Source: Crocinitomicaceae bacterium
GTDB taxonomy: Bacteria > Bacteroidota > Bacteroidia > Flavobacteriales_D > Crocinitomicaceae
NCBI GenBank assembly: GCA_029238665.1
Contig: JAQWFQ010000006.1
Span: 1 to 57,197, forward strand
Direction of reading: 5' to 3'
Length of the DNA: 57,197 nt
Shown here: positions 1-57,197 of the stretch, piece by piece
Position numbering within the stretch: the stretch's first letter is position 1
Layout: each line of letters starts with the position of its first letter
Translations under genes and position numbers: made by a program
Notes under the pieces: generated by a model
Databases searched by the model: none
Seen by the model: only the letters and a program-made list of their open reading frames with translations
Told to the model about the DNA's origin: nothing

Positions 1-288
1 GAGACAGTTCGGTCCCTATCTGTTGTGGGCGTTAGAAATTTGAGAGGACCTGCCTCTAGTACGAGAGGACCGAGGTGGACGAACCTCTAGTGTACCTGTT
101 GTGGCGCCAGCTGCATCGCAGGGTAGCTACGTTCGGATGAGATAAGCGCTGAAAGCATCTAAGCACGAAACTTACCTCAAGATGAGATTTCTTTTAAGGG
201 CCGTAGAAGACTACTACGTTGATAGGCTACAAGTGTAAAGACAGTAATGTCAAAGCTGAGTAGTACTAATTACCCGTAGACTTATAGT
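1..288 (+). rRNA. 23S ribosomal RNA, 3' end (partial)
   Basis: The window opens inside domain V/VI of a 23S rRNA gene. The sarcin-ricin loop is visible (AGTACGAGAGGACC, about 58-71), preceded by the conserved segment beginning GAGACAGTTCGGTCCC at position 1 and followed by the GTTGATAGGC and AGTACTAAT stretches that mark the 3' end of bacterial 23S rRNA. The exact 3' end was placed by analogy with the E. coli end and could be off by several bases. The 16S gene and any spacer tRNAs must lie upstream of the window. Confidence 0.97.
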
Positions 289-358
289 TCTCAATTTTTA
301 CAATATTTTTACTTCAATCATCCGATAGTCATTTTAACTTAAAGAAATTTAAAGTTTT

Positions 359-470
<112 letters not shown>

Positions 471-476
471 TTAAGA

Positions 477-508
477 AGCTCCTTCATTTATTTGAAGGGG
501 CTTTTTTT
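477..508 (+). terminator. Rho-independent terminator of the rRNA operon
   Basis: AGCTCCTTCA (477-486) pairs with TGAAGGGGCT (493-502) with one G-T wobble and a six-base loop, followed by a run of seven T residues. It lies directly behind 5S and closes the rRNA operon. Confidence 0.9.
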
Positions 509-545
509 ATGCAATAAAGTCTCAAAAGGTGCCCTTTTGTACCTC

Positions 546-633
546 AGGCTTTCAGTTCTGTAGAACTGGCCTTCGTCTTCAATAGCGTTGCTTTTTCTGT
601 CCTTTCAGTCTTCAGAAACTACCGTTTCTTCTG
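546..633. repeat. Pair of small hairpins behind the rRNA operon
   Basis: Two stem-loops lie between the rRNA terminator and the next gene. The first is CAGTTC-TGTA-GAACTG (553-568), extended by AGGC/GCCT across a three-base bulge. The second is AGAAAC-TACC-GTTTCT (614-629). Each is preceded by CTTTCAG (549-555 and 602-608), which suggests two copies of a degenerate unit. Neither is followed by a T-run, so they do not look like terminators. Whether the unit recurs elsewhere in the genome cannot be seen from here. Confidence 0.4.
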
Positions 634-669
634 GTGAGGAAAAAAGTATGGGGAATAGATGTTCAGGTG

Positions 670-1236
670 TTAAAAACGGATAAGTTGATTAGGTGTAATA
701 CAGGCGTCTAATTTAATATCCATAGCGTGTAGGTCTGAAATTTGATCGTTGATTTCATCAAAATGGTATAAGCCAATAAATTTACAACGTGGAGAACAGC
801 GTTTTAAGAAACGGTCATAGTAACCTTTTCCATAGCCCACACGGTATCCGTTAGAATCAATAGATAATAATGGGACAAATACATAATCAAAATGTTCAGC
901 AGCTATTACACGACCTTTTTTAGGTTCAGGTATTCCAAATTTGACTATTTCCAGCTGATCTGTAGATTCAAATAGAATGTGCTTTAGTTCGTTTGTGGTG
1001 TGGTTTATTTTAGGGACAGCAACTTCTGCGTCAAAGGATGTTGCTTTCTCCCAAATTTTATAGGTGTTTATTTCCTTTTTGAGCTCTATAGGTAAAAAAA
1101 GACTGATACGTTTTTTTTCCAATTGAAAACTACTAAATACACGATGGCAAATATCTTCAGATATTGTTTCAAGTTTTTTTGGAGAAAGTGTTTTTCTTAG
1201 TTCCAAATACTTAAATCGTATTTCTTGTTTTGTCAT
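670..1236 (-). CDS. 5-formyltetrahydrofolate cyclo-ligase
   Basis: Cytoplasmic enzyme of 188 residues that uses ATP to convert 5-formyl-THF to 5,10-methenyl-THF, returning a dead-end folate to the one-carbon pool. The family signature GYGKGYYDR is at residues 134-142, and the N-terminal basic stretch (TKQEIRFKY) fits the ATP-binding region. Length is normal for the family. It stands alone, convergent to the rRNA operon. The start ATG sits in a 13-base sequence that is repeated 34 bases upstream (see 1211-1276). Family assignment is secure; the common gene name varies (ygfA, fau, mthfs), so none is given. Confidence 0.93.
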   Translation of the reverse strand: MTKQEIRFKYLELRKTLSPKKLETISEDICHRVFSSFQLEKKRISLFLPIELKKEINTYKIWEKATSFDAEVAVPKINHTTNELKHILFESTDQLEIVKFGIPEPKKGRVIAAEHFDYVFVPLLSIDSNGYRVGYGKGYYDRFLKRCSPRCKFIGLYHFDEINDQISDLHAMDIKLDACITPNQLIRF

Positions 1237-1276
1237 AATTATATTCCAATAAATCTGTTTGAATTGTCATAATTAT
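1211..1276 (-). promoter_or_regulatory. Duplicated start-codon context and short overlapping uORF
   Basis: The 13-mer TTGTCATAATTAT (plus strand) occurs at 1230-1242, across the start codon of the formyl-THF cyclo-ligase gene, and again at 1264-1276. Read on the minus strand the upstream copy gives ATG (1270-1268), opening a 19-codon frame that ends at a TAA at 1213-1211. That frame overlaps the first codons of the real gene in another register. The upstream copy is also part of a 12-base perfect palindrome (1267-1278). This could be a translational leader or simply a small tandem duplication. Confidence 0.35.
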
Positions 1277-1542
1277 GAAAATTCAGATATTGTGTTTTTT
1301 AATTATTAATGTGCTTAATTCGTGTATGAATTTACAATACTAAATATACGTATTTTGTTACTATTGGCGTGTTCTGTAGCTGCTTAATACTCGATTTATT
1401 TTGTACATTGTCATAGTAGAAGCTTTAAATCAATTTTGTTTATACAAACATCCATTTAATAATTGTAGTTTGTTGACTGAGCTAGCTTTATTCTGATAAC
1501 TTATAAAGAGAGGTTGTTCTATAGTTTAAAATAAAAGAAAGG
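1237..1542. other. Divergent intergenic region (306 bases)
   Basis: AT-rich spacer between two divergently read genes, expected to hold both promoters. Only near-consensus boxes are visible: TAGCTTTA at 1483-1490 on the plus strand, with a TTG 17 bases upstream, and TATATTTA on the minus strand at 1341-1348. No tRNA, hairpin terminator or additional open frame beyond the uORF was found. Confidence 0.4.
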
Positions 1543-2418
1543 ATGGGGGTGAAAATGGGATTACTAGTATTAACTTCTATTGTCTGTTTTGGTATAAATG
1601 CCCAACATGTTCCAGAGTCATTTAAGGCAACAAGAGTTATAAATGGACATGCTGTTGAAACATTAAAAAAGAATATACTGCAGTTTAGAGTTGAGCATAG
1701 ATTTGGTGATGTAATTCCAGGTCTTAATGTTTCGAATCTTACTCAATCTTGGTTTGGTTTTGACCAAGCGTCAGACATTCGTTTTGCGCTTGAATATGGT
1801 ATTACAGATAAGTTCATGATTGGAATTGGTCGGAGTAAAGGTTCGGGAGAGCCATATAAATCTTTAGTTGATGGGTTTGTAAAACATAGGCTTTTGACAC
1901 AAAGTAAATCATCTAAAATCCCATTGAATATTACACTTATTGGCTCGTCTACTATTTCTTATATGAGAGCAAGTACTGATGTTACACAGGTTCAACATTT
2001 CCCGAAATTTTCACATCGAATGGCTTATAATATGCAGCTTAACGTTACGCGTGAATTTGGAGAACAATTTAGTATGGCTTTAATACCTACCTATGTTCAT
2101 CGAAATTATGTTACTGCTGATGATGTCAATGGGTTATTTGCTCTTGGTTCTGCGCTTAATTTACAGTTGTCAAAAGAACTGGGAGTTATTGCTGAATATT
2201 ACTACACGTTTCACAATAACTCCGTTCGCTCAACTAATTTTAACAGTTTATCTGCGGGGGTTGAATATTCAATAAATGAACATGTTTTTAAATTAGTCCT
2301 AACGAATGCAAAAGGGTTTAACGAGACTCAGTTTATTCCAGGAACTTACTCTGATTGGCTGAACGGAGAGTTTAGATTAGGATTTAGCTTCATACGAAAT
2401 ATTAATTTGGTAGAATAG
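1543..2418 (+). CDS. DUF5777-type outer membrane beta-barrel protein
   Basis: Exported protein of 291 residues. A short signal peptide (hydrophobic core GLLVLTSIVCFG, likely cut after about residue 20, before QHVPE) is followed by repeating amphipathic strands typical of an outer membrane barrel. The NGHAVETL and FRVEHRFGDV segments near residue 34-57, and GYDQA/FGFDQASDIRFALEYGI-like motifs, resemble the DUF5777 barrel family of Bacteroidota, which I recognise from memory. Function of that family is unknown. Translation may start at the ATG at 1543 or at the in-frame ATG at 1555 (MGLLV). Monocistronic; convergent with the next gene. Confidence 0.7.
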   Translation: MGVKMGLLVLTSIVCFGINAQHVPESFKATRVINGHAVETLKKNILQFRVEHRFGDVIPGLNVSNLTQSWFGFDQASDIRFALEYGITDKFMIGIGRSKGSGEPYKSLVDGFVKHRLLTQSKSSKIPLNITLIGSSTISYMRASTDVTQVQHFPKFSHRMAYNMQLNVTREFGEQFSMALIPTYVHRNYVTADDVNGLFALGSALNLQLSKELGVIAEYYYTFHNNSVRSTNFNSLSAGVEYSINEHVFKLVLTNAKGFNETQFIPGTYSDWLNGEFRLGFSFIRNINLVE

Positions 2419-2429
2419 CCGTATTCTAT

Positions 2430-2996
2430 TTATTTCAGTCGTTTGTCAGCGATGCTTTTAATCTTCTTGTAGAGTTGCTCTGGAGAATATGTGCGCCATT
2501 GAATTTGTTCCATTTCACCACCCATAATAAAGTATTGATCTACCCCCACATCTTTAAATTCAAGTAGCACGTGTTCATGAAAGTTAATCATTGCAACCCA
2601 CCCTCCTTCAATGTCATCAGTCCACTCTTCATAATAACAGTCGTCAGAAGAATGAAAGTTTAGGACATTTTCACCAATAAGCATAAATTTATCAATGCCG
2701 TATTTGGTGAGTTCTTCAATGATATCACGCTTTAATGTCATGATGTCATTTTCTATCGCATCATTCCATTCACCAATCAACTCAATGATGACATAGTTTT
2801 CATCGTAATCTATGTATAGAATTTTAATGAAAAGTGTAGGCGACCCTATGGAGTCCCATTGTGGATGAATGTAAAAGTTGTAGATACTATTATGAAACTC
2901 AAATTCACTATAGTTTCTTTCATAGAATGGAGAAGCTTCATCTTCTGAAGCAATGTAAAGACTTCGCCACCGATAATATGGTTCAACTAAATGCAT
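2430..2996 (-). CDS. Conserved hypothetical protein (188 aa)
   Basis: Soluble, acidic protein with no signal peptide or membrane segment, rich in Tyr, Trp, Asp and Glu. The N-terminus MHLVEPYYRWRSLYIASEDE and the stretch ELIGEWNDAIENDIMTLKRD look highly constrained, and I recall similar proteins in many Bacteroidota genomes, all without known function. No catalytic motif is recognised. It is divergent from the lipoprotein gene at 3073. Its ATG lies four bases behind a perfect TATATTTG promoter box, so the transcript may have no leader. The start is supported by that spacing. Confidence 0.75.
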   Translation of the reverse strand: MHLVEPYYRWRSLYIASEDEASPFYERNYSEFEFHNSIYNFYIHPQWDSIGSPTLFIKILYIDYDENYVIIELIGEWNDAIENDIMTLKRDIIEELTKYGIDKFMLIGENVLNFHSSDDCYYEEWTDDIEGGWVAMINFHEHVLLEFKDVGVDQYFIMGGEMEQIQWRTYSPEQLYKKIKSIADKRLK

Positions 2997-3000
2997 GAGA

Positions 3001-3008
3001 CAAATATA
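3001..3008 (-). promoter_or_regulatory. TAnnTTTG -7 box of the 188-aa hypothetical
   Basis: Minus-strand TATATTTG matches the Bacteroidota -7 consensus exactly. Only four bases (TCTC) separate it from the ATG at 2996, so transcription should begin at or next to the A of the start codon. No clear TTTG -33 element lies 19-21 bases upstream. Confidence 0.55.
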
Positions 3009-3035
3009 TTAATTCAGGAATAGTTGTTTGTATCA

Positions 3036-3066
3036 TTTGTACACCTTAATTTTAAGTATAAATTCG
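3036..3066 (+). promoter_or_regulatory. Promoter of lipoprotein-msrB operon
   Basis: TTTG (3036-3039), a 19-base spacer and TAAATTCG (3059-3066, one mismatch to TAnnTTTG) form a near-consensus Bacteroidota promoter. The -7 box ends six bases before the ATG at 3073. This excludes the upstream in-frame codon at 3028 as the natural start. Confidence 0.55.
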
Positions 3067-3072
3067 AATACA

Positions 3073-4530
3073 ATGAAACGTATCATTTTCACACTAAATA
3101 TCATTACACTTGTATTAATTTTTACTGCGTGTTCAAGCTCTTCACCTAGACAAAGTACAAAGTCAGCACTTTCTGCTTTTTTAAGTAATAATGAATTAGT
3201 TGTAGGCTTTGGAAGTGTCGATTTAAAAGCACTTTTAACAAAATCAGACTACAAAAGTATTCCAAAAATTGGAATACTACTTGGTGGTGAAATGACAGTT
3301 TTAGAAAAACTAATCAATTTTGATGCACCTGTTTATTATGCATTGGAAGGCCCGATTGATTTTGACGGAGCCCCAACAGCTACCTACGCTTTCTTTAATG
3401 TGAAAAGTAAAGACTCATTGATTGCTGAGCTAACTCAGCGTGGTTTTGATGTAAATACAAAGAAAGAACTGCATTATTGTTCTGATGGTGATGTTTCAAT
3501 TGGGATAAAAGGAACACTGGCCATTGTGGCTTCTATCAACAATACGATTTCAGATCAATTAGAGTTTGATACAGAGAAATTATTAACGAAAACATTTAAG
3601 AAAGCAGAAGGAAACACTAGCGGTGGTAAGATAGATGAAATATTAGCAGATGAGGGAGATGTTGTTATTGCAATGAATATGACCAATATGCTTACTGGTT
3701 CAGACTTGTTACCTTTAAGTCAAGAAAAACAGTTGAAATTAGAAACCCTAGTAAAAGACTCATACATTCAAACAATTATGAAGTTTGAGGATGGGGCAGG
3801 TATTATTGAAATAAGAAACTATTTTTCGAAGGAATTGAGCGACTATATGTTCTTTAATTCAGATAAAAAAGCGCCAATAATTGCTAAGTTAGGCCGGGGG
3901 ACACCTCAATTTGGCTTTTCAATGAACCTTGATTTAAGAAAAATGCAAGACCTTGTGAATGAATTCTCGCCAGATGCAGTTAGCGAATTAGGTAAAATGA
4001 TTGGTGGTCCTGCTCAATTTGCATTAATGACCGCAGGTAATGATGGTTTTGCTGGATTATTTAATGGTCAGTTTGGATTTGTTGTGGTTGGAGAACCAGA
4101 CATGATGAAAGAAACAATTCCTGATTTCAATTTACACCTAGGTTTAGAAAAGAATGGAAAGCATTTAGGAAATCTGATTAGAAATCTGATGTCATATGGC
4201 TCTGCTGAAGTTACACTGAATGATGAGGGGCTATCAGCATCAACAAATACGGTTTATACTTCTTTAGGCTCTTCATCATTAAATTTACCGAACGGGTGCG
4301 AACATTTTGGACAGTCAGGAATCAATGCTTTTTTAAATTTAGAGGGTGTAAATTTGGATGATTTAAGTTTAGAAGATGAGGCTACTATTTTGAAGGTTGT
4401 TAAATACATCACCTTTGAATATGATGAAAATGGTGGACGATTGTATATAAAAGCAAAACATGGGCAAGAAAATGTTTTAAAACAAGGCCTACAAGTTCTC
4501 ATTGACGAATTTTCTTTTCGAGTAAATTAG
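3073..4530 (+). CDS. Lipoprotein, possibly DUF4836-type
   Basis: Lipoprotein of 485 residues. The start at 3073 (MKRIIFTLNI) was chosen because it gives a normal lipoprotein signal with lipobox IFTAC; an open frame extends upstream to 3028 but that part overlaps the promoter. After the Cys comes a Ser-rich linker, then repeated alpha/beta segments with an early VVGFGSVDLKALL motif that recalls the DUF4836 lipoproteins of Bacteroidota; the match is from memory and loose. Probably outer-membrane anchored, function unknown. msrB follows seven bases after the stop, so the two are likely co-transcribed, which may hint at an envelope or oxidative-stress role. Confidence 0.7.
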   Translation: MKRIIFTLNIITLVLIFTACSSSSPRQSTKSALSAFLSNNELVVGFGSVDLKALLTKSDYKSIPKIGILLGGEMTVLEKLINFDAPVYYALEGPIDFDGAPTATYAFFNVKSKDSLIAELTQRGFDVNTKKELHYCSDGDVSIGIKGTLAIVASINNTISDQLEFDTEKLLTKTFKKAEGNTSGGKIDEILADEGDVVIAMNMTNMLTGSDLLPLSQEKQLKLETLVKDSYIQTIMKFEDGAGIIEIRNYFSKELSDYMFFNSDKKAPIIAKLGRGTPQFGFSMNLDLRKMQDLVNEFSPDAVSELGKMIGGPAQFALMTAGNDGFAGLFNGQFGFVVVGEPDMMKETIPDFNLHLGLEKNGKHLGNLIRNLMSYGSAEVTLNDEGLSASTNTVYTSLGSSSLNLPNGCEHFGQSGINAFLNLEGVNLDDLSLEDEATILKVVKYITFEYDENGGRLYIKAKHGQENVLKQGLQVLIDEFSFRVN

Positions 4531-4537
4531 TTAAAGG

Positions 4538-4891
4538 ATGAATAAATTAACTGAAGAAGAAACACGTGTAATTATCAATAAGGGGACAGAAGCTCCATTT
4601 GTTGGGGAGTATACAGATCACTTTGTAGAAGGTGTTTATGCTTGTCGGCAGTGTGATACTACGTTATATACAGCGCAAGATAAATTTCATTCAGGCTGTG
4701 GGTGGCCATCATTTGATGACGAGGTTAAAGGAACGGTCAGACGTATTTTAGATGCAGATGGAAGAAGGGTTGAAATAGTGTGTGCTAATTGCAGTGGTCA
4801 CCTAGGGCATGTTTTCGAAGGAGAGAGGTTTACAGAAAAGAATACCCGCCATTGTGTTAACTCTATTTCGTTAACATTTAAAGAAAGCTAG
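4538..4891 (+). CDS. msrB: Peptide-methionine (R)-S-oxide reductase MsrB
   Basis: Repairs the R form of methionine sulfoxide in proteins. The 117-residue protein has both zinc-binding CxxC pairs (C36/C39 and C82/C85), the HSGCGWPSF motif at 51-59, and the catalytic Cys106 in the RHCVNS motif. There is no signal peptide, so it is cytoplasmic. It is on the short side of the family because the N-terminal extension is missing, but all functional residues are present. It lies seven bases behind a lipoprotein gene and converges with the lytic transglycosylase gene five bases away. Confidence 0.95.
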   Translation: MNKLTEEETRVIINKGTEAPFVGEYTDHFVEGVYACRQCDTTLYTAQDKFHSGCGWPSFDDEVKGTVRRILDADGRRVEIVCANCSGHLGHVFEGERFTEKNTRHCVNSISLTFKES

Positions 4892-4896
4892 GGGTA

Positions 4897-5847
4897 TTAA
4901 TCCACTAAGGCACAATCTAAAATATAATCGTAGTTTTCATATACGATATCATGTAAAATTAACTGTGAAGCTAAAGCAATTTGAGAGTAATTTTGAGAAT
5001 TGTTTCCAAAACTAGCAGCTTTATTTTGCCACATTAATTGAATTAATTCTTGGCCACCTATTTTTGGATTTATTTTATTTATAACAGCTCCAACATTGCC
5101 TGCTCCTGCATGATAGACATGTAAAACAAAAAGCCTGAACCATAAGTCATCTTCTTTATAATTTAGTTTTTTTGCGTCAAGAATACGCTTTGCCTCAGGA
5201 ATACATATCCGCTTTATTAATCGAGATGCTCCATATGCACTTTTGTCAAAATCGGATCGGTCATCGATACTTCTGTTGACAGTTAGACCTTGAGCTCTGG
5301 CTACAGCTGGCATTAGTTGAAATGGTCCGTATGCACCAACCCTTGATTTTTTGAGTTGACCAGGGCTCTCAATTAATAAGATTGCTTGCGCATACCATGG
5401 GTCTACGTTGTATTTTTCAAAAGCTTCAACCCCCTCACTGATTGAAGGGTAAACAAGGTCAAATTTGTAAAAGTCATTTTTACCTGTAGTACAAAAAATT
5501 CTGGCTTCACTCGTTAATCCATAGAGAGTTCTTATGCTGTCTCTGAAGTGGTCTTTTTGCGTATCAGTTTGTTTGCTCCAATCTTTCTTACTCATTTTTG
5601 AAACAATAACCCTCGAAGCTGCAATGTTTATTAGAACTGAGTCGGGAGTCAATCCCATAATTTGCTTCCAAAAAATAGGTTGAGCCAATTTTGACCACCC
5701 TTCATCAATAATTGCTTTTGCACTAAGAATCGTATTGTTTTCATTGCCTTTTTTCACTTCAATTTTTTCTTTATCCCAAGAGTGTAAAGGTTGAGCAAAT
5801 GATATTAAAGAAAATGAAATAACAAATAATGTAAGAAAAATACGCAT
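4897..5847 (-). CDS. Secreted lytic transglycosylase (SLT/GH23 type)
   Basis: Exported protein of 316 residues (signal peptide MRIFLTLFVISFSLISFA, cleaved near residue 18). The C-terminal half has the GH23 motifs: catalytic Glu160 in AILLIES, GAYGPFQLMP at 171-180 and YHAGAGNV at 245-252. Such enzymes cleave peptidoglycan glycan strands to 1,6-anhydro products in the periplasm. Residues 20-140 form an extra N-terminal region that I do not recognise. The gene appears monocistronic, divergent from yidD. Confidence 0.85.
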   Translation of the reverse strand: MRIFLTLFVISFSLISFAQPLHSWDKEKIEVKKGNENNTILSAKAIIDEGWSKLAQPIFWKQIMGLTPDSVLINIAASRVIVSKMSKKDWSKQTDTQKDHFRDSIRTLYGLTSEARIFCTTGKNDFYKFDLVYPSISEGVEAFEKYNVDPWYAQAILLIESPGQLKKSRVGAYGPFQLMPAVARAQGLTVNRSIDDRSDFDKSAYGASRLIKRICIPEAKRILDAKKLNYKEDDLWFRLFVLHVYHAGAGNVGAVINKINPKIGGQELIQLMWQNKAASFGNNSQNYSQIALASQLILHDIVYENYDYILDCALVD

Positions 5848-5953
5848 GGAAGTTCAGGTTGTTAAGTAGACTTATTTTTAAAGGTAACGCATATAACACC
5901 GGCTTCGTTACAGAAATCATTTAAATAATTAACACAGATGCGTTCAAAAAGCA

Positions 5954-5961
5954 TAAATTTG
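5954..5961 (+). promoter_or_regulatory. TAnnTTTG -7 box of yidD
   Basis: TAAATTTG is a perfect -7 match and is followed after only six bases (TAGGAT) by the yidD ATG, giving at most a very short leader. No good -33 element is visible. Confidence 0.45.
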
Positions 5962-5967
5962 TAGGAT

Positions 5968-6228
5968 ATGAAGCTTATCAAACAAATTTTTAATTTCCCG
6001 ATAGTTGTTTTGGTCAAGATTTATCAATGGTTTATCAGTCCAATTCTGCCAGCTTCATGCAGGTATACACCAACATGTTCAACGTATATGTTAGAAGCTT
6101 TGAGAATTTGGGGCCCAATAAAAGGAACCTACTTAGGGCTAAAGCGAATCTTGTCGTGCAACCCTTGGGGGGGCATAGGCATGGATCCAGTGCCAAAAAA
6201 AAATAAGTCGAACTTAACTGAGTCGTAG
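5968..6228 (+). CDS. yidD: Membrane protein insertion efficiency factor YidD
   Basis: Small membrane-associated protein (86 aa) that helps YidC-dependent insertion of inner membrane proteins. The family core is obvious: [20 protein letters not shown] near residues 19-38, followed by [20 protein letters not shown] and the [12 protein letters not shown] motif. The three conserved cysteines are present. In many bacteria yidD sits with rpmH-rnpA-yidC; here it is alone. Its 3' end overlaps the convergent glycosyltransferase gene by 15 bases. Confidence 0.95.
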
Positions 6229-7551
6229 AAAAGTAAAGGGTGATTTCTTCTTATACATTTCATAGAAAAACAATACGATAACTAAAATGTATTCGATATT
6301 GATGACTATACGAGGCTCAAGAATACTGCTGTCAGCATATAAAATATACGAGGTAAAAATTAAAAATGACCAAAGTAACGGAAAAGTGTAATTTGTGAAA
6401 AGTGAGAGCGCAAGCATTGTTAAAATGTACCAAGGGTGCACGGTACTGCTGAATAATAGGTAAACAAAAAAAGCAATTGTCATTCGGTTGAATAGTTTTT
6501 TCCAATTGGTAATTTGCCCATAGAGTGCAAGTGTCATTATTATCCCGAGTCCTATTTTCGATAATTTTGGGCCATATATTCGAGTTAGATTCCAACCTGT
6601 TTCTGCAATTCCGTATTGAAGGTAGTGGTGTAGAATGAATGAATTGAACTCAAAAACTTGGAAGTACAAACGAAGGCTACTTACCATATGGTCAATGTTT
6701 TTTATGTTTAGTTGGAGTAGCGCTAATGCTATAACCAGGCTAATGGTGATGGTGTATAGTAGCATAGATCTCCATGCGCCTATAAATCGGTAAAAGAAGG
6801 GGAGGAGCATTAATGGTATTAACTTAATTTGAATGGCAATAGCAAAGAACCCTGACCCAAAAATTATTTTTTTCTGAATGATAAAATAGAGTGCTATGAA
6901 TAGGTATGAAATCATTACACCTTCAAAATGAGTATTTCCTGTACACTCTATAATCCAAAGAGGGTTTAAATAAAGTAGCCACATTCTTAATGGATTAAGC
7001 TCTAATAGATTCAATAATCGCCATAAGTAAATGGCGCCAATAAGCTCTGTAATTACAATTAATGATTTTAAAAGAAAGGTGTTAATTACTAATGAGTCTG
7101 TAAAGGCTGTCGCAATTAAAAAATAGGCTTGATTTACTGGTGGATAAACAGAGAAATTATGTTGTGACAATTCACTCATGTTGCTATAAACCTGTAAGAG
7201 GTAGGGATTGTTTTGAATAGCGGGTTTCATCCACAGTTCACTTGGTCTAAAGTCAAACGGGTTAAATCCAAGCCATGTAATTTCACCGTCCCAAATAAAT
7301 CGGTAATAATCAACAGAGAGTTGAGGCTCATAGATCATTGAGGCTAGGTGAGCTACTCCTGCAATAATGATAAAGTGATTGAATTTAATACACTCCTTGT
7401 ATCGTGTTAGAATGAGGTAAGTTGTAAATGCGAGCGTATAAGCAATAGCAACGAGGTTGAGTTTTGTGTGATCAACCGGCCCGTTTATTAATAAAATAGA
7501 TGTAATAAATACAACAATACTAAACGCAATAATAATACGCCTAGTCATCAT
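6214..7551 (-). CDS. Multi-spanning membrane glycosyltransferase (GT87/PIG-M-like)
   Basis: Polytopic membrane protein of 445 residues with roughly ten to twelve hydrophobic segments. The first large periplasmic loop holds [10 protein letters not shown] (about residues 80-89), the acidic motif typical of GT-C fold enzymes that use a polyprenyl-phosphate sugar donor, and GFNPFDF follows. This fits the mannosyltransferase-like proteins of Bacteroidota (DUF2029/GT87 relatives). It is the last of three adjacent glycosyltransferase genes, starting right at the stop of the preceding gene (no gap), so translational coupling is likely. Donor and acceptor cannot be deduced. Confidence 0.75.
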
Positions 7552-9444
7552 TTATGCATTCTGAGTTCTTAACTCGGCAACAGAATGATAGAAGACCAAC
7601 CCGTAACCAAACGCAAGCATTAAGTGAAAAGGAACCATTCCTAAATCACCATAAAAACTTCTATTAATTGCTGTGAATAAAAATGTAGCTGCGAGTAAAC
7701 CTTCACCAATATTTAGAATAGAAAGACTTTTTTTATCGTATTTATTTCCTTTGAATTCAGTTTTAACATTCACATTGAATTTAGGTGTACGAACAAAAGA
7801 GCTTTTTATTCCTAGGTATCCTTCCAGTACTGCAACAGAATTGTTTAAAGCGAGGCCCATTGAAACCATTAAGAAAACAAAAAACCTTCCAACAAAAGTG
7901 ATAAATGATTTTACCTTTTGTGTTGTTTTATCTCTGTAAGAATGCCAATAATAGAACATTAAGAATACTGTACTTATTAAGAAAATAGAACCGTAACGAA
8001 TGACATAATTTAGATCTGTAAAGCTGTCTTTGATATGAAGGACAGGTAAACTAAAGATAGAAATCATTAATATGAAAATGAAGACAGAAGAATTGAAAAG
8101 GTGCGATAAGCCGTGAATACGATCAGATAGCTTTACATTTTTTACTGTAACCATTGTTTTCCACATCTTAATGAAACATTCAGCTCCGCCTTTCATCCAA
8201 CGATGTTGTTGACTTTTAAGTGCCGACATGGTAATCGGAAGCTCTGCAGGTGCGATCACCTCTTCTAAGTAACAGAATTTCCAACCTTTAACTTGGGCTC
8301 TATAACTTAAATCCAAATCTTCAGTTAAGGTGTCATGTTCCCATCCACCTGCATCTTCAATGCATTTTTTTCTCCAGACACCACCCGTTCCATTGAAATT
8401 AATGAAGTGTCCTGAAGCAGTTCTTCCCCCTTGCTCTATTGCAAAATGCCCATTAAGTCCAAATGCTTGAAGTTGTGTTAGCAGTGAATAATCTTTGTTG
8501 ATATGCCCCCAACGTGTTTGAACAACACCAGTTTCATCGTTATCAAAATTAGGCATTGTTTTTTGTAGCCAATCTTTTTCAGGAATAAAATCAGCATCAA
8601 AAATAGCGATGAACTCCCCTTCAACTTGATCCATAGCGTCATCAAGTGCGCCGGCTTTATAGCCTGTTCGATCTGTTCTATGAATGTGTTGAATGTTTAT
8701 ACCTCTTGCTGCAACTTCGGCAACCTTTTTAGCAATAAGCTCAGTTGTTTCATCTGTAGAATCATCTAAAACTTGAATTTGGAGTTTGTCTGCAGGGTAT
8801 TCAAAAGCTGCACAGGTTTCAATGATACGGTCAGCAACATACAATTCATTAAACATTGGTAGTTGAACGGTAACTTTTTTAGCTGTTGCAGGCTCAAACA
8901 CGGGACGAATAACGGGTTTCTTTTTATTTCGAAGATAGGCAACCGCCAATGACAATTGAAGGATGCTGTACAGTAATACAAGAATTAATCCAGCAAAATA
9001 AATGCCAATGATAAGTTTTGCTGTGAGGTGAGACCAATAGTGTTCAAGGCCATAGGCATCTCCCCAATTGAACATCCAAGAAACTTTTTGATTTACCGCA
9101 AAGTCTAAAAGTGGGAGGTGTGTTTCTGTTACTTCAAAGGTAAAAGGGGATTTATTATAATCAGCGTCAGTAATGGTTAATTCATATTTTCCAACTGGAA
9201 CTTTCTCGAAGATGAAAGCACCTTCGTTATTTGTTTTAGTCTTAAATTCCTCTGATGATTCAAGGTGTTGGATTTGAATGGTTAATTCGCTTACAGAATT
9301 TTTCGTTTTTTCATCGATAACATTCCCGGAAAGTGATTGTGTTAAAGCTGAGTTCGTTTGCGCTTCTTGGCTACTTCCTACAAAGGTAATTACTAAGAAG
9401 GCAACTGTTGCAAGTGTGTTTTGAATAGACGTGTTAAATATCAT
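7552..9444 (-). CDS. Processive GT2 glycosyltransferase with N-terminal signal peptide and beta-sandwich domain
   Basis: A 630-residue membrane enzyme with unusual architecture. Residues 1-25 look like a signal peptide; about 36-118 form a carboxypeptidase-regulatory-like (CarboxypepD_reg) beta-sandwich (SGNVIDEKT..., NNEGAFIFEKVPVGKYELTI); one membrane helix spans about 143-170. The cytoplasmic GT2 domain has DDS at 227-229, DAD at 283-285, TED at 374-376 and QQHRW at 412-416, the full cellulose-synthase-like catalytic set. At least four C-terminal membrane helices follow. Family members I know begin directly at the first helix; the extra exported domain is a fusion. It may contact envelope partners or the nascent glycan. 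Likely makes a polysaccharide or glycolipid with the adjacent GTs. Confidence 0.85.
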   Translation of the reverse strand: MIFNTSIQNTLATVAFLVITFVGSSQEAQTNSALTQSLSGNVIDEKTKNSVSELTIQIQHLESSEEFKTKTNNEGAFIFEKVPVGKYELTITDADYNKSPFTFEVTETHLPLLDFAVNQKVSWMFNWGDAYGLEHYWSHLTAKLIIGIYFAGLILVLLYSILQLSLAVAYLRNKKKPVIRPVFEPATAKKVTVQLPMFNELYVADRIIETCAAFEYPADKLQIQVLDDSTDETTELIAKKVAEVAARGINIQHIHRTDRTGYKAGALDDAMDQVEGEFIAIFDADFIPEKDWLQKTMPNFDNDETGVVQTRWGHINKDYSLLTQLQAFGLNGHFAIEQGGRTASGHFINFNGTGGVWRKKCIEDAGGWEHDTLTEDLDLSYRAQVKGWKFCYLEEVIAPAELPITMSALKSQQHRWMKGGAECFIKMWKTMVTVKNVKLSDRIHGLSHLFNSSVFIFILMISIFSLPVLHIKDSFTDLNYVIRYGSIFLISTVFLMFYYWHSYRDKTTQKVKSFITFVGRFFVFLMVSMGLALNNSVAVLEGYLGIKSSFVRTPKFNVNVKTEFKGNKYDKKSLSILNIGEGLLAATFLFTAINRSFYGDLGMVPFHLMLAFGYGLVFYHSVAELRTQNA

Positions 9445-9468
9445 AATATTGTTGTGCTGTGTCCTATG

Positions 9469-10155
9469 CTAAAAACGGTATTTAAAAACAGCAAATATAA
9501 TCTTTATTCCTGCAAGTAAGGTGCCTTTTATAGTACCACTTACCTTTGAGACTCCAATTCGTTTTTTATAATTTACAGCTACCTCTTCAAAGGTATATTT
9601 TTTAGTTACAATTTTTAGTTGCATTTCTATGGTCCAACCGTAGGTTTTGTCAGACATTGATAGGTTTTTAAGGACATCTGTTTTTATTGCTCTAAACGGA
9701 CCTAAATCTGTAAATGAGGCACCGTAAAACAATCGGATTAACCGAGTTGCTAACCAATTTCCGAAAATTTGCTGAGGGGTCAAGGAACCTTTTTCACGCT
9801 TGCCCAAAACACGAGAACCGATAACTAAATCGACTCCACGGTTCACTATAGGGGAAATAACATGTTCTATTTCTTGCGGATAATCGGAGTAGTCTCCATC
9901 TAAAAAGACAACAATGTCTGTTTTTAAGGTATTTATTTTTTCAATTCCTCTTAAACATGCCCATCCATAGCCTTTGTTGGATTCATTGACAACAATTGCT
10001 CCAGCATTTTTAGCATTTTCGGCAGTGTTATCTGTTGAGTTATTGTTAACTACAACAACGTGTTTCACTAAGTTTCTATCAATATCTGAAACAACCTTTC
10101 CAATTGATTTTTCTTCGTTGAATGCAGGAATTATTACTGAAATAATAGGATCCAT
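9469..10155 (-). CDS. GT2 glycosyltransferase, dolichyl-phosphate-mannose-synthase-like
   Basis: Cytoplasmic GT-A enzyme of 228 residues without membrane helices. It shows VIIPAFNEEKSIGKVV at the N-terminus, NNNSTDNT for nucleotide binding, the DGD metal motif in VVFLDGDYSDYP, and GPFRAIK in the acceptor region. These are typical of enzymes that load a sugar on a polyprenyl phosphate. That would supply the lipid-linked donor needed by the GT-C-type enzyme at 6214-7551, a plausible but unproven link. It lies 24 bases upstream of the processive GT gene, in the same operon. Confidence 0.85.
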   Translation of the reverse strand: MDPIISVIIPAFNEEKSIGKVVSDIDRNLVKHVVVVNNNSTDNTAENAKNAGAIVVNESNKGYGWACLRGIEKINTLKTDIVVFLDGDYSDYPQEIEHVISPIVNRGVDLVIGSRVLGKREKGSLTPQQIFGNWLATRLIRLFYGASFTDLGPFRAIKTDVLKNLSMSDKTYGWTIEMQLKIVTKKYTFEEVAVNYKKRIGVSKVSGTIKGTLLAGIKIIFAVFKYRF

Positions 10156-10200
10156 TGTTTTAATTTAAACTACTTTTCGTGGAGCAGTGACGAATTGATG

Positions 10201-10983
10201 TTATCCGTTGAAATTCGCAGGTTTTACTCCCCAATCATATTTGGTGTAAACAATTTCTGGGAAATCATTTTCAGGTATTAATCCATAGTTCTTGAGAAAT
10301 TTGATTATACCACCTTCACCATTAAAATCATCTTTGAACCAGGAAAAAAGTTCGCTAACCATAACTTGATTTTGATCAGGATTATAGGTGCAATTTGTTT
10401 TTATATAAAACTGTGTTGCTTCTTCCAGTTGTTGATCTAATTTTTCTGGGTCATAATACGCGATTGCTGGGCAGGAGGTAGCTCCACAATTTAAAGTGAA
10501 ATGAATTCTATTTTCAAGAGAGTCTAATTTAAATTTTTGAGTAAAAAAAGAATTAGACACAGTTGTTTTTAACCGTAGAACTCCATTCTCTATGTCATCT
10601 AAACTTAGTTTCGACCCACCTATAACAATATCATTATGCTTAAAAAAGGCCTCTTTTTTTTCAAAAAGTGTTGGACTTTCTATTAAACGAACTTGGACGA
10701 GCGCATTGTAAATATTTAACCAAAAGGCTAACTTTTTTTCAGGGCTGTTTAATTCTTCATGTAATTTCTTCAGGTTAATCTGTTGAAGCGTATCCGAGTA
10801 TGCTTGATAGGGAAGCTCCGACTTGATGTAAAGAAGCATTCGTTGAGAAAAGTCTATGGGGTTTGAAGGATAAACTTCAGACTCAGACAACTCCGCTTTG
10901 CTTTCAGTACATTTCAATGAACAGAATACAACAAGAAGTAACGAGAAGAATAACGTTAAAAATGAAGCCCTATTTTTTTTCAT
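10201..10983 (-). CDS. DUF547 lipoprotein
   Basis: Lipoprotein of 260 residues: signal MKKNRASFLTLFFSLLLVVF ending in a lipobox near CSLKC (Cys25). The DUF547 core is clear: KLAFWLNIYNALVQ, the GSKLSLDDIENGVLR segment and the HFTLNCGATSCPAIAYY motif with conserved Cys and His residues that suggest a thiol/papain-like active site. The biochemical role of DUF547 is not established. It sits between accA and the glycosyltransferases with short gaps (19 and 45 bases) and may belong to the same transcript. Confidence 0.85.
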   Translation of the reverse strand: MKKNRASFLTLFFSLLLVVFCSLKCTESKAELSESEVYPSNPIDFSQRMLLYIKSELPYQAYSDTLQQINLKKLHEELNSPEKKLAFWLNIYNALVQVRLIESPTLFEKKEAFFKHNDIVIGGSKLSLDDIENGVLRLKTTVSNSFFTQKFKLDSLENRIHFTLNCGATSCPAIAYYDPEKLDQQLEEATQFYIKTNCTYNPDQNQVMVSELFSWFKDDFNGEGGIIKFLKNYGLIPENDFPEIVYTKYDWGVKPANFNG

Positions 10984-11002
10984 GAAAAACTGTCAAAAAG
11001 AA

Positions 11003-11956
11003 CTATTTCCAAACACCTCGGTTTGAAAATGCCTCAATACGTGCCTCAATACGATCCTCTGGTTTGCTGTCTTTCAACTCAGTTAAATACGATTTGATTG
11101 CTTTTTTTACATTTTTAATTGCACCAGTATGATCTCTGTGAGCACCGTTACTTGGCTCTTTGATGATGTCGTCAACAATGCCTAACTTTTTCATATTTGT
11201 TGAAGTCAACTTTAGTGCTTCTGCTGCTTTTTCTTTGTATTCCCATGATCTCCATAAGATTGAAGAACAAGATTCTGGAGAAATAACAGAGTACCATGTG
11301 TTTTCCATCATAACAACTTTATCTCCAACACCAATTCCCAATGCACCACCAGAGGCTCCTTCACCAATGATTATACAAATTACAGGAACTTTCAAACGCA
11401 TCATCTCATAGATGTTTCTTGCGATAGCCTCACCTTGACCTCTTTCTTCTGCTTCCAATCCTGGAAATGCACCTGGAGTATCAATGAAAGTAACAATTGG
11501 TTTGTTGAATTTTTCCGCCATTTTCATTAGACGAAGTGCCTTTCTATATCCTTCAGGGTTAGGCATTCCAAAATTTCTAAATTGACGCATTTTTGTGTTA
11601 ACTCCTTTTTGTTGTCCAATAAACATTACTGTTTCACCATCTAACAAACCGAATCCACCAACCATGGCTTTGTCATCTTTTACATTACGGTCTCCATGTA
11701 GTTCTTGGAATTCACCATCGGTAACACCCTCAATGTACTCCATCGTATATGGGCGGTCTGGGTGACGCGATAATTGCACACGCTGCCATGGGGTTAATCC
11801 TGAAAAAATTTCTTTCGTTTTCGATTTTAATTTTTTCTCTAACTCTCCAATTTTATCTGCCATGTCGACTTCAGTGTCAACACCAATTTCTTTGGTTTTA
11901 ACAATTTGGTCTTCTAATTCCTTTAGCGGTTCTTCGAAATCTAAATAAGTAGCCAT
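11003..11956 (-). CDS. accA: Acetyl-CoA carboxylase carboxyltransferase subunit alpha
   Basis: Transfers the carboxyl group from biotin to acetyl-CoA in the first step of fatty acid synthesis, as a heterotetramer with AccD. The 317-residue length is typical. Diagnostic stretches include [48 protein letters not shown] and [14 protein letters not shown] (oxyanion region). accD is not in the window. Divergent from ispE, so this is a junction of two housekeeping operons. A TAACTTTC box (one mismatch to TAnnTTTG) lies at 11986-11979 on the minus strand, about 22 bases before the ATG. Confidence 0.97.
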
Positions 11957-12006
11957 TCTATCGTCTAATTTGAGAGGCGAAAGTTACAAAAATTGTTTAG
12001 TTGTTC

Positions 12007-12014
12007 TAACTTTG
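12007..12014 (+). promoter_or_regulatory. TAnnTTTG -7 box of ispE
   Basis: TAACTTTG is a perfect consensus match and is separated from the ispE ATG by just four bases (TGTT). The predicted transcription start coincides with the start codon. A good TTTG at the normal -33 distance is lacking. Confidence 0.55.
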
Positions 12015-12018
12015 TGTT

Positions 12019-12816
12019 ATGATATTATTTCCACCAGCTAAGATCAATTTAGGCTTAAATGTTTTGTGTAAGCGCGAAGATGGGTATCATGAAATTGAAT
12101 CATGTATGTATCAAATTCCACTTTTTGATTCATTGGAAATAATAAAAAATGAGTCATTTAAATTTATTCAGACAGGTTTAACGATTGATTCGTCTCAAGA
12201 AAACAACCTTGCAGTAAAGGCTTTTAGGTTAATGCAAGATCAATTTTCAATTGAAAATGTGTACATACATTTATTGAAATCTATTCCTATGGGGGCTGGC
12301 CTTGGAGGTGGTTCTGCAGATGCTTCATATGTCATTATGGGGCTGAATAATTTGTTTCAATTAGACCTCTCGTACGATGTAATGCATTCGTTAGCTAGCG
12401 AGTTGGGAAGTGATTGCCCTTTATTTATTTCGAAAGCAGTTCAAATTGCAACAGGCAGAGGAGAAGTTCTTGATGAGATTGATTTTTCATTAGGTGGGAA
12501 ATTTCTAAAGATTGTCAACACTGGTATTCATATAGGAACCAAAGAAGCCTATTCTAATCTTGATTTTTCTGTTGCTAAACCAATAACAGAAGTATTGGCA
12601 CAACCGATTGAAACATGGAAAGAGGGTTTGGCAAATAGTTTTGAGTCAAATGCGTTTAAAAAACACACTGAGCTGGAAGCTGTAAAATCTCAATTATATA
12701 GTGAAGGAGCAGTATATGCTTCAATGACAGGGAGTGGTTCAACCTTATTTGGAATATATACAGAGAAGCCAGGATTAACCTTCCCTACATGTTATGAAAG
12801 GGTGTTAAAGCTTTAG
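12019..12816 (+). CDS. ispE: 4-diphosphocytidyl-2-C-methyl-D-erythritol kinase
   Basis: GHMP-family kinase of the non-mevalonate isoprenoid pathway that phosphorylates CDP-methylerythritol at the 2-position. The 265-residue protein begins with the family-typical PPAKINLGLNVL (Lys8 catalytic) and has the glycine-rich ATP loop PMGAGLGGGSADAS at about 90-103 and a C-terminal MTGSGSTLFG motif. The start is fixed by the KINL motif and by the promoter box four bases upstream. It overlaps the convergent gene by four bases at its 3' end. Confidence 0.95.
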   Translation: MILFPPAKINLGLNVLCKREDGYHEIESCMYQIPLFDSLEIIKNESFKFIQTGLTIDSSQENNLAVKAFRLMQDQFSIENVYIHLLKSIPMGAGLGGGSADASYVIMGLNNLFQLDLSYDVMHSLASELGSDCPLFISKAVQIATGRGEVLDEIDFSLGGKFLKIVNTGIHIGTKEAYSNLDFSVAKPITEVLAQPIETWKEGLANSFESNAFKKHTELEAVKSQLYSEGAVYASMTGSGSTLFGIYTEKPGLTFPTCYERVLKL

Positions 12817-15062
12817 TGTTTAACGATCTTTTTTGTGATTACATGCCCATTTTCTAATGTAATCTGAATCACAAAAACACCTTTAGTTAAGGTGTTAATG
12901 TTTACCTGAGTTTTGCGTGTTTTTATAGTTGATTGTTGTACAATTTGACCATGCATATTCCTTAGTACGTACTCTGTTCCTTTAACAGTATTAAAAAAGA
13001 GTGTTAGTTTATCTGATGTAGGATTGGGGTATAGGGTCACTAAACGGTCTTGTTCTACCTCTGCTATTGAGGCATTACTGTTAGGGTTTGCTTCAAAGTG
13101 AAATATCCCTCCAAGATCTTGCCCTACGAAAAGATTCAGATTTCCATCTTGGTTAATATCGTTGATATAAAATGAGCTGTAACTTTCAACATCGATGTTT
13201 AAATATGAATTAGAAACGAGGTCAAAATCTTGTCCAGGTGCTAGGTTTCCATCAATATTTGTGTAATAGTTTAGCTTTCCATAAACACCTCCAATAAATA
13301 AGTGAGTTTCACCATTTAAGCGAAAGAAGTGCGGGGCAGCGTACCCATCGGGTAAAGTGGGAGCAATGTCAATGTTTCCTAACAGTGTGTTTTTGAGTTG
13401 AAACGATGGTGCTGTTAACGTTCCTATATTTTCATAATAGAATAATTTCCCAGCCTTATTTCCAACAATTAAATCGAGTAGTCCATCATTATTCAAATCA
13501 AATAATTGTGGGTGAGCGTAGGACAATACATTGATTGAAGTACCTGTGTTATCTTGAATATTCGTTGTTGCGTTTGCATAAACTGCACCAGATCCCACGC
13601 CTGTGTTTTCATAATAGATAAGCGTTCCAGCTTCTGTCCCAAGTATAATGTCATCATCATTATCTCCATCAATATCCCCAAAGGTAGGAACAGAACGTAA
13701 GCCATAATTTTCAGTACTTAGGTTTAAGTAGTCATAATCGATGTAGGTAAATATTGGGCTTGACGAGGTTCCTGTATTTTGGTAATAGGCGAGTGTGCTT
13801 TCTTTGTCTAGCGTAGGTTTGTAGCGATAGAAATTAGCTATAAGCATGTCCTGTAATCCATCTTGATTGACATCTGTAAAAGTTGGTATAGAGCCTGTTC
13901 CATGTTCTATCATTTGGTTTTGCAGAAAATTATCTGAAGTAAAAATAAAGGTTGGATTTGTATTTGTACCAATGTTTTTATAAAAATGAACACTGCGTTC
14001 GTTTATGGAAATGTTTTTTGCATTCGGACAAACAATTAAGTCCTTAATCAAGTCGAAATCAACATCGACCAAATAGGCTGCGGGAAACAGTTGAATGTTT
14101 GTAGGGGTGGTGTTTGAAGGGAATGAATTGTCAACCGATATTATAGGTGAATCTGTATTAACAGCAGTTCCACCGTTGATTAATAAGTTAAGGTTGGTGA
14201 ATGAAACATCTCCAATAACTAAATCAAGAACTCCAGAATTATTGTAGTCAAAAGCGAGCACTGTAGATCCAGCATGTCGCGTTATTTTTTCGAGTGTGTC
14301 TTCTACAAGTTCAGGGTTCGCAATATCACCACCTTGACAAGGGTAGCTAGTGTCATTCAATAAAATGGAATTTGTCGTGATGTTCTCAGAAAATTTTCCC
14401 CAACACTGGTTTTTTAAAACAAATGTTAATGAGTCAGGAATTCCATAGAGTTCCATGCTTTGATTTTGGTGGTACTCTAAAGTTGTTCCTCCTTGATGAA
14501 AGGTTAAAATATCAATGTCAGAATCACCATCAACATCAACAATTGCAGGCACGTCACTTGAATTGATGATAAGGTTGCTGAAATTAGTTGGGTACTGCGA
14601 GTAAATTAAATCGTTAACTAATTCCCACTGAATACCAGTAGCTAGACTTCCAACATTTCGATATACCTTCAGACCGCCTATACCTTGTGTAAACAAGTCT
14701 TTTTTTCCATCATTATCATAGTCCACCATCGTTGCGCGATAGCGAATATTTTCAGGGAATTTATTTTTTGCGTTGTAAGCAAGTTCGTAATGCAAACCAC
14801 CATTGGATTCTTGTGTAAATACACGAATATTGTTTTTACTTCTATCAAAGACAAATAGATCCATGTCACCATCAAAGTCGTAATCAAAGTCAGAAAATTG
14901 AGCATAGTTTAGTCCGCCTCCCCAAGGGTTATCTATTGTATTTGCTCCAACTTTAACAAGGATTGAGTCGTCATATTCAAACCCAAATTGTGCGTGTATA
15001 GCGTCGGTACTTGCAAAAAGTATTAATAGAGATACTGATAGTAGGGATAAATTAATTTTCAT
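12813..15062 (-). CDS. Secreted FG-GAP/VCBS beta-propeller protein with T9SS sorting domain
   Basis: 749 residues. A signal peptide (MKINLSLLSVSLLILFASTDAIHA) precedes many FG-GAP/VCBS-type repeats with Ca-binding D-x-D-x-D-x-D loops such as DYDFDGDMDLFVFD, DYDNDGKKDLF, DVDGDSDIDIL, DINQDGNLNLFVG. These fold as one or two seven-bladed propellers. The end carries a type A T9SS sorting domain starting at VTLYPNPTSDK and ending GHVITKKIVKH, so the protein should be exported through T9SS and attached to or released from the surface. Ligand unknown. Monocistronic, divergent from the SGNH-PKD gene. Confidence 0.88.
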   Translation of the reverse strand: MKINLSLLSVSLLILFASTDAIHAQFGFEYDDSILVKVGANTIDNPWGGGLNYAQFSDFDYDFDGDMDLFVFDRSKNNIRVFTQESNGGLHYELAYNAKNKFPENIRYRATMVDYDNDGKKDLFTQGIGGLKVYRNVGSLATGIQWELVNDLIYSQYPTNFSNLIINSSDVPAIVDVDGDSDIDILTFHQGGTTLEYHQNQSMELYGIPDSLTFVLKNQCWGKFSENITTNSILLNDTSYPCQGGDIANPELVEDTLEKITRHAGSTVLAFDYNNSGVLDLVIGDVSFTNLNLLINGGTAVNTDSPIISVDNSFPSNTTPTNIQLFPAAYLVDVDFDLIKDLIVCPNAKNISINERSVHFYKNIGTNTNPTFIFTSDNFLQNQMIEHGTGSIPTFTDVNQDGLQDMLIANFYRYKPTLDKESTLAYYQNTGTSSSPIFTYIDYDYLNLSTENYGLRSVPTFGDIDGDNDDDIILGTEAGTLIYYENTGVGSGAVYANATTNIQDNTGTSINVLSYAHPQLFDLNNDGLLDLIVGNKAGKLFYYENIGTLTAPSFQLKNTLLGNIDIAPTLPDGYAAPHFFRLNGETHLFIGGVYGKLNYYTNIDGNLAPGQDFDLVSNSYLNIDVESYSSFYINDINQDGNLNLFVGQDLGGIFHFEANPNSNASIAEVEQDRLVTLYPNPTSDKLTLFFNTVKGTEYVLRNMHGQIVQQSTIKTRKTQVNINTLTKGVFVIQITLENGHVITKKIVKH

Positions 15063-15137
15063 GAGTAACTTAACGGTTCAATAACTTGTGTTTTTATTTA
15101 GAGGCTAAAAGCAACTGTTCATAAAGTTAAGAGTCTT

Positions 15138-16415
15138 ATGTACAAACAACTAAAAATGTGTAAAATGTTTCAAAAAATACTCAGTGTTTCCTTATTGTTT
15201 CTTAACATTTGTAATGCGCAAGCGCAAGATAGCGCTTCTGTTTTATTTGTTGGAAATAGCTATGTATATGTAAATAATTTACCTGTGATGTTGGCTGAGT
15301 TATCTACTTCTTTGGGTGATAATGTTATGTTTGACGCTCACGCTGTTGGTGGTGCTACTTTGGAAGATCATGCCGGTAATTCAACCACCTACTCTAAGAT
15401 TAACAGTGAAGCTTGGGATTATGTTGTGCTTCAAGCACAGAGCCAAGAACCATCATTTCCAGATGCTCAAGTAAATGCAAGTACAATTCCTTATGCAATT
15501 CAAATAGCAGATAGTGTGTACGCAAACAACTATTGTTCTGAAATGATGATGTTTATGACATGGGGCAGGGAAAATGGAGACCCTCAATGGGGTCCAATCT
15601 CAACTTTTGATGGAATGAATGCTCGATTGAGAAGCGCATATATTAGGATGGCAGATTCAGTGAATGGTTCTGTGAGTCCGGTTGGAGTTGCATGGAAGTA
15701 TGTTAGAGACAATTACCCAACTATAAACCTATATACTGCTGATGGTTCACACCCCAGTTATGAAGGCAGTTACCTTGCTGCGTGTACATTTTATGCATCA
15801 ATTTTCAGGAAAAGTCCAGTTGGAGCTCCGTTTATTGGGTCACTTTCAACACAAGTTGCGTCAAACCTTCAGAATGCTGCTGCAATAGTGGTTTTAGATA
15901 GTTTAGATCAATGGAATTTACATCCTCAGTCAGCATATACACAAGCGGACTATTCATATGTAACTACAGGTGGAACTGTTGATTTTACAAATTTAAGTAC
16001 TAACGCTACAACATATACTTGGAGTTTTGATGACTTTACTACAAGCCAAGCTGAGAACCCTTCAAATACGTATTTAGCAAATGGAACCTATACGGTTACG
16101 TTACTTGCTGAGAGTCCTTGTGATGTTGATTCAGTAGCGTATACGATTGAAATTACCACCGTGTCTGTGGATAAACTTTCAAAGGCGTATACGTTGAAGT
16201 CATTTGAAGGGGGTGTTTTTGAAATTGTCGGAGTTGGTCCAGTTGATCAAATTAAATTGATTAATCTAAAAGGACAAGAAGTTGCTTTTGATTTTTCAAA
16301 TGGAGCAGAAGCGTTGACGTTGGATATTTCAAATAATGAAAAAGGAATTTATGTTTTACACATACAAAATTCAGAGCGTGTATATTCTATTCGATTGCCT
16401 TTAATTCAAGATTGA
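15138..16415 (+). CDS. Secreted SGNH-hydrolase-like protein with PKD domain
   Basis: 425 residues with a signal peptide (core ILSVSLLFLNICNAQA, cut near residue 29). The SGNH fold is indicated by GNSY at 39-42 (nucleophile Ser41) and DGSHPS at 202-207 (Asp202/His205), so an esterase acting on an envelope or environmental ester is plausible. A PKD domain occupies about 262-345 (TYTWSFDDFTTS, NGTYTVTLLA). The last 75 residues have the strand pattern of a T9SS type A domain (INLKGQEV, GIYVLHI) but no PNP motif. In-frame ATGs at 15156 and 15165 are alternative starts. Substrate not known. Confidence 0.78.
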   Translation: MYKQLKMCKMFQKILSVSLLFLNICNAQAQDSASVLFVGNSYVYVNNLPVMLAELSTSLGDNVMFDAHAVGGATLEDHAGNSTTYSKINSEAWDYVVLQAQSQEPSFPDAQVNASTIPYAIQIADSVYANNYCSEMMMFMTWGRENGDPQWGPISTFDGMNARLRSAYIRMADSVNGSVSPVGVAWKYVRDNYPTINLYTADGSHPSYEGSYLAACTFYASIFRKSPVGAPFIGSLSTQVASNLQNAAAIVVLDSLDQWNLHPQSAYTQADYSYVTTGGTVDFTNLSTNATTYTWSFDDFTTSQAENPSNTYLANGTYTVTLLAESPCDVDSVAYTIEITTVSVDKLSKAYTLKSFEGGVFEIVGVGPVDQIKLINLKGQEVAFDFSNGAEALTLDISNNEKGIYVLHIQNSERVYSIRLPLIQD

Positions 16416-16430
16416 AATGAATGGTGATGT

Positions 16431-17063
16431 TTATAGTGTGGTAAACAAATCGTCGAGTGGTTTTCGTACTTTTTTCTGGTGTTGTGTTTGATCTTCTATG
16501 TGTCGGTACCCCATAGGTACAACTAACGATGCTGTTAAGTTTTGATTGTGTAAGTCTAGCAGTGTGTCGTAGGCTTCTGTGTTAAAGCCTTCCATTGGTG
16601 TTGCGTCTATTTTTAGTGTTGCGCAGGTTTGCATTAGCTGTCCTAAAGCAATATATGCTTGGTTTTTATTCCACTGTAACTTTTGATCCTCTCCCATCTC
16701 ATTAACGGTACGCTTCATAAAATCAGCATATCCTTTTGTCGTATCTGGAGTAATGTTTCGTGTTGCCCCCACATTAGCAATGTATTCATCAACATGCGTG
16801 TCATTAATATTCCGGTAAGAACAAATAATTATAAGGTGCGATGCATCTACAATTTGAGATTGATTGTAAGCACTTGAATGAAGCTTTTCACGTAGCCCGG
16901 TAGATGTTACTATAATAAATTTAAGTGGTTGTAATCCATAGGAACTTGGAACTAAACGTAGAGATTCTTTAATCGTGTCAAAATCTGCAGGGCTTATTTT
17001 TTTTAAAGGATCAAATTTTTTTGTTGCGTACCTCCAGTTGAGGTCTTTGATTATAGTGTGCAT
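16431..17063 (-). CDS. NAD(P)H-dependent nitroreductase (NfsB-like)
   Basis: Flavin reductase of 210 residues. It begins IIKDLNWRYATKKFDP, the usual FMN phosphate-binding region, and has the PSSYGLQPLKFIIV motif, an ALGQLMQTCATLKIDATPMEGF stretch and a C-terminal KKVRKPLDDLF. All match FMN-dependent oxygen-insensitive nitroreductases of the NfsB/YfkO type. The natural substrate in such organisms is usually unknown (quinones, nitro compounds). Convergent with the SGNH gene, 15 bases apart, and not obviously linked to the kelch operon. Confidence 0.9.
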   Translation of the reverse strand: MHTIIKDLNWRYATKKFDPLKKISPADFDTIKESLRLVPSSYGLQPLKFIIVTSTGLREKLHSSAYNQSQIVDASHLIIICSYRNINDTHVDEYIANVGATRNITPDTTKGYADFMKRTVNEMGEDQKLQWNKNQAYIALGQLMQTCATLKIDATPMEGFNTEAYDTLLDLHNQNLTASLVVPMGYRHIEDQTQHQKKVRKPLDDLFTTL

Positions 17064-17099
17064 TAAGTCAATTGTTTTTATAACAACAAGGAGTGTTTG

Positions 17100-17516
17100 T
17101 TAAATCACTTTTAAACTGTCTAATATTTTTCGATTAACTGTAGGAGGGAAGTTTCCTTTTTCGACTTGTTGTAAAATATATTCTGCTGTAATGATAGCTT
17201 TTTCTTTTGTTTCAAACCCTTTAATTCCAGGAATAGAAGGGATGTGCTTTTGATTAATTAACATCGTCTCATCGTTATAAATCTGATATCCATAACCTTG
17301 ATCAGGGTCATTATCAATAATGGTGTAGGAGTACTGACTTGAATTGATCTGAATTTCTTTTGTAATCGAATCCAATAATTCAGAAGTATTTCCTTTGTAA
17401 TTTTCAATAGGAGCTTGACGCCCACCTAGTTTAGACTCTACTACGCCCTCTTGTTTTGATGTTTCATTGCAAGAAGCTAGAAGTAGGCTAAAGCTAATAA
17501 TTAACAGTTGTTTCAT
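17100..17516 (-). CDS. DUF4907 lipoprotein
   Basis: Small lipoprotein of 138 residues with signal MKQLLIISFSLLLASC (lipobox LLASC, Cys16). The C-terminal half fits DUF4907: YGYQIYNDETMLINQKHIPS, GFETKEKAIITAEYIL and the final PPTVNRKILDSLKV. Function unknown. It is the last gene of the kelch operon, only three bases behind the stop of the last kelch gene, so it is almost certainly co-transcribed and may act with those proteins, for example as a membrane-side partner. That role is inference. Confidence 0.75.
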   Translation of the reverse strand: MKQLLIISFSLLLASCNETSKQEGVVESKLGGRQAPIENYKGNTSELLDSITKEIQINSSQYSYTIIDNDPDQGYGYQIYNDETMLINQKHIPSIPGIKGFETKEKAIITAEYILQQVEKGNFPPTVNRKILDSLKVI

Positions 17517-17519
17517 AAA

Positions 17520-18722
17520 CTACAAGAGTACTATTTTTGAATGGTAAACGGCTCCCAATTCAGTATGATTACACGTTACAATGTAATTTCCTGAAATGGC
17601 ATTTGAATTGAAAACATCAAACCCTTTGGATGTTTTATTGATTGAAAAAGCATTCGTTACATCTTGCCCAGTTAAGGAGTGTATTATTATATCTAAATCT
17701 GTAGTAACAATGTCAATTTTAAAATTACCATTAGAAGGGTTTGGGTAAAGATTAACTTCGGAATTGGAGTAATAATCGTCTAAACTTGCAACTTTTCGAT
17801 AGCTGTACATATCATCATTGAAAACACCGTTGTATCCAGAGCCAACAAATGCCGCTCCTTGTAATACAAATGCAATTGCGCCAGACCTACCAGGTCCAGG
17901 ATAATTTGCTCTTTGAGTCCATGTGTCAGAGAAGTAATTGTACTCCCATAAGTCATTTTTAAAATCAGCATTAATGTCTTCACCCATACAAATGAACCCT
18001 TGTGGAAATATACCCCATCCTGCAGCACCTTTTCGGTGCGTACCCGGAAAATTTGCCTTTTGAATCCACTGGTCTGTCTCTGGCTGATATTGCCAGAAAT
18101 CATTTCGCAGTACGCCATCATCTCCTGTACCAACATAGCCCTGTCCTCCCATTGTGAAGCCAACAGCTTCTTTTCGAGCACTTCCTCCAAAGTCGTTTAT
18201 TTGAGTCCAGGTATTTGTTGCTTGACTGTACTTGTACATGTCTTTTGCATAACCATTGTTGTCATAACCAGTACCAACATAGGCTATTGTATCAATAACA
18301 AAAGCTACAGCTTGCCTACGGGCACTTCCTCCAAAATCAGCTTTTTGAGACCAAACATTTGTTGTTGGATCAAACTCCCATAAATCGTTAAAAAATGGAT
18401 TTGTTTGACCTTGGCCTAAACAGACATAACCTTTGTTGTTAATAGCAAACGCTGAAGCTGAGCCTCGATTTAAACCTTGACCAGTATCTCCACCCATTGA
18501 AGGCTCATCGTCCCAATCATCTTGGAGAAATGTATAGGAGTATACTTTACGACGAAATCCTGAAGGATCTAATCCACAAATTGCGTAGCCTTCACCTTCC
18601 ACAACAAAACTTGATGCTACAGTTCTTGGTGCGCCATTAATTGAGTCAGCAACATTCCAAGTGTCTTGCCCCCATGAGTAAAGGCCTAAAATGCTTAGTG
18701 TGATAAGTAATGAGTATTTCAT
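17520..18722 (-). CDS. Kelch-repeat T9SS cargo protein (copy 4 of 4)
   Basis: 400 residues from the ATG at 18722 (MKYSLLITLSILGLYSWGQ signal peptide); an upstream in-frame extension to 18773 would overlap the preceding gene and destroy the signal. The mature part is a six-bladed-type kelch propeller: units of about 48 residues with a GYVGTG-like turn, NDLWEYDP/NDFWQYQP and WTQKANFPG-R motifs. The C-terminus holds a T9SS type A domain (VNLYPNPSNGNFKI). One base separates it from the preceding copy. Expected to be displayed at the surface; ligand unknown. Confidence 0.88.
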   Translation of the reverse strand: MKYSLLITLSILGLYSWGQDTWNVADSINGAPRTVASSFVVEGEGYAICGLDPSGFRRKVYSYTFLQDDWDDEPSMGGDTGQGLNRGSASAFAINNKGYVCLGQGQTNPFFNDLWEFDPTTNVWSQKADFGGSARRQAVAFVIDTIAYVGTGYDNNGYAKDMYKYSQATNTWTQINDFGGSARKEAVGFTMGGQGYVGTGDDGVLRNDFWQYQPETDQWIQKANFPGTHRKGAAGWGIFPQGFICMGEDINADFKNDLWEYNYFSDTWTQRANYPGPGRSGAIAFVLQGAAFVGSGYNGVFNDDMYSYRKVASLDDYYSNSEVNLYPNPSNGNFKIDIVTTDLDIIIHSLTGQDVTNAFSINKTSKGFDVFNSNAISGNYIVTCNHTELGAVYHSKIVLL

Positions 18723-18723
18723 A

Positions 18724-19938
18724 TTATTGAATGATAAGTTTTTGTGGTGCAGTACTGTTTTTCTCTTTATCAAAACCTGTAAGAAAATAAACCCCAGACG
18801 GTAGTCTATCTATATCAAGGACTGGTGTAAATGCTTCTTGAAGAACTTTTTCTCCTGTAGAAGAAATGAGTTCAATTGTTTCAATTGTTGCTGATTTTGA
18901 TGTCAGGTGTATTTTATTTGTAGCTGGATTCGGATAAACAGAGAGCTTATCTTCTAATTCTTCAATTCCAAGAATAGCCGATGGGTTGTACTCATGTACG
19001 CTAGCTTTCTTCCCAGAATACCCTTTTCCTGTACCAACATAAGCGCGGCCATTAGCTGTAAATGCAAAAGCACCTTTTCTTGGCGTTCCACCATATGTAG
19101 CTCTACTTGACCAATGATCTGTAAATGGGTTGTATTCCCATAAATCATCTAACAGTCCACCATTTGCACCTACACAGACAAAACCACGCTGTCCTAGAGT
19201 AAATGTGGATGCTGCAGAACGTGAACTTGCAGGAAAGTCATTTTTTTGAGTCCATTGGCCTGTGCCAGTATTGAACTCCCAAATATCTTTACGATACGCA
19301 TCCTGGTCAGTGCCTAGTCCAACGTAAGCTTTATGATTGATTACGAAACTACTTAGTTGATAGCGTACACCTCCAGGAAATCCAGGTAGTTGAGTCCATT
19401 GATCAATTGCAGGTTTGTACTCCCATAATTGATTGATGTAGTCATTTGGGCCAAGTTTCCCACAGCAAACATATCCTTTAGAACCCGAAACAAATGCCGT
19501 AGCAAAGTACACCCCAAAACCAAAGCCTCCTGGGTAATTTGCTTTTTGAGTCCAGGCGTTTAAGGCAGGATCGTATTCCCAGAAATCATTCAATGTTGTT
19601 GATCCAGACATCGATGCTTCTGCCATATCCATTCCAGTTCCAACATACCCTTTGTTATTAATAGCAAAACCTACTGCATTTCGTCTAACAGAAGCAGGTA
19701 GATCTGCAACTTGAGCCCAGGTATCTAATGTTGGGTCATATTGCCAAAAATCATTGTGAACTATTTCAGCTGTATCAACCCCAGTGCCTACATACCCAAT
19801 GTCATTTATAGAGAATGCTACTGCTCGCGATCGCTTTAGTCCTGAAAAGTCAGATTTTTTTGTCCACGTATTACTTGTTTGAGCATTAGCTAAGCTACAT
19901 ATACTCAGTATGAGAAGTGTATAGATATAATGTTTCAT
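18724..19938 (-). CDS. Kelch-repeat T9SS cargo protein (copy 3 of 4)
   Basis: 404 residues from the ATG at 19938 (MKHYIYTLLILSICSLANAQ signal); an open frame reaching 19995 lies within the preceding gene and was not used. Six kelch units follow, with motifs such as GYVGTGVDTAE, NDFWQYDPTLDTWAQVADLP and RNAVGFAI. Blades two and three carry insertions relative to copy 4. The T9SS domain starts at LSVYPNPATNKI and ends KLIIQ. The stop codon is one base from the next start. Likely co-translated and co-exported with its paralogues. Confidence 0.88.
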   Translation of the reverse strand: MKHYIYTLLILSICSLANAQTSNTWTKKSDFSGLKRSRAVAFSINDIGYVGTGVDTAEIVHNDFWQYDPTLDTWAQVADLPASVRRNAVGFAINNKGYVGTGMDMAEASMSGSTTLNDFWEYDPALNAWTQKANYPGGFGFGVYFATAFVSGSKGYVCCGKLGPNDYINQLWEYKPAIDQWTQLPGFPGGVRYQLSSFVINHKAYVGLGTDQDAYRKDIWEFNTGTGQWTQKNDFPASSRSAASTFTLGQRGFVCVGANGGLLDDLWEYNPFTDHWSSRATYGGTPRKGAFAFTANGRAYVGTGKGYSGKKASVHEYNPSAILGIEELEDKLSVYPNPATNKIHLTSKSATIETIELISSTGEKVLQEAFTPVLDIDRLPSGVYFLTGFDKEKNSTAPQKLIIQ

Positions 19939-19939
19939 T

Positions 19940-21100
19940 CTATTGGAAAATAAATTTGTTCTTATAAACGACTTGACCTTTTGAGATAACAGCATAGTAG
20001 TAGACTCCTGCTATTAATCTTCCTCTATGAATACGAACTTCATTTGTTGAAGTAGATTCTCTCTTAATTACTTTACCATCGGTATTGTATACGACAATGT
20101 CAAATTCATTTAGGTTTTCAGACTTAAACGAGATGTATTCAACTGCAGGGTTAGGGTAACATTTGAATTTATTTTGATCAAACATTTCTTCCAAACCTAA
20201 CAGTGCGTCAAACTCCCAGAAGTCATTGAAGTTAGTACCGTTAGTACCTGTGCCTATATAAGCCCTGTTTCCAATGGTGAATCCTGAAGAAAATCTCCTA
20301 CTTGTGCCATAAAATTCTGTTCGTGCTGTCCATGTATTCGTTGCAGGGTTAAATTCCCATGTTTCTGAATTTACATTACCAAGATTACCTCCATAACCAC
20401 CAATAATATACCCTTTGTTATTTTGATGAAATCCAACAGCGCCTGCAGTGGTAAATCCGGGGAAACTTGCTCTTGATGTCCATAAGTCCAGTGTTGGTTT
20501 GTATTCCCAAAACCCACTATTGGTTTTCACATAGCCTTTGCCATCAATGGTAAAAGTTGACGGCCAAATACTGATGTAAAATGGGGCTGAATTTTTTTCT
20601 AACCAACTGTCAGTTTGAGAATCATATTCATAAACATCATTTCCATCTATATAATATCCTTTTGTTCCAATACTGAACCCTGCTGTATTATCGACAAAGG
20701 TAGGCGTGTTTTCAACCTGAGTCCATGTGTTTGTTATTGGGTCATACCGATAAAAATTTCTATTTGATGCGAGCTGCCCTCCGCCAACAAATCCATATTG
20801 TTCCATTCCGAAAGAGAGAACGCCATAATTACCGTTCCCATTGTTTCCAATATAGTCTGCTTTTTGTGTCCATGAATTTGTACTCGGATCATATTGCCAC
20901 CAATCAGCCAGAACATAATTTACACCTGTTCCATTGTAGTGCCCTAGTCCTATATATCCTTTGTTTCCAATTGAAATTCCCATTCCACGGTGCCTTCCGA
21001 TAGACCCGAAATCAGCGCGTTGAATCCAAGATGCAGATGCAGATGCAGTATCAAGTGTTATCAGTGATAAGGCTAATAGTATTGTCTGTATTAGTTTCAT
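19940..21100 (-). CDS. Kelch-repeat T9SS cargo protein (copy 2 of 4)
   Basis: 386 residues: signal peptide (MKLIQTILLALSLITLDTASASA), kelch units (GYIGLGHYNGTGVNYV, WWQYDPSTNSWTQKADY, GFSIGTKGYYIDG) and a T9SS domain from FKCYPNPAVEYI to the end. The first blade is closest to the first blade of copy 1 (both have GLGHYNG and a DWW-YDPSTN motif), which suggests these two arose by the most recent duplication. Its ATG overlaps the stop of copy 1 as ATGA (21097-21100), a sign of translational coupling. Confidence 0.88.
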   Translation of the reverse strand: MKLIQTILLALSLITLDTASASASWIQRADFGSIGRHRGMGISIGNKGYIGLGHYNGTGVNYVLADWWQYDPSTNSWTQKADYIGNNGNGNYGVLSFGMEQYGFVGGGQLASNRNFYRYDPITNTWTQVENTPTFVDNTAGFSIGTKGYYIDGNDVYEYDSQTDSWLEKNSAPFYISIWPSTFTIDGKGYVKTNSGFWEYKPTLDLWTSRASFPGFTTAGAVGFHQNNKGYIIGGYGGNLGNVNSETWEFNPATNTWTARTEFYGTSRRFSSGFTIGNRAYIGTGTNGTNFNDFWEFDALLGLEEMFDQNKFKCYPNPAVEYISFKSENLNEFDIVVYNTDGKVIKRESTSTNEVRIHRGRLIAGVYYYAVISKGQVVYKNKFIFQ

Positions 21101-22317
21101 TTTGTGATGATTAGTTTTGTAGTCTTCATACTTAAGTCTTTATACTTTAAGCGACAGTAATAGGTTCCTGAAGGTAGGTCGATTGTTTCTAATGTTAATT
21201 TGCTTTCTTCTAAACGGACATTTCGTACAACCTTTCCAACGGAATTAATTAATTCCAATGTTGTATTTTTCAATTCAAAATTATCGTTTAAATTAAGGTC
21301 AAACGTAACGAATTCTGATGCAGGGTTTGGATATGTTTTTATCGTTGATTGTTCTAGTTTTTGTTCTAGCGTAGAAAGGTATGAGTCGTAAACCCACCAA
21401 TCACAGAAGTTTACACCATTTGTACCTAGGCCAGCATATATATAGCCGTTTAATACAATTGAAGTAAGGTACCTCCTGGGTATTCCTTGAAAATCATCGA
21501 CCTGAATCCAGTTGTTTGCTGTTGGGTCATATTCCCACATGTCGCTATAGTTTGTTCCAGAGAATGTTTCTAAACCTGTGAGTATATATCCCTTACCTCC
21601 CAGTTCAAAACCACTAGATTCTTGCCTCATTAAAGGGCCAGCTGCTGCTTTTTGAGTCCATGAGTCAAGGCTTGGATTGTACTGCCAAAAATCGTTAGAA
21701 GAACCTGATGATAAGTTTCCTGTACCAACGTAACCGAACCCTCCAATACTGAAACCTACAGCAGCTGTACGGCTACTTCCTCCAAAAAAGGCTACCTGTG
21801 TCCATACATCAAGTGTAGGGCTGTATTTATAAAATGAACTGGTACGACCAAAGTTTGTTTCTCCAGTGCCTACATAAGCATTTCCGTCAATAACAAAAGA
21901 GACAGCACCCCTTCGTCCTGTTCCAATAAATGAGGCAATGGAGCTCCATGAATTTGTTACAGGATTGTATTTAAAAAAGTCTTGAACTAAAATACTTCCA
22001 TTAGCTGAAGTTCTACCAGTTCCAACGTAACCAAGTTCATCAATGGTAAATCCAACAGCATCGTAACATGCTCCGCCTAAATAATCTGCTTTTTGTGTCC
22101 AAGCATTTGTAGAAGGGTCATATTCCCACCAATCATTGAATAGGACATTTACTCCAGCACCATTATAGTGACCTAAACCAACGTATGCTTTGGTTGTTAT
22201 TGCAATACCAACTGTTCTGTGACGAGCAGTTCCTTCAAAATCTGATTTTTGAACCCAGCCAAAAGCAAATGAAAGGTTGCTTAGTAATACCGATGTGAGA
22301 ACTAAGAATAACTTCAT
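21097..22317 (-). CDS. Kelch-repeat T9SS cargo protein (copy 1 of 4)
   Basis: 406 residues with signal peptide MKLFLVLTSVLLSNLSFAFG, six kelch units (GLGHYNGAGVNVL, DWWEYDPSTNAWTQKADYLG, GFGYVGTGNLSSG, DMWEYDPTANNWIQVDDF) and a T9SS domain starting IKTYPNPASEFV. The start codon shares one base with the stop of the GEVED gene (TAATG), and its own stop overlaps the next ATG. Surface-displayed propellers of this kind often bind glycans or proteins; the ligand here is unknown. Confidence 0.88.
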   Translation of the reverse strand: MKLFLVLTSVLLSNLSFAFGWVQKSDFEGTARHRTVGIAITTKAYVGLGHYNGAGVNVLFNDWWEYDPSTNAWTQKADYLGGACYDAVGFTIDELGYVGTGRTSANGSILVQDFFKYNPVTNSWSSIASFIGTGRRGAVSFVIDGNAYVGTGETNFGRTSSFYKYSPTLDVWTQVAFFGGSSRTAAVGFSIGGFGYVGTGNLSSGSSNDFWQYNPSLDSWTQKAAAGPLMRQESSGFELGGKGYILTGLETFSGTNYSDMWEYDPTANNWIQVDDFQGIPRRYLTSIVLNGYIYAGLGTNGVNFCDWWVYDSYLSTLEQKLEQSTIKTYPNPASEFVTFDLNLNDNFELKNTTLELINSVGKVVRNVRLEESKLTLETIDLPSGTYYCRLKYKDLSMKTTKLIITK

Positions 22318-23453
22318 TATTTAACAACTAATTTTTGAATAGATACGTGATTGTTAGAGGTGAGTTCAATGAAATAAAATCCGGATAAAAACGTACTGAC
22401 ATCTATCGATTGATCTAATTTAATATGCTGAGATGTAATCAATTTTCCTTGTGCATCACGTATATTAATAAGTCCTGTGTAATTGGTGATTTGAATGCTG
22501 TTTTTTGCTGGGTTAGGAACAATACTAAATTGTGCATTGTTTAGTTCGTTAACGCCTAAAAATTCAGGGTTTATAGAAATGTCGTAAGGCCCCATGCTAA
22601 ATAACCAGCCATCAACGATAACATAGACAGAGTCATGACCTGAAGTATTGACTGTCAGCTTTGATTCAACACCACAGTCAGGATTATCATCATTTACACA
22701 TAAAACATTTCCATCGGTATCAAACACAGATAAGAAGGTGTCAAAACTAGAACCACATAAAGAGATGTTTAATGCAGCTGTTGATGGGTCCGGTAAAATT
22801 AAATAATAGACATCTGGAGAAGCATAAACGGGGTTTTGATTGCTGTAGCAAATTGAATTGTCATGCGTTTCAGAGAAGGGCAAAGAACTTACAATTCGAG
22901 GGTCTGATATGTCATCACCAATGTAACCAGAACAGTCAACACCATTCTGTATGTAAACACTAAAGTCAGTCATTGAACCCCAGGTGAAATTGCCACAAGG
23001 GTCTATGGGTAAACTTACATTTTCGGCTTGCACAACGCGCATTCTTGACTGTCCAGATGTAGCTCCACTAGGAACAAGGAAGTTAAATTGGCTTAATGAC
23101 GTTGGAGGTGTTCCTGACCAAGTTCCAATTGTTTCAGTATTATCAAAATTTCCATCAAGATTGAAGTCTATCCACGCTTGACCGTTTCCACTATAATTCC
23201 CTCCACAAGTCCCAAACTGGATATCAGCTGTGTATAGGGATCCTGCATCTAAAAAAGCGGTTTGGGAAAGAAACTCTTCAATACCTGTTGTTGCTGGACA
23301 CCCTGTGTATGAAATTGAACCAGTAACTCCAATTAAAGAAAGTGATTCGATATTGGAATCGGCTGTAGATGAAGGTCCGCCAGACATGCAGTATTGTGAT
23401 TGACTGTGAAATGTGAAACTGACTAATGCAGTTAAGAGTATTATTTTTTTCAT
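22317..23453 (-). CDS. Secreted GEVED/PPC-domain protein with T9SS sorting domain
   Basis: 378 residues, first gene of the kelch operon. Signal peptide (MKKIILLTALVSFTFHSQS), then a GEVED domain at about 20-170 (YCMSGGPSS..., GNGQAWIDFNLDGNFDNTE, SRMRVVQAEN), a bacterial pre-peptidase C-terminal-like (PPC) domain at about 185-295 (YYLILPDPSTAALNISLCGS, FDTFLSVFDTDG), and a T9SS type A domain from FSIVPNPAKNSI. GEVED and PPC domains are common accessory modules of secreted Bacteroidota proteins. No catalytic domain is present, so a structural or binding role is likely. The start codon follows a 196-base intergenic region with palindromes. Confidence 0.87.
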   Translation of the reverse strand: MKKIILLTALVSFTFHSQSQYCMSGGPSSTADSNIESLSLIGVTGSISYTGCPATTGIEEFLSQTAFLDAGSLYTADIQFGTCGGNYSGNGQAWIDFNLDGNFDNTETIGTWSGTPPTSLSQFNFLVPSGATSGQSRMRVVQAENVSLPIDPCGNFTWGSMTDFSVYIQNGVDCSGYIGDDISDPRIVSSLPFSETHDNSICYSNQNPVYASPDVYYLILPDPSTAALNISLCGSSFDTFLSVFDTDGNVLCVNDDNPDCGVESKLTVNTSGHDSVYVIVDGWLFSMGPYDISINPEFLGVNELNNAQFSIVPNPAKNSIQITNYTGLINIRDAQGKLITSQHIKLDQSIDVSTFLSGFYFIELTSNNHVSIQKLVVK

Positions 23454-23489
23454 TTTAATAAGTCTTTTGATGAAAATCAGGTTAACAAT

Positions 23490-23529
23490 ATAATTAAAAT
23501 TATTTGTAGGTCATCTATATATATATAGA
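23490..23529. promoter_or_regulatory. Paired AT-rich palindromes upstream of the kelch operon
   Basis: ATAATT-AA-AATTAT at 23490-23503 and the 16-base perfect palindrome TCTATATATATATAGA at 23514-23529 lie between the divergent GEVED gene and the small CxxC gene. They could be operators for the kelch operon or simply low-complexity AT sequence. No TAnnTTTG promoter could be placed with confidence in this interval. Confidence 0.35.
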
Positions 23530-23649
23530 CGAATAATAGCGTTGAGGGGTTGCTTAGAACTATGTTTATTTCGTAGTTAATAACTTTTTTGGTTTTTCTT
23601 AAATGAATGGTAATTAGATGTAAATTTATAAGGAATAAAAAGAACAACC

Positions 23650-23820
23650 ATGACCACAGAAAACACACTACAAGAAGAGATTAATAAATTAAGAAGCCAA
23701 CTTACAGGGGATATGTTTACGGATATGAACATCAAAGACGAGATCCATAACCTAGAGATGAAGTTGAAAGGCGTTAAGCCAATGGACAGTCATTTTGACT
23801 GTATCGGGTGTGGCTCTTAA
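23650..23820 (+). CDS. Small conserved-looking protein with C-terminal Cys-x2-Cys motif (56 aa)
   Basis: An open frame of 56 residues starting MTTENTLQEEINKLRSQL and ending DSHFDCIGCGS. The first 40 residues are charged and helical (probable coiled coil, with KDEIHNLEMKLKG); the tail PMDSHFDCIGCGS carries two cysteines that could bind a metal or form a disulfide. Amino-acid composition, the clean start and the stop just ahead of a convergent gene all look like real coding sequence. It falls below common gene-finding length cut-offs. I cannot name the family. Confidence 0.7.
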   Translation: MTTENTLQEEINKLRSQLTGDMFTDMNIKDEIHNLEMKLKGVKPMDSHFDCIGCGS

Positions 23821-23837
23821 TTTTGAAGTGATTTTTT

Positions 23838-24491
23838 TTACTGCATAAACGCATGCATCAAAATGTTTGCGCCCATTTTTAGTGCTTGAATTCGCTTGTT
23901 TTCGGAGTCGTTATGGACTTCTCTATTCTCCCAACCATCACTTAGATCAGTTTCGTATGTGTACAAACATACCAATCTACCATCAATAATAATCCCAAAT
24001 GCTTGAGGGCGTTTGCCATCGTGCTCATGGATTTTTGGTAGGCCATTGAAATCGTATTTTTGATGAAAGAGTTCGTGATTGAAAGGAAGTTCTACGAGCT
24101 CATTACTCGGAAATACTTTTTTTAATTCTACACGGATAAATTCATTCATGCCATAATTGTCATCGATGTGAAGAAATCCACCACCCAGCAAGTAGGTTCT
24201 TAAGTTTGTTGATTCACTTGAAGAAAAGACAACGTTTCCGTGCCCAGTCATGTGAATAAAAGGATATTGAAATAAGTCAGAGCTACCAACTTCTACATAA
24301 GGAACTTCTTTGTTTATGGTTGTCCCTAAGTTTTCGTTGCAAAATGAAATGAGGTTGGGTAGCGCAGTTGGGTTCGCGTAATAATCACCACCACCACTGT
24401 ATTTTAAAACTGCCAATTGGTAACCTTGCCCCAAGGATATTAATTGTACAAAGAGTGTTAAACAGGCGGTATGTATAAGTTTTTTGATCAT
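23838..24491 (-). CDS. DUF4159 exported protein
   Basis: 217 residues from the ATG at 24491, which overlaps the rsmE stop as ATGA; an upstream in-frame ATG at 24518 lies deep in rsmE and would bury the signal peptide (MIKKLIHTACLTLFVQLISLG). The DUF4159 fold is indicated by LKYSGGGDYYANP, FIHMTGHGNV, LLGGGFLHIDDNYG and the YETDLSDGWEN segment. DUF4159 resembles class-I glutamine amidotransferase-like or ThuA-like domains; its activity is unknown. It is the last gene of the pepT-holA-rsmE group. Confidence 0.82.
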   Translation of the reverse strand: MIKKLIHTACLTLFVQLISLGQGYQLAVLKYSGGGDYYANPTALPNLISFCNENLGTTINKEVPYVEVGSSDLFQYPFIHMTGHGNVVFSSSESTNLRTYLLGGGFLHIDDNYGMNEFIRVELKKVFPSNELVELPFNHELFHQKYDFNGLPKIHEHDGKRPQAFGIIIDGRLVCLYTYETDLSDGWENREVHNDSENKRIQALKMGANILMHAFMQ

Positions 24492-25183
24492 TGAATCAAC
24501 AGTTTGGCTTGCATGCATGTAAATAGTGCTGCAGTTTCGGTACGCAATCGATTTTCACCTAAAGTAATGGTTTTATATCCATATTCTTTTGCAAGTTTGA
24601 TTTCTTCTAAGGTAAAATCCCCTTCAGGCCCAATTAATACAGGGCAGTTTGTTGAAGTAAATACATCCTTGAAATGTGCGCGTTTTTCATCGAAGCAATG
24701 AGCAATTAACCCGTTTGGATTCTTTTTAATGAAATCAGTTACTTTGGTTAATGCGTTGATTTTGGGTAAAAATGTTCGGTGCGATTGTTTCATTGCAGAA
24801 ACAGCCTTTTTTTCTAGACGATCTGTTTTAATCTTTATGCGTTCTGAATTTTTACATTCAATTAAAGTAATTTCTGTAATACCTATTTCAGTCGCTTTTT
24901 CAATGAACCATTCGATGCGTTCCATTTGTTTAGTTGGACCAACTGCAATGTGAATTTCAGCAGTTTCTTTGTCGTCTGTATTAACGGATTTTATTGTTAA
25001 TTCACAACGCTTAGGATTGTCTAAAATAATTTCACAAACATACAGACTTCCCTTGCCATCTAAAAGGCCTATACAGTCTCCCATTTTCATTCTAAGAACA
25101 CGAACAACATGCTTAGACTCTTCTTCACTTAGTGTGTGTTTAAGATCTTGAGGGCTGATATTTGGGTCGTAAAATAAGCGCAT
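24488..25183 (-). CDS. rsmE: 16S rRNA (uracil-1498-N3)-methyltransferase
   Basis: SPOUT-class methyltransferase of 231 residues that modifies U1498 of 16S rRNA using S-adenosylmethionine. It has an N-terminal PUA-like domain (HVVRVLRMKMGD) and the C-terminal knot motifs VLIGPEGDFTLEEI and LGENRLRTETAA, both near-invariant in RsmE. The start codon shares one base with the holA stop, and the stop overlaps the DUF4159 start, so the genes are translationally coupled. Confidence 0.95.
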   Translation of the reverse strand: MRLFYDPNISPQDLKHTLSEEESKHVVRVLRMKMGDCIGLLDGKGSLYVCEIILDNPKRCELTIKSVNTDDKETAEIHIAVGPTKQMERIEWFIEKATEIGITEITLIECKNSERIKIKTDRLEKKAVSAMKQSHRTFLPKINALTKVTDFIKKNPNGLIAHCFDEKRAHFKDVFTSTNCPVLIGPEGDFTLEEIKLAKEYGYKTITLGENRLRTETAALFTCMQAKLLIQ

Positions 25184-26181
25184 TAATGCATCAATCTATA
25201 AATAAGTTCTTTCATTAGCTGTCCTGAAGTAAACGATGAATTCCCAACACCTTTTGATTTTAAATCATATTCATGAAGTAAAGCAATGTTCGCTGCAATT
25301 TTTTTAGGGTTATAAGTTTTTGTAGCGGTAAGTAGTTGCCCCGCAACAAATGGAGGTACATGCAGAGTGCTTGCCACGGTCTCTCTATTTTTATTTGGTA
25401 GGAAGTGAATCTTCATCAACTTTGAAAAGTGATTGAATAAGTTTCCAACTACAACCACAATGTTTGCAGCTTTCGGGTTTTGATTGAAGTAGTTTACAAT
25501 GGTATTTGCCTTTGTAATATCCCGCACGCTGATTGCATTAATCAATTCGAATACATTGTAATCTTTCGAGATCCCGATGTTTTCTTCAATGTGAATTTCA
25601 TTGATTGTTGTTCCTGGTTCAACAAGAATGTTTAGCTTGTCGAGCTCATTGGAAATTTTACTTAAATCATTCCCTAAAAATTCAGCGAGAAGCATGCTTG
25701 CTTTGGGTGTAATGCCATAACCTTTAGATTTTACAAAGTTTCCAATCCAATCGATGAGCTTGTATTCGGGAACTTTAGCTGATTTGTAAACCAACCCATT
25801 TTTGGCAGCTGCCTTTATGGTCTTTTTTCTAGCATCGTAATTTTTGTATTTATAATTGATTACGAATACGGTTTGATTCGCAGGTTGTTCAAAATAAGGA
25901 AGCAGGTCTTCTAAACCTCTAAAATCTTGAGCTTCTTTTAAAATGACCAAACGACGTTCAGCCATCATAGGATATCCTTTGGCTTCTGAAATAATATTTA
26001 AAGCATTTGCGTCTTTTCCGTAAAGTATTGTCTGATTGAAATCTCGCTCATGATCTTCCAGTGCATGCTCAATGATTGCATTGGTGATTGCATCAATATA
26101 GTAAGCTTCTTCTCCGTGAAGAAAATAAATCTTCTCAAATTTTTTTGCCTTGATGTCTTTTATGATGAGCTTGGAATCCAT
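25183..26181 (-). CDS. holA: DNA polymerase III subunit delta
   Basis: Clamp-loader delta subunit (332 aa), which opens the beta sliding clamp. The N-terminal AAA+-like fold is recognised by YFLHGEEAYYIDAITNAI and the Walker-A-degenerate region, followed by KRLVILKEAQDF-like and LDKLNILVEPG segments; helical C-terminal domain. The sequence is as divergent from E. coli HolA as usual in Bacteroidota. It lies directly behind pepT with no gap. Confidence 0.88.
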   Translation of the reverse strand: MDSKLIIKDIKAKKFEKIYFLHGEEAYYIDAITNAIIEHALEDHERDFNQTILYGKDANALNIISEAKGYPMMAERRLVILKEAQDFRGLEDLLPYFEQPANQTVFVINYKYKNYDARKKTIKAAAKNGLVYKSAKVPEYKLIDWIGNFVKSKGYGITPKASMLLAEFLGNDLSKISNELDKLNILVEPGTTINEIHIEENIGISKDYNVFELINAISVRDITKANTIVNYFNQNPKAANIVVVVGNLFNHFSKLMKIHFLPNKNRETVASTLHVPPFVAGQLLTATKTYNPKKIAANIALLHEYDLKSKGVGNSSFTSGQLMKELIYRLMH

Positions 26182-27429
26182 CTAGCTATGTTTTGACCAA
26201 ATTTTGAGTAATTCAACCAATGTTGCAGTACCTTTTTCCATGTCCTGTACACTTACAAATTCATGGCGTGAATGAATGGCCATTTCTCCAGTAAAAATAT
26301 TTGGGCAGGGTAGCCCCATAAATGAAAGGCGAGAGCCATCTGTTCCTCCACGTATAATTGTTGGTGTAGGTGTAACACCGGCCAATTTCATGGCGTCAAT
26401 GGCGTAGTCTGAAACAAAAGGGACATCAACTAAAATTTCCTTCATGTTTCGGTATTGCTCAGTTACTTCAAACGTATATTTCATTTCTGGATAATTTTTC
26501 AGTGTCTCTTTGAATAAATTTTCCAAACGTGTTTCATACTCAGTTAATTTAGCTGTAATATGATCACGTATGATAAACGATACTGTAGCATCTTCCATTC
26601 CTCCTTGAATTGAAACAGGGTGTACAAAGCCTTCACGATCTTGTGTTGTTTCAGGTGACCAACTATCTTTAGGTAAGCTTGCGATGAATTCAGACATTAC
26701 CTTCATAGCGTTGACCATTTTGCCTTTAGCATATCCCGGATGAGCAGTAATTCCTTCCAGTTTAATTTTAACGGCATCTGCAGAAAAACTCTCATCTTCT
26801 AAAGAACCTAATGTTCCACCATCTAGGGTGTACCCGAAGTCTGCGTTTAGTTTTTCCATGTCTAAATGCTCAACTCCTCGACCAACCTCTTCGTCTGGAG
26901 TAAAAAGTATACGTACTGTCGGGTGAGGTATTTCAGGGTTTGACATTAGGTGGTTTGCTAAATCCATGATGATTGCAATGCCTGCTTTGTCGTCTGCCCC
27001 AAGCAATGTTAAACCACTCGCTGTAATTAAATCATCCCCGATTTTTTCGTTTAAATAAGGGTGTTTTGTTGTTGTAATTACTTGTGTTGAATCGTCTGGA
27101 AGTGTAATTGGAGATCCATCGTAGTTTCTGTGAACAATAGGTTTAACGTCTGTTCCACTACAGTCTGGTGCAGTATCCATGTGTGAGCAAAAACAAATAG
27201 TTGGCAGGCTTGTATTTCCTGTATTGTTCGGTATTGTTCCAAAAACATAACCCCATTCATCCATTTCTGCATCCTCAATTCCAATTGATTTTAATTCTTG
27301 AACCAATACCTTGCCCAAGTCTTTTTGAATCATTGAAGAGGGGAAGGAGGTAGAGTTAGGATCTGCGGTAGTGTCAATTTTCGCGTATTTAATAAAACGA
27401 TTCTCTACCGTTGAGTTGTAATTTTTCAT
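26182..27429 (-). CDS. pepT: Peptidase T (tripeptide aminopeptidase)
   Basis: M20-family dizinc aminopeptidase of 415 residues that releases N-terminal residues from tripeptides. The start at 27429 (MKNYNSTVENRFIKYAKIDT) is the family-typical one; the frame is open to 27459 but that part lies in the promoter region. Metal-site motifs are visible: CFCSHMDTAPD, GADDKAGIAI, TPDEEVGRG and the C-terminal HSRHEFV. A TACATTTG box (27454-27447, minus strand) lies 17 bases before the ATG, behind the ndk terminator, so pepT probably has its own promoter and leads the operon. Confidence 0.95.
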   Translation of the reverse strand: MKNYNSTVENRFIKYAKIDTTADPNSTSFPSSMIQKDLGKVLVQELKSIGIEDAEMDEWGYVFGTIPNNTGNTSLPTICFCSHMDTAPDCSGTDVKPIVHRNYDGSPITLPDDSTQVITTTKHPYLNEKIGDDLITASGLTLLGADDKAGIAIIMDLANHLMSNPEIPHPTVRILFTPDEEVGRGVEHLDMEKLNADFGYTLDGGTLGSLEDESFSADAVKIKLEGITAHPGYAKGKMVNAMKVMSEFIASLPKDSWSPETTQDREGFVHPVSIQGGMEDATVSFIIRDHITAKLTEYETRLENLFKETLKNYPEMKYTFEVTEQYRNMKEILVDVPFVSDYAIDAMKLAGVTPTPTIIRGGTDGSRLSFMGLPCPNIFTGEMAIHSRHEFVSVQDMEKGTATLVELLKIWSKHS

Positions 27430-27446
27430 GCAAATATGTTTGAAAT

Positions 27447-27454
27447 CAAATGTA
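27447..27454 (-). promoter_or_regulatory. TAnnTTTG -7 box of pepT operon
   Basis: TACATTTG on the minus strand matches the consensus and lies between the ndk terminator and the pepT ATG. It would give a leader of roughly a dozen bases. No clear -33 element. Confidence 0.45.
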
Positions 27455-27466
27455 ATCAATTAATAT

Positions 27467-27498
27467 AAAAAAAAGGCTCCTATCAAAAGATAGAAGCC
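27467..27498 (-). terminator. Rho-independent terminator of ndk
   Basis: On the minus strand GGCTTCTATC, loop TTTT, GATAGGAGCC (one G-T wobble) is followed by eight T residues. It lies 24 bases behind the ndk stop. Confidence 0.9.
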
Positions 27499-27521
27499 CA
27501 TTAAAAATAGTTCTTTTTTGC

Positions 27522-27941
27522 TTAGAAAAGCTCTGTAGCAGCAAAGTGAAATTCTCCTTCTATTTGAGCATTCTCATCAGAATCAGAACCGTGAACGGCA
27601 TTTCTTCCTTTAGATTCAGCATATTTAGCACGGATAGTTCCTTCAGCTGCTTCAGCTGGATCAGTAGCACCAATAAGTGTTCTGAAATCAGAAACTGCAT
27701 TTTCTTTTTCTAAAATTGCAGCAACGATAGGTCCAGAAGTCATGTACTCAACCAATTCACCGTAAAAAGGTCTTTCAGCGTGTACTTCATAAAAAGCCTT
27801 TGCTTGCTCTTCAGAAAGTTGTGTGTATTTCATTGCTTTAATTGCAAATCCTGCTTCAGTAATCATGTTTAAGATGTTACCGATATTCCCGTTCTCAATT
27901 GAGTCAGGCTTCAACATTGTAAATGTTCTGTTCGTTGCCAT
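27522..27941 (-). CDS. ndk: Nucleoside diphosphate kinase
   Basis: Equalises nucleoside triphosphate pools by moving a phosphate through a phosphohistidine. The 139-residue protein has the N-terminal [16 protein letters not shown] and the active-site segment [13 protein letters not shown] with catalytic His117. Length and motif spacing are normal. It has its own perfect TATCTTTG promoter (27983-27976) and its own terminator, so it is a single-gene unit. Confidence 0.97.
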
Positions 27942-27975
27942 GTTGTGTTGTTTTGTGTTAACGTAAATTTTTCCG

Positions 27976-27983
27976 CAAAGATA
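27976..27983 (-). promoter_or_regulatory. TAnnTTTG -7 box of ndk
   Basis: Minus-strand TATCTTTG, a perfect match, 34 bases upstream of the ndk ATG. This gives a leader of about 30 bases, unlike the leaderless arrangement at other genes in the window. Confidence 0.6.
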
Positions 27984-28037
27984 GACAAATTTTCAAGTTT
28001 TTGATTGTATCGTAATCTACTATTAAAATAGATTAGT

Positions 28038-28045
28038 TAGATTTG
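28038..28045 (+). promoter_or_regulatory. TAnnTTTG -7 box of the ZIP transporter
   Basis: TAGATTTG, a perfect match, ends 30 bases before the ATG at 28076. It overlaps an in-frame TTG codon (28043), which is therefore not the start. Confidence 0.5.
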
Positions 28046-28075
28046 TCTAACAATAGTAGAACGATACGTACAATT

Positions 28076-28900
28076 ATGGATGCAATCATTGAATATTTAG
28101 GGTCGATAAACCCGGTTTTAGCGGCATTTTATGCAACAATGTTTACTTGGGGTTTAACAGCAGCTGGAGCATCTTTGGTTTTTTTGTTTAAGACAATGCA
28201 CCGTGGAGTTTTAGATGCGATGTTAGGTTTTACTGGTGGGGTTATGGTTGCTGCTAGTTTTTGGTCGTTGTTAAATCCTGCAATTGAAATGTCGGAGACA
28301 ATGTACCCAAGTATGCCGTGGATGCCTGCAGCAGTAGGTTTTTTTATCGGGGCAGTCTTTTTGTTTGGGCTGGATAAGGTAATGCCTCACTTACACATTA
28401 ATTTTAAAGAGTCAGAAAAAGAAGGTGTGAAAACGGAATGGCATAAGACAACACTATTGGTCTTGGCTATTACACTTCACAACATTCCAGAAGGACTTGC
28501 CGTAGGTGTTTTATTTGGAGCAGCTGGTTTGGGAATGGATGGTGCCACAATTGCAGGGGCAGTTGCATTGGCTATTGGTATTGGTATTCAGAATTTCCCT
28601 GAAGGGTTTGCTGTTGCAATGCCATTACGAAGACAGGGGGTTAGCCGAAGGAAGAGTTTTTATTACGGCCAACTATCTGCAGTTGTAGAGCCTGTGTTTG
28701 GTGTTTTAGGTGCAGTGGCAGTTGTTTATATGGAACCAATTTTACCTTTCGCACTTGCCTTTGCGGCTGGAGCAATGATTTATGTTGTTGTGGAAGAAGT
28801 AATTCCTGAAACACAGCGGGATAAATATACCGATGTTGCAGTGCTTGGATTCATCGGCGGATTTTTGGTGATGATGATACTTGATGTAGGGCTATCCTAA
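28076..28900 (+). CDS. ZIP-family metal transporter
   Basis: Inner membrane permease of 274 residues with about eight hydrophobic helices, importing Zn2+ or related divalent ions. Helix IV has HNIPEGLAVG and helix V has NFPEGFAVAMPLR, the binuclear metal-site signature of ZupT-like ZIPs; note that the second site has Asn rather than His before the FPEG, as in some family members. A WHKTTLLVLAITL segment precedes helix IV. The start at 28076 (MDAIIEYLG) is favoured over the TTG at 28043, which lies in the promoter. Regulation by metal is possible: a perfect inverted repeat follows the gene. Confidence 0.9.
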   Translation: MDAIIEYLGSINPVLAAFYATMFTWGLTAAGASLVFLFKTMHRGVLDAMLGFTGGVMVAASFWSLLNPAIEMSETMYPSMPWMPAAVGFFIGAVFLFGLDKVMPHLHINFKESEKEGVKTEWHKTTLLVLAITLHNIPEGLAVGVLFGAAGLGMDGATIAGAVALAIGIGIQNFPEGFAVAMPLRRQGVSRRKSFYYGQLSAVVEPVFGVLGAVAVVYMEPILPFALAFAAGAMIYVVVEEVIPETQRDKYTDVAVLGFIGGFLVMMILDVGLS

Positions 28901-28901
28901 A

Positions 28902-28931
28902 TTTTACATTTTTTTAGATTAAAATGTAAAA
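28902..28931. repeat. Perfect 11-bp inverted repeat behind the ZIP gene
   Basis: TTTTACATTTT (28902-28912) and AAAATGTAAAA (28921-28931) are exact reverse complements separated by eight bases. The repeat begins one base after the ZIP stop codon and ends nine bases before a TAnnTTTG box. It could act as a weak terminator for the ZIP gene on either strand or as an operator over the -33 region of the downstream promoter. Confidence 0.55.
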
Positions 28932-28939
28932 AATACACT

Positions 28940-28947
28940 TATCTTTG
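28940..28947 (+). promoter_or_regulatory. TAnnTTTG -7 box with no following ORF
   Basis: TATCTTTG is identical to the boxes of ndk and guaA, yet no coding frame follows. It would drive a short transcript ending at the terminator at 29012-29048. Confidence 0.5.
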
Positions 28948-28952
28948 TGCCT

Positions 28953-29048
28953 GTAGAATGGGGAGTAGTTTACCACATTTTATTTTTTATAGTTTTAGCA
29001 AGGTTTAGTAGAAAGAGGAACAAGTCATTGAAATTTGTTCCTCTTTTT
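28953..29048 (+). ncRNA. Candidate small RNA gene
   Basis: An interval of about 96 bases bounded by a perfect TATCTTTG promoter box and a strong intrinsic terminator, with no credible open frame. Inside, AATGGGG (28958-28964) can pair with CCACATT with one mismatch. The context (own promoter and terminator, between a ZIP gene and a convergent Nudix gene) is that of an independent small RNA. The 6S-type RNAs reported in Flavobacteria are one possibility that I could not test. Alternatively it is just a long 3' UTR of the ZIP mRNA. The 5' end is predicted, not measured. Confidence 0.4.
29012..29048 (+). terminator. Strong rho-independent terminator
   Basis: AAAGAGGAACAA (29012-29023) pairs with TTGTTCCTCTTT (29035-29046), 12 base pairs, extendable by two more, with a loop of about seven bases and a T-run to 29048. 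It ends the candidate small RNA or the ZIP transcript. Confidence 0.92.
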
Positions 29049-29155
29049 GCGTATAGAAGGTTTATTTATTTCGCTCCTGATTTAGTGCATTTTGAACGCT
29101 AATTAAATAGGGGGAACTATAGGGAGATACATTTCCTCCTATTTTGCCCCTCACG

Positions 29156-29791
29156 TTATAAAACCATACGCATTAACATTCTAAATTCAGCGAGCATCAT
29201 AGCTGTTGCTCCCCAAACAACATGTCCTTGAATGTCAAAGTAGGGAACGTTTTTTTGTGTGTACGTTTGAGTCAGCCGTATGTCTTTTGTTTTTAAAACA
29301 TCCTCATTTAAAAGATCCAGAGCATCAAATGCTATAATGGAATGAACCTCACGTTCGTCCGGGTATAGTTTAGGCTTTTGGCTTAGTGTGAATACAAAAG
29401 GGTGAACAATAAATTGGCTCACAGGAATGTAGACCTCGCTTAATTCACCAATTAATTCACCAGTTCCAAATGGGAGATGTATTTCCTCATAGCATTCCCT
29501 TCTGGCTGTATGCTCTAAGTTTAGATCTTCAACATCCATTTTTCCACCTGGAAAACAAATTTGCCCGCTGTGAACACCGTCATAATTGGGTCGTTTTATT
29601 AGAATACATTTTATTGTTTTTGCTTCAGGAAATAGAATTAACCCAACGGCAGATTTACGAAGCTTAGATGTGTCTTTTAATGCTCTGTTAGAAATTCGAT
29701 TAACAGGCATTAGCTCACTGTGTGCAGTTTCTCCAGGTAACTCCGTTGCTAATTGCTTCTGGATTTTTTGTTTAAAAAGTTGGAAGTCCAT
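29156..29791 (-). CDS. Nudix hydrolase, CoA pyrophosphatase-like
   Basis: 211 residues with a full Nudix box: GG-x5-E-x7-REx2EE in GGKMDVEDLNLEHTARRECYEE (segments at about 110-131), preceded by HSGQICFPGGKMD, the UPF0035 pattern of coenzyme A diphosphatases of the NudL/NUDT7 type. Such enzymes split CoA or acyl-CoA into phosphopantetheine and 3',5'-ADP. Cytoplasmic. Monocistronic, divergent from lgt. Confidence 0.88.
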   Translation of the reverse strand: MDFQLFKQKIQKQLATELPGETAHSELMPVNRISNRALKDTSKLRKSAVGLILFPEAKTIKCILIKRPNYDGVHSGQICFPGGKMDVEDLNLEHTARRECYEEIHLPFGTGELIGELSEVYIPVSQFIVHPFVFTLSQKPKLYPDEREVHSIIAFDALDLLNEDVLKTKDIRLTQTYTQKNVPYFDIQGHVVWGATAMMLAEFRMLMRMVL

Positions 29792-29915
29792 TTAAATTAG
29801 GAAGAAATAAAAAATGTGAGTGAGCTCATGTTGTCTTTACGAATATAGTCAATTGTTCTGCTGTTGTGGAGTCAAAATTACACTATATTTATAGCAAATA
29901 GTAAAGACATAGAAC

Positions 29916-30779
29916 GTGATTTTAGCAATTAATTGGGATGTTAGCTCAGAGCTAATAGAAGGATATAATACACCAAACATGTATGGTTTACTGTTTGTTT
30001 CGGGTTTAATAATAGGATACTTTGTAATTAAGCGTATGTATAAACGCGAGCAAATTGAAGAAGAGTCTTTAGATAAACTCGTCCTTTACATGGTGCTGGC
30101 TACAATTGTTGGCGCGCGCCTTGGTCATGTGTTTTTTTATGGCCCTTACTTTGACCAAATAAGTTCATCAGGTATAGTTATGGAGCGTGGGTATTTATCT
30201 CACCCCTTAGACATACTTAAAGTTTGGGAAGGTGGACTGGCCAGTCATGGCGGTGCTATAGCAATTTTAATTGCACTGATGGTTTATTCAAAAAAAGTAG
30301 TTCAAAAACCATTAATGTGGATTTTAGATCGTATTGTTGCTCCAATAGCTGTGGCTGCATCATTTATTCGTTTAGGAAATTTAGTCAATCATGAGATTGT
30401 TGGCGATATTACTGATGTACCTTGGGGATTCCGTTTTTTATATAAAGATTGTCCTTTCCCTTACGATTGCGATTGGGAGTCAATTCCAATTCGTCACCCA
30501 GCACAATTGTATGAAGCAATTTGCTACCTAATTATTTTCGGTATTTTATTGTTTATATTTTGGAAAAAAAGTGTTTGGAAGCGTCCTGGTGTTATGTTTG
30601 GCACGTTTTTAATACTGTTGTTTAGCGCGAGGTTCTTTGTGGAGTTTATTAAACTAGGTCAGACAGCCCGAGATGCTAGCCTAATGATTAATACAGGCCA
30701 AATGTTGAGCATTCCTTTTGTTTTAGCAGGAATATATATTCTGTGGAATGCGTTAAGTAAAAAGCCAGTTAACGTTTAG
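29916..30779 (+). CDS. lgt: Prolipoprotein diacylglyceryl transferase
   Basis: Inner membrane enzyme (287 aa) that attaches diacylglycerol to the lipobox Cys of prelipoproteins, the first step for the many lipoproteins encoded nearby. Family landmarks: GGLASHGGAI, FIRLGNLVNHEIVGD (the Lgt signature with catalytic Arg and Asn), HPAQLYEA and a C-terminal FFVEFIK. The start is a GTG at 29916; the next ATG (codon 23) would remove the conserved N-terminal INW segment. The 3' end overlaps the convergent ATP-grasp gene by four bases. Confidence 0.96.
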   Translation: MILAINWDVSSELIEGYNTPNMYGLLFVSGLIIGYFVIKRMYKREQIEEESLDKLVLYMVLATIVGARLGHVFFYGPYFDQISSSGIVMERGYLSHPLDILKVWEGGLASHGGAIAILIALMVYSKKVVQKPLMWILDRIVAPIAVAASFIRLGNLVNHEIVGDITDVPWGFRFLYKDCPFPYDCDWESIPIRHPAQLYEAICYLIIFGILLFIFWKKSVWKRPGVMFGTFLILLFSARFFVEFIKLGQTARDASLMINTGQMLSIPFVLAGIYILWNALSKKPVNV

Positions 30780-31669
30780 GAAATGTAGTTTTTTATCGCT
30801 TTCGCACAGTTTTCAGCAGCTGTTGGATTCATTCTGAACCACAATTCAGGCTCAATGAGTTCCACTTCACCAATACAAAGTTCATCTTGATTGTTCCAAA
30901 TGACATCTATTCTTGCATAAATAGGAGTTGGTTTACAGGCTTTTACCGCACGCTCTATAAATTGAATTTCTTTATTGCTTGGTGTGTAGTTAGAAATCGT
31001 TCCTCCAAAATCATCCTGCACTCTAAAATCTCCTTTTTTTGCTTGCTTCAAGATTGCATGGCTGTATTTCCCCCCAAAGACCATAAAAGCAACTTCACCT
31101 TTGGTCATGATTTGTTTTTGAAACTCTTGAATCATCATTCCCTCTGTTGCAATTAACGTCCTGAAAACGCTTTCATGGCGGTGCGTATCGATCAATTTAA
31201 AGCGATAGGTATGCCTTGCAGCACCAGAAATAACAGGTTTTAAAATAAATTCACCCCAGTTGAAATCGGAACAAATTTCAGTTAGACTTCGTTCATCTCC
31301 TTTTTCAATAAACAAGGTGTTGGGAATACGGATCGTTTCTTTTTCTAAATCAAGTAGATAGTGTTTATCAATATTCCAATAGATAAGCTCTTTTGGGTTA
31401 ATTAGTTTTGTAAGCTTACTTACTTCTTCTAACCATGCTGAAAATTCAGGAAAACGATCAAAGTAATCCCAAGTGGTTCTAAATAAGATGTATTTCGTTT
31501 TACTCCAGTCAAAATTTGGATTGTCCCAGTTTGTACGCGTTACCTCAATTCCTTGATTTTTCATTGCTTCAGACAGACTGTTGTCCTCGTCTAAAACATT
31601 TTGAGTGTAGGAATCAATGCTGGTGGGACTTACATACCTTTGGTCTGTTAAAATGGTAACGTCAAACAT
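30776..31669 (-). CDS. ATP-grasp domain protein (RimK/glutathione-synthetase-like)
   Basis: 297 residues, soluble. Features of the ATP-grasp fold: WNIDKHYLLDLEKETIRIPNT before the B domain, EFILKPVISGAARHTY for ATP binding, a MIQEFQKQI hinge and ARIDVIWNNQDELCIGEVELIEP, the metal-binding carboxylate segment ending in ExELIEPE. Family members ligate a carboxylate to an amine or thiol; related genes are annotated as RimK-like or cycloserine-synthesis-like. Substrate unknown. It is last of three genes with a DUF6370 lipoprotein and a PaaY-like protein, 18 bases behind the former. Confidence 0.8.
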   Translation of the reverse strand: MFDVTILTDQRYVSPTSIDSYTQNVLDEDNSLSEAMKNQGIEVTRTNWDNPNFDWSKTKYILFRTTWDYFDRFPEFSAWLEEVSKLTKLINPKELIYWNIDKHYLLDLEKETIRIPNTLFIEKGDERSLTEICSDFNWGEFILKPVISGAARHTYRFKLIDTHRHESVFRTLIATEGMMIQEFQKQIMTKGEVAFMVFGGKYSHAILKQAKKGDFRVQDDFGGTISNYTPSNKEIQFIERAVKACKPTPIYARIDVIWNNQDELCIGEVELIEPELWFRMNPTAAENCAKAIKNYIS

Positions 31670-31687
31670 CTTTTGGCAAAAGGGCGT

Positions 31688-32002
31688 TTAGTTTAATTCG
31701 ATTAACTCGAATTTTTCGGCAACAAAAACACCGTATTTAATTTCCCCGACAACTTTAGCGTCTCTAACCATAGAGCAGAGCCCTACCGAACCATGAGCAT
31801 CATCATGCTCATCAATAGAGGAACCTTCTACAAAATAGTGTTTTCCTTCTATGTTAACTGCTAGTTCACATGCGTCACTAGTCATTTCAAAATTACATGT
31901 ACCGCAAGAAGCTTTCACAATTGTTGTAATTACATCTTGAGTCTTAATTGTTGACGCACACCCTGCTAACAGCATTATGGCTAATATGTATAGATATTTC
32001 AT
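31688..32002 (-). CDS. DUF6370 lipoprotein
   Basis: 104 residues with lipoprotein signal MKYLYILAIMLLAGC (lipobox LLAGC). The mature part contains KASCGTCNFEM, ACELAVNIEGKHYFVEG, DEHDDAHG and VGLCSMVRDAKVVGEI, matching the DUF6370 family as I remember it. A CxxC and three further cysteines and His/Asp-rich loop suggest metal binding or redox, but no function is established. One base behind the PaaY-like gene, so co-transcribed. Confidence 0.78.
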   Translation of the reverse strand: MKYLYILAIMLLAGCASTIKTQDVITTIVKASCGTCNFEMTSDACELAVNIEGKHYFVEGSSIDEHDDAHGSVGLCSMVRDAKVVGEIKYGVFVAEKFELIELN

Positions 32003-32003
32003 C

Positions 32004-32603
32004 TTAATTGTTTTTAATTGATTCCCAGGTTGAAAGCATGGTTTCTTGACTTGGTCTATTTTCTTCTAACTCTCTTAATGGCTCAACCTCCTTTAGTGTG
32101 TCAAAACATTCTTGAGGCAGGGTTTGATATAGCGCTGTTCCTTTTGTTTTCCAGGAAATCATTTCATCGGAAACTTCCTTAACAATTTTTGCGGGATTCC
32201 CCACAGCGAGACTTCTTTTTGGTAGTTTCATTTTAGCTGAGACAAATGACAATGCACCAATAATGCATTCATTTCCCATTACAACATCGTCCATAATTAC
32301 ACTGTTCATCCCAATCAAACAGTTTTCCCCAATTGTTGCGCCATGTATAACTGCGCCGTGCCCTATGTGTGCACCTTTCTTCAGTCTTACGGTAGTGCCA
32401 GGAAACATATGAATGGTACAGTTTTCTTGAACGTTACACCCATCCTCTATAATTATCCCTCCCCAATCACCACGAAGTGCGGCACCTGGTCCGATATAAA
32501 CGTTTTCTCCAATAATTACATTACCAGTAACACTAGCTTTAGGATGGATAAAACTGGATTCTTTTATTACCGGTATAAATCCATTAAAAGAATAAACACT
32601 CAT
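32004..32603 (-). CDS. PaaY-like gamma-carbonic-anhydrase-fold protein
   Basis: 199 residues with left-handed beta-helix hexapeptide repeats (VTGNVIIGENVYIGPGA, ALRGDWGGIIIEDGCNVQEN, AHIGHGAVIHGATIGENCLIGM). Metal-ligand His residues of the gamma class are in place (TIHMFPG, AHIGHGAVIHG). The C-terminal WKTKGTALYQ motif is characteristic of PaaY rather than of stand-alone Cam/YrdA proteins. PaaY is a hydrolase or helper in phenylacetate breakdown; no paa cluster is visible here, though a thiolase lies 9 kb away. First gene of a three-gene operon. Confidence 0.82.
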   Translation of the reverse strand: MSVYSFNGFIPVIKESSFIHPKASVTGNVIIGENVYIGPGAALRGDWGGIIIEDGCNVQENCTIHMFPGTTVRLKKGAHIGHGAVIHGATIGENCLIGMNSVIMDDVVMGNECIIGALSFVSAKMKLPKRSLAVGNPAKIVKEVSDEMISWKTKGTALYQTLPQECFDTLKEVEPLRELEENRPSQETMLSTWESIKNN

Positions 32604-32709
32604 AATTTTCTGTTTAGAGATGTAAAAGTAACAATCTTAGATTTAATACGTCCTTTCGGGATAAAGGTTAGGGTAAGCACAATAATTTTTAAGTGCGTAT
32701 AGAATTTCG

Positions 32710-32717
32710 TATCTTTA
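32710..32717 (+). promoter_or_regulatory. Near-consensus -7 box upstream of tag
   Basis: TATCTTTA differs from TAnnTTTG only at the last base and lies 50 bases before the tag ATG. No better candidate is seen in the 164-base divergent spacer. Confidence 0.35.
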
Positions 32718-32767
32718 GTCGTATTAATTATTGTTGTTAAATAGCCAGTTACTATAAAAAGAAAGAG

Positions 32768-33310
32768 ATGAGTTATTGTGATTATTGTTTAGAACCAAAG
32801 GCAAAAGATGTCCACATCGACTACCACAATACACAGTATGGTTTTCCGATTAAGGATGATAACGCCTTGTTTGGAAGATTGATCTTAGAGATTAATCAAG
32901 CGGGCCTTTCGTGGGAGACAATATTAAATAAGCAGGATAATTTTAAGTTGGCCTACGACCAGTTTGATATTGAGACTGTTGCTGCTTATTCTGAGCATGA
33001 TCGAGGAAGACTACTTTCAGATGCTGGAATTATCCGAAATAAATTAAAGGTGAATGCAGCTATTTATAATGCTCAACAGTTATTGGTTATAAGAGCGGAA
33101 TACGGTAGTTTTAGTAAGTGGTTAGATCAAAATAATCATTTAATTAAGGATGAATGGACTAAACTATTCAAAAAGACGTTTAAATTTGTAGGCGGAGAAA
33201 TCGTAAATGAATTTTTGATGAGTACTGGTTATTTACCAGGAGCACACGATGAGCATTGTCCGATTTTTGCGGAGATAGATAAATTAAACCCTAAATGGAG
33301 AGAAAGATGA
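32768..33310 (+). CDS. tag: DNA-3-methyladenine glycosylase I
   Basis: Base-excision repair enzyme (180 aa) that removes 3-methyladenine. All Tag landmarks are here: Cys4 and His20 with His160 and Cys164 as the zinc snap (AHDEHC), YHNTQYGFP, and EINQAGLSWETIL with Glu41 and Trp49 in the base pocket, then DAGIIRNKLK. Helix-hairpin-helix architecture. The stop overlaps the next start by four bases (ATGA). Confidence 0.95.
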   Translation: MSYCDYCLEPKAKDVHIDYHNTQYGFPIKDDNALFGRLILEINQAGLSWETILNKQDNFKLAYDQFDIETVAAYSEHDRGRLLSDAGIIRNKLKVNAAIYNAQQLLVIRAEYGSFSKWLDQNNHLIKDEWTKLFKKTFKFVGGEIVNEFLMSTGYLPGAHDEHCPIFAEIDKLNPKWRER

Positions 33311-33981
33311 AAAATATACTAGCAGCAATCGTATTGTTTATTTCAACAGGAGTTGGAGCACAGGTGGGGATAACAGGAGGTGCGAGTTCTCTTATTGCTT
33401 TTGGAAACTCGACGCCTTATGCAGGATTTCATCTAGGATTAGAGATTCCTCGTGATGACGCTGTTTCATTCTACGGAAAGTTTACACATCTCTTTAATCA
33501 ATCTAAAAGGAGTCCATATACTGCGTATGCATCTGCAATTGACCCTACAAACCCTGTATTTTTCCAACAGTTTGGTTATGATGTTAAAATGAATTACAAC
33601 ATGATTGAAGGGGGGACAAGATACTACCTTGGAAATGGATTTGATTATGGATTCGCTGCTTATGGGGGTTCCTCAATGAAATTGATTTTTAACACTGTTA
33701 CGCCAGATTATGACGACTTTAACTCAACCGACTACCGCCTTGATCCCGCGTATGACTTTGCAGGGTCAATATTTAGTATTGCTGCTGGTTTGGGGGGTGG
33801 AATAAAATACTCGTTTGCACGTTATGGTACTTTTTACTTAGACATGAGTATTGATTACATGATATTCTCTCAGCAGTCAAATGATTATATATTTTCTGAA
33901 GTGTACCAAGGCACAGATAAATTATGGGGACCATTAATTTTTGGGTGCTCTTTGGGGTACAGGAAAGACATCCTTTGGTAG
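33307..33981 (+). CDS. Outer-membrane beta-barrel-like protein
   Basis: 224 residues from the ATG at 33307; an in-frame ATG at 33295 lies inside tag and would put charged residues ahead of the signal (MKNILAAIVLFISTGVGA). The mature part has alternating hydrophobic strands with Gly/Tyr-rich turns (GGTRYYLGNGFDYGFAAYGG, AAGLGGGIKYSFARYG) typical of small porin-like or OmpW-like barrels. Function unknown. Translationally coupled to tag, an odd pairing of DNA repair and envelope genes. Confidence 0.75.
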   Translation: MKNILAAIVLFISTGVGAQVGITGGASSLIAFGNSTPYAGFHLGLEIPRDDAVSFYGKFTHLFNQSKRSPYTAYASAIDPTNPVFFQQFGYDVKMNYNMIEGGTRYYLGNGFDYGFAAYGGSSMKLIFNTVTPDYDDFNSTDYRLDPAYDFAGSIFSIAAGLGGGIKYSFARYGTFYLDMSIDYMIFSQQSNDYIFSEVYQGTDKLWGPLIFGCSLGYRKDILW

Positions 33982-34072
33982 AGGAATTCTGTTCGACACC
34001 CTGAAACTATTTTGTGTAGTTTGAGAAATACTTAGAACGATCTTGATTTAAAAATAATTTTAATTTAGACCT

Positions 34073-34894
34073 GTGAGGCAGTATTTAATAGCAGACAGTG
34101 GTGGTTCTAAAACAGACTGGTGTTTTATCGATTTCTGTAAAACAACAACGTATTTCACTACCAAAAGCTACCATCCTTCAAATTGCAATAAGGCTTTTAC
34201 TGATTCTGAAAGGGAATTTTGGAAATCACATTTTCACATGTTGAGCGCAGAAGTTTTTTTTTTTGGAGCTGGTTGTTTAAATGATCAGGGTCGAAATCAA
34301 CTGGATGATACACTTCGAAAAATTGGATTTAAAGACGTTACGGTAAAATCTGACTTGCACGGTGCAGGCTTGGCATTGTTTGGAAACAAGTCTGGTAGTG
34401 TAGTTATTTTAGGCACGGGCTCCGTGTTATTTGATTGGGACAAAGGAGATGTTAAAAACATTGCAGGAGGAAAAGGGCACTTAATAGGCGATGAGGGCAG
34501 TGGCTTCTATTTCGGAAAACTTGTTTTTGAAGCTTTCAAGGAAGGACGTTTAACACCTCAACAGCGCGTTGTTTTTGAGTCAGTTGCGGATCTTTCTAAG
34601 ATTAACATAGCTATTCAAACAAACACACAAAAATTTATTTTGGGTGAGTTGAGTTTTAAATTACGCAAACACAATCAACTATTTAAAGAGTTTCATGTTT
34701 TTAACACGACGCTTTTTTGTGAAAAACAGTTGGGATTAACTACCGCTAAGAATTATTCAATTGTAGGAGGGTATGGGTATCACCATCGCGAAATTGTAAG
34801 GTCTGTATTTAAGACGTTTAATCACAATACTGTTCGTTTTCTGAGTAGGCCGATAGAGGCTGTCGTTGAGCATTTTAAGAGTGTGAATGATTAA
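34073..34894 (+). CDS. N-acetylglucosamine kinase-like (BadF/BcrA ATPase family) protein
   Basis: 273 residues with ASKHA-fold signatures: IADSGGSKTDWCF (phosphate 1, start), ILGTGSVLFDW (phosphate 2) and GDEGSGFYFGKLVFEAF. Matches the BadF/BadG/BcrA/BcrD group where single-domain proteins usually phosphorylate GlcNAc or glucosamine, so a cell-wall sugar recycling role is plausible. The start is GTG at 34073, directly ahead of the conserved segment. No operon partner; 91 bases from the preceding gene. Confidence 0.8.
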   Translation: MRQYLIADSGGSKTDWCFIDFCKTTTYFTTKSYHPSNCNKAFTDSEREFWKSHFHMLSAEVFFFGAGCLNDQGRNQLDDTLRKIGFKDVTVKSDLHGAGLALFGNKSGSVVILGTGSVLFDWDKGDVKNIAGGKGHLIGDEGSGFYFGKLVFEAFKEGRLTPQQRVVFESVADLSKINIAIQTNTQKFILGELSFKLRKHNQLFKEFHVFNTTLFCEKQLGLTTAKNYSIVGGYGYHHREIVRSVFKTFNHNTVRFLSRPIEAVVEHFKSVND

Positions 34895-34979
34895 AGTAGC
34901 TTTTCCAGTTATTATTTTACCTGTTTTATTTGGATGAGTAGTTGTTTTTTGTCAAATTGCGCTACTCAAATAATTGTTA

Positions 34980-35378
34980 ATGGAGGTTTTATCAATTTTC
35001 GGAACAGCGCTAACGCCTATAATTTCATTTAATCCATCAATTGGAACTATGGAAATTAAAGGCAGATCAATACCTGATGATCCCGATGATTTTTGGGTAC
35101 CTGTGTTAAATTGGTTTGAATCGTATTTAATTCAACCGGCCTTAAAAACAAAATTTAAAATAGACCTTGAATATTTTAACATTCCCTCTTCTAAAAGGGT
35201 CTTATTTTTATTGTATAAGCTGAATGAACTTGCTGAGCGTGGTTTTGATGTTTGTGTGGAATGGCATTACAAAACAGAAGACGAAGATATGTATGAAGTA
35301 GGTCAAGATTATGCCTATATGGTTAAAGTACCATTCATCTTTAAAGCGTACAGTGAATTGGATTTGATTGAGGTATAA
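34980..35378 (+). CDS. DUF1987 / SiaC-family protein
   Basis: 132 residues from the ATG at 34980 (a TTG two codons earlier is the only alternative). Segments SFNPSIGTMEIKGRSIPDDP, FESYLIQPALKTKFKIDLEYFN and WHYKTEDEDMYEVGQDYAYMV fit DUF1987, now called SiaC after the P. aeruginosa partner-switch protein that binds a diguanylate cyclase when unphosphorylated. Ser/Thr phosphorylation by a SiaB-like kinase is the known control, but no such kinase is adjacent. A terminator follows 26 bases downstream, so it is a single-gene unit. Confidence 0.82.
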   Translation: MEVLSIFGTALTPIISFNPSIGTMEIKGRSIPDDPDDFWVPVLNWFESYLIQPALKTKFKIDLEYFNIPSSKRVLFLLYKLNELAERGFDVCVEWHYKTEDEDMYEVGQDYAYMVKVPFIFKAYSELDLIEV

Positions 35379-35404
35379 TAACCACGATTATAAAATTGTA
35401 AAAG

Positions 35405-35434
35405 AAAGTGTTCTAGAGATGGAGCACTTTTTTG
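35405..35434 (+). terminator. Rho-independent terminator of the DUF1987 gene
   Basis: AAAGTGTTC (35405-35413), loop of eight bases, GAGCACTTT (35422-35430) with one G-T wobble and a run of T. A TAnnTTTG promoter follows 27 bases later. Confidence 0.82.
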
Positions 35435-35456
35435 TTTTAGAGAGCAATAATTCTAT

Positions 35457-35464
35457 TATTTTTG
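35457..35464 (+). promoter_or_regulatory. TAnnTTTG promoter of the OmpH-like operon
   Basis: TATTTTTG is a perfect -7 match, with TTTG (35431-35434) 22 bases upstream as a possible -33 element. The box covers the TTG at 35462, which therefore cannot be the start of the next gene. Confidence 0.5.
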
Positions 35465-35473
35465 TCAAAAAAA

Positions 35474-35722
35474 GTGAGATTAGTAAAAGACATTCCACAC
35501 GAACGGTATAAAATTCAAATATTCAACTATAATGGAAAATATATAGTTAAGATTGAATTGGGACAATTTGAACAGTCGTTTAAAGTTGCAGAAATAGATG
35601 TTAGTGGGCTTGGGGAGGTCGAAAACATGATCACGAATGAACTGTTAAGTAACTCATTGAAAAGATTTGTTGAAATGAGGAGCGATTGGTCTAATGGATT
35701 TAATTTAAAAAACACAAAATGA
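35474..35722 (+). CDS. Conserved hypothetical protein (82 aa)
   Basis: Short soluble protein reading VRLVKDIPHERYKIQIFNYN... with a basic, beta-rich N-terminal half (QIFNYNGKYIVKIELGQFEQ) and a helical C-terminus. The start is uncertain: a GTG at 35474 fits the promoter box just upstream, while a TTG at 35462 would lie in that box. The stop overlaps the next ATG by four bases. I do not recognise the family; similar proteins seem common in Flavobacteriales. Confidence 0.6.
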   Translation: MRLVKDIPHERYKIQIFNYNGKYIVKIELGQFEQSFKVAEIDVSGLGEVENMITNELLSNSLKRFVEMRSDWSNGFNLKNTK

Positions 35723-36327
35723 AATATTTAGTTTTTATTGGAATAGCTTTAGTATCTATAACTTCGTGTGTACAAGCTGAAAAAGAAACGTCTATTGTTG
35801 ATTCACCTGTAAGTACAGAGGTTAAAGAGCATAAAGAACTGGGAGGTTTAAATATTTGTTTCTACAACCAAGATAGTCTTCAAATTCATTTCAATTATTT
35901 TAGAGAGCAGGATTCAATCATTACAAAAAAGCAACTTGCATATCAAAGTGAAATTCAACGAAAAAGTCAAGACCTTCAGAATTATATCATTAAATATGAA
36001 GAGCGAGCTAAGGCAAACTTGTTAAGTCAAAATGAAGCGATGCAAATGCAGCAAGCTGCTCAGCAAAAAGAACAAACGATTATGCAATATCAACAAACGG
36101 TAGGTGCACGATTGGAAGAAGAGACCTATAATAAGATGGAAGTTATCGGAAATAAAATCGAATTCTTTGCAACGCAGTATTCTGAAGAAAATGGAATTGA
36201 TTTATTACTAGTGCATGCTCGTGGTGGACAATTTAAATACATTCATTCGTCAATGGATGTAACAGCAGACTTTACGAAGTACTTGAATGAACATCAAGAT
36301 GCCCTTACTGGGGATATTGAAAAATAA
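35719..36327 (+). CDS. OmpH/Skp-like lipoprotein
   Basis: 202 residues with lipoprotein signal MKYLVFIGIALVSITSC (Cys17). Residues about 60-150 form a long Gln/Glu-rich coiled coil (QNEAMQMQQAAQQKEQTIMQ) and the end returns to a beta-like FFATQYSEENGIDLLLVHARGG segment, the OmpH/Skp layout of a helical tentacle chaperone around a small beta body. Classical Skp is soluble and periplasmic; here the protein would be lipid-anchored. It may escort outer membrane proteins. Overlaps the preceding gene by four bases. Confidence 0.78.
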   Translation: MKYLVFIGIALVSITSCVQAEKETSIVDSPVSTEVKEHKELGGLNICFYNQDSLQIHFNYFREQDSIITKKQLAYQSEIQRKSQDLQNYIIKYEERAKANLLSQNEAMQMQQAAQQKEQTIMQYQQTVGARLEEETYNKMEVIGNKIEFFATQYSEENGIDLLLVHARGGQFKYIHSSMDVTADFTKYLNEHQDALTGDIEK

Positions 36328-36333
36328 AACTGA

Positions 36334-36882
36334 ATGCAAGTAGCCCAGCAAAAATTAAAAGAAAACATTGCAGAGTATATATTGTATATGTACCAGGTTG
36401 AAGATGTTATTAGAGCATATCAATTTGATGTAGATGCAATCATCAAAAATTATGTTCAGCCACAGCTTCCAGATGCATCGTTCATTAATCAATATCGTGA
36501 GTGGTATCAGGGGTTAGTGACACAGATGAAAAATCAGAAAATTGAAAAAACGGGACACTTAATTTCAACCCAAGAAATTCTGGTTGAATTATCGTATTTA
36601 CACAATACGATGATTAGTATGGAGAATGTTAAGTACTCAGGGGTGTACAGTCATGCAACGAATTATATTGATGAATTCAAAGCAAAATCTAACCTGAAAG
36701 AGAAAAATCATATTGAAATTGCATTTCATGCAATGTATATGAAGCTTTTACTTAAACTTCAGAAAAAAGAAATTAGTGCAGAAACAGAAGATGCATTTGA
36801 TTCTATGAGAATTTTACTTGCTTACTTAAGTAAATCGTACCACAAAATGAAGTCTGGAGATACGGATTTTTTGAAGGGTTAA
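36334..36882 (+). CDS. DUF4924 protein
   Basis: 182 residues, helical, cytoplasmic. The N-terminus (QQKLKENIAEYILYMYQVEDVIRAYQFD) and AFHAMYMKLLLKLQKKEIS are recognised as DUF4924. Function unknown. It follows the OmpH-like gene by six bases and ends in a four-base overlap (TTAA) with the convergent FAD-oxidase gene. Confidence 0.78.
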   Translation: MQVAQQKLKENIAEYILYMYQVEDVIRAYQFDVDAIIKNYVQPQLPDASFINQYREWYQGLVTQMKNQKIEKTGHLISTQEILVELSYLHNTMISMENVKYSGVYSHATNYIDEFKAKSNLKEKNHIEIAFHAMYMKLLLKLQKKEISAETEDAFDSMRILLAYLSKSYHKMKSGDTDFLKG

Positions 36883-38258
36883 ACTATTTTTCCTGGATTT
36901 AGAATACCGTTTGGGTCGAACACAGATTTAATCTCTTTCATTAAGTTGAGACTTTTATTAGAAAAAGCAATATCCATGTAAGGTTTTTGAACGAGTCCGA
37001 TTCCATGTTCGCCTGAAATTGTACCTCCAAGCTTAACTACTTCTTTAAAAAGCTCCCTAATTGCTTTAGGTAATTCATTGTTCCATTGATCATCTGTTAA
37101 ATCACCTTTGATGATGTTTACATGAAGGTTTCCGTCACCAGCATGGCCGTAGCAAATGGACTTAAAACCATATTCATTGCCAATCCGTTTAATGTGTTTC
37201 AATAACACAGGTAACTCGTATCTTGGAACAACGGTATCTTCTTCTTTATAAATGGAATTTGCTTTAACAGCCTCTCCAACGGATCTTCTTAATTTCCAGA
37301 GTGATTCTTTTTGCGCTTGTGATTCGGCAAATAAAACTTCGTCCGTTTCAAACTGTTCTAAAACAGCCATAATTTTAGTGCAATCATCCATGAGTAAATC
37401 GGAGTTAAATCCATCAACTTCAATTAATAGATGTGCAGCATGATTGTCCCCAATTTGAATGGCATTATCGCCAATAAAATCTTTTGTCCAAAGTAAGGCA
37501 TCACGCTCCATGAATTCTAATCCACTCGGTGTAATTCCTTTTCTCAAAATTTCAGCTACAGCCTTACATGCTTCCTCAGCGTTAAAGAAGGGGACAAGCA
37601 TCAATAAATCATGTGTTGGATGAGGTATTAATTTTAAAACAATTTTAGTGATAACGGCTAAGGTCCCTTCAGATCCAGTAATTAATTGTGTTAAGTTATA
37701 ACCCGTAGCATTTTTTAGAACATTTGCTCCAGTCCAAACAATTTCTCCTGTTGGCAATACAACTTCTAGGTTTAATACGTATTCATTTGTTACACCATAT
37801 TTAACAGCTTTTGGTCCTCCTGAATTTTCAGATACATTTCCTCCAATAAAACAACTTCCTTTACTGGCTGGGTCGGGGGGGTAAAAAAGTCCTTTAGCTT
37901 TTACCGCATCTTGAAGAACCTGGGTAATTACTCCTGGCTCTGTCGTAACCTGGTTGTTTTCCTCATCAATCGTTATTATTTTGTTAAACCTTTCCATAGA
38001 CATGGCAACACCTCCATGCAGTGGAATTGCTCCACCACTTAAGCCTGTGCGTGCTCCAGAGGGAGTTACAGGAATCTTATGCGTGTTACAATAATGAAGA
38101 ATTTGAGACACTTCTTCAGTTGTTTCAGGTTTTAAAACAACGTTAGGTAAAATTGAAATGTCTTCAGTTTCATCGTGGCTGTACTTAAACAAATCTTCTG
38201 CGCTTACCGAGCATCGTTCTCTTAGGAGTGTTTCAAAAAATGAAATGTGATTCTTCAT
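36879..38258 (-). CDS. FAD-linked oxidase (GlcD/D-lactate dehydrogenase family)
   Basis: 459 residues with an N-terminal FAD-binding_4 domain (VTPSGARTGLSGGAIPLHGG, PPDPASKGSCFIGGNVSENS, GSEGTLAVITKIVL) and a C-terminal FAD-oxidase_C domain (CYGHAGDGNLHVNII, GTISGEHGIGLVQKPYM). Members oxidise 2-hydroxy acids such as glycolate or D-lactate and pass electrons to the quinone pool or another acceptor. The specific substrate cannot be read from the sequence. It starts directly after the stop of the PorE-like gene, a surprising partner. Confidence 0.88.
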   Translation of the reverse strand: MKNHISFFETLLRERCSVSAEDLFKYSHDETEDISILPNVVLKPETTEEVSQILHYCNTHKIPVTPSGARTGLSGGAIPLHGGVAMSMERFNKIITIDEENNQVTTEPGVITQVLQDAVKAKGLFYPPDPASKGSCFIGGNVSENSGGPKAVKYGVTNEYVLNLEVVLPTGEIVWTGANVLKNATGYNLTQLITGSEGTLAVITKIVLKLIPHPTHDLLMLVPFFNAEEACKAVAEILRKGITPSGLEFMERDALLWTKDFIGDNAIQIGDNHAAHLLIEVDGFNSDLLMDDCTKIMAVLEQFETDEVLFAESQAQKESLWKLRRSVGEAVKANSIYKEEDTVVPRYELPVLLKHIKRIGNEYGFKSICYGHAGDGNLHVNIIKGDLTDDQWNNELPKAIRELFKEVVKLGGTISGEHGIGLVQKPYMDIAFSNKSLNLMKEIKSVFDPNGILNPGKIV

Positions 38259-40328
38259 CTAATTTCCTTTAATTTCAAACTCTGTTCTTCTATTCTGTTG
38301 CCTTCCTTCTGACGTTTTATTGGAAGCAATAGGCATTGTTGACCCATATCCTTTTGCATGCATTCTATCGGCAGCAATTGATTTTGATTTTAAGTAATTA
38401 ACAACAGCTTGGGCACGACTTTGAGAAAGTGAGTTGTTTAATCGAGCAGAGCCTGTATTGTCTGTATGACCTGACACTTCTATTTTTAAATGAGGGACAT
38501 CGGTCATGAGTTTTACCAGTCGAGATAGCTCAACATTTGACTCTGGACGCAGGTTTGATTTTCCAGTGTCAAAAAAGATGTTTCTTAATGCGACCTTACT
38601 TCCGATGGCTATGTTTTTAAGTTCAATCATCTTGTTCACTAGGTTGTCTGCGCTCCCTTTTGGTATGTCAAAATTTTCAGAGTGGAAAAGATACCCGTCT
38701 GCTTTTACAGCAATTCCATAGTTTTTTCCCGATGCTAATGTGATAATAAATTTCCCTGTTGCACTATTGGTTGTGAATGTTTCAATTAGCTTCCCGGTTG
38801 TATTGTCTGTAATTTCAATGTTTGCTTGAACAGAAGCTTTCGTCATTGCGTTAATGGTGATTCCTTTAAATACGGTGAACGATTTTTTGTTTACATCAAC
38901 AGTAGATTCAATTGAATTGTCTTTCATTGGATTAGCAATAGAGGCTAATAAGTAATCTTCAGTAGCTGTAACAGGGGACTTTATAGCACCCCAAAAAGTA
39001 ACTTTATAGATGTCATATCCTCCTGCTCCACCTTCTCTGTTTGAGGCTATATAAGCGAATTTACCATTTGCAGTAGAGGAGAAAAAGAAATCGTCATAAG
39101 GAGTATTTATAGGGTACCCCATGTTTACGGGTTTAGACCATGTTCCTTGAGCCCTTTCAGAAATAAAGATATCATATCCACCATAAGAATCTCCTCCTTC
39201 TGAGGCTATATACATGGTTGATCCATCTAGGGTAATGTAAATAGGACCTTCATTAAACTTTGAATTTACGGATGTAATCATTTGAGCAGCCATGTAGTTT
39301 TTTTTCATTTTACTTTGCATACTGCTATACATTACTTCAAATCCATTGGATCTATTTGCATTGTCTCTATTGAAGTAAATGCTCCATCCATCTGGACTGT
39401 ATGCAGCATAAACCTCATTTGCTCGCTTTGATGAAATTTGAAAAGGAAGTTTCTTTGGATTTGTCCAATCGGCACCTACGAGTGTACTTTCAAATACATC
39501 AAATTGCCCCTCATCTTCACGGTGAAATAGCAGCTTTGTACCATCGTAACTAATGTTATTTGAAACTTCATCGGAAGTCGTGTTTACACCTCCTTTCAGT
39601 TGCTTTGGAGCTGCCCATTTACGCTTATTCAAGGTAGAAGAATAAATATCTTTATCATAGCCCCCTAAGGAGTTTGCATCATGTTCATTTGGCCTGTCAG
39701 ATGTGAAAATGACTTCACCACCATCCGTTGAAATAGATGGAGCGTAATCATTCTGAGGACTGTTTAACTCTGCTACGTTATCGACCCATGCTCGAATTGG
39801 ATTTTGAATTGCCCCGCGTGCTGCCTTACATTCTTTTTTTCGCATGCTAACGAATTTCTTAAAATTGTCGGCTTTCTTATAGTTGTTTTCGAAAGCTGTA
39901 AAGGCCTTGAGGGCATCACTGAATTTGGCGTCTAGTTGAAGGGCTATACCATAATAGTATTGCATGAAAGGGTCGCAAGAAGGGTCAAGTTTTTGCGCTT
40001 TATAAATGTATGAAATTCCTTTGTTTTGATACGTTGAATTAATATAGCAAACTCCAATTTTAAAGTTGTTTAAGGCGTTGTCTTTGTTAAAGTTTTGGGC
40101 TTTTTGATATTCTTGAAGAGCCCATTCATAATTAAGTCCTGGGCTTTTTACTAAAAACATTGCCTCGTTTGCAATTTCAAAAAAATCATCTCCAACTTTA
40201 ATCGCTTTAATGGCTGCTTTTAAACCTTCTCTGTCTTCCTTGAAGTTTGCATTTTTGAAGTCGATGTTTTGCGCATTAATTTGACAAAAGAAAGAAATAA
40301 TAATACTTGTTAATAGATATTTAGTCAT
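38259..40328 (-). CDS. PorE-like outer membrane protein: TPR, PD40 propeller, beta-sandwich, OmpA
   Basis: 689 residues. Signal peptide (MTKYLLTSIIISFFCQINA), TPR-like helices at about 45-160 (YEWALQEYQKAQNFNKDNAL), a PD40/WD40-like propeller at about 190-440 with repeated DGGEVIFTSDRPN and GGYDIFISE motifs, a carboxypeptidase-regulatory-like domain at about 485-575, and an OmpA peptidoglycan-binding domain at the end (IFFDTGKSNLRPES, GHTDNTGSARLNN, RRTEFEI). This order equals that of PorE, the T9SS component that binds peptidoglycan, though OmpA-PD40 proteins are also numerous in Flavobacteriales. Presented as PorE-like, not proven. Confidence 0.82.
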   Translation of the reverse strand: MTKYLLTSIIISFFCQINAQNIDFKNANFKEDREGLKAAIKAIKVGDDFFEIANEAMFLVKSPGLNYEWALQEYQKAQNFNKDNALNNFKIGVCYINSTYQNKGISYIYKAQKLDPSCDPFMQYYYGIALQLDAKFSDALKAFTAFENNYKKADNFKKFVSMRKKECKAARGAIQNPIRAWVDNVAELNSPQNDYAPSISTDGGEVIFTSDRPNEHDANSLGGYDKDIYSSTLNKRKWAAPKQLKGGVNTTSDEVSNNISYDGTKLLFHREDEGQFDVFESTLVGADWTNPKKLPFQISSKRANEVYAAYSPDGWSIYFNRDNANRSNGFEVMYSSMQSKMKKNYMAAQMITSVNSKFNEGPIYITLDGSTMYIASEGGDSYGGYDIFISERAQGTWSKPVNMGYPINTPYDDFFFSSTANGKFAYIASNREGGAGGYDIYKVTFWGAIKSPVTATEDYLLASIANPMKDNSIESTVDVNKKSFTVFKGITINAMTKASVQANIEITDNTTGKLIETFTTNSATGKFIITLASGKNYGIAVKADGYLFHSENFDIPKGSADNLVNKMIELKNIAIGSKVALRNIFFDTGKSNLRPESNVELSRLVKLMTDVPHLKIEVSGHTDNTGSARLNNSLSQSRAQAVVNYLKSKSIAADRMHAKGYGSTMPIASNKTSEGRQQNRRTEFEIKGN

Positions 40329-40338
40329 CGTTTATCGT

Positions 40339-41436
40339 TTAGTTTGCGCAGTTTCCTACGTAGTAGTTTTTGCCAGTTTCAGACCCTAATGTTTTTGCTT
40401 TATGCCAGTCTTCACAAGCTCCTTCCATATCGCGTAACATTTCTTTTGCGATACCTCTATTTACATATGCTGCCGCATTTTTTTTATCCATACCGATGGC
40501 TTTATTTCCGTAGTCAAGTGCCTTTTGATATTCTTTTTTGATGAAATAAACCCCGCTTAAGTTTGATGCTGAAGACGAGTAATCAGGTTTTACAGTTAAT
40601 GCTTTGTTAAAATCTTTAATCGCATCATCAAGTCTTCCTTGATTTTGTTGAACAACCCCACGATTGTTGTATGCTAAGTGAAAATTAGCATCAATAGAAA
40701 TAGCCCTGTTAAAAGCTGCGATTGCTCCTGGGTAATCGTTCATTTTTGATTTTGTTGTTCCAATATTATTTAAAGTGAATGCCAGGTTTGGATTTTTACG
40801 AACAACTGTTTCATAATCTACAAGAGCTTTGGTGTATTCACCTTTCATTCTGTAGGATGAACCTCTGTCGTTATAAGCATTGATCAGGTTTTCGTCTAAA
40901 TCAATGGCTTTTGAGAAATAGGTGATGGCCCCATCATAATCTTGTTGAAGAAATCGAAGTGTACCATAATTGTAGTATGCCTTAGGATTACTTTGACTAA
41001 GCGAAATGGATTTTTCATAGTCTTCTTCGGACTTTAAATAATTGGTTAGTTCTTGATAAGATTTTCCGCGCTGAAAGAATGCCTTTGCATATGTTGGCCT
41101 TAGTTGAATCAAACGACTCATCGTTTCAATGGCATTTTTGTATTTTTTAGCTTCATTTTCTGCAATTCCTTTATTGTAATAGGCCGCAGTAAAATTAGGG
41201 TCTAGTTCAATTGACTTTTGAAATTGTTGAATAGAAGCAGTGAATTGTTTTTCTGAAAAAAGTTTAATTCCTTTGTTGTAGGCTTCTTGACTTTGAGCAA
41301 TCGCTTCATTTTCAAGGTTTAATTCTGTGATAGAATCTCGGTATGCTTGCTCTTCGATGGTCAATTCATCCAGTTGTGAAAATGCTAAGAGGGCAGTGTT
41401 CATGCATAAAACTGTAAGTATTGTGTTTAGTTTCAT
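40339..41436 (-). CDS. Tetratricopeptide repeat protein
   Basis: 365 residues with a signal peptide (MKLNTILTVLCMNTALLAFS) and about eight or nine canonical TPR units (for example AYYNKGIAENEAKKYKNAIE, AYNDRGSSYRMKGEYTKALVDY, AYNNRGVVQQNQGRLDDAIKDF). It ends with a CEDWHKAKTLGSETGKNYY cap. Periplasmic or secreted; the TPR solenoid probably binds other proteins. It is the first gene of the TPR/PorE-like/FAD-oxidase operon, ten bases ahead of the PorE-like gene, so it may be a partner of that protein. Confidence 0.9.
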   Translation of the reverse strand: MKLNTILTVLCMNTALLAFSQLDELTIEEQAYRDSITELNLENEAIAQSQEAYNKGIKLFSEKQFTASIQQFQKSIELDPNFTAAYYNKGIAENEAKKYKNAIETMSRLIQLRPTYAKAFFQRGKSYQELTNYLKSEEDYEKSISLSQSNPKAYYNYGTLRFLQQDYDGAITYFSKAIDLDENLINAYNDRGSSYRMKGEYTKALVDYETVVRKNPNLAFTLNNIGTTKSKMNDYPGAIAAFNRAISIDANFHLAYNNRGVVQQNQGRLDDAIKDFNKALTVKPDYSSSASNLSGVYFIKKEYQKALDYGNKAIGMDKKNAAAYVNRGIAKEMLRDMEGACEDWHKAKTLGSETGKNYYVGNCAN

Positions 41437-41542
41437 TCGGGCTGTTTTTATTGGTCTCCAAAGTACAAACTTTGTGCCTAAGTACTTAGATAAGTTTTCA
41501 ACAATATCAAAATTGTTAATTTAGCATTCTAAACTGAAAGAG

Positions 41543-42751
41543 ATGTCAAAAGAAGTGTATATAGTTGATGGTATTAGAACTCCAATTGGAAATTTTGGAG
41601 GAACCTTAGCGCCGGTTAGAACGGATGATTTAGGAGCCATTGTAATTAAAGAGTTATTAGCAAGGAATCCTTCTGTAGATCCGGCATCGATTGAAGATGT
41701 TCTTTTTGGTTGTGCTAATCAAGCTGGAGAAGACAATCGAAATGTTGCGCGCATGTCTGGATTGTTAGCTGGACTTCCATGGCAAGTTGGAGGGGAAACA
41801 GTTAATAGACTGTGTGCTTCAGGTATGGCATCTACAATTAACGCAGCTAGAGCAATTAAAGATGGCGCTGGAGATTTGTATATATCTGGTGGCGTTGAAC
41901 ACATGACTCGAGGCCCTTGGGTTATTTCTAAGGTGTCTAAACCTTATGGTAGAGATGCGCAAATGCACGATTCTTCTTTTGGATGGCGTTTTATTAATCC
42001 TAAAATGGAGGAGCTATACGGTGTTGATGGAATGGGAATGACCGCTGAAAATTTGGTTGAAAAATACGGGATTGAACGTGAGGCTCAAGATAGATTTAGT
42101 ATGTGGTCTCAGCAAAAAGCAACAAAGGCAATACAGTCTGGTCGCTTAGCTGAAGAAATTGTACCTGTAAGTATTCCCCAGCGAAAGAAAGATCCAATTA
42201 TTTTTGATACAGATGAGTTTGTTCGATCAAACACAACAATGGACACGCTTGGCGGACTAAGGCCTGCATTTAAAAAGGGAGGGTCGGTAACGGCTGGAAA
42301 TGCATCTGGATTAAATGACGGTGCGGCTGCTTTATTGATGGCTTCAGGTGCGGCCGTTGACAGCTACAACCTAAAACCACTAGCACGAATAGTAGGCGCT
42401 GCTGTAGCGGGAGTTGAACCTCGAATAATGGGGATTGGTCCTGTTTATGCTTCTAGGAAGGTGTTGGAAAGAACAGGTTTAACGTTAGATCAAATGGATG
42501 TTTTAGAGTTGAACGAAGCATTTGCTGCTCAGGTTCTTGCCTGTACAAGAGAAATGGGATTAGCAGACGATGATCCGCGTATTAATCCAAACGGGGGGGC
42601 AATTGCATTGGGGCACCCGCTAGGTGTTACAGGTGCACGAATTTTACTTTCGGCAGCACTAGAATTACAAAAAACACAAAAACGATACGCATTGGTCGCA
42701 ATGTGTATTGGAGTAGGGCAAGGCTATGCTACAATTATAGAACGCGTATAA
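41543..42751 (+). CDS. Acetyl-CoA acyltransferase (thiolase), PcaF/PaaJ-like
   Basis: 402 residues with a complete thiolase active site: Cys91 in RLCASGMAS, His in [11 protein letters not shown], Cys in MCIGVGQG. The [17 protein letters not shown] segment, and an [10 protein letters not shown] segment in front of it, are typical of 3-oxoadipyl-CoA thiolases, which split 3-oxoadipyl-CoA to acetyl-CoA and succinyl-CoA at the end of aromatic degradation. No other pca or paa gene lies nearby, so a general fatty-acid role is possible. It is followed 11 bases later by an unrelated envelope gene. Confidence 0.88.
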
Positions 42752-42762
42752 AATTAATTGAA

Positions 42763-44370
42763 ATGACTACAAATCCGGGATACTGTATCGTGAAGAATAT
42801 AATGGCACTGATGTGCATTGTCTTGTTGGTTGTTTCGTGTAAAAAAAAGAAAACAGTTTGGGATTCTGATTGGAGTTCACCCGTAGTTAATGATACACTA
42901 ACACTCACAAATTTAGTGAATGACTCAACGCTAAGTGAAGTAGGTGGGTTTTATGAGTTGAATTTAGTACGTACATTATTCGACTTAGATTTAGGAGATT
43001 TGCTGAATATTCCAGATACAACAATTTCGGAAACCTTTGCATTCCCTGTGTCAATTGAATTAACGCCAGGGTTTAGTTTTGTAAATTCAACGGAGGAGCA
43101 TGATTTATCTGTAGAAGATTTACAACTGAAAACAATTGTTTTAAAGCAAGGTTTTATTGATGTTAAAGTTGCTAATCCTTTAGGTACAACGACCATGTTT
43201 GATATTCAATTGCCAGGCATAACAAAGGACGGTTCTACATTTTTAAATCAATACTCGGCACCTTCGGGAACGAGTACAGACCCAGGTCTTGTAGAGGAGA
43301 CTATTGACCTCGCAGGCTACCGGATGGATTTGACGGGCGTTTCAGGAGGTGAGTTTAATAAACTGAGGTCACAAATAACGGTTTCTACGGACCCTTCAGG
43401 ACCTTCTGTTCTAATTACACCAAGCGACATTACGAAGGTAGACGTAAGATTTAGAGATCTTAAAATTGATTATGCGCGAGGTTATTTTGGTGATCGATCA
43501 TTTTATGACACGACCATCGTTGAGCTTGAAGAACTTAATGTTGTTTCATCAGGAGTACTTGATTTACCAAATGCTGCAATCACAGTTGAAATTGAAAATG
43601 GAATTAAAGTAAGTGCAGAAGGAACACTAACAACTATTGCGAATGAAAATGCCTATGGAAATGAAGTTGATTTGTCAAGTGCACAAATAGGATCATCGTT
43701 TAATATTAATCCTGCAACGGGAACGTGGAATGCGATTAATTCGAGCTTAAAAACAATTGTATTCAATAGCACCAATTCAACCCTTGAGCCGTATTTAGAG
43801 AATTTAGGTTTTAGGCATAAATTGGGGTATAATTTTAAATTAAACCCCTGGGGTAATGTGACAGGAAGCTGGGATGAGTTATTCCCTAATAGTAAATTAA
43901 GTGTGCGTCTTAAAGCAGAAATGCCTTTAATGATTGGACTTGATCAGCTGGTTTTAAGAGACACGTTTGCATTAAATTTTTCTCAAAATAATGATAACAC
44001 AACGATAAAGTCAGGGGAGTTTCTCGTGCAGTCTAGCAATGCTTTCCCCTTTTCTGCACAGTTAAAATTATTCTTGTTAGATGCTTCAGGAGAAGTGTTA
44101 CATCAAATGAATGGAACAGGTAACATTGAGGCAGCACAGTTTGGAGCAATGGATGTGCAATCTGGGTTGATGGTAGCAAATTCTGAACTGCGTCTAGCCT
44201 TAGGAGAAGATGTTTTAAATGACATTAGCCGAGTAAAATCTTTCATTGTACAGTCCGAATTTAACACAACCAACCCTTTGACAAATTTAAACGAACCAAT
44301 AGGCATACCTGTAGGTGCTTTTATTGCAGTGAAAGTAAAAACTAAAATTACTTCAGAAAACAAACTTTAA
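42763..44370 (+). CDS. Large beta-rich lipoprotein
   Basis: 535 residues. The frame is open upstream to 42703, inside the thiolase gene, so the ATG at 42763 is preferred; a GTG at 42790 or ATG at 42802 would be closer to the signal. The lipobox is LVVSC (Cys followed by KKKK). The mature protein is almost entirely beta-strand rich with Asp/Asn/Thr-rich turns, no recognisable domain. Probably anchored in the outer membrane. The next gene starts two bases after its stop. Function unknown. Confidence 0.68.
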   Translation: MTTNPGYCIVKNIMALMCIVLLVVSCKKKKTVWDSDWSSPVVNDTLTLTNLVNDSTLSEVGGFYELNLVRTLFDLDLGDLLNIPDTTISETFAFPVSIELTPGFSFVNSTEEHDLSVEDLQLKTIVLKQGFIDVKVANPLGTTTMFDIQLPGITKDGSTFLNQYSAPSGTSTDPGLVEETIDLAGYRMDLTGVSGGEFNKLRSQITVSTDPSGPSVLITPSDITKVDVRFRDLKIDYARGYFGDRSFYDTTIVELEELNVVSSGVLDLPNAAITVEIENGIKVSAEGTLTTIANENAYGNEVDLSSAQIGSSFNINPATGTWNAINSSLKTIVFNSTNSTLEPYLENLGFRHKLGYNFKLNPWGNVTGSWDELFPNSKLSVRLKAEMPLMIGLDQLVLRDTFALNFSQNNDNTTIKSGEFLVQSSNAFPFSAQLKLFLLDASGEVLHQMNGTGNIEAAQFGAMDVQSGLMVANSELRLALGEDVLNDISRVKSFIVQSEFNTTNPLTNLNEPIGIPVGAFIAVKVKTKITSENKL

Positions 44371-44372
44371 TT

Positions 44373-45602
44373 ATGAGGGGACTAATTACATGTTTAGCGT
44401 TTGTTGTTTTTTTTCAATTTGGAGCTGTTGGGCAATCACTACCACTCAATTACGATACGCTTGAATTAAACCAAGAATTCATTGTTGAAGGAGGAGGTGA
44501 TTTTATTGGAAGCGCTATTCAAAGAGAGCTAAGTGGGAAGTTTTTATTTGGAGGATATATAGATAATTCAATAAAAGATAATTCATATCATCGCCATAGC
44601 ACGATTAATAGAATAGGAACTTACGGAGGGGTTCATTTTGAATATCGAAATTATAAAAAGAAATTAATTGAAAATAAAAACTGGGGCTACCTGATTAAAG
44701 CTGGTGCTGATGTTTTTGGCGGAGGAGTCTATTCTAAAGATTTGTTTGGGTTGGTGTTTTATGGTAATGACCCGTATAAGGGTGAAACAATTGATTTTTC
44801 AGGATCAAACTTCTCGTTCATGAGCTATCAAAAACTGGGGTTTGGGATGATAGATTCAAAATCAAAATCGGCCATTTCAATTAACCTATACAACATTAAT
44901 AGTTCTTTAAGTGCTAATTTTAAATCAGGAGAAATTACGCAAGACTTAAATGGAGATCAGCTTGATTTTGTACTAGATGGGGAGGTGACACTCCCAACCA
45001 ATGGTGCTTTTAGTCAAGGTGTTGGAATTGGATTGGATTTTGACTTTAAATTACCTGTTTCAATTTTTAAGGGACAAACGTCCTACATTCAACTTCAAGC
45101 TAAAAACATTGGTATTGGGTATTTGCATGAAAAGCAAAAGGTATATTCCATAGATACGACGCTGACATTTAGTGGATTTCAATTTGAACAGCTAATAGGA
45201 ACTAACGCGATCTTTTCTGATTCATTAAATGTGTTGGATTCGCTGGGAATAAATTCAGTAGAAAAAAATAACGTTGTACTACTTCCAGGTTATTTTCAAG
45301 TTGGAAAAATAGTAGCTAAAAACACGGGAAAGAAGCTACAGTCATTTTATGGTGTTCGAATCTATCCTACATTAATTTTTAAACCTTATGTCTATGCTGG
45401 AGTTCATTACAGTCTGTCTAAGTCGATCTGTTTTGGCTTGAATGGAGGTTATGGTGGCTTCGGAAAGTTTAGAGTTGGGGCTTATTCAAGTTGTAATTTC
45501 GGGAAGTATTCGGTAGGGGTAGCCTCTGAAAACGTTCTTGGATTTATAACGAAAAAGGCGAGTGGTCAATCATTATTTATTCGATTAAGATGCGCAATTT
45601 AA
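44373..45602 (+). CDS. Outer-membrane barrel-like protein (DUF5723-type?)
   Basis: 409 residues with signal peptide MRGLITCLAFVVFFQFGAVG. The mature region shows many amphipathic strands with Gly/Tyr turns (GGVHFEYRNYKK, KIGVGLDFDFKL-like, FGLNGGYGGFGKFRVGAYSS) and a C-terminal LFIRLRCAI, consistent with an outer membrane barrel. Its features recall DUF5723 proteins but the match is weak. It overlaps the next gene by 13 bases, so the two are translationally linked. Confidence 0.65.
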   Translation: MRGLITCLAFVVFFQFGAVGQSLPLNYDTLELNQEFIVEGGGDFIGSAIQRELSGKFLFGGYIDNSIKDNSYHRHSTINRIGTYGGVHFEYRNYKKKLIENKNWGYLIKAGADVFGGGVYSKDLFGLVFYGNDPYKGETIDFSGSNFSFMSYQKLGFGMIDSKSKSAISINLYNINSSLSANFKSGEITQDLNGDQLDFVLDGEVTLPTNGAFSQGVGIGLDFDFKLPVSIFKGQTSYIQLQAKNIGIGYLHEKQKVYSIDTTLTFSGFQFEQLIGTNAIFSDSLNVLDSLGINSVEKNNVVLLPGYFQVGKIVAKNTGKKLQSFYGVRIYPTLIFKPYVYAGVHYSLSKSICFGLNGGYGGFGKFRVGAYSSCNFGKYSVGVASENVLGFITKKASGQSLFIRLRCAI

Positions 45603-47050
45603 CAATGTATTTCACATTTGTTCTTTGCAGTTTAAACTGCTTTGGACAAATTTCATTTTTCAATTATTACAGTGATAACGGTGCTGACTTTGGAGAAGGG
45701 ATCATTCAATTGGAAGACAGTAGTTATGTGTTAACAGGAGCTTCTAGTAGCTTTGGAGATGCACCATCTCAAGCTTTTCTTATGCAGATTGATAGCTTGG
45801 GTAATTATATGTGGTCGAAAAGTTATGGCGGGCCAGAATCAGAATCAGGTAGACGTGTGCTTCACAAGGCGAACTTTGGTTATTTTATTTGTGGCTATAC
45901 AAGCTCTTATGGAGCAGGAGGCTTTGATTTTTACTTAGCAAAAGTGGATGAATCAGCAAATTTAGAATGGGAAAACACTTATGGCGGAACAGGTTGGGAG
46001 CGTGTAAACGACGCAGCATTAACGCGTGACACAGGTACGTTACTTGTTGGAGAAACAAGCTCAAACGAAACAGATAATTTGGATATTTATATTGTCCGTA
46101 CGGATAAGTTTGGGGATACACTTTGGACAAAAACACTGGGTGGATCAGGGGATGATAAAGCAAATTGTATTCTCAAGTATACAGATTCAACGTATTTTAT
46201 TGGTGGGGAATATTATGTAGAAGATTCTATTCGTACAAAGGGGTATATGATGTATTTAAAAGATGATGGCACTGTTTTTTGGGAGCGTACGTTTGGCCCT
46301 AATGGGGACTACTGGATAAATGATTTAGCCTTTGATTCTGATCCAGAAAAAATTGTTGGAATAGGTGGTGGTAACGGTCCTTTGACAGATGGTACAGATG
46401 GATACATTTGTTTGATGCATAAAAACGGGTCGTTTTGGGGAGGTTTTCACCCGACAACACCAGGAGAGATGTACCTTACAGAGATTACTAATTTTGGGAA
46501 TAGTGGGGATTTTTATACATCTATGGTCTTTAACAATCAGACGGGCTATCAGTTTGGTGAAGATGTTACAATTAGTAAGTACTCATCAAGTTTTGCGTTT
46601 CAAAGTTCATTTGGGATTTCTCATGATTACCCCGATTATACGGGTGATATAGTTCGTACATCTGATGGTGGAGCAATTGTAATTGGACACAGTACAGCTG
46701 TCGTTTCTGGTGGAAATGAGATTACAGTTGCTAAAATTGGACCTGGAGATCTTTATCCTGATAACATTAACGACGGAATAATTAACAACCTGGTATTGAT
46801 TGACGAACTTGATCTTTCTTCTTTAGTAAGCCTATTTCCAAATCCAAGTACTGGGAATATAAGCTTAGTCTCTGAAACAGATTTGTATAAAACTTATAGA
46901 CTCATCGATTCTAAAGGAAATGTTTTAAGGGGAGGAGAGTTCTATAAGGAATTGAATTTATCCCTTTTTAAAGAGGGTGCTGGGATATACTTTTTAGAAT
47001 TAAAAGGAACCACAGTTGTGCCTGTTCGACTCAAGGTAATGATTCAATAG
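45590..47050 (+). CDS. Secreted T9SS cargo protein with delta-60-like repeats
   Basis: 486 residues. A signal peptide (MRNLTMYFTFVLCSLNCFG; an alternative ATG is at 45605) precedes repeats with the pattern LxxGxTSS-x-G-x-D-x-x-L-x-K-D and YGGTGWERVNDAALT/LGGSGDDKANCIL, a beta-propeller type seen in Bacteroidota secreted proteins. The T9SS type A domain starts at VSLFPNPSTGNI and ends VRLKVMIQ. It closes a four-gene run that starts with the thiolase. Ligand unknown. Confidence 0.8.
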   Translation: MRNLTMYFTFVLCSLNCFGQISFFNYYSDNGADFGEGIIQLEDSSYVLTGASSSFGDAPSQAFLMQIDSLGNYMWSKSYGGPESESGRRVLHKANFGYFICGYTSSYGAGGFDFYLAKVDESANLEWENTYGGTGWERVNDAALTRDTGTLLVGETSSNETDNLDIYIVRTDKFGDTLWTKTLGGSGDDKANCILKYTDSTYFIGGEYYVEDSIRTKGYMMYLKDDGTVFWERTFGPNGDYWINDLAFDSDPEKIVGIGGGNGPLTDGTDGYICLMHKNGSFWGGFHPTTPGEMYLTEITNFGNSGDFYTSMVFNNQTGYQFGEDVTISKYSSSFAFQSSFGISHDYPDYTGDIVRTSDGGAIVIGHSTAVVSGGNEITVAKIGPGDLYPDNINDGIINNLVLIDELDLSSLVSLFPNPSTGNISLVSETDLYKTYRLIDSKGNVLRGGEFYKELNLSLFKEGAGIYFLELKGTTVVPVRLKVMIQ

Positions 47051-47054
47051 TAGC

Positions 47055-47573
47055 TTACCACTCAAAGGCTTTTTCAGAAAACCATTTTCCTTGAACGCGC
47101 AGTACTTGTTCAACAAGGTCTCTAACACAATGTCTACCACCCATAAATGGAGATTGATAATGACTGATGTGTTTAATTTCAACAGCTGCATCTTGTGGGC
47201 AAGCGGATAATCTAACCATTTTCATTACGTTGTAATCGGGAATGTCATCACCCATATAGGCAACATTGACATCATTGATGTTGTACTTTGACTTAAGCTT
47301 GTTGTAGATTTCAACTTTATTGATTGACCCCATAAACACTTCAGTAGCCCCAAGCTTTAGTAATCTGTTTTCCACTTCTGTTGAACTTCCACCAGAGATA
47401 ATGAAAATGGAGTAGCCCATTTTAGCAGCATATTGTAAGGCGTATCCATCCCTAGAGTTTAATGTTCTTACAACTTCCCCCTTAAAGAGAGACACGCTTC
47501 CATCTGTTAATACACCATCTACATCAAAGATGAATGTTGTAATATCATTTAATCGTTCTTTAAAGCTGATCAT
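47055..47573 (-). CDS. kdsC: 3-deoxy-D-manno-octulosonate 8-phosphate phosphatase
   Basis: HAD-type phosphatase (172 aa) in Kdo synthesis for lipopolysaccharide. It has FIFDVDGVLTDGSVSLF (nucleophile Asp17, acid Asp19), NSRDGYALQYAAKMG, the IISGGSST motif II region and YMGDDIPDYNVMKMV for motif IV, all as in KdsC. It overlaps the upstream DUF2520 gene by 14 bases, so the pair is co-transcribed. Other Kdo genes are not in the window. Confidence 0.92.
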   Translation of the reverse strand: MISFKERLNDITTFIFDVDGVLTDGSVSLFKGEVVRTLNSRDGYALQYAAKMGYSIFIISGGSSTEVENRLLKLGATEVFMGSINKVEIYNKLKSKYNINDVNVAYMGDDIPDYNVMKMVRLSACPQDAAVEIKHISHYQSPFMGGRHCVRDLVEQVLRVQGKWFSEKAFEW

Positions 47574-48333
47574 GGTAGGTTTCCTTTATGCTTTTGCTTA
47601 ATAGTTGATATAACTCTTTTGCATTATTATCTAATCGTTCTACGTGTTTCTGAATAATCACATCGTCCCCCCTTCTTGCAGGGCCTGTTTGAGTGTTAAA
47701 CGCCGAGTCTAAATCAAGTTTATGTACCGTTTCTTTTAATAGGGGTATTAAATGATTAAAATCAATCGATTTAGATTCTGCATACTGTTGCGCTTGATGG
47801 ATAATATGATTTGTGAAATTATTGACAAAAACTGCTGCTAAGTGTAACTCACTACGTTCTTTTGAATTTGCCAAGGTAACAGTATCAGTTATCTTTGAAG
47901 CTAAAATAAATAAGTCTTGTGTAAATACTTCATTGGTCGATTCGATAAAAAACGGAACTTGATTTAAGTCAAGTTCAATGTGCTTTGAGAATGTTTGAAG
48001 TGGGTAAAAAACACCTAAATGTTCTCGATGAGGTAAGGACTCGATGTCAATAGAGCCTGAGGTGTATGCTACAGGGCAACTTGAATCAATGGATTCGCAA
48101 ATAGTAGCTATTGAGTTGTCAGGAGTACAAATAATGACTAATTGATGTTTGGGTAAGTCTGAAATTGACTTAGCGTGAGTAGCAGCTGTTTTCTTGCAGA
48201 GTAAATCTACATGCTTAACGTTTCTTCCAGCTATATGACTAACCTTAACGCCGATGTTAATAAAGTTTACCGCTAAATGCCAAGCAACATTTCCACTGCC
48301 AATAATTGATATTTGCTGAACGGTATTTTTCAC
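47560..48333 (-). CDS. Rossmann-fold / DUF2520 protein
   Basis: 257 residues. The N-terminus has a NAD(P)-binding Rossmann fold (ISIIGSGNVAWHLAV), a middle VIICTPDNSI segment and the DUF2520 C-terminal domain (LAAVFVNNFTNHII, TGPARRGD). Overall it resembles ketopantoate-reductase or proline-reductase relatives; the reaction is unknown. The start is a GTG at 48333, placed four bases after a GATATTTG box, so the same promoter spacing as ispE and guaA is seen here with a non-ATG codon. Confidence 0.85.
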   Translation of the reverse strand: MKNTVQQISIIGSGNVAWHLAVNFINIGVKVSHIAGRNVKHVDLLCKKTAATHAKSISDLPKHQLVIICTPDNSIATICESIDSSCPVAYTSGSIDIESLPHREHLGVFYPLQTFSKHIELDLNQVPFFIESTNEVFTQDLFILASKITDTVTLANSKERSELHLAAVFVNNFTNHIIHQAQQYAESKSIDFNHLIPLLKETVHKLDLDSAFNTQTGPARRGDDVIIQKHVERLDNNAKELYQLLSKSIKETYHDQL

Positions 48334-48337
48334 AATT

Positions 48338-48345
48338 CAAATATC
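48338..48345 (-). promoter_or_regulatory. Near-consensus -7 box of DUF2520-kdsC operon
   Basis: GATATTTG on the minus strand has one mismatch (first base) to TAnnTTTG and ends four bases before the GTG start codon. Confidence 0.4.
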
Positions 48346-48414
48346 ATAAAAAATACGCGATAAAAACACGTATATCTTTCTTTCTTGAATTTCACCGGTA
48401 AGGTGGGGTAAATT

Positions 48415-48445
48415 AAAAAGGCATTAACTCAGTTAATGCCTTTTT
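48415..48445 (-). terminator. Bidirectional-looking terminator behind secA
   Basis: GGCATTAACT (48420-48429) and AGTTAATGCC (48431-48440) pair perfectly, flanked by a run of A on the left and a run of T on the right, so it can stop transcription on either strand. It lies about 35 bases behind the secA stop; nothing on the plus strand ends here. Confidence 0.88.
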
Positions 48446-48477
48446 AATTTTAATTGATCTGATCAAGGAAGGGATGT

Positions 48478-51400
48478 TTACTTTCCGTGACATTGCTTGT
48501 ATTTTTTTCCACTTCCACATGGACAGGCATCATTTCTACCAGGCTGCTTTTTAGCTACAACGGGTTGTTGTTTTTCCTGCCTGTGTGCTTCAGAATTTTG
48601 AATTGCTTCTTGGTAACCATTTCTACTACCCAGTTGTTCAATTTCTTTTTGTTCATGTGCCTTTTCGTAGTTACTCTGTGTAGTTTCAGATTTATTTGTT
48701 GTCTGAATTTCTTTTGTGGCAGGGATGTCTAGCTTCATTAACAATTCCATTGTCTCTGCATTCAAGCGGACCAACATCATTTTGAACAACTCAAAAGATT
48801 CCAATTTATAAACTAAAAGTGGGTCTTTCTGTTCATATTGAGCGTTGTGAACTGCTGATCGGAGATCATCCATCTCACGTAAATGTTCCTTCCATTCATT
48901 GTCAATCATACTGAGAACAATGTTCTTTTCAAATGCAGTTGAGATAATGCGACCCTGGCTTTCATACGCTTCTTTCAAATTAACGACAAGTTGCATTTCT
49001 TTACGGCCATCTGTTAAAGGAAAGACGATGTTTTGATATTTTTCAGACATCGTTTCATGAACGTGCTTAATTTGAGGCATTGTAGCCACTGCAATCTTCT
49101 CGTTTTTTCTGTCGTACTGACTTCTTAATTGATGGTACACTTTATTGATAATCGTGTCTTCATCAAGTGTTTCATATTCTTCTGAACTAACGGGAGATTG
49201 TGTTCCTACAACACGGAGTAATTCTTCTTCAAATGCAGTAAATTCTGCTTTCGTGAATCCGAGTGTGATTGCTTCGCTGACATCAAAGAACATGTTGTCA
49301 ATGTCAATGTCAATGCGCTCGCCAAACAGTGCATTTTTACGCTTTTTGTAAATTGCTTTACGTTGAGCATTCATGACGTCATCATACTCCAACAATCGTT
49401 TACGAATACCAAAGTTGTTTTCCTCTACTTTTTTCTGGGCACGTTCAATTGATTTAGAAACCATGCTGTGTGTAATTACCTCGCCTTCTTTTAGGCCAAG
49501 TCTATCCATTAGTTTGGCAATACGTTCAGATCCAAACTTACGCATTAAGTCATCTTCTAAACAAACAAAAAACTGAGATGACCCTGGGTCACCTTGACGT
49601 CCTGCACGTCCTCTCAATTGGCGGTCTACACGACGAGAGTCATGACGTTCAGTTCCAATAATTGCCAATCCTCCTGATTCCTTTACACCAGCACCAAGTT
49701 TAATATCTGTACCACGACCGGCCATGTTTGTTGCAATTGTAACTGACCCTGGAAGTCCAGCGTTTGCTACAATTTCCGCTTCTCTTTGGTGATGCTTGGC
49801 ATTTAGTACTTGATGATTAATTCCTTTTGCTTGAAGCATTCTTCCTAAATGCTCCGAAATTTCAACGGTTGTTGTACCAACTAAAACAGGTCTTTTTTGT
49901 TCGACTAGTTTTTCAATTTCGTCAATAACAGCGTTGAATTTTTCACGCGCTGTTTTAAAGACTAAATCATTGTCATCTTTACGTTGTATTGGTCGATTTG
50001 TTGGGATAACAATAACGTCTAATTCATAAATGTCCCAAAATTCTTTTGCTTCTGTTTCAGCTGTTCCAGTCATTCCGGACAACTTATGGTACATTCTGAA
50101 GTAATTCTGAAGTGTAATCGAGGCGTAAGTTTGAGTAGCAGCTTCTACCTGAACATCTTCCTTTGCTTCTATGGCTTGGTGAAGACCGTCAGAATAACGT
50201 CTACCTTCCATAATACGCCCTGTCTGCTCATCTACAATTTTAACTTTCCCTTCAAGGATAACGTACTCAACCTCTTTTTCAAATAGGGTATATGCTTTTA
50301 GTAATTGATTAACGGAGTGAATTCGTTCAGACTTAATGCTATAGTCTCTAATTAAAGCATCTTTCTTTTCTACAAATGCAGTTGGGTCAAGGTTTAATTT
50401 TTCAAGGTGTGCAATTTCAGATCCAATGTCCGGCATAATGAAAAATTCCTTGTCATCGTTCCCAGAAATTAGAGTAATTCCCTTGTCTGTTAATTCAATG
50501 GTGTTATTTTTTTCATCAATAACGAAAAACAATTCAACATCAATCTTCTTCATGTGCTTACCTTGTTCCTGCATGTAGAAGTTCTCCGTTTTTTGTAGGT
50601 GAGCTTTAATTCCAGGTTCAGATAAGTATTTTATAAGTGCTTTGTTCCTAGGAAGACCACGAAACGCACGTAATAATGCTATTCCACCATCCTCTAACAT
50701 TTGTTTTGCTTGTTTCGCATCAGCTACATCACCATTGATAACGGTAAGTAGTTTTTTTGCGTCAGCTAAACATTGAGAAACATATTTTTTCTGTGCAGAA
50801 ACAATGTTTTCTACACGCGGTTTTAGTTGATAGAACTCATGCTCATCTCCACGTGGAGTTGGTCCTGAAATAATCAAAGGTGTTCTAGCGTCATCAATCA
50901 GTACAGAATCAACCTCATCAATAATTGCGTAATGGTGTTTTTGCTGAACGAGATCATCAGGGCTCCCTGCCATATTGTCACGCAAATAATCAAATCCAAA
51001 TTCATTATTGGTTCCGAAAATAACATCACTTAAGTATGCTTTTTTACGCTCAGGAGAATTAGGTCTGTGTTTATCAATACAATCCACAGATAATCCATGA
51101 AATTGATAGATTGGACCCATCCATTCAGAATCACGCTTTGCCAGGTAGTCATTAACGGTTACTACGTGCACCCCTTTTCCAGATAATGCATTTAGGTAAA
51201 CAGGTAGGGTTGCTACCAATGTTTTCCCCTCACCAGTTTGCATTTCAGCAATGTTTCCTTTGTGAAGAACACCCCCTCCCATTAATTGAACATCATAATG
51301 AATCATGTTCCAAGAAACGTCTACTCCAGCAGCAGTCCATGTATTTGACCAAATTGCTTTATCTCCATCAATTGTTACCCCATCTTTGGTGCTTGCTAGG

Positions 51401-51813
51401 TCTCGGTCAAAATCTTGAACATCAACAACCAATTGACCGTTTTCAGCCCAACGCCTTGCAGTTTCTTTTACAACAGCAAAAGCCTCAGGTCTAATTTGTT
51501 CTAAAACACTTTCTGTTTTAACATCAATATCCTTTGTGATTTTATCGATGGACTCAAAAATAGATTCTTTGTCATGAATCGGTGTCTCACTACTTGCAGC
51601 CTTGTCCTTGAGCGCTGTTAATTCAGACTCTAATGCTTTTGTTTCTTCAGAGATTATAGCTTTAAACGCACTCGTTTTAGCCCTTAATTCGCTGTCGGAT
51701 AAATTTTTGAGTTGAGTTAGAAACTCGTTTGCTTTATCGATAGATGGTTGATATTCTTTTCTGTCTTTAGTAGACTTATCACCAAATAGATTCTTAAATA
51801 TGTTAAATGCCAT
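48478..51813 (-). CDS. secA: Preprotein translocase ATPase SecA
   Basis: Motor of Sec export (1111 aa). Walker A MQTGEGKT at 191-198, DEVDSVLIDDARTPLIISG for Walker B, the ATNMAGRGTDIKLG and RHDSRRVDRQLRGRAGRQGD helicase motifs, and a C-terminal zinc-binding SEC-C tail (NDACPCGSGKKYKQCHGK). It is longer than the E. coli protein (about 900 aa) through insertions in the N-terminal and first nucleotide-binding regions, as usual in Bacteroidota. It has its own terminator. SecA feeds the T9SS and lipoprotein cargoes seen in the window. Confidence 0.98.
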   Translation of the reverse strand: MAFNIFKNLFGDKSTKDRKEYQPSIDKANEFLTQLKNLSDSELRAKTSAFKAIISEETKALESELTALKDKAASSETPIHDKESIFESIDKITKDIDVKTESVLEQIRPEAFAVVKETARRWAENGQLVVDVQDFDRDLASTKDGVTIDGDKAIWSNTWTAAGVDVSWNMIHYDVQLMGGGVLHKGNIAEMQTGEGKTLVATLPVYLNALSGKGVHVVTVNDYLAKRDSEWMGPIYQFHGLSVDCIDKHRPNSPERKKAYLSDVIFGTNNEFGFDYLRDNMAGSPDDLVQQKHHYAIIDEVDSVLIDDARTPLIISGPTPRGDEHEFYQLKPRVENIVSAQKKYVSQCLADAKKLLTVINGDVADAKQAKQMLEDGGIALLRAFRGLPRNKALIKYLSEPGIKAHLQKTENFYMQEQGKHMKKIDVELFFVIDEKNNTIELTDKGITLISGNDDKEFFIMPDIGSEIAHLEKLNLDPTAFVEKKDALIRDYSIKSERIHSVNQLLKAYTLFEKEVEYVILEGKVKIVDEQTGRIMEGRRYSDGLHQAIEAKEDVQVEAATQTYASITLQNYFRMYHKLSGMTGTAETEAKEFWDIYELDVIVIPTNRPIQRKDDNDLVFKTAREKFNAVIDEIEKLVEQKRPVLVGTTTVEISEHLGRMLQAKGINHQVLNAKHHQREAEIVANAGLPGSVTIATNMAGRGTDIKLGAGVKESGGLAIIGTERHDSRRVDRQLRGRAGRQGDPGSSQFFVCLEDDLMRKFGSERIAKLMDRLGLKEGEVITHSMVSKSIERAQKKVEENNFGIRKRLLEYDDVMNAQRKAIYKKRKNALFGERIDIDIDNMFFDVSEAITLGFTKAEFTAFEEELLRVVGTQSPVSSEEYETLDEDTIINKVYHQLRSQYDRKNEKIAVATMPQIKHVHETMSEKYQNIVFPLTDGRKEMQLVVNLKEAYESQGRIISTAFEKNIVLSMIDNEWKEHLREMDDLRSAVHNAQYEQKDPLLVYKLESFELFKMMLVRLNAETMELLMKLDIPATKEIQTTNKSETTQSNYEKAHEQKEIEQLGSRNGYQEAIQNSEAHRQEKQQPVVAKKQPGRNDACPCGSGKKYKQCHGK

Positions 51814-51992
51814 TATTGATATAAATTTCGAAGGTGTAAAAATAATAAAATCCTGCTCCTAGTAGGTGCTTATAGCTTCAATTATCTTGGTTTAGACATA
51901 AATTATTCCAAACTAAATATAACTGACACATTGTCTAGAATAAAATCTTAAAATATAGTATGAGAAATCGAATTAGATTAGATGATTCGCAT

Positions 51993-52000
51993 TATCTTTG
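51993..52000 (+). promoter_or_regulatory. TAnnTTTG -7 box of guaA
   Basis: TATCTTTG, a perfect match, is separated from the ATG at 52005 by exactly four bases (CGGT). The box lies inside an in-frame extension of guaA that reaches 51960, which argues against any start upstream. Confidence 0.6.
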
Positions 52001-52004
52001 CGGT

Positions 52005-53537
52005 ATGCATGAAATGATTTTAATACTCGACTTTGGATCTCAATACACTCAACTAATTGCTCGTAGAGTGCGCGAATTGAATATTTATTGTGAGATCCAC
52101 CCATGGAATAAGTGTCCTGAATTAACAGCTAATATTAAGGGAGTTATCCTATCGGGTAGTCCTTTCTCTGTTAGAGATAATGATTCACCAAAACCAGATT
52201 TGTCAAAAATAAAAGGGAAGTACCCGTTGTTAGGCGTTTGTTTTGGTGCTCAGTATATGGCGAATAATTTTGGTGGTGAGGTTTTGCCTTCAACTATCCG
52301 TGAGTATGGTCGTGCTAATCTTTCTTTTGTAGATCAGTCAAATGTTCTGTTAAAAGGAATGTCAAATGATTCACAAGTTTGGATGTCTCATGGTGATACA
52401 ATTAAAAAAATTCCAAATAATTTTAAGGCGATAGCTAGTACAAAAGATGTTGAGTATGCAGGTTATGAAATAGAAGGAGAACAAACGTTTGGTATTCAAT
52501 TTCACCCTGAAGTATACCATTCATTAGAGGGCTCTATTTTATTGAAAAACTTTTTGGTTGGTGTTTGTGCGTGTGCTCAAGATTGGACTCCAAATGCATT
52601 TGTTGATGAAACGGTACAAAAAATTCAAGATAAAGTCGGAAATGATAAAGTGATTTTAGGTCTTTCTGGAGGGGTTGACTCTTCTGTTGCAGCAGTTTTA
52701 CTTCACAAGGCTATAGGAGAAAACTTACATTGTATATTTGTCGATAATGGGCTGCTTAGAAAAGATGAGTTCTCGTCTGTTTTAGAGTCGTATAAAGGTA
52801 TGGGGCTTAATGTTAAAGGAGTGAATGCTGCTGACAAGTTTTATGCAGAATTAAGTGGGGTTTCAGACCCTGAGGCTAAACGAAAAGCAATTGGGAAAGT
52901 GTTTATTGATGTTTTTGATGAGGAGTCAAAATTAGTTGAGAATGCGAAGTGGTTAGGTCAAGGAACCATTTACCCTGATGTAATTGAATCTGTTTCAGCT
53001 ACGGGTGGACCAAGTGCTACAATTAAATCTCACCACAATGTTGGAGGATTGCCAGATTACATGAAGCTAAAGGTTATAGAACCGTTACGTTTATTGTTTA
53101 AAGATGAAGTAAGGCGAATAGGTAAATCACTAGGGATAGATCCTAATATTTTAGGGCGTCATCCATTTCCTGGTCCAGGACTAGGAATTCGAATACTGGG
53201 AGATGTTACAGCTGAAAAAGTTGCTATTCTTCAAGAAGTTGACCATATCTTTATTTCAACATTAAAAGAGGATGGGCTTTATGATGATGTTTGGCAAGCT
53301 GGAGCCATCTTTTTACCGATTCAATCGGTAGGTGTAATGGGCGATGAAAGAACGTATGAAAATGCTGTTGCTCTAAGAGCTGTTAGCTCTACGGATGGAA
53401 TGACTGCTGATTGGTGCCATTTACCGTACGAGTTTTTAGCGAAGGTTTCGAATAAAATTATTAACCAAGTGAAGGGGATTAATAGAGTAACATACGATAT
53501 CAGTTCTAAACCACCTGCAACCATTGAGTGGGAGTAA
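52005..53537 (+). CDS. guaA: GMP synthase (glutamine-hydrolysing)
   Basis: Converts XMP to GMP. 510 residues from the ATG at 52005 ([16 protein letters not shown]), which matches the usual family start; the frame is open to 51960 but the promoter lies there. The glutaminase domain has [10 protein letters not shown] with the nucleophilic Cys and FHPEVYHS; the ATP-pyrophosphatase has [14 protein letters not shown]; the dimer domain has [18 protein letters not shown]. The LysM gene follows 48 bases downstream and may be co-transcribed. Confidence 0.97.
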
Positions 53538-53585
53538 TTTATTCTTGGCATAGGGATTGTAAAATCAATTCCTTAAATTAGAGCT

Positions 53586-55370
53586 ATGCGTACTATTCTG
53601 ATCTTCATTTTAATTAACTGTTCACTTGTTGTTTATAGTCAACCTGGTATTGCTAATCTTGTAGAAGAGAATGGAGAACGATTTTATCAACATAAGGTAG
53701 AAGAAGGGAATACACTTTGGATGCTTCAGAAAATGTATGATATTCCTGCAGAAGTGATTTTAAGTGAAAATCCATCCTTGAAAGAGGGGTTAAAGGTAGG
53801 GCAGATTGTACTTATTCCTGTCGTAGAAGTTGAGAATACTCGCTTAGTAACCTATACGGTTAAAAAAAAAGAAACGCTTTATGGCCTTTCTGTAAAATTC
53901 GATATTTCTATTGATGAGTTAATTTCATTAAATCCAGAACTCGTTGACGGATTGCAAAAAGGACAGTTAATAAATGTACCTGAAGATTTGTTGGCTGAGG
54001 GTGGAAATCAGGATTTAACAACTACTGTAAATCCATTTGTTACTGACACCACCGCTGTGCAAAGTACAAAAGCAGTTGTGGACATGTCGTTTAGTGATTC
54101 AACCATTAAGCATACGGTAATGGCGCATGAAACCATGTATAGTATTTCTAAGCGATTTATGGTGACTGTTTCTGATTTAATGAAGGATAACAACCTTACA
54201 TCATCATCATTATACGAAGGTCAAATTTTGACAATCACAGTAAAGCAAGAGCGCGTAGAAAAGGTCGGCTTTGGTGTTGTTTCAGAAATGTCTGGCTTTG
54301 AACATGAAGATTCTTTGGTGTTTAATACTAAAGATGAGTACCGTGTTGCAGTGTTACTACCCTTTAACCTTGATCACACTACAGGTTCTTCTCAATATTT
54401 ATCAAATTTATCGGCCCAATTCTATATGGGGGCTTCAATGGCTCTTGATTCACTTCAAGTTCAGGGCTTAAATGCACGTGTTTATTTCTTTGACACTAAA
54501 AATGATTCAACGACTATTGCTGAGGTGTTAAGCACAAAAGGCTTTGCTGAAATGGATTTGATTGTCGGGCCTTTAATTGCTAGGAATATGAAGATGGTCG
54601 CCAATTACTGTAAAGAGCATGAAATCCGAATGGTCTTGCCTGTTTCATCTGATGCGAGTATTTTGAAAGGGAATCGATTGGTATACAGTAGTGTCGCTTC
54701 AACGATTTCACTGATGAATGAATTGGCGTTGTATCTTTTAAACAGTAGTACAAACGATAATATCGTACTGATTAAACCAAGAGATCAGAAAAGTATGGCG
54801 CTTTACGAAGCATTTCGAAAAACATTTGTTGAGAGTGATTTTGAAGGGAGCCGTCCAAATTTAATTGAAACAACAATTGATGGTTTTGGCACGTATATTA
54901 AGAAAGGCGTTAATACACGGTTTATTGTTCCTACGCTAGATCAAGGTACAGCAACACGGTTTATGTCGAATTTAAATCGACTTGCTTTTAACTCTAATAC
55001 AGACGAGATTTTTGTCTATGGGACGAAAGAATGGCTGAATTTCAAGGAGATTAAAAACACGTATAAAAATACGTATAATTTCCATTTCGTAAGTTCAAAT
55101 ATGAATGATTATTACACGGAATTAGCTGTGTGTGCAAATCGAACTTTTAGGGCGAATTACAATACTGATATGACTAAATTGTCAATGCAGGCTTATGATG
55201 TTATACTGTATTGTTGCAGTTCTTTTTTTCTTGAGGGAAAAAAGCAAAACCTGTTAATGAACGCGTTTAATTTGAAACAGGTTTCTGTGAATGATGGCTA
55301 TGAAAACGCTAAGATTTTCTTGATTGAACAAGAAGATTTTGAGTTGATTAAGTCGGGAGAGTCAAATTAA
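53586..55370 (+). CDS. LysM protein with periplasmic-binding-like C-terminal domain
   Basis: 594 residues. Signal peptide (MRTILIFILINCSLVVYS), three LysM domains at about 35-78, 89-132 and 175-218 (HKVEEGNTLWMLQKMYDIP, YTVKKKETLYGLSVKFDIS, HTVMAHETMYSISKRFMVT) joined by Thr/Val-rich linkers, then from about 262 a type-1 periplasmic-binding-protein-like fold (YRVAVLLPFNLD, YMGASMALDSL, DLIVGPLIARNMKMVANYC, IRMVLPVSSD). LysM units hold the protein to peptidoglycan; the C-terminal fold may bind a small ligand or peptide. A recurring but uncharacterised architecture in Flavobacteriales. Confidence 0.85.
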   Translation: MRTILIFILINCSLVVYSQPGIANLVEENGERFYQHKVEEGNTLWMLQKMYDIPAEVILSENPSLKEGLKVGQIVLIPVVEVENTRLVTYTVKKKETLYGLSVKFDISIDELISLNPELVDGLQKGQLINVPEDLLAEGGNQDLTTTVNPFVTDTTAVQSTKAVVDMSFSDSTIKHTVMAHETMYSISKRFMVTVSDLMKDNNLTSSSLYEGQILTITVKQERVEKVGFGVVSEMSGFEHEDSLVFNTKDEYRVAVLLPFNLDHTTGSSQYLSNLSAQFYMGASMALDSLQVQGLNARVYFFDTKNDSTTIAEVLSTKGFAEMDLIVGPLIARNMKMVANYCKEHEIRMVLPVSSDASILKGNRLVYSSVASTISLMNELALYLLNSSTNDNIVLIKPRDQKSMALYEAFRKTFVESDFEGSRPNLIETTIDGFGTYIKKGVNTRFIVPTLDQGTATRFMSNLNRLAFNSNTDEIFVYGTKEWLNFKEIKNTYKNTYNFHFVSSNMNDYYTELAVCANRTFRANYNTDMTKLSMQAYDVILYCCSSFFLEGKKQNLLMNAFNLKQVSVNDGYENAKIFLIEQEDFELIKSGESN

Positions 55371-55509
55371 GCAACTCTTCGGTATATTTCTCGTTTTTTT
55401 ATTGAGTATTTAAATCTAAGGCTAAGTTTATAGCTTTATCAGGGAAGTTTATTTATATTTAGGTTAACAGTAGGTCAAAGTAGACAGACTCAAAAAAAAC
55501 CTTTAACCA
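55371..55509. other. Intergenic spacer before the adhesin operon
   Basis: 139 bases of AT-rich sequence without a clear terminator. A TATATTTA box (one mismatch to TAnnTTTG) lies in the second half and might start a transcript for the two following genes. Confidence 0.3.
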
Positions 55510-55866
55510 ATGATGAAATTAACGGTTGTTTTCTTATTTGTTATGTGTTTTTGTAACGCATCCTTTTCAGCTCAATTTAGTTTGGATGAGCTTAGTTTAC
55601 AAGACACATCAGTAACATATATTCAAAAAGAAATTCTTCTTGATGGAAGTATTTCGTATACCTTTCAATCAAATAGGGTACTGTTAGCAGAACGTGCTGA
55701 TGTTTGGGAGAGTCGCTTTGGCATCACATTTCCTGATATCATTTCAATAGAATTGAATGTCATTGATCAATCGATTTATTTAGTCCTTTCTGCAAGCCAT
55801 ACTGTAGAGTCACTTAATACCATTTTAAAACGATTTAAAGTGGTCAACTACTTAATCCAAACGTGA
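55510..55866 (+). CDS. Small exported protein (118 aa)
   Basis: Signal peptide MKLTVVFLFVMCFCNASFSA (cut near residue 21), then about 95 residues with alternating strand and helix (TYIQKEILLDGSISYTFQS, FPDIISIELNVID, ESLNTILKRFKV). No family recognised. The stop shares one base with the next ATG (TGATG), so it is translated together with the large adhesin and may serve as its accessory or chaperone. Confidence 0.62.
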   Translation: MMKLTVVFLFVMCFCNASFSAQFSLDELSLQDTSVTYIQKEILLDGSISYTFQSNRVLLAERADVWESRFGITFPDIISIELNVIDQSIYLVLSASHTVESLNTILKRFKVVNYLIQT

Positions 55867-57197
55867 TGAAAAACCTAATTTTCATAGCGTTTACGTTTCT
55901 TGTATTTGTAACTTCATACACGCAATGCAATACAAACACATCCATTTGTACACCGGGTGTAGCAGGTCCTTTTAATTTTATTAATGCTTCGGCAAACCCT
56001 TCTTCATGCTTAGATTTTCAGGTAGCAGGTCCAAATTATGCCTATATTATTCTGTACATCACCACTGGTGGAGATTTAAACCTACTTCTTGATGGTGATC
56101 AAACCAGTGGGTTTCTAGATGTATCAATATTTGACATTACGAACGCAGCTGACCCATGTACTGCACTTTCTACAGGAACAGAAATTGGGTGTAATTATGC
56201 AAGTTCTCCGAGTGGGTGTAATGAGTTTGGTACATCTTTTCCGTGTACATCTGAGGTTCCTGCACCAGTTGTTGCTGCAGGAGATGTGGTAATGATTCTT
56301 GTAGAAGATTGGAGTGATATTATGACAAGTTTTACGTTGGAGTTAAGTACGACTCCTGGTAGTGCTCAGACAGGTCCGCCAGACCCAACAATTACGGCTG
56401 TGCCACCTTTGTGTATGATGGATGCCCCGATTCAGTTAACCGCTGTTGATATGGGGGGTGTTTGGAGTGGAGCAGGTGTTTCCTCAACAGGATTGTTTAA
56501 CCCCGCTTTAGCTGGGCCAGGTACGTTTACAATTGATTATACAATTGGTTCTGCTCCTTGTGACGCTGCAGCTCAAACTACAATTACAGTGAATCCTGAG
56601 CCGACTGCCGATGCAGGGCCAGACCTGACTGTTTGCTTAGGCTCGTCAATTATTATTGGAGCTGATCCAGTTTTCAATGTTGATGGAGCAAGTTATTCTT
56701 GGAATAATAATGGTAGTTCAGGTACGATTAACTTATCAGGTATTAATCCAGACAATGGACAGGAGTCTGTTAACCCTACTGTAGTTACAACGTATGAACT
56801 TACAATTAATGATAATGGATGTGTCGCTACGGACCAAGTTACTGTAGCTGTAGATTCACCTCCAACCGCTTCAAATTTACCGCCAATCAGTGTGGAATGT
56901 TTGTCTGATGTACCTGTACAGGATGTTACACAGGTTACGGATGAATCAGATGATTTAACCAATTTTCCATTAGTTGCTTATGTAGGGGATGTTTCAGATG
57001 GATTAACATGCCCAGAAACAATCATCAGAACCTACTCTGTTACAGATGATTGTGGGCATTATATTTATGTAACACAAACAATACTGATTAATGACATCAC
57101 CGCACCAACAGCTTCTAACCTTACGCAAGTAAATGTAGCATGTACGGCAGACATACCTGCGGTAAACATTTTGAATGTAACTGATGAGGCTGATAAC
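55866..57197 (+). CDS. Large secreted repeat adhesin, N-terminal part (partial)
   Basis: The frame is open from the ATG at 55866 to the end of the window (444 residues, no stop). A signal peptide (MKNLIFIAFTFLVFVTSYT) is followed by a PPC-like domain at about 20-160 with paired cysteines, an Ig-like unit at about 175-240 (GVWSGAGVSSTGLFNPALAG, GTFTIDYTI), a PKD-like unit (ADAGPDLTVCLG, TTYELTINDNGC), and then Ig/HYR-type repeats beginning PTASNLPPISVECLSDVP and again PTASNLTQVNVACTADIP. Such proteins in gliding Flavobacteria are SprB-like adhesins that end in a gliding-motility C-terminal domain; the end here is unseen. Confidence 0.85.
   Translation, partial: MKNLIFIAFTFLVFVTSYTQCNTNTSICTPGVAGPFNFINASANPSSCLDFQVAGPNYAYIILYITTGGDLNLLLDGDQTSGFLDVSIFDITNAADPCTALSTGTEIGCNYASSPSGCNEFGTSFPCTSEVPAPVVAAGDVVMILVEDWSDIMTSFTLELSTTPGSAQTGPPDPTITAVPPLCMMDAPIQLTAVDMGGVWSGAGVSSTGLFNPALAGPGTFTIDYTIGSAPCDAAAQTTITVNPEPTADAGPDLTVCLGSSIIIGADPVFNVDGASYSWNNNGSSGTINLSGINPDNGQESVNPTVVTTYELTINDNGCVATDQVTVAVDSPPTASNLPPISVECLSDVPVQDVTQVTDESDDLTNFPLVAYVGDVSDGLTCPETIIRTYSVTDDCGHYIYVTQTILINDITAPTASNLTQVNVACTADIPAVNILNVTDEADN

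What the first reader, a model, noticed from the sequence alone, without database searches (positions are those of the whole stretch)
17100..23453. Operon of four tandem kelch/T9SS paralogues with a GEVED protein and a DUF4907 lipoprotein
Six genes are packed with overlaps or gaps of no more than three bases (TAATG, ATGA, single-base gaps). Four encode complete kelch propellers with signal peptide and T9SS type A domain but different blade loops, the pattern expected for duplicated surface proteins that diverge in ligand specificity. The conserved, membrane-anchored DUF4907 protein at the end could be their common partner. This is the best candidate in the window for an undescribed surface-recognition or adhesion system.
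Basis: partly seen in the sequence, partly recalled or inferred. Interest (0 to 1): 0.75.

Follow-up and report, generated by a model that had tools for sequence, protein, structure and literature searches.

The report
Conserved kelch–DUF4907 surface-protein operon
Six tightly packed genes for four different propeller-shaped proteins with export tags and two partners turn out to be a fixed set found in many members of a bacterial family, and their core pair sits in other bacteria beside spare genes of the machine that builds the outer membrane.

Summary
In detail: GEVED–K1–K2–K3–K4–DUF4907, gaps or overlaps of at most 4 bases. DUF4907 is single-copy wherever found. In relatives (Crocinitomicaceae by record titles, and a second family) K1–K4 are four ancient orthologue groups in fixed order; K3–K4–DUF4907 is the usual core. 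Ligand-face loops are as conserved as strands within each group, so ongoing diversification is not supported; between paralogues those loops differ most, an old fixed specialisation. Kelch adjoins DUF4907 in 53 of 59 order-level loci and 22 of 22 outside loci. Outside, a single kelch protein, mostly a predicted lipoprotein, usually lies near BamG- and BamH-like genes and a LytS/LytTR pair. Two DUF4270 copies go with DUF4907 (14 of 15 genomes against 10 of 58). Best reading: an obligate envelope module, here a heteromeric T9SS-displayed complex, elsewhere perhaps an inducible accessory of outer-membrane protein assembly. Function is inferred, not shown. 'DUF4907' is in no paper of the held library.

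The parts
22317..23453 (-). GEVED: signal peptide (by inspection), GEVED domain, C-terminal T9SS type A sorting domain; first gene of the operon
   Evidence: PF20009 60.5 bits, PF18962 54.6 bits; orthologue in many but not all syntenic loci
21097..22317 (-). K1: kelch propeller with T9SS type A sorting domain
   Evidence: PF24681 64.0, PF18962 39.0; one clade in the tree; missing from many relatives
19940..21100 (-). K2: kelch propeller with T9SS type A sorting domain
   Evidence: PF24681 52.1, PF18962 35.9; one clade, sister to K1
18724..19938 (-). K3: kelch propeller with T9SS type A sorting domain; six blades predicted
   Evidence: PF24681 85.4, PF18962 41.2; model pLDDT 89.6; kelch-domain matches
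17520..18722 (-). K4: kelch propeller with T9SS type A sorting domain; the kelch type that adjoins DUF4907
   Evidence: PF24681 91.2, PF18962 28.8; scanned with three extra leading bases; 53 of 53 adjacent kelch genes are K4 type
17100..17516 (-). DUF4907: short lipoprotein (lipobox LLASC), C-terminal domain predicted as three strands and two helices
   Evidence: PF16250 59.1 bits; alignment (Cys invariant in 39 rows); model, blocks from residue 61 on at mean pLDDT 94-98

Best explanation
The operon encodes a fixed surface module. SHOWN: six co-directional, nearly overlapping genes; four kelch proteins of four ancient orthologue groups with T9SS sorting tails; one DUF4907 protein with a lipobox; K3-K4-DUF4907 as the usual core; a kelch-DUF4907 neighbourhood in other families and in one genome outside the class. 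INFERRED: K1-K4 and GEVED are exported by the type IX system and held at the surface, where the non-interchangeable propellers form a heteromeric complex through their conserved DA/BC faces; DUF4907 is their anchored partner or assembly factor, working with K4 first. INFERRED, weaker: the ancestral task of the pair is in outer-membrane protein biogenesis. In other lineages one kelch surface lipoprotein and DUF4907 would work with a second BamG-BamH-like pair as an alternative canopy of the BAM machine, switched on by the neighbouring LytS/LytTR system; in this family no second BamG was seen and T9SS-tailed kelch paralogues stand where the lipoprotein stands elsewhere.
For: Synteny. DUF4907 next to kelch: 53 of 59 order-level loci and 67 of 69 K3-selected loci with an uncut K4, 22 of 22 outside loci. 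Of 24 DUF4907-negative genomes of the family that I searched, one (G009) has the K genes, K4 running off its contig end; the best hits in the other 23 are 236 bits or less against 591. Four clades at SH-aLRT 99-100, each with family f3 members. Loops as conserved as strands. Bam link in the 22 outside loci: DUF4270 in 20, BamG in 18, histidine kinase and response regulator in 16 each. The unlinked DUF4270 of two such genomes is a BamH_fj equivalog (640 and 609 bits, cut-off 420; a third scores 415), five linked ones score 0 to 47. Two DUF4270 copies: 14 of 15 genomes with DUF4907 against 10 of 58 with one copy (Fisher 7e-8; genus g70 10 of 10 against 0 of 7). B. theta BamI is a six-bladed propeller contacting BamH (PMC12578637, passages).
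Against: No interaction, localisation or phenotype data. The window genome has one BamG and one DUF4270 hit, on other contigs, and 22 other operon-bearing genomes show one strong BamG each, so the BAM link is absent in this lineage. Of the 22 outside genomes 7 do not show two pairs: G571 and G432 have neither gene near the kelch, G559 and G592 have only the DUF4270 linked and it is their only hit, G319, G548 and G563 show only the linked BamG and DUF4270. Outside the family DUF4907 often lacks a lipobox (found by regular expression in 6 of 17, which undercounts, e.g. L207) and starts with a likely membrane anchor, which would place it in the periplasm, away from a surface kelch. One cassette (G417, L272) has kelch, BamG and DUF4270 without DUF4907. 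Published data argue against a rescuing BamG2H2 complex in B. theta (PMC12578637) and find no appreciable expression on rich medium in F. johnsoniae (PMC12611786).
Confidence: 0.45

Rival explanations
1. Adhesion or recognition array: four T9SS-displayed propellers bind different external ligands and diversify in their loops, DUF4907 being a shared anchor.
For: Window paralogues are less alike in DA+BC loops (0.19-0.34) than in strands (0.29-0.44); T9SS tails.
Against: Within orthologues these loops are as conserved as strands; no expansion or reshuffling seen in the 80 loci; one DUF4907 in each genome that has it.
Confidence: 0.2
2. Envelope sensor: the kelch protein senses a surface condition, DUF4907 relays it in the periplasm, and LytS/LytTR controls the BamG/BamH-like pair or other targets.
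For: Kinase and LytTR-type regulator clusters within the fetched flanks in 16 of 22 outside loci, in several abutting or overlapping DUF4907 (Pfam names from the L199 proteins); DUF4907 apparently membrane-anchored in several.
Against: The four neighbours of the window operon scanned are not such genes; the pair is missing from the fetched flanks of 6 of 22 outside loci; one sensor would hardly need four kelch subunits.
Confidence: 0.2
3. DUF4907 is a dedicated periplasmic folding or export factor for its kelch neighbour, and the kelch proteins act independently of each other.
For: One DUF4907 goes with one to four kelch genes; it lies beside the kelch gene in most loci and occurs with a lipobox or with a likely membrane anchor.
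Against: Solitary T9SS kelch genes exist in relatives without DUF4907, as does a kelch cassette without it, so propeller export does not need it in general; the order of K1-K4 is fixed.
Confidence: 0.2
4. Secreted enzymes (mutarotase/NanM or galactose-oxidase type) on a kelch scaffold.
For: Pfam NANM (PF24996) is over its cut-off of 45 in K3 (57.4) and K1 (47.0), just under in K4 (44.3); NCBIfam mutarotase models match at 28-67 bits.
Against: NCBIfam matches are far below cut-offs of 243 to 416 bits; the Pfam matches cover parts of the model and may reflect kelch repeats in general. Catalytic residues were not examined. Raised from 0.05 to 0.07 on re-reading.
Confidence: 0.07

Closest known systems
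BamI and the extracellular canopy (BamG-BamK) of the Bacteroidota BAM complex (PMC12578637, PMC12611786)
   Same: Six-bladed propeller at the cell surface; the kelch-DUF4907 pair of other lineages is encoded near BamG- and BamH-like genes.
   Different: BamI is a lipoprotein with an Ig-like domain (paper); the window proteins are kelch-type, T9SS-tailed and not near bam genes. Homology to BamI was not shown: no chain named BamI is among the best 60 of 83 hits.
BamG2-BamH2 (second copies in F. johnsoniae and B. thetaiotaomicron)
   Same: In 15 of 22 outside genomes the BamG/DUF4270 pair near kelch-DUF4907 is a second copy; the DUF4270 member is shorter than the main one.
   Different: Identity with the published BamG2/BamH2 was not tested by sequence. 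Neither main text holds 'kelch' or 'DUF4270'; 'DUF4907' was looked for in PMC12578637 only.
Kelch (KLHL/Keap1-type) propellers
   Same: Fold and six blades (K3).
   Different: Bacterial, with T9SS tails, in a set of four fixed paralogues.
Solitary T9SS-length kelch proteins of genomes without the operon
   Same: Similar length; the K3 profile with its tail region aligns along nearly all of most of them.
   Different: Single genes without DUF4907 in the 13 loci read; outside the four K clades in the tree.

Membership tests
T9SS type A cargo | C-terminal Por_Secre_tail domain over cut-off | tested here: met
   K1-K4 and GEVED over both the PF18962 and TIGR04183 cut-offs
T9SS type A cargo | N-terminal signal peptide | tested here: inconclusive
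   Typical by inspection of the translations; no predictor was run
T9SS type A cargo | T9SS machinery in the same genome | not tested
   No search made
Kelch propeller | Kelch repeats and closed six-bladed fold | tested here: met
   Repeats K1-K4; fold for K3 only
DUF4907 (PF16250) | Score over the curated cut-off | tested here: met
   59.1 against 25 bits
Bacteroidota BAM complex subunits | BamG or BamH encoded in the operon | tested here: not met
   None of the six genes matches; the genome's single hits are on other contigs
BamI | Surface lipoprotein with Ig-like domain and six-bladed propeller | tested here: not met
   Window kelch proteins have T9SS tails and no lipobox by inspection; K3 is six-bladed; an Ig-like domain other than the tail was not looked for
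N-acetylneuraminate epimerase (NanM) / mutarotases | Score over curated cut-offs | tested here: inconclusive
   NCBIfam 28-67 bits against 243-416: not met; Pfam PF24996 over its cut-off in K3 and K1 only
BamG2-BamH2 cassette (outside loci) | Second BamG and BamH-like copy, distinct from the main pair | tested here: met
   Met in 15 of 22 genomes, not in 7; linked BamG on one side of a branch, support 84; five linked DUF4270 proteins far below the BamH_fj cut-off

The most novel reading that the evidence does not exclude
Kelch-DUF4907 defines an undescribed, widespread Bacteroidota accessory of outer-membrane assembly: an inducible second BAM canopy (a second BamG-BamH pair plus a kelch propeller lipoprotein and DUF4907, under LytS/LytTR control). 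In Crocinitomicaceae it evolved into a T9SS-delivered four-propeller surface complex, meaning that the secretion system would supply parts of an assembly machine that works on the outside of the cell.
Probability: 0.2. Interest if true: 0.88.

Novelty: new variant of a known kind. Interest (0 to 1): 0.62.

Why it matters
BamG2 and BamH2 are dispensable paralogues without a known role in two model Bacteroidota (passages and sections read of PMC12611786 and PMC12578637). If the second BamG/BamH-like pair found here is the same pair, its recurrent kelch-DUF4907-LytS/LytTR neighbourhood gives that open question testable partners and a likely regulator. For the family of the window it shows a four-propeller set in fixed order without expansion, which suggests a complex rather than a pool of adhesins, and it gives DUF4907 a functional context.

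Tried and rejected
Loop diversification: rejected for orthologues. Enzyme reading: made unlikely, not excluded (Pfam NANM). DUF4907 fold relatives: Foldseek against PDB gave nothing at E 0.001 or better; a profile search of PDB sequences gave three matches at E 0.29 or worse, all to the N-terminal part. K4-DUF4907 gene fusion: none among the open frames of 72-177 aa in the hit tables. Bacteroidota promoter motif (consensus recalled) on the operon's strand just upstream of GEVED: none; 9 matches in the window against 4.6 expected, reached by 6 of 100 shuffles. Wrong accession: one search searched PF16248 (DUF4905) by my mistake. A DUF4907 remnant in the L272 gap: no long open frame in the three frames of 290 bases translated.

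Limits of counts. Loop classes come from the K3 model and were carried to K1, K2 and K4 by alignment; that DA and BC form the ligand face is recalled. Sequences are related, so p-values are not independent tests. One search kept the best 80 of 472 relatives, so leans to close kin. The order-level linkage examined 59 loci (window apart), not every DUF4907 hit; L043 counts as adjacent though its K4 is a fragment. The six misses: L025, L089, L090 and L092 no kelch found, L031 contig edge, L069 an insertion (K4 1.5 kb away in L091). The two K3-selected misses are L119 and L145; 8 of the 80 had no K4 call and 3 a K4 cut by the contig. The 24 DUF4907-negative family genomes are those listed, not all. 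In one search G602 has two DUF4270 hits and one; both versions were tested. BamG copy number in the family was read in 22 genomes and the window's own, DUF4270 only in the window's own and G040. One search used 37 of 40 order-level DUF4907 rows (L025, L043 and L090 dropped) and 17 outside loci of 22 for DUF4907 and for kelch; its regular expression misses some lipoboxes and picks an early Cys in some. Tree: orthologues from 22 chosen loci (rows over 330 aa), 15 of the outside kelch proteins, 13 solitary ones; one outside kelch (L210) and one solitary one (L249) stand apart from their groups.

Full report
1. Observation. The six genes lie at 17100-23453 on the minus strand in the order GEVED, K1, K2, K3, K4, DUF4907. 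Junctions: TAATG (one shared base), ATGA (four), gaps of one, one and three bases. The named domains are over Pfam cut-offs. K3 is predicted as a six-bladed propeller matching human and designed kelch domains. The DUF4907 C-terminal domain is predicted with confidence (blocks of pLDDT 94-98 from residue 61) and Foldseek finds no PDB match at E 0.001.

2. A fixed set, not an expanding family. DUF4907 is single-copy in each genome where it is found: 20 of 24 same-genus relatives; one of the other four (G009) has GEVED, K2, K3 and a K4 that runs off the contig end. In the order sample 65 of 299 genomes have it. The relatives are Crocinitomicaceae and other Flavobacteriales by most record titles; the window's family is inferred from contigs of equal length (G016 contig of 295096 bases, JAKVAR010000001.1). 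phmmer assigns the kelch genes to their own window orthologues, in the same order where present, in same-genus loci, other genera and family f3. Among the 80 loci selected by K3 (best 80 of 472), 26 show the full set, 23 lack only K1, 4 have only K3-K4-DUF4907, and 27 are other subsets, contig cuts or split frames; no locus shows another order apart from a K2 fragment overlapping K1 in L125. K4 lies directly upstream of DUF4907 in 53 of 59 order-level loci, and DUF4907 follows in 67 of 69 K3-selected loci with an uncut K4. Of 24 DUF4907-negative family genomes searched, 23 lack the operon (best kelch hit 236 bits or less); 13 solitary kelch genes were read in such genomes.

3. History and loops. 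In a maximum-likelihood tree of 109 kelch proteins (quick search) K1, K2, K3 and K4 are each one clade (SH-aLRT 99-100), each holding family f3 sequences; K1 and K2 are sisters (98). So the duplications precede the split of these families, unless the operon moved between them. Entropy of DA+BC loops equals that of strands in all four groups (K3 1.17 against 1.22, K4 1.26 against 1.28, K1 1.16 against 1.19, K2 1.32 against 1.41; no difference significant), while AB+CD loops are more variable, clearly so in K3 and K4. Between the window paralogues DA+BC loops are less alike than strands. This fits four old, fixed, different faces. That DA and BC loops form the ligand face of kelch domains is recalled, not tested.

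4. Outside the family. In 296 genomes sampled over the phylum 24 have DUF4907, the window's own and G040 of its family included. All 22 loci outside the family have a kelch gene beside it, in one (G432) on the other side. That kelch is a single gene; a regular expression finds a lipobox in 15 of 17 examined, with two or more acidic residues behind it in 8, a feature of surface lipoproteins. In the fetched flanks of the 22 loci a DUF4270 protein occurs in 20, a BamG-family barrel in 18, and a histidine kinase and a response regulator in 16 each (clusters by BLAST, names from the representatives; in L207 the kinase pair may be a different one). A DUF6268 protein (Pfam name from L199 only) precedes kelch in 9 of the 22.

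5. Second BamG/BamH. BamG is found in all 42 genomes tested. Fifteen of 22 with DUF4907 have two strong BamG hits and two DUF4270 hits, one pair beside the kelch; the 20 without DUF4907 have one strong BamG each and one DUF4270 (none in G359). The other seven with DUF4907: G319, G548 and G563 show only the linked BamG and DUF4270 (I cannot tell whether a main copy was missed); G559 and G592 have a linked DUF4270 as their only one and BamG elsewhere; G571 and G432 have neither near the kelch. Linked BamG sequences fall on one side of a branch (14 against 31 unlinked, support 84, long branches noted). Unlinked DUF4270 proteins of G337 and G516 are BamH_fj equivalogs (640 and 609 bits against 420; that of G492 scores 415); five linked ones score 31-47 or nothing. 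In the phylum sample 15 of 73 DUF4270-bearing genomes have two copies; 14 of these have DUF4907, against 10 of 58 with one (Fisher 7e-8; inside genus g70, 10 of 10 against 0 of 7). The exception, G417, has BamG, DUF4270, DUF6268-like, kelch and kinase-regulator genes but no DUF4907.

6. Papers. PMC12611786 (outline with abstract, sections 6 and 9, passages) reports BamG2 and BamH2 in F. johnsoniae, not appreciably expressed on rich medium and deletable. PMC12578637 (passages only) reports BamG2-BamH2 as a putative operon in B. thetaiotaomicron, BamI as a six-bladed propeller contacting BamH, and data arguing against a rescuing BamG2H2 complex. Searches in the held library: 'DUF4907' 0 papers; kelch with type IX secretion and Flavobacteri 0; kelch with Crocinitomi 0; kelch with Bacteroidota and surface lipoprotein 0. 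BamG2/BamH2 in the biological sense appear only in the two papers among the 20 of 34 listed. The library lacks most subscription papers. Neither Bam paper holds 'kelch' in its main text.

7. The window lineage differs. Its genome has one BamG hit (C8) and one DUF4270 hit (C17, between glmS-like and glgA-like genes by my reading), on other contigs than the operon. 22 other operon genomes have one strong BamG each. DUF4907 here is a lipoprotein by its motif (Cys invariant in the 39 rows); in the order-level set 22 of 36 with a recognised lipobox have two or more acidic residues behind it, whereas outside a lipobox was recognised in 6 of 17 and many of the others begin with a likely membrane anchor. 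So the shared unit is kelch plus DUF4907; partners differ by lineage.

8. Verdict. A real, old and co-inherited envelope module for which I found no description in the searches named; mechanism inferred as a heteromeric surface complex with DUF4907 as partner (0.45), with an outer-membrane-assembly role as the bolder reading (0.2).

Noticed in passing
window 23650-23820 (+): Short open frame on the plus strand between the operon and the DUF4159 gene, ending in a cysteine-bearing DCIGCGS tail (read, not searched).
   Followed up: no
window 12813-15062 (-) and 15138-16415 (+): Two further T9SS-tailed proteins near the operon: an FG-GAP repeat protein and a DUF4886-PKD protein.
   Followed up: partly
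L043 (G015): Operon apparently decaying: only a K4 fragment and a DUF4907 with a stop in the matched frame.
   Followed up: no
L091 (G183), 11373-12886: About 1.5 kb inserted between K4 and DUF4907, with an open frame of 232 aa.
   Followed up: no
L272 (G417): Kelch-BamG-DUF4270-DUF6268-like cassette with three kinase/regulator pairs in the fetched stretch and no DUF4907.
   Followed up: partly
L255-L258, L260: Solitary kelch genes in family genomes without the operon lie next to a gene whose product holds MRFQPIKQFNTILQQEY.
   Followed up: no
L111, L113, L129, L138, L150, L157, L158: Records titled Chitinophaga, Chryseobacterium, Polynucleobacter or Sphingomonadales carry this operon or part of it; the titles look mislabelled.
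   Followed up: no
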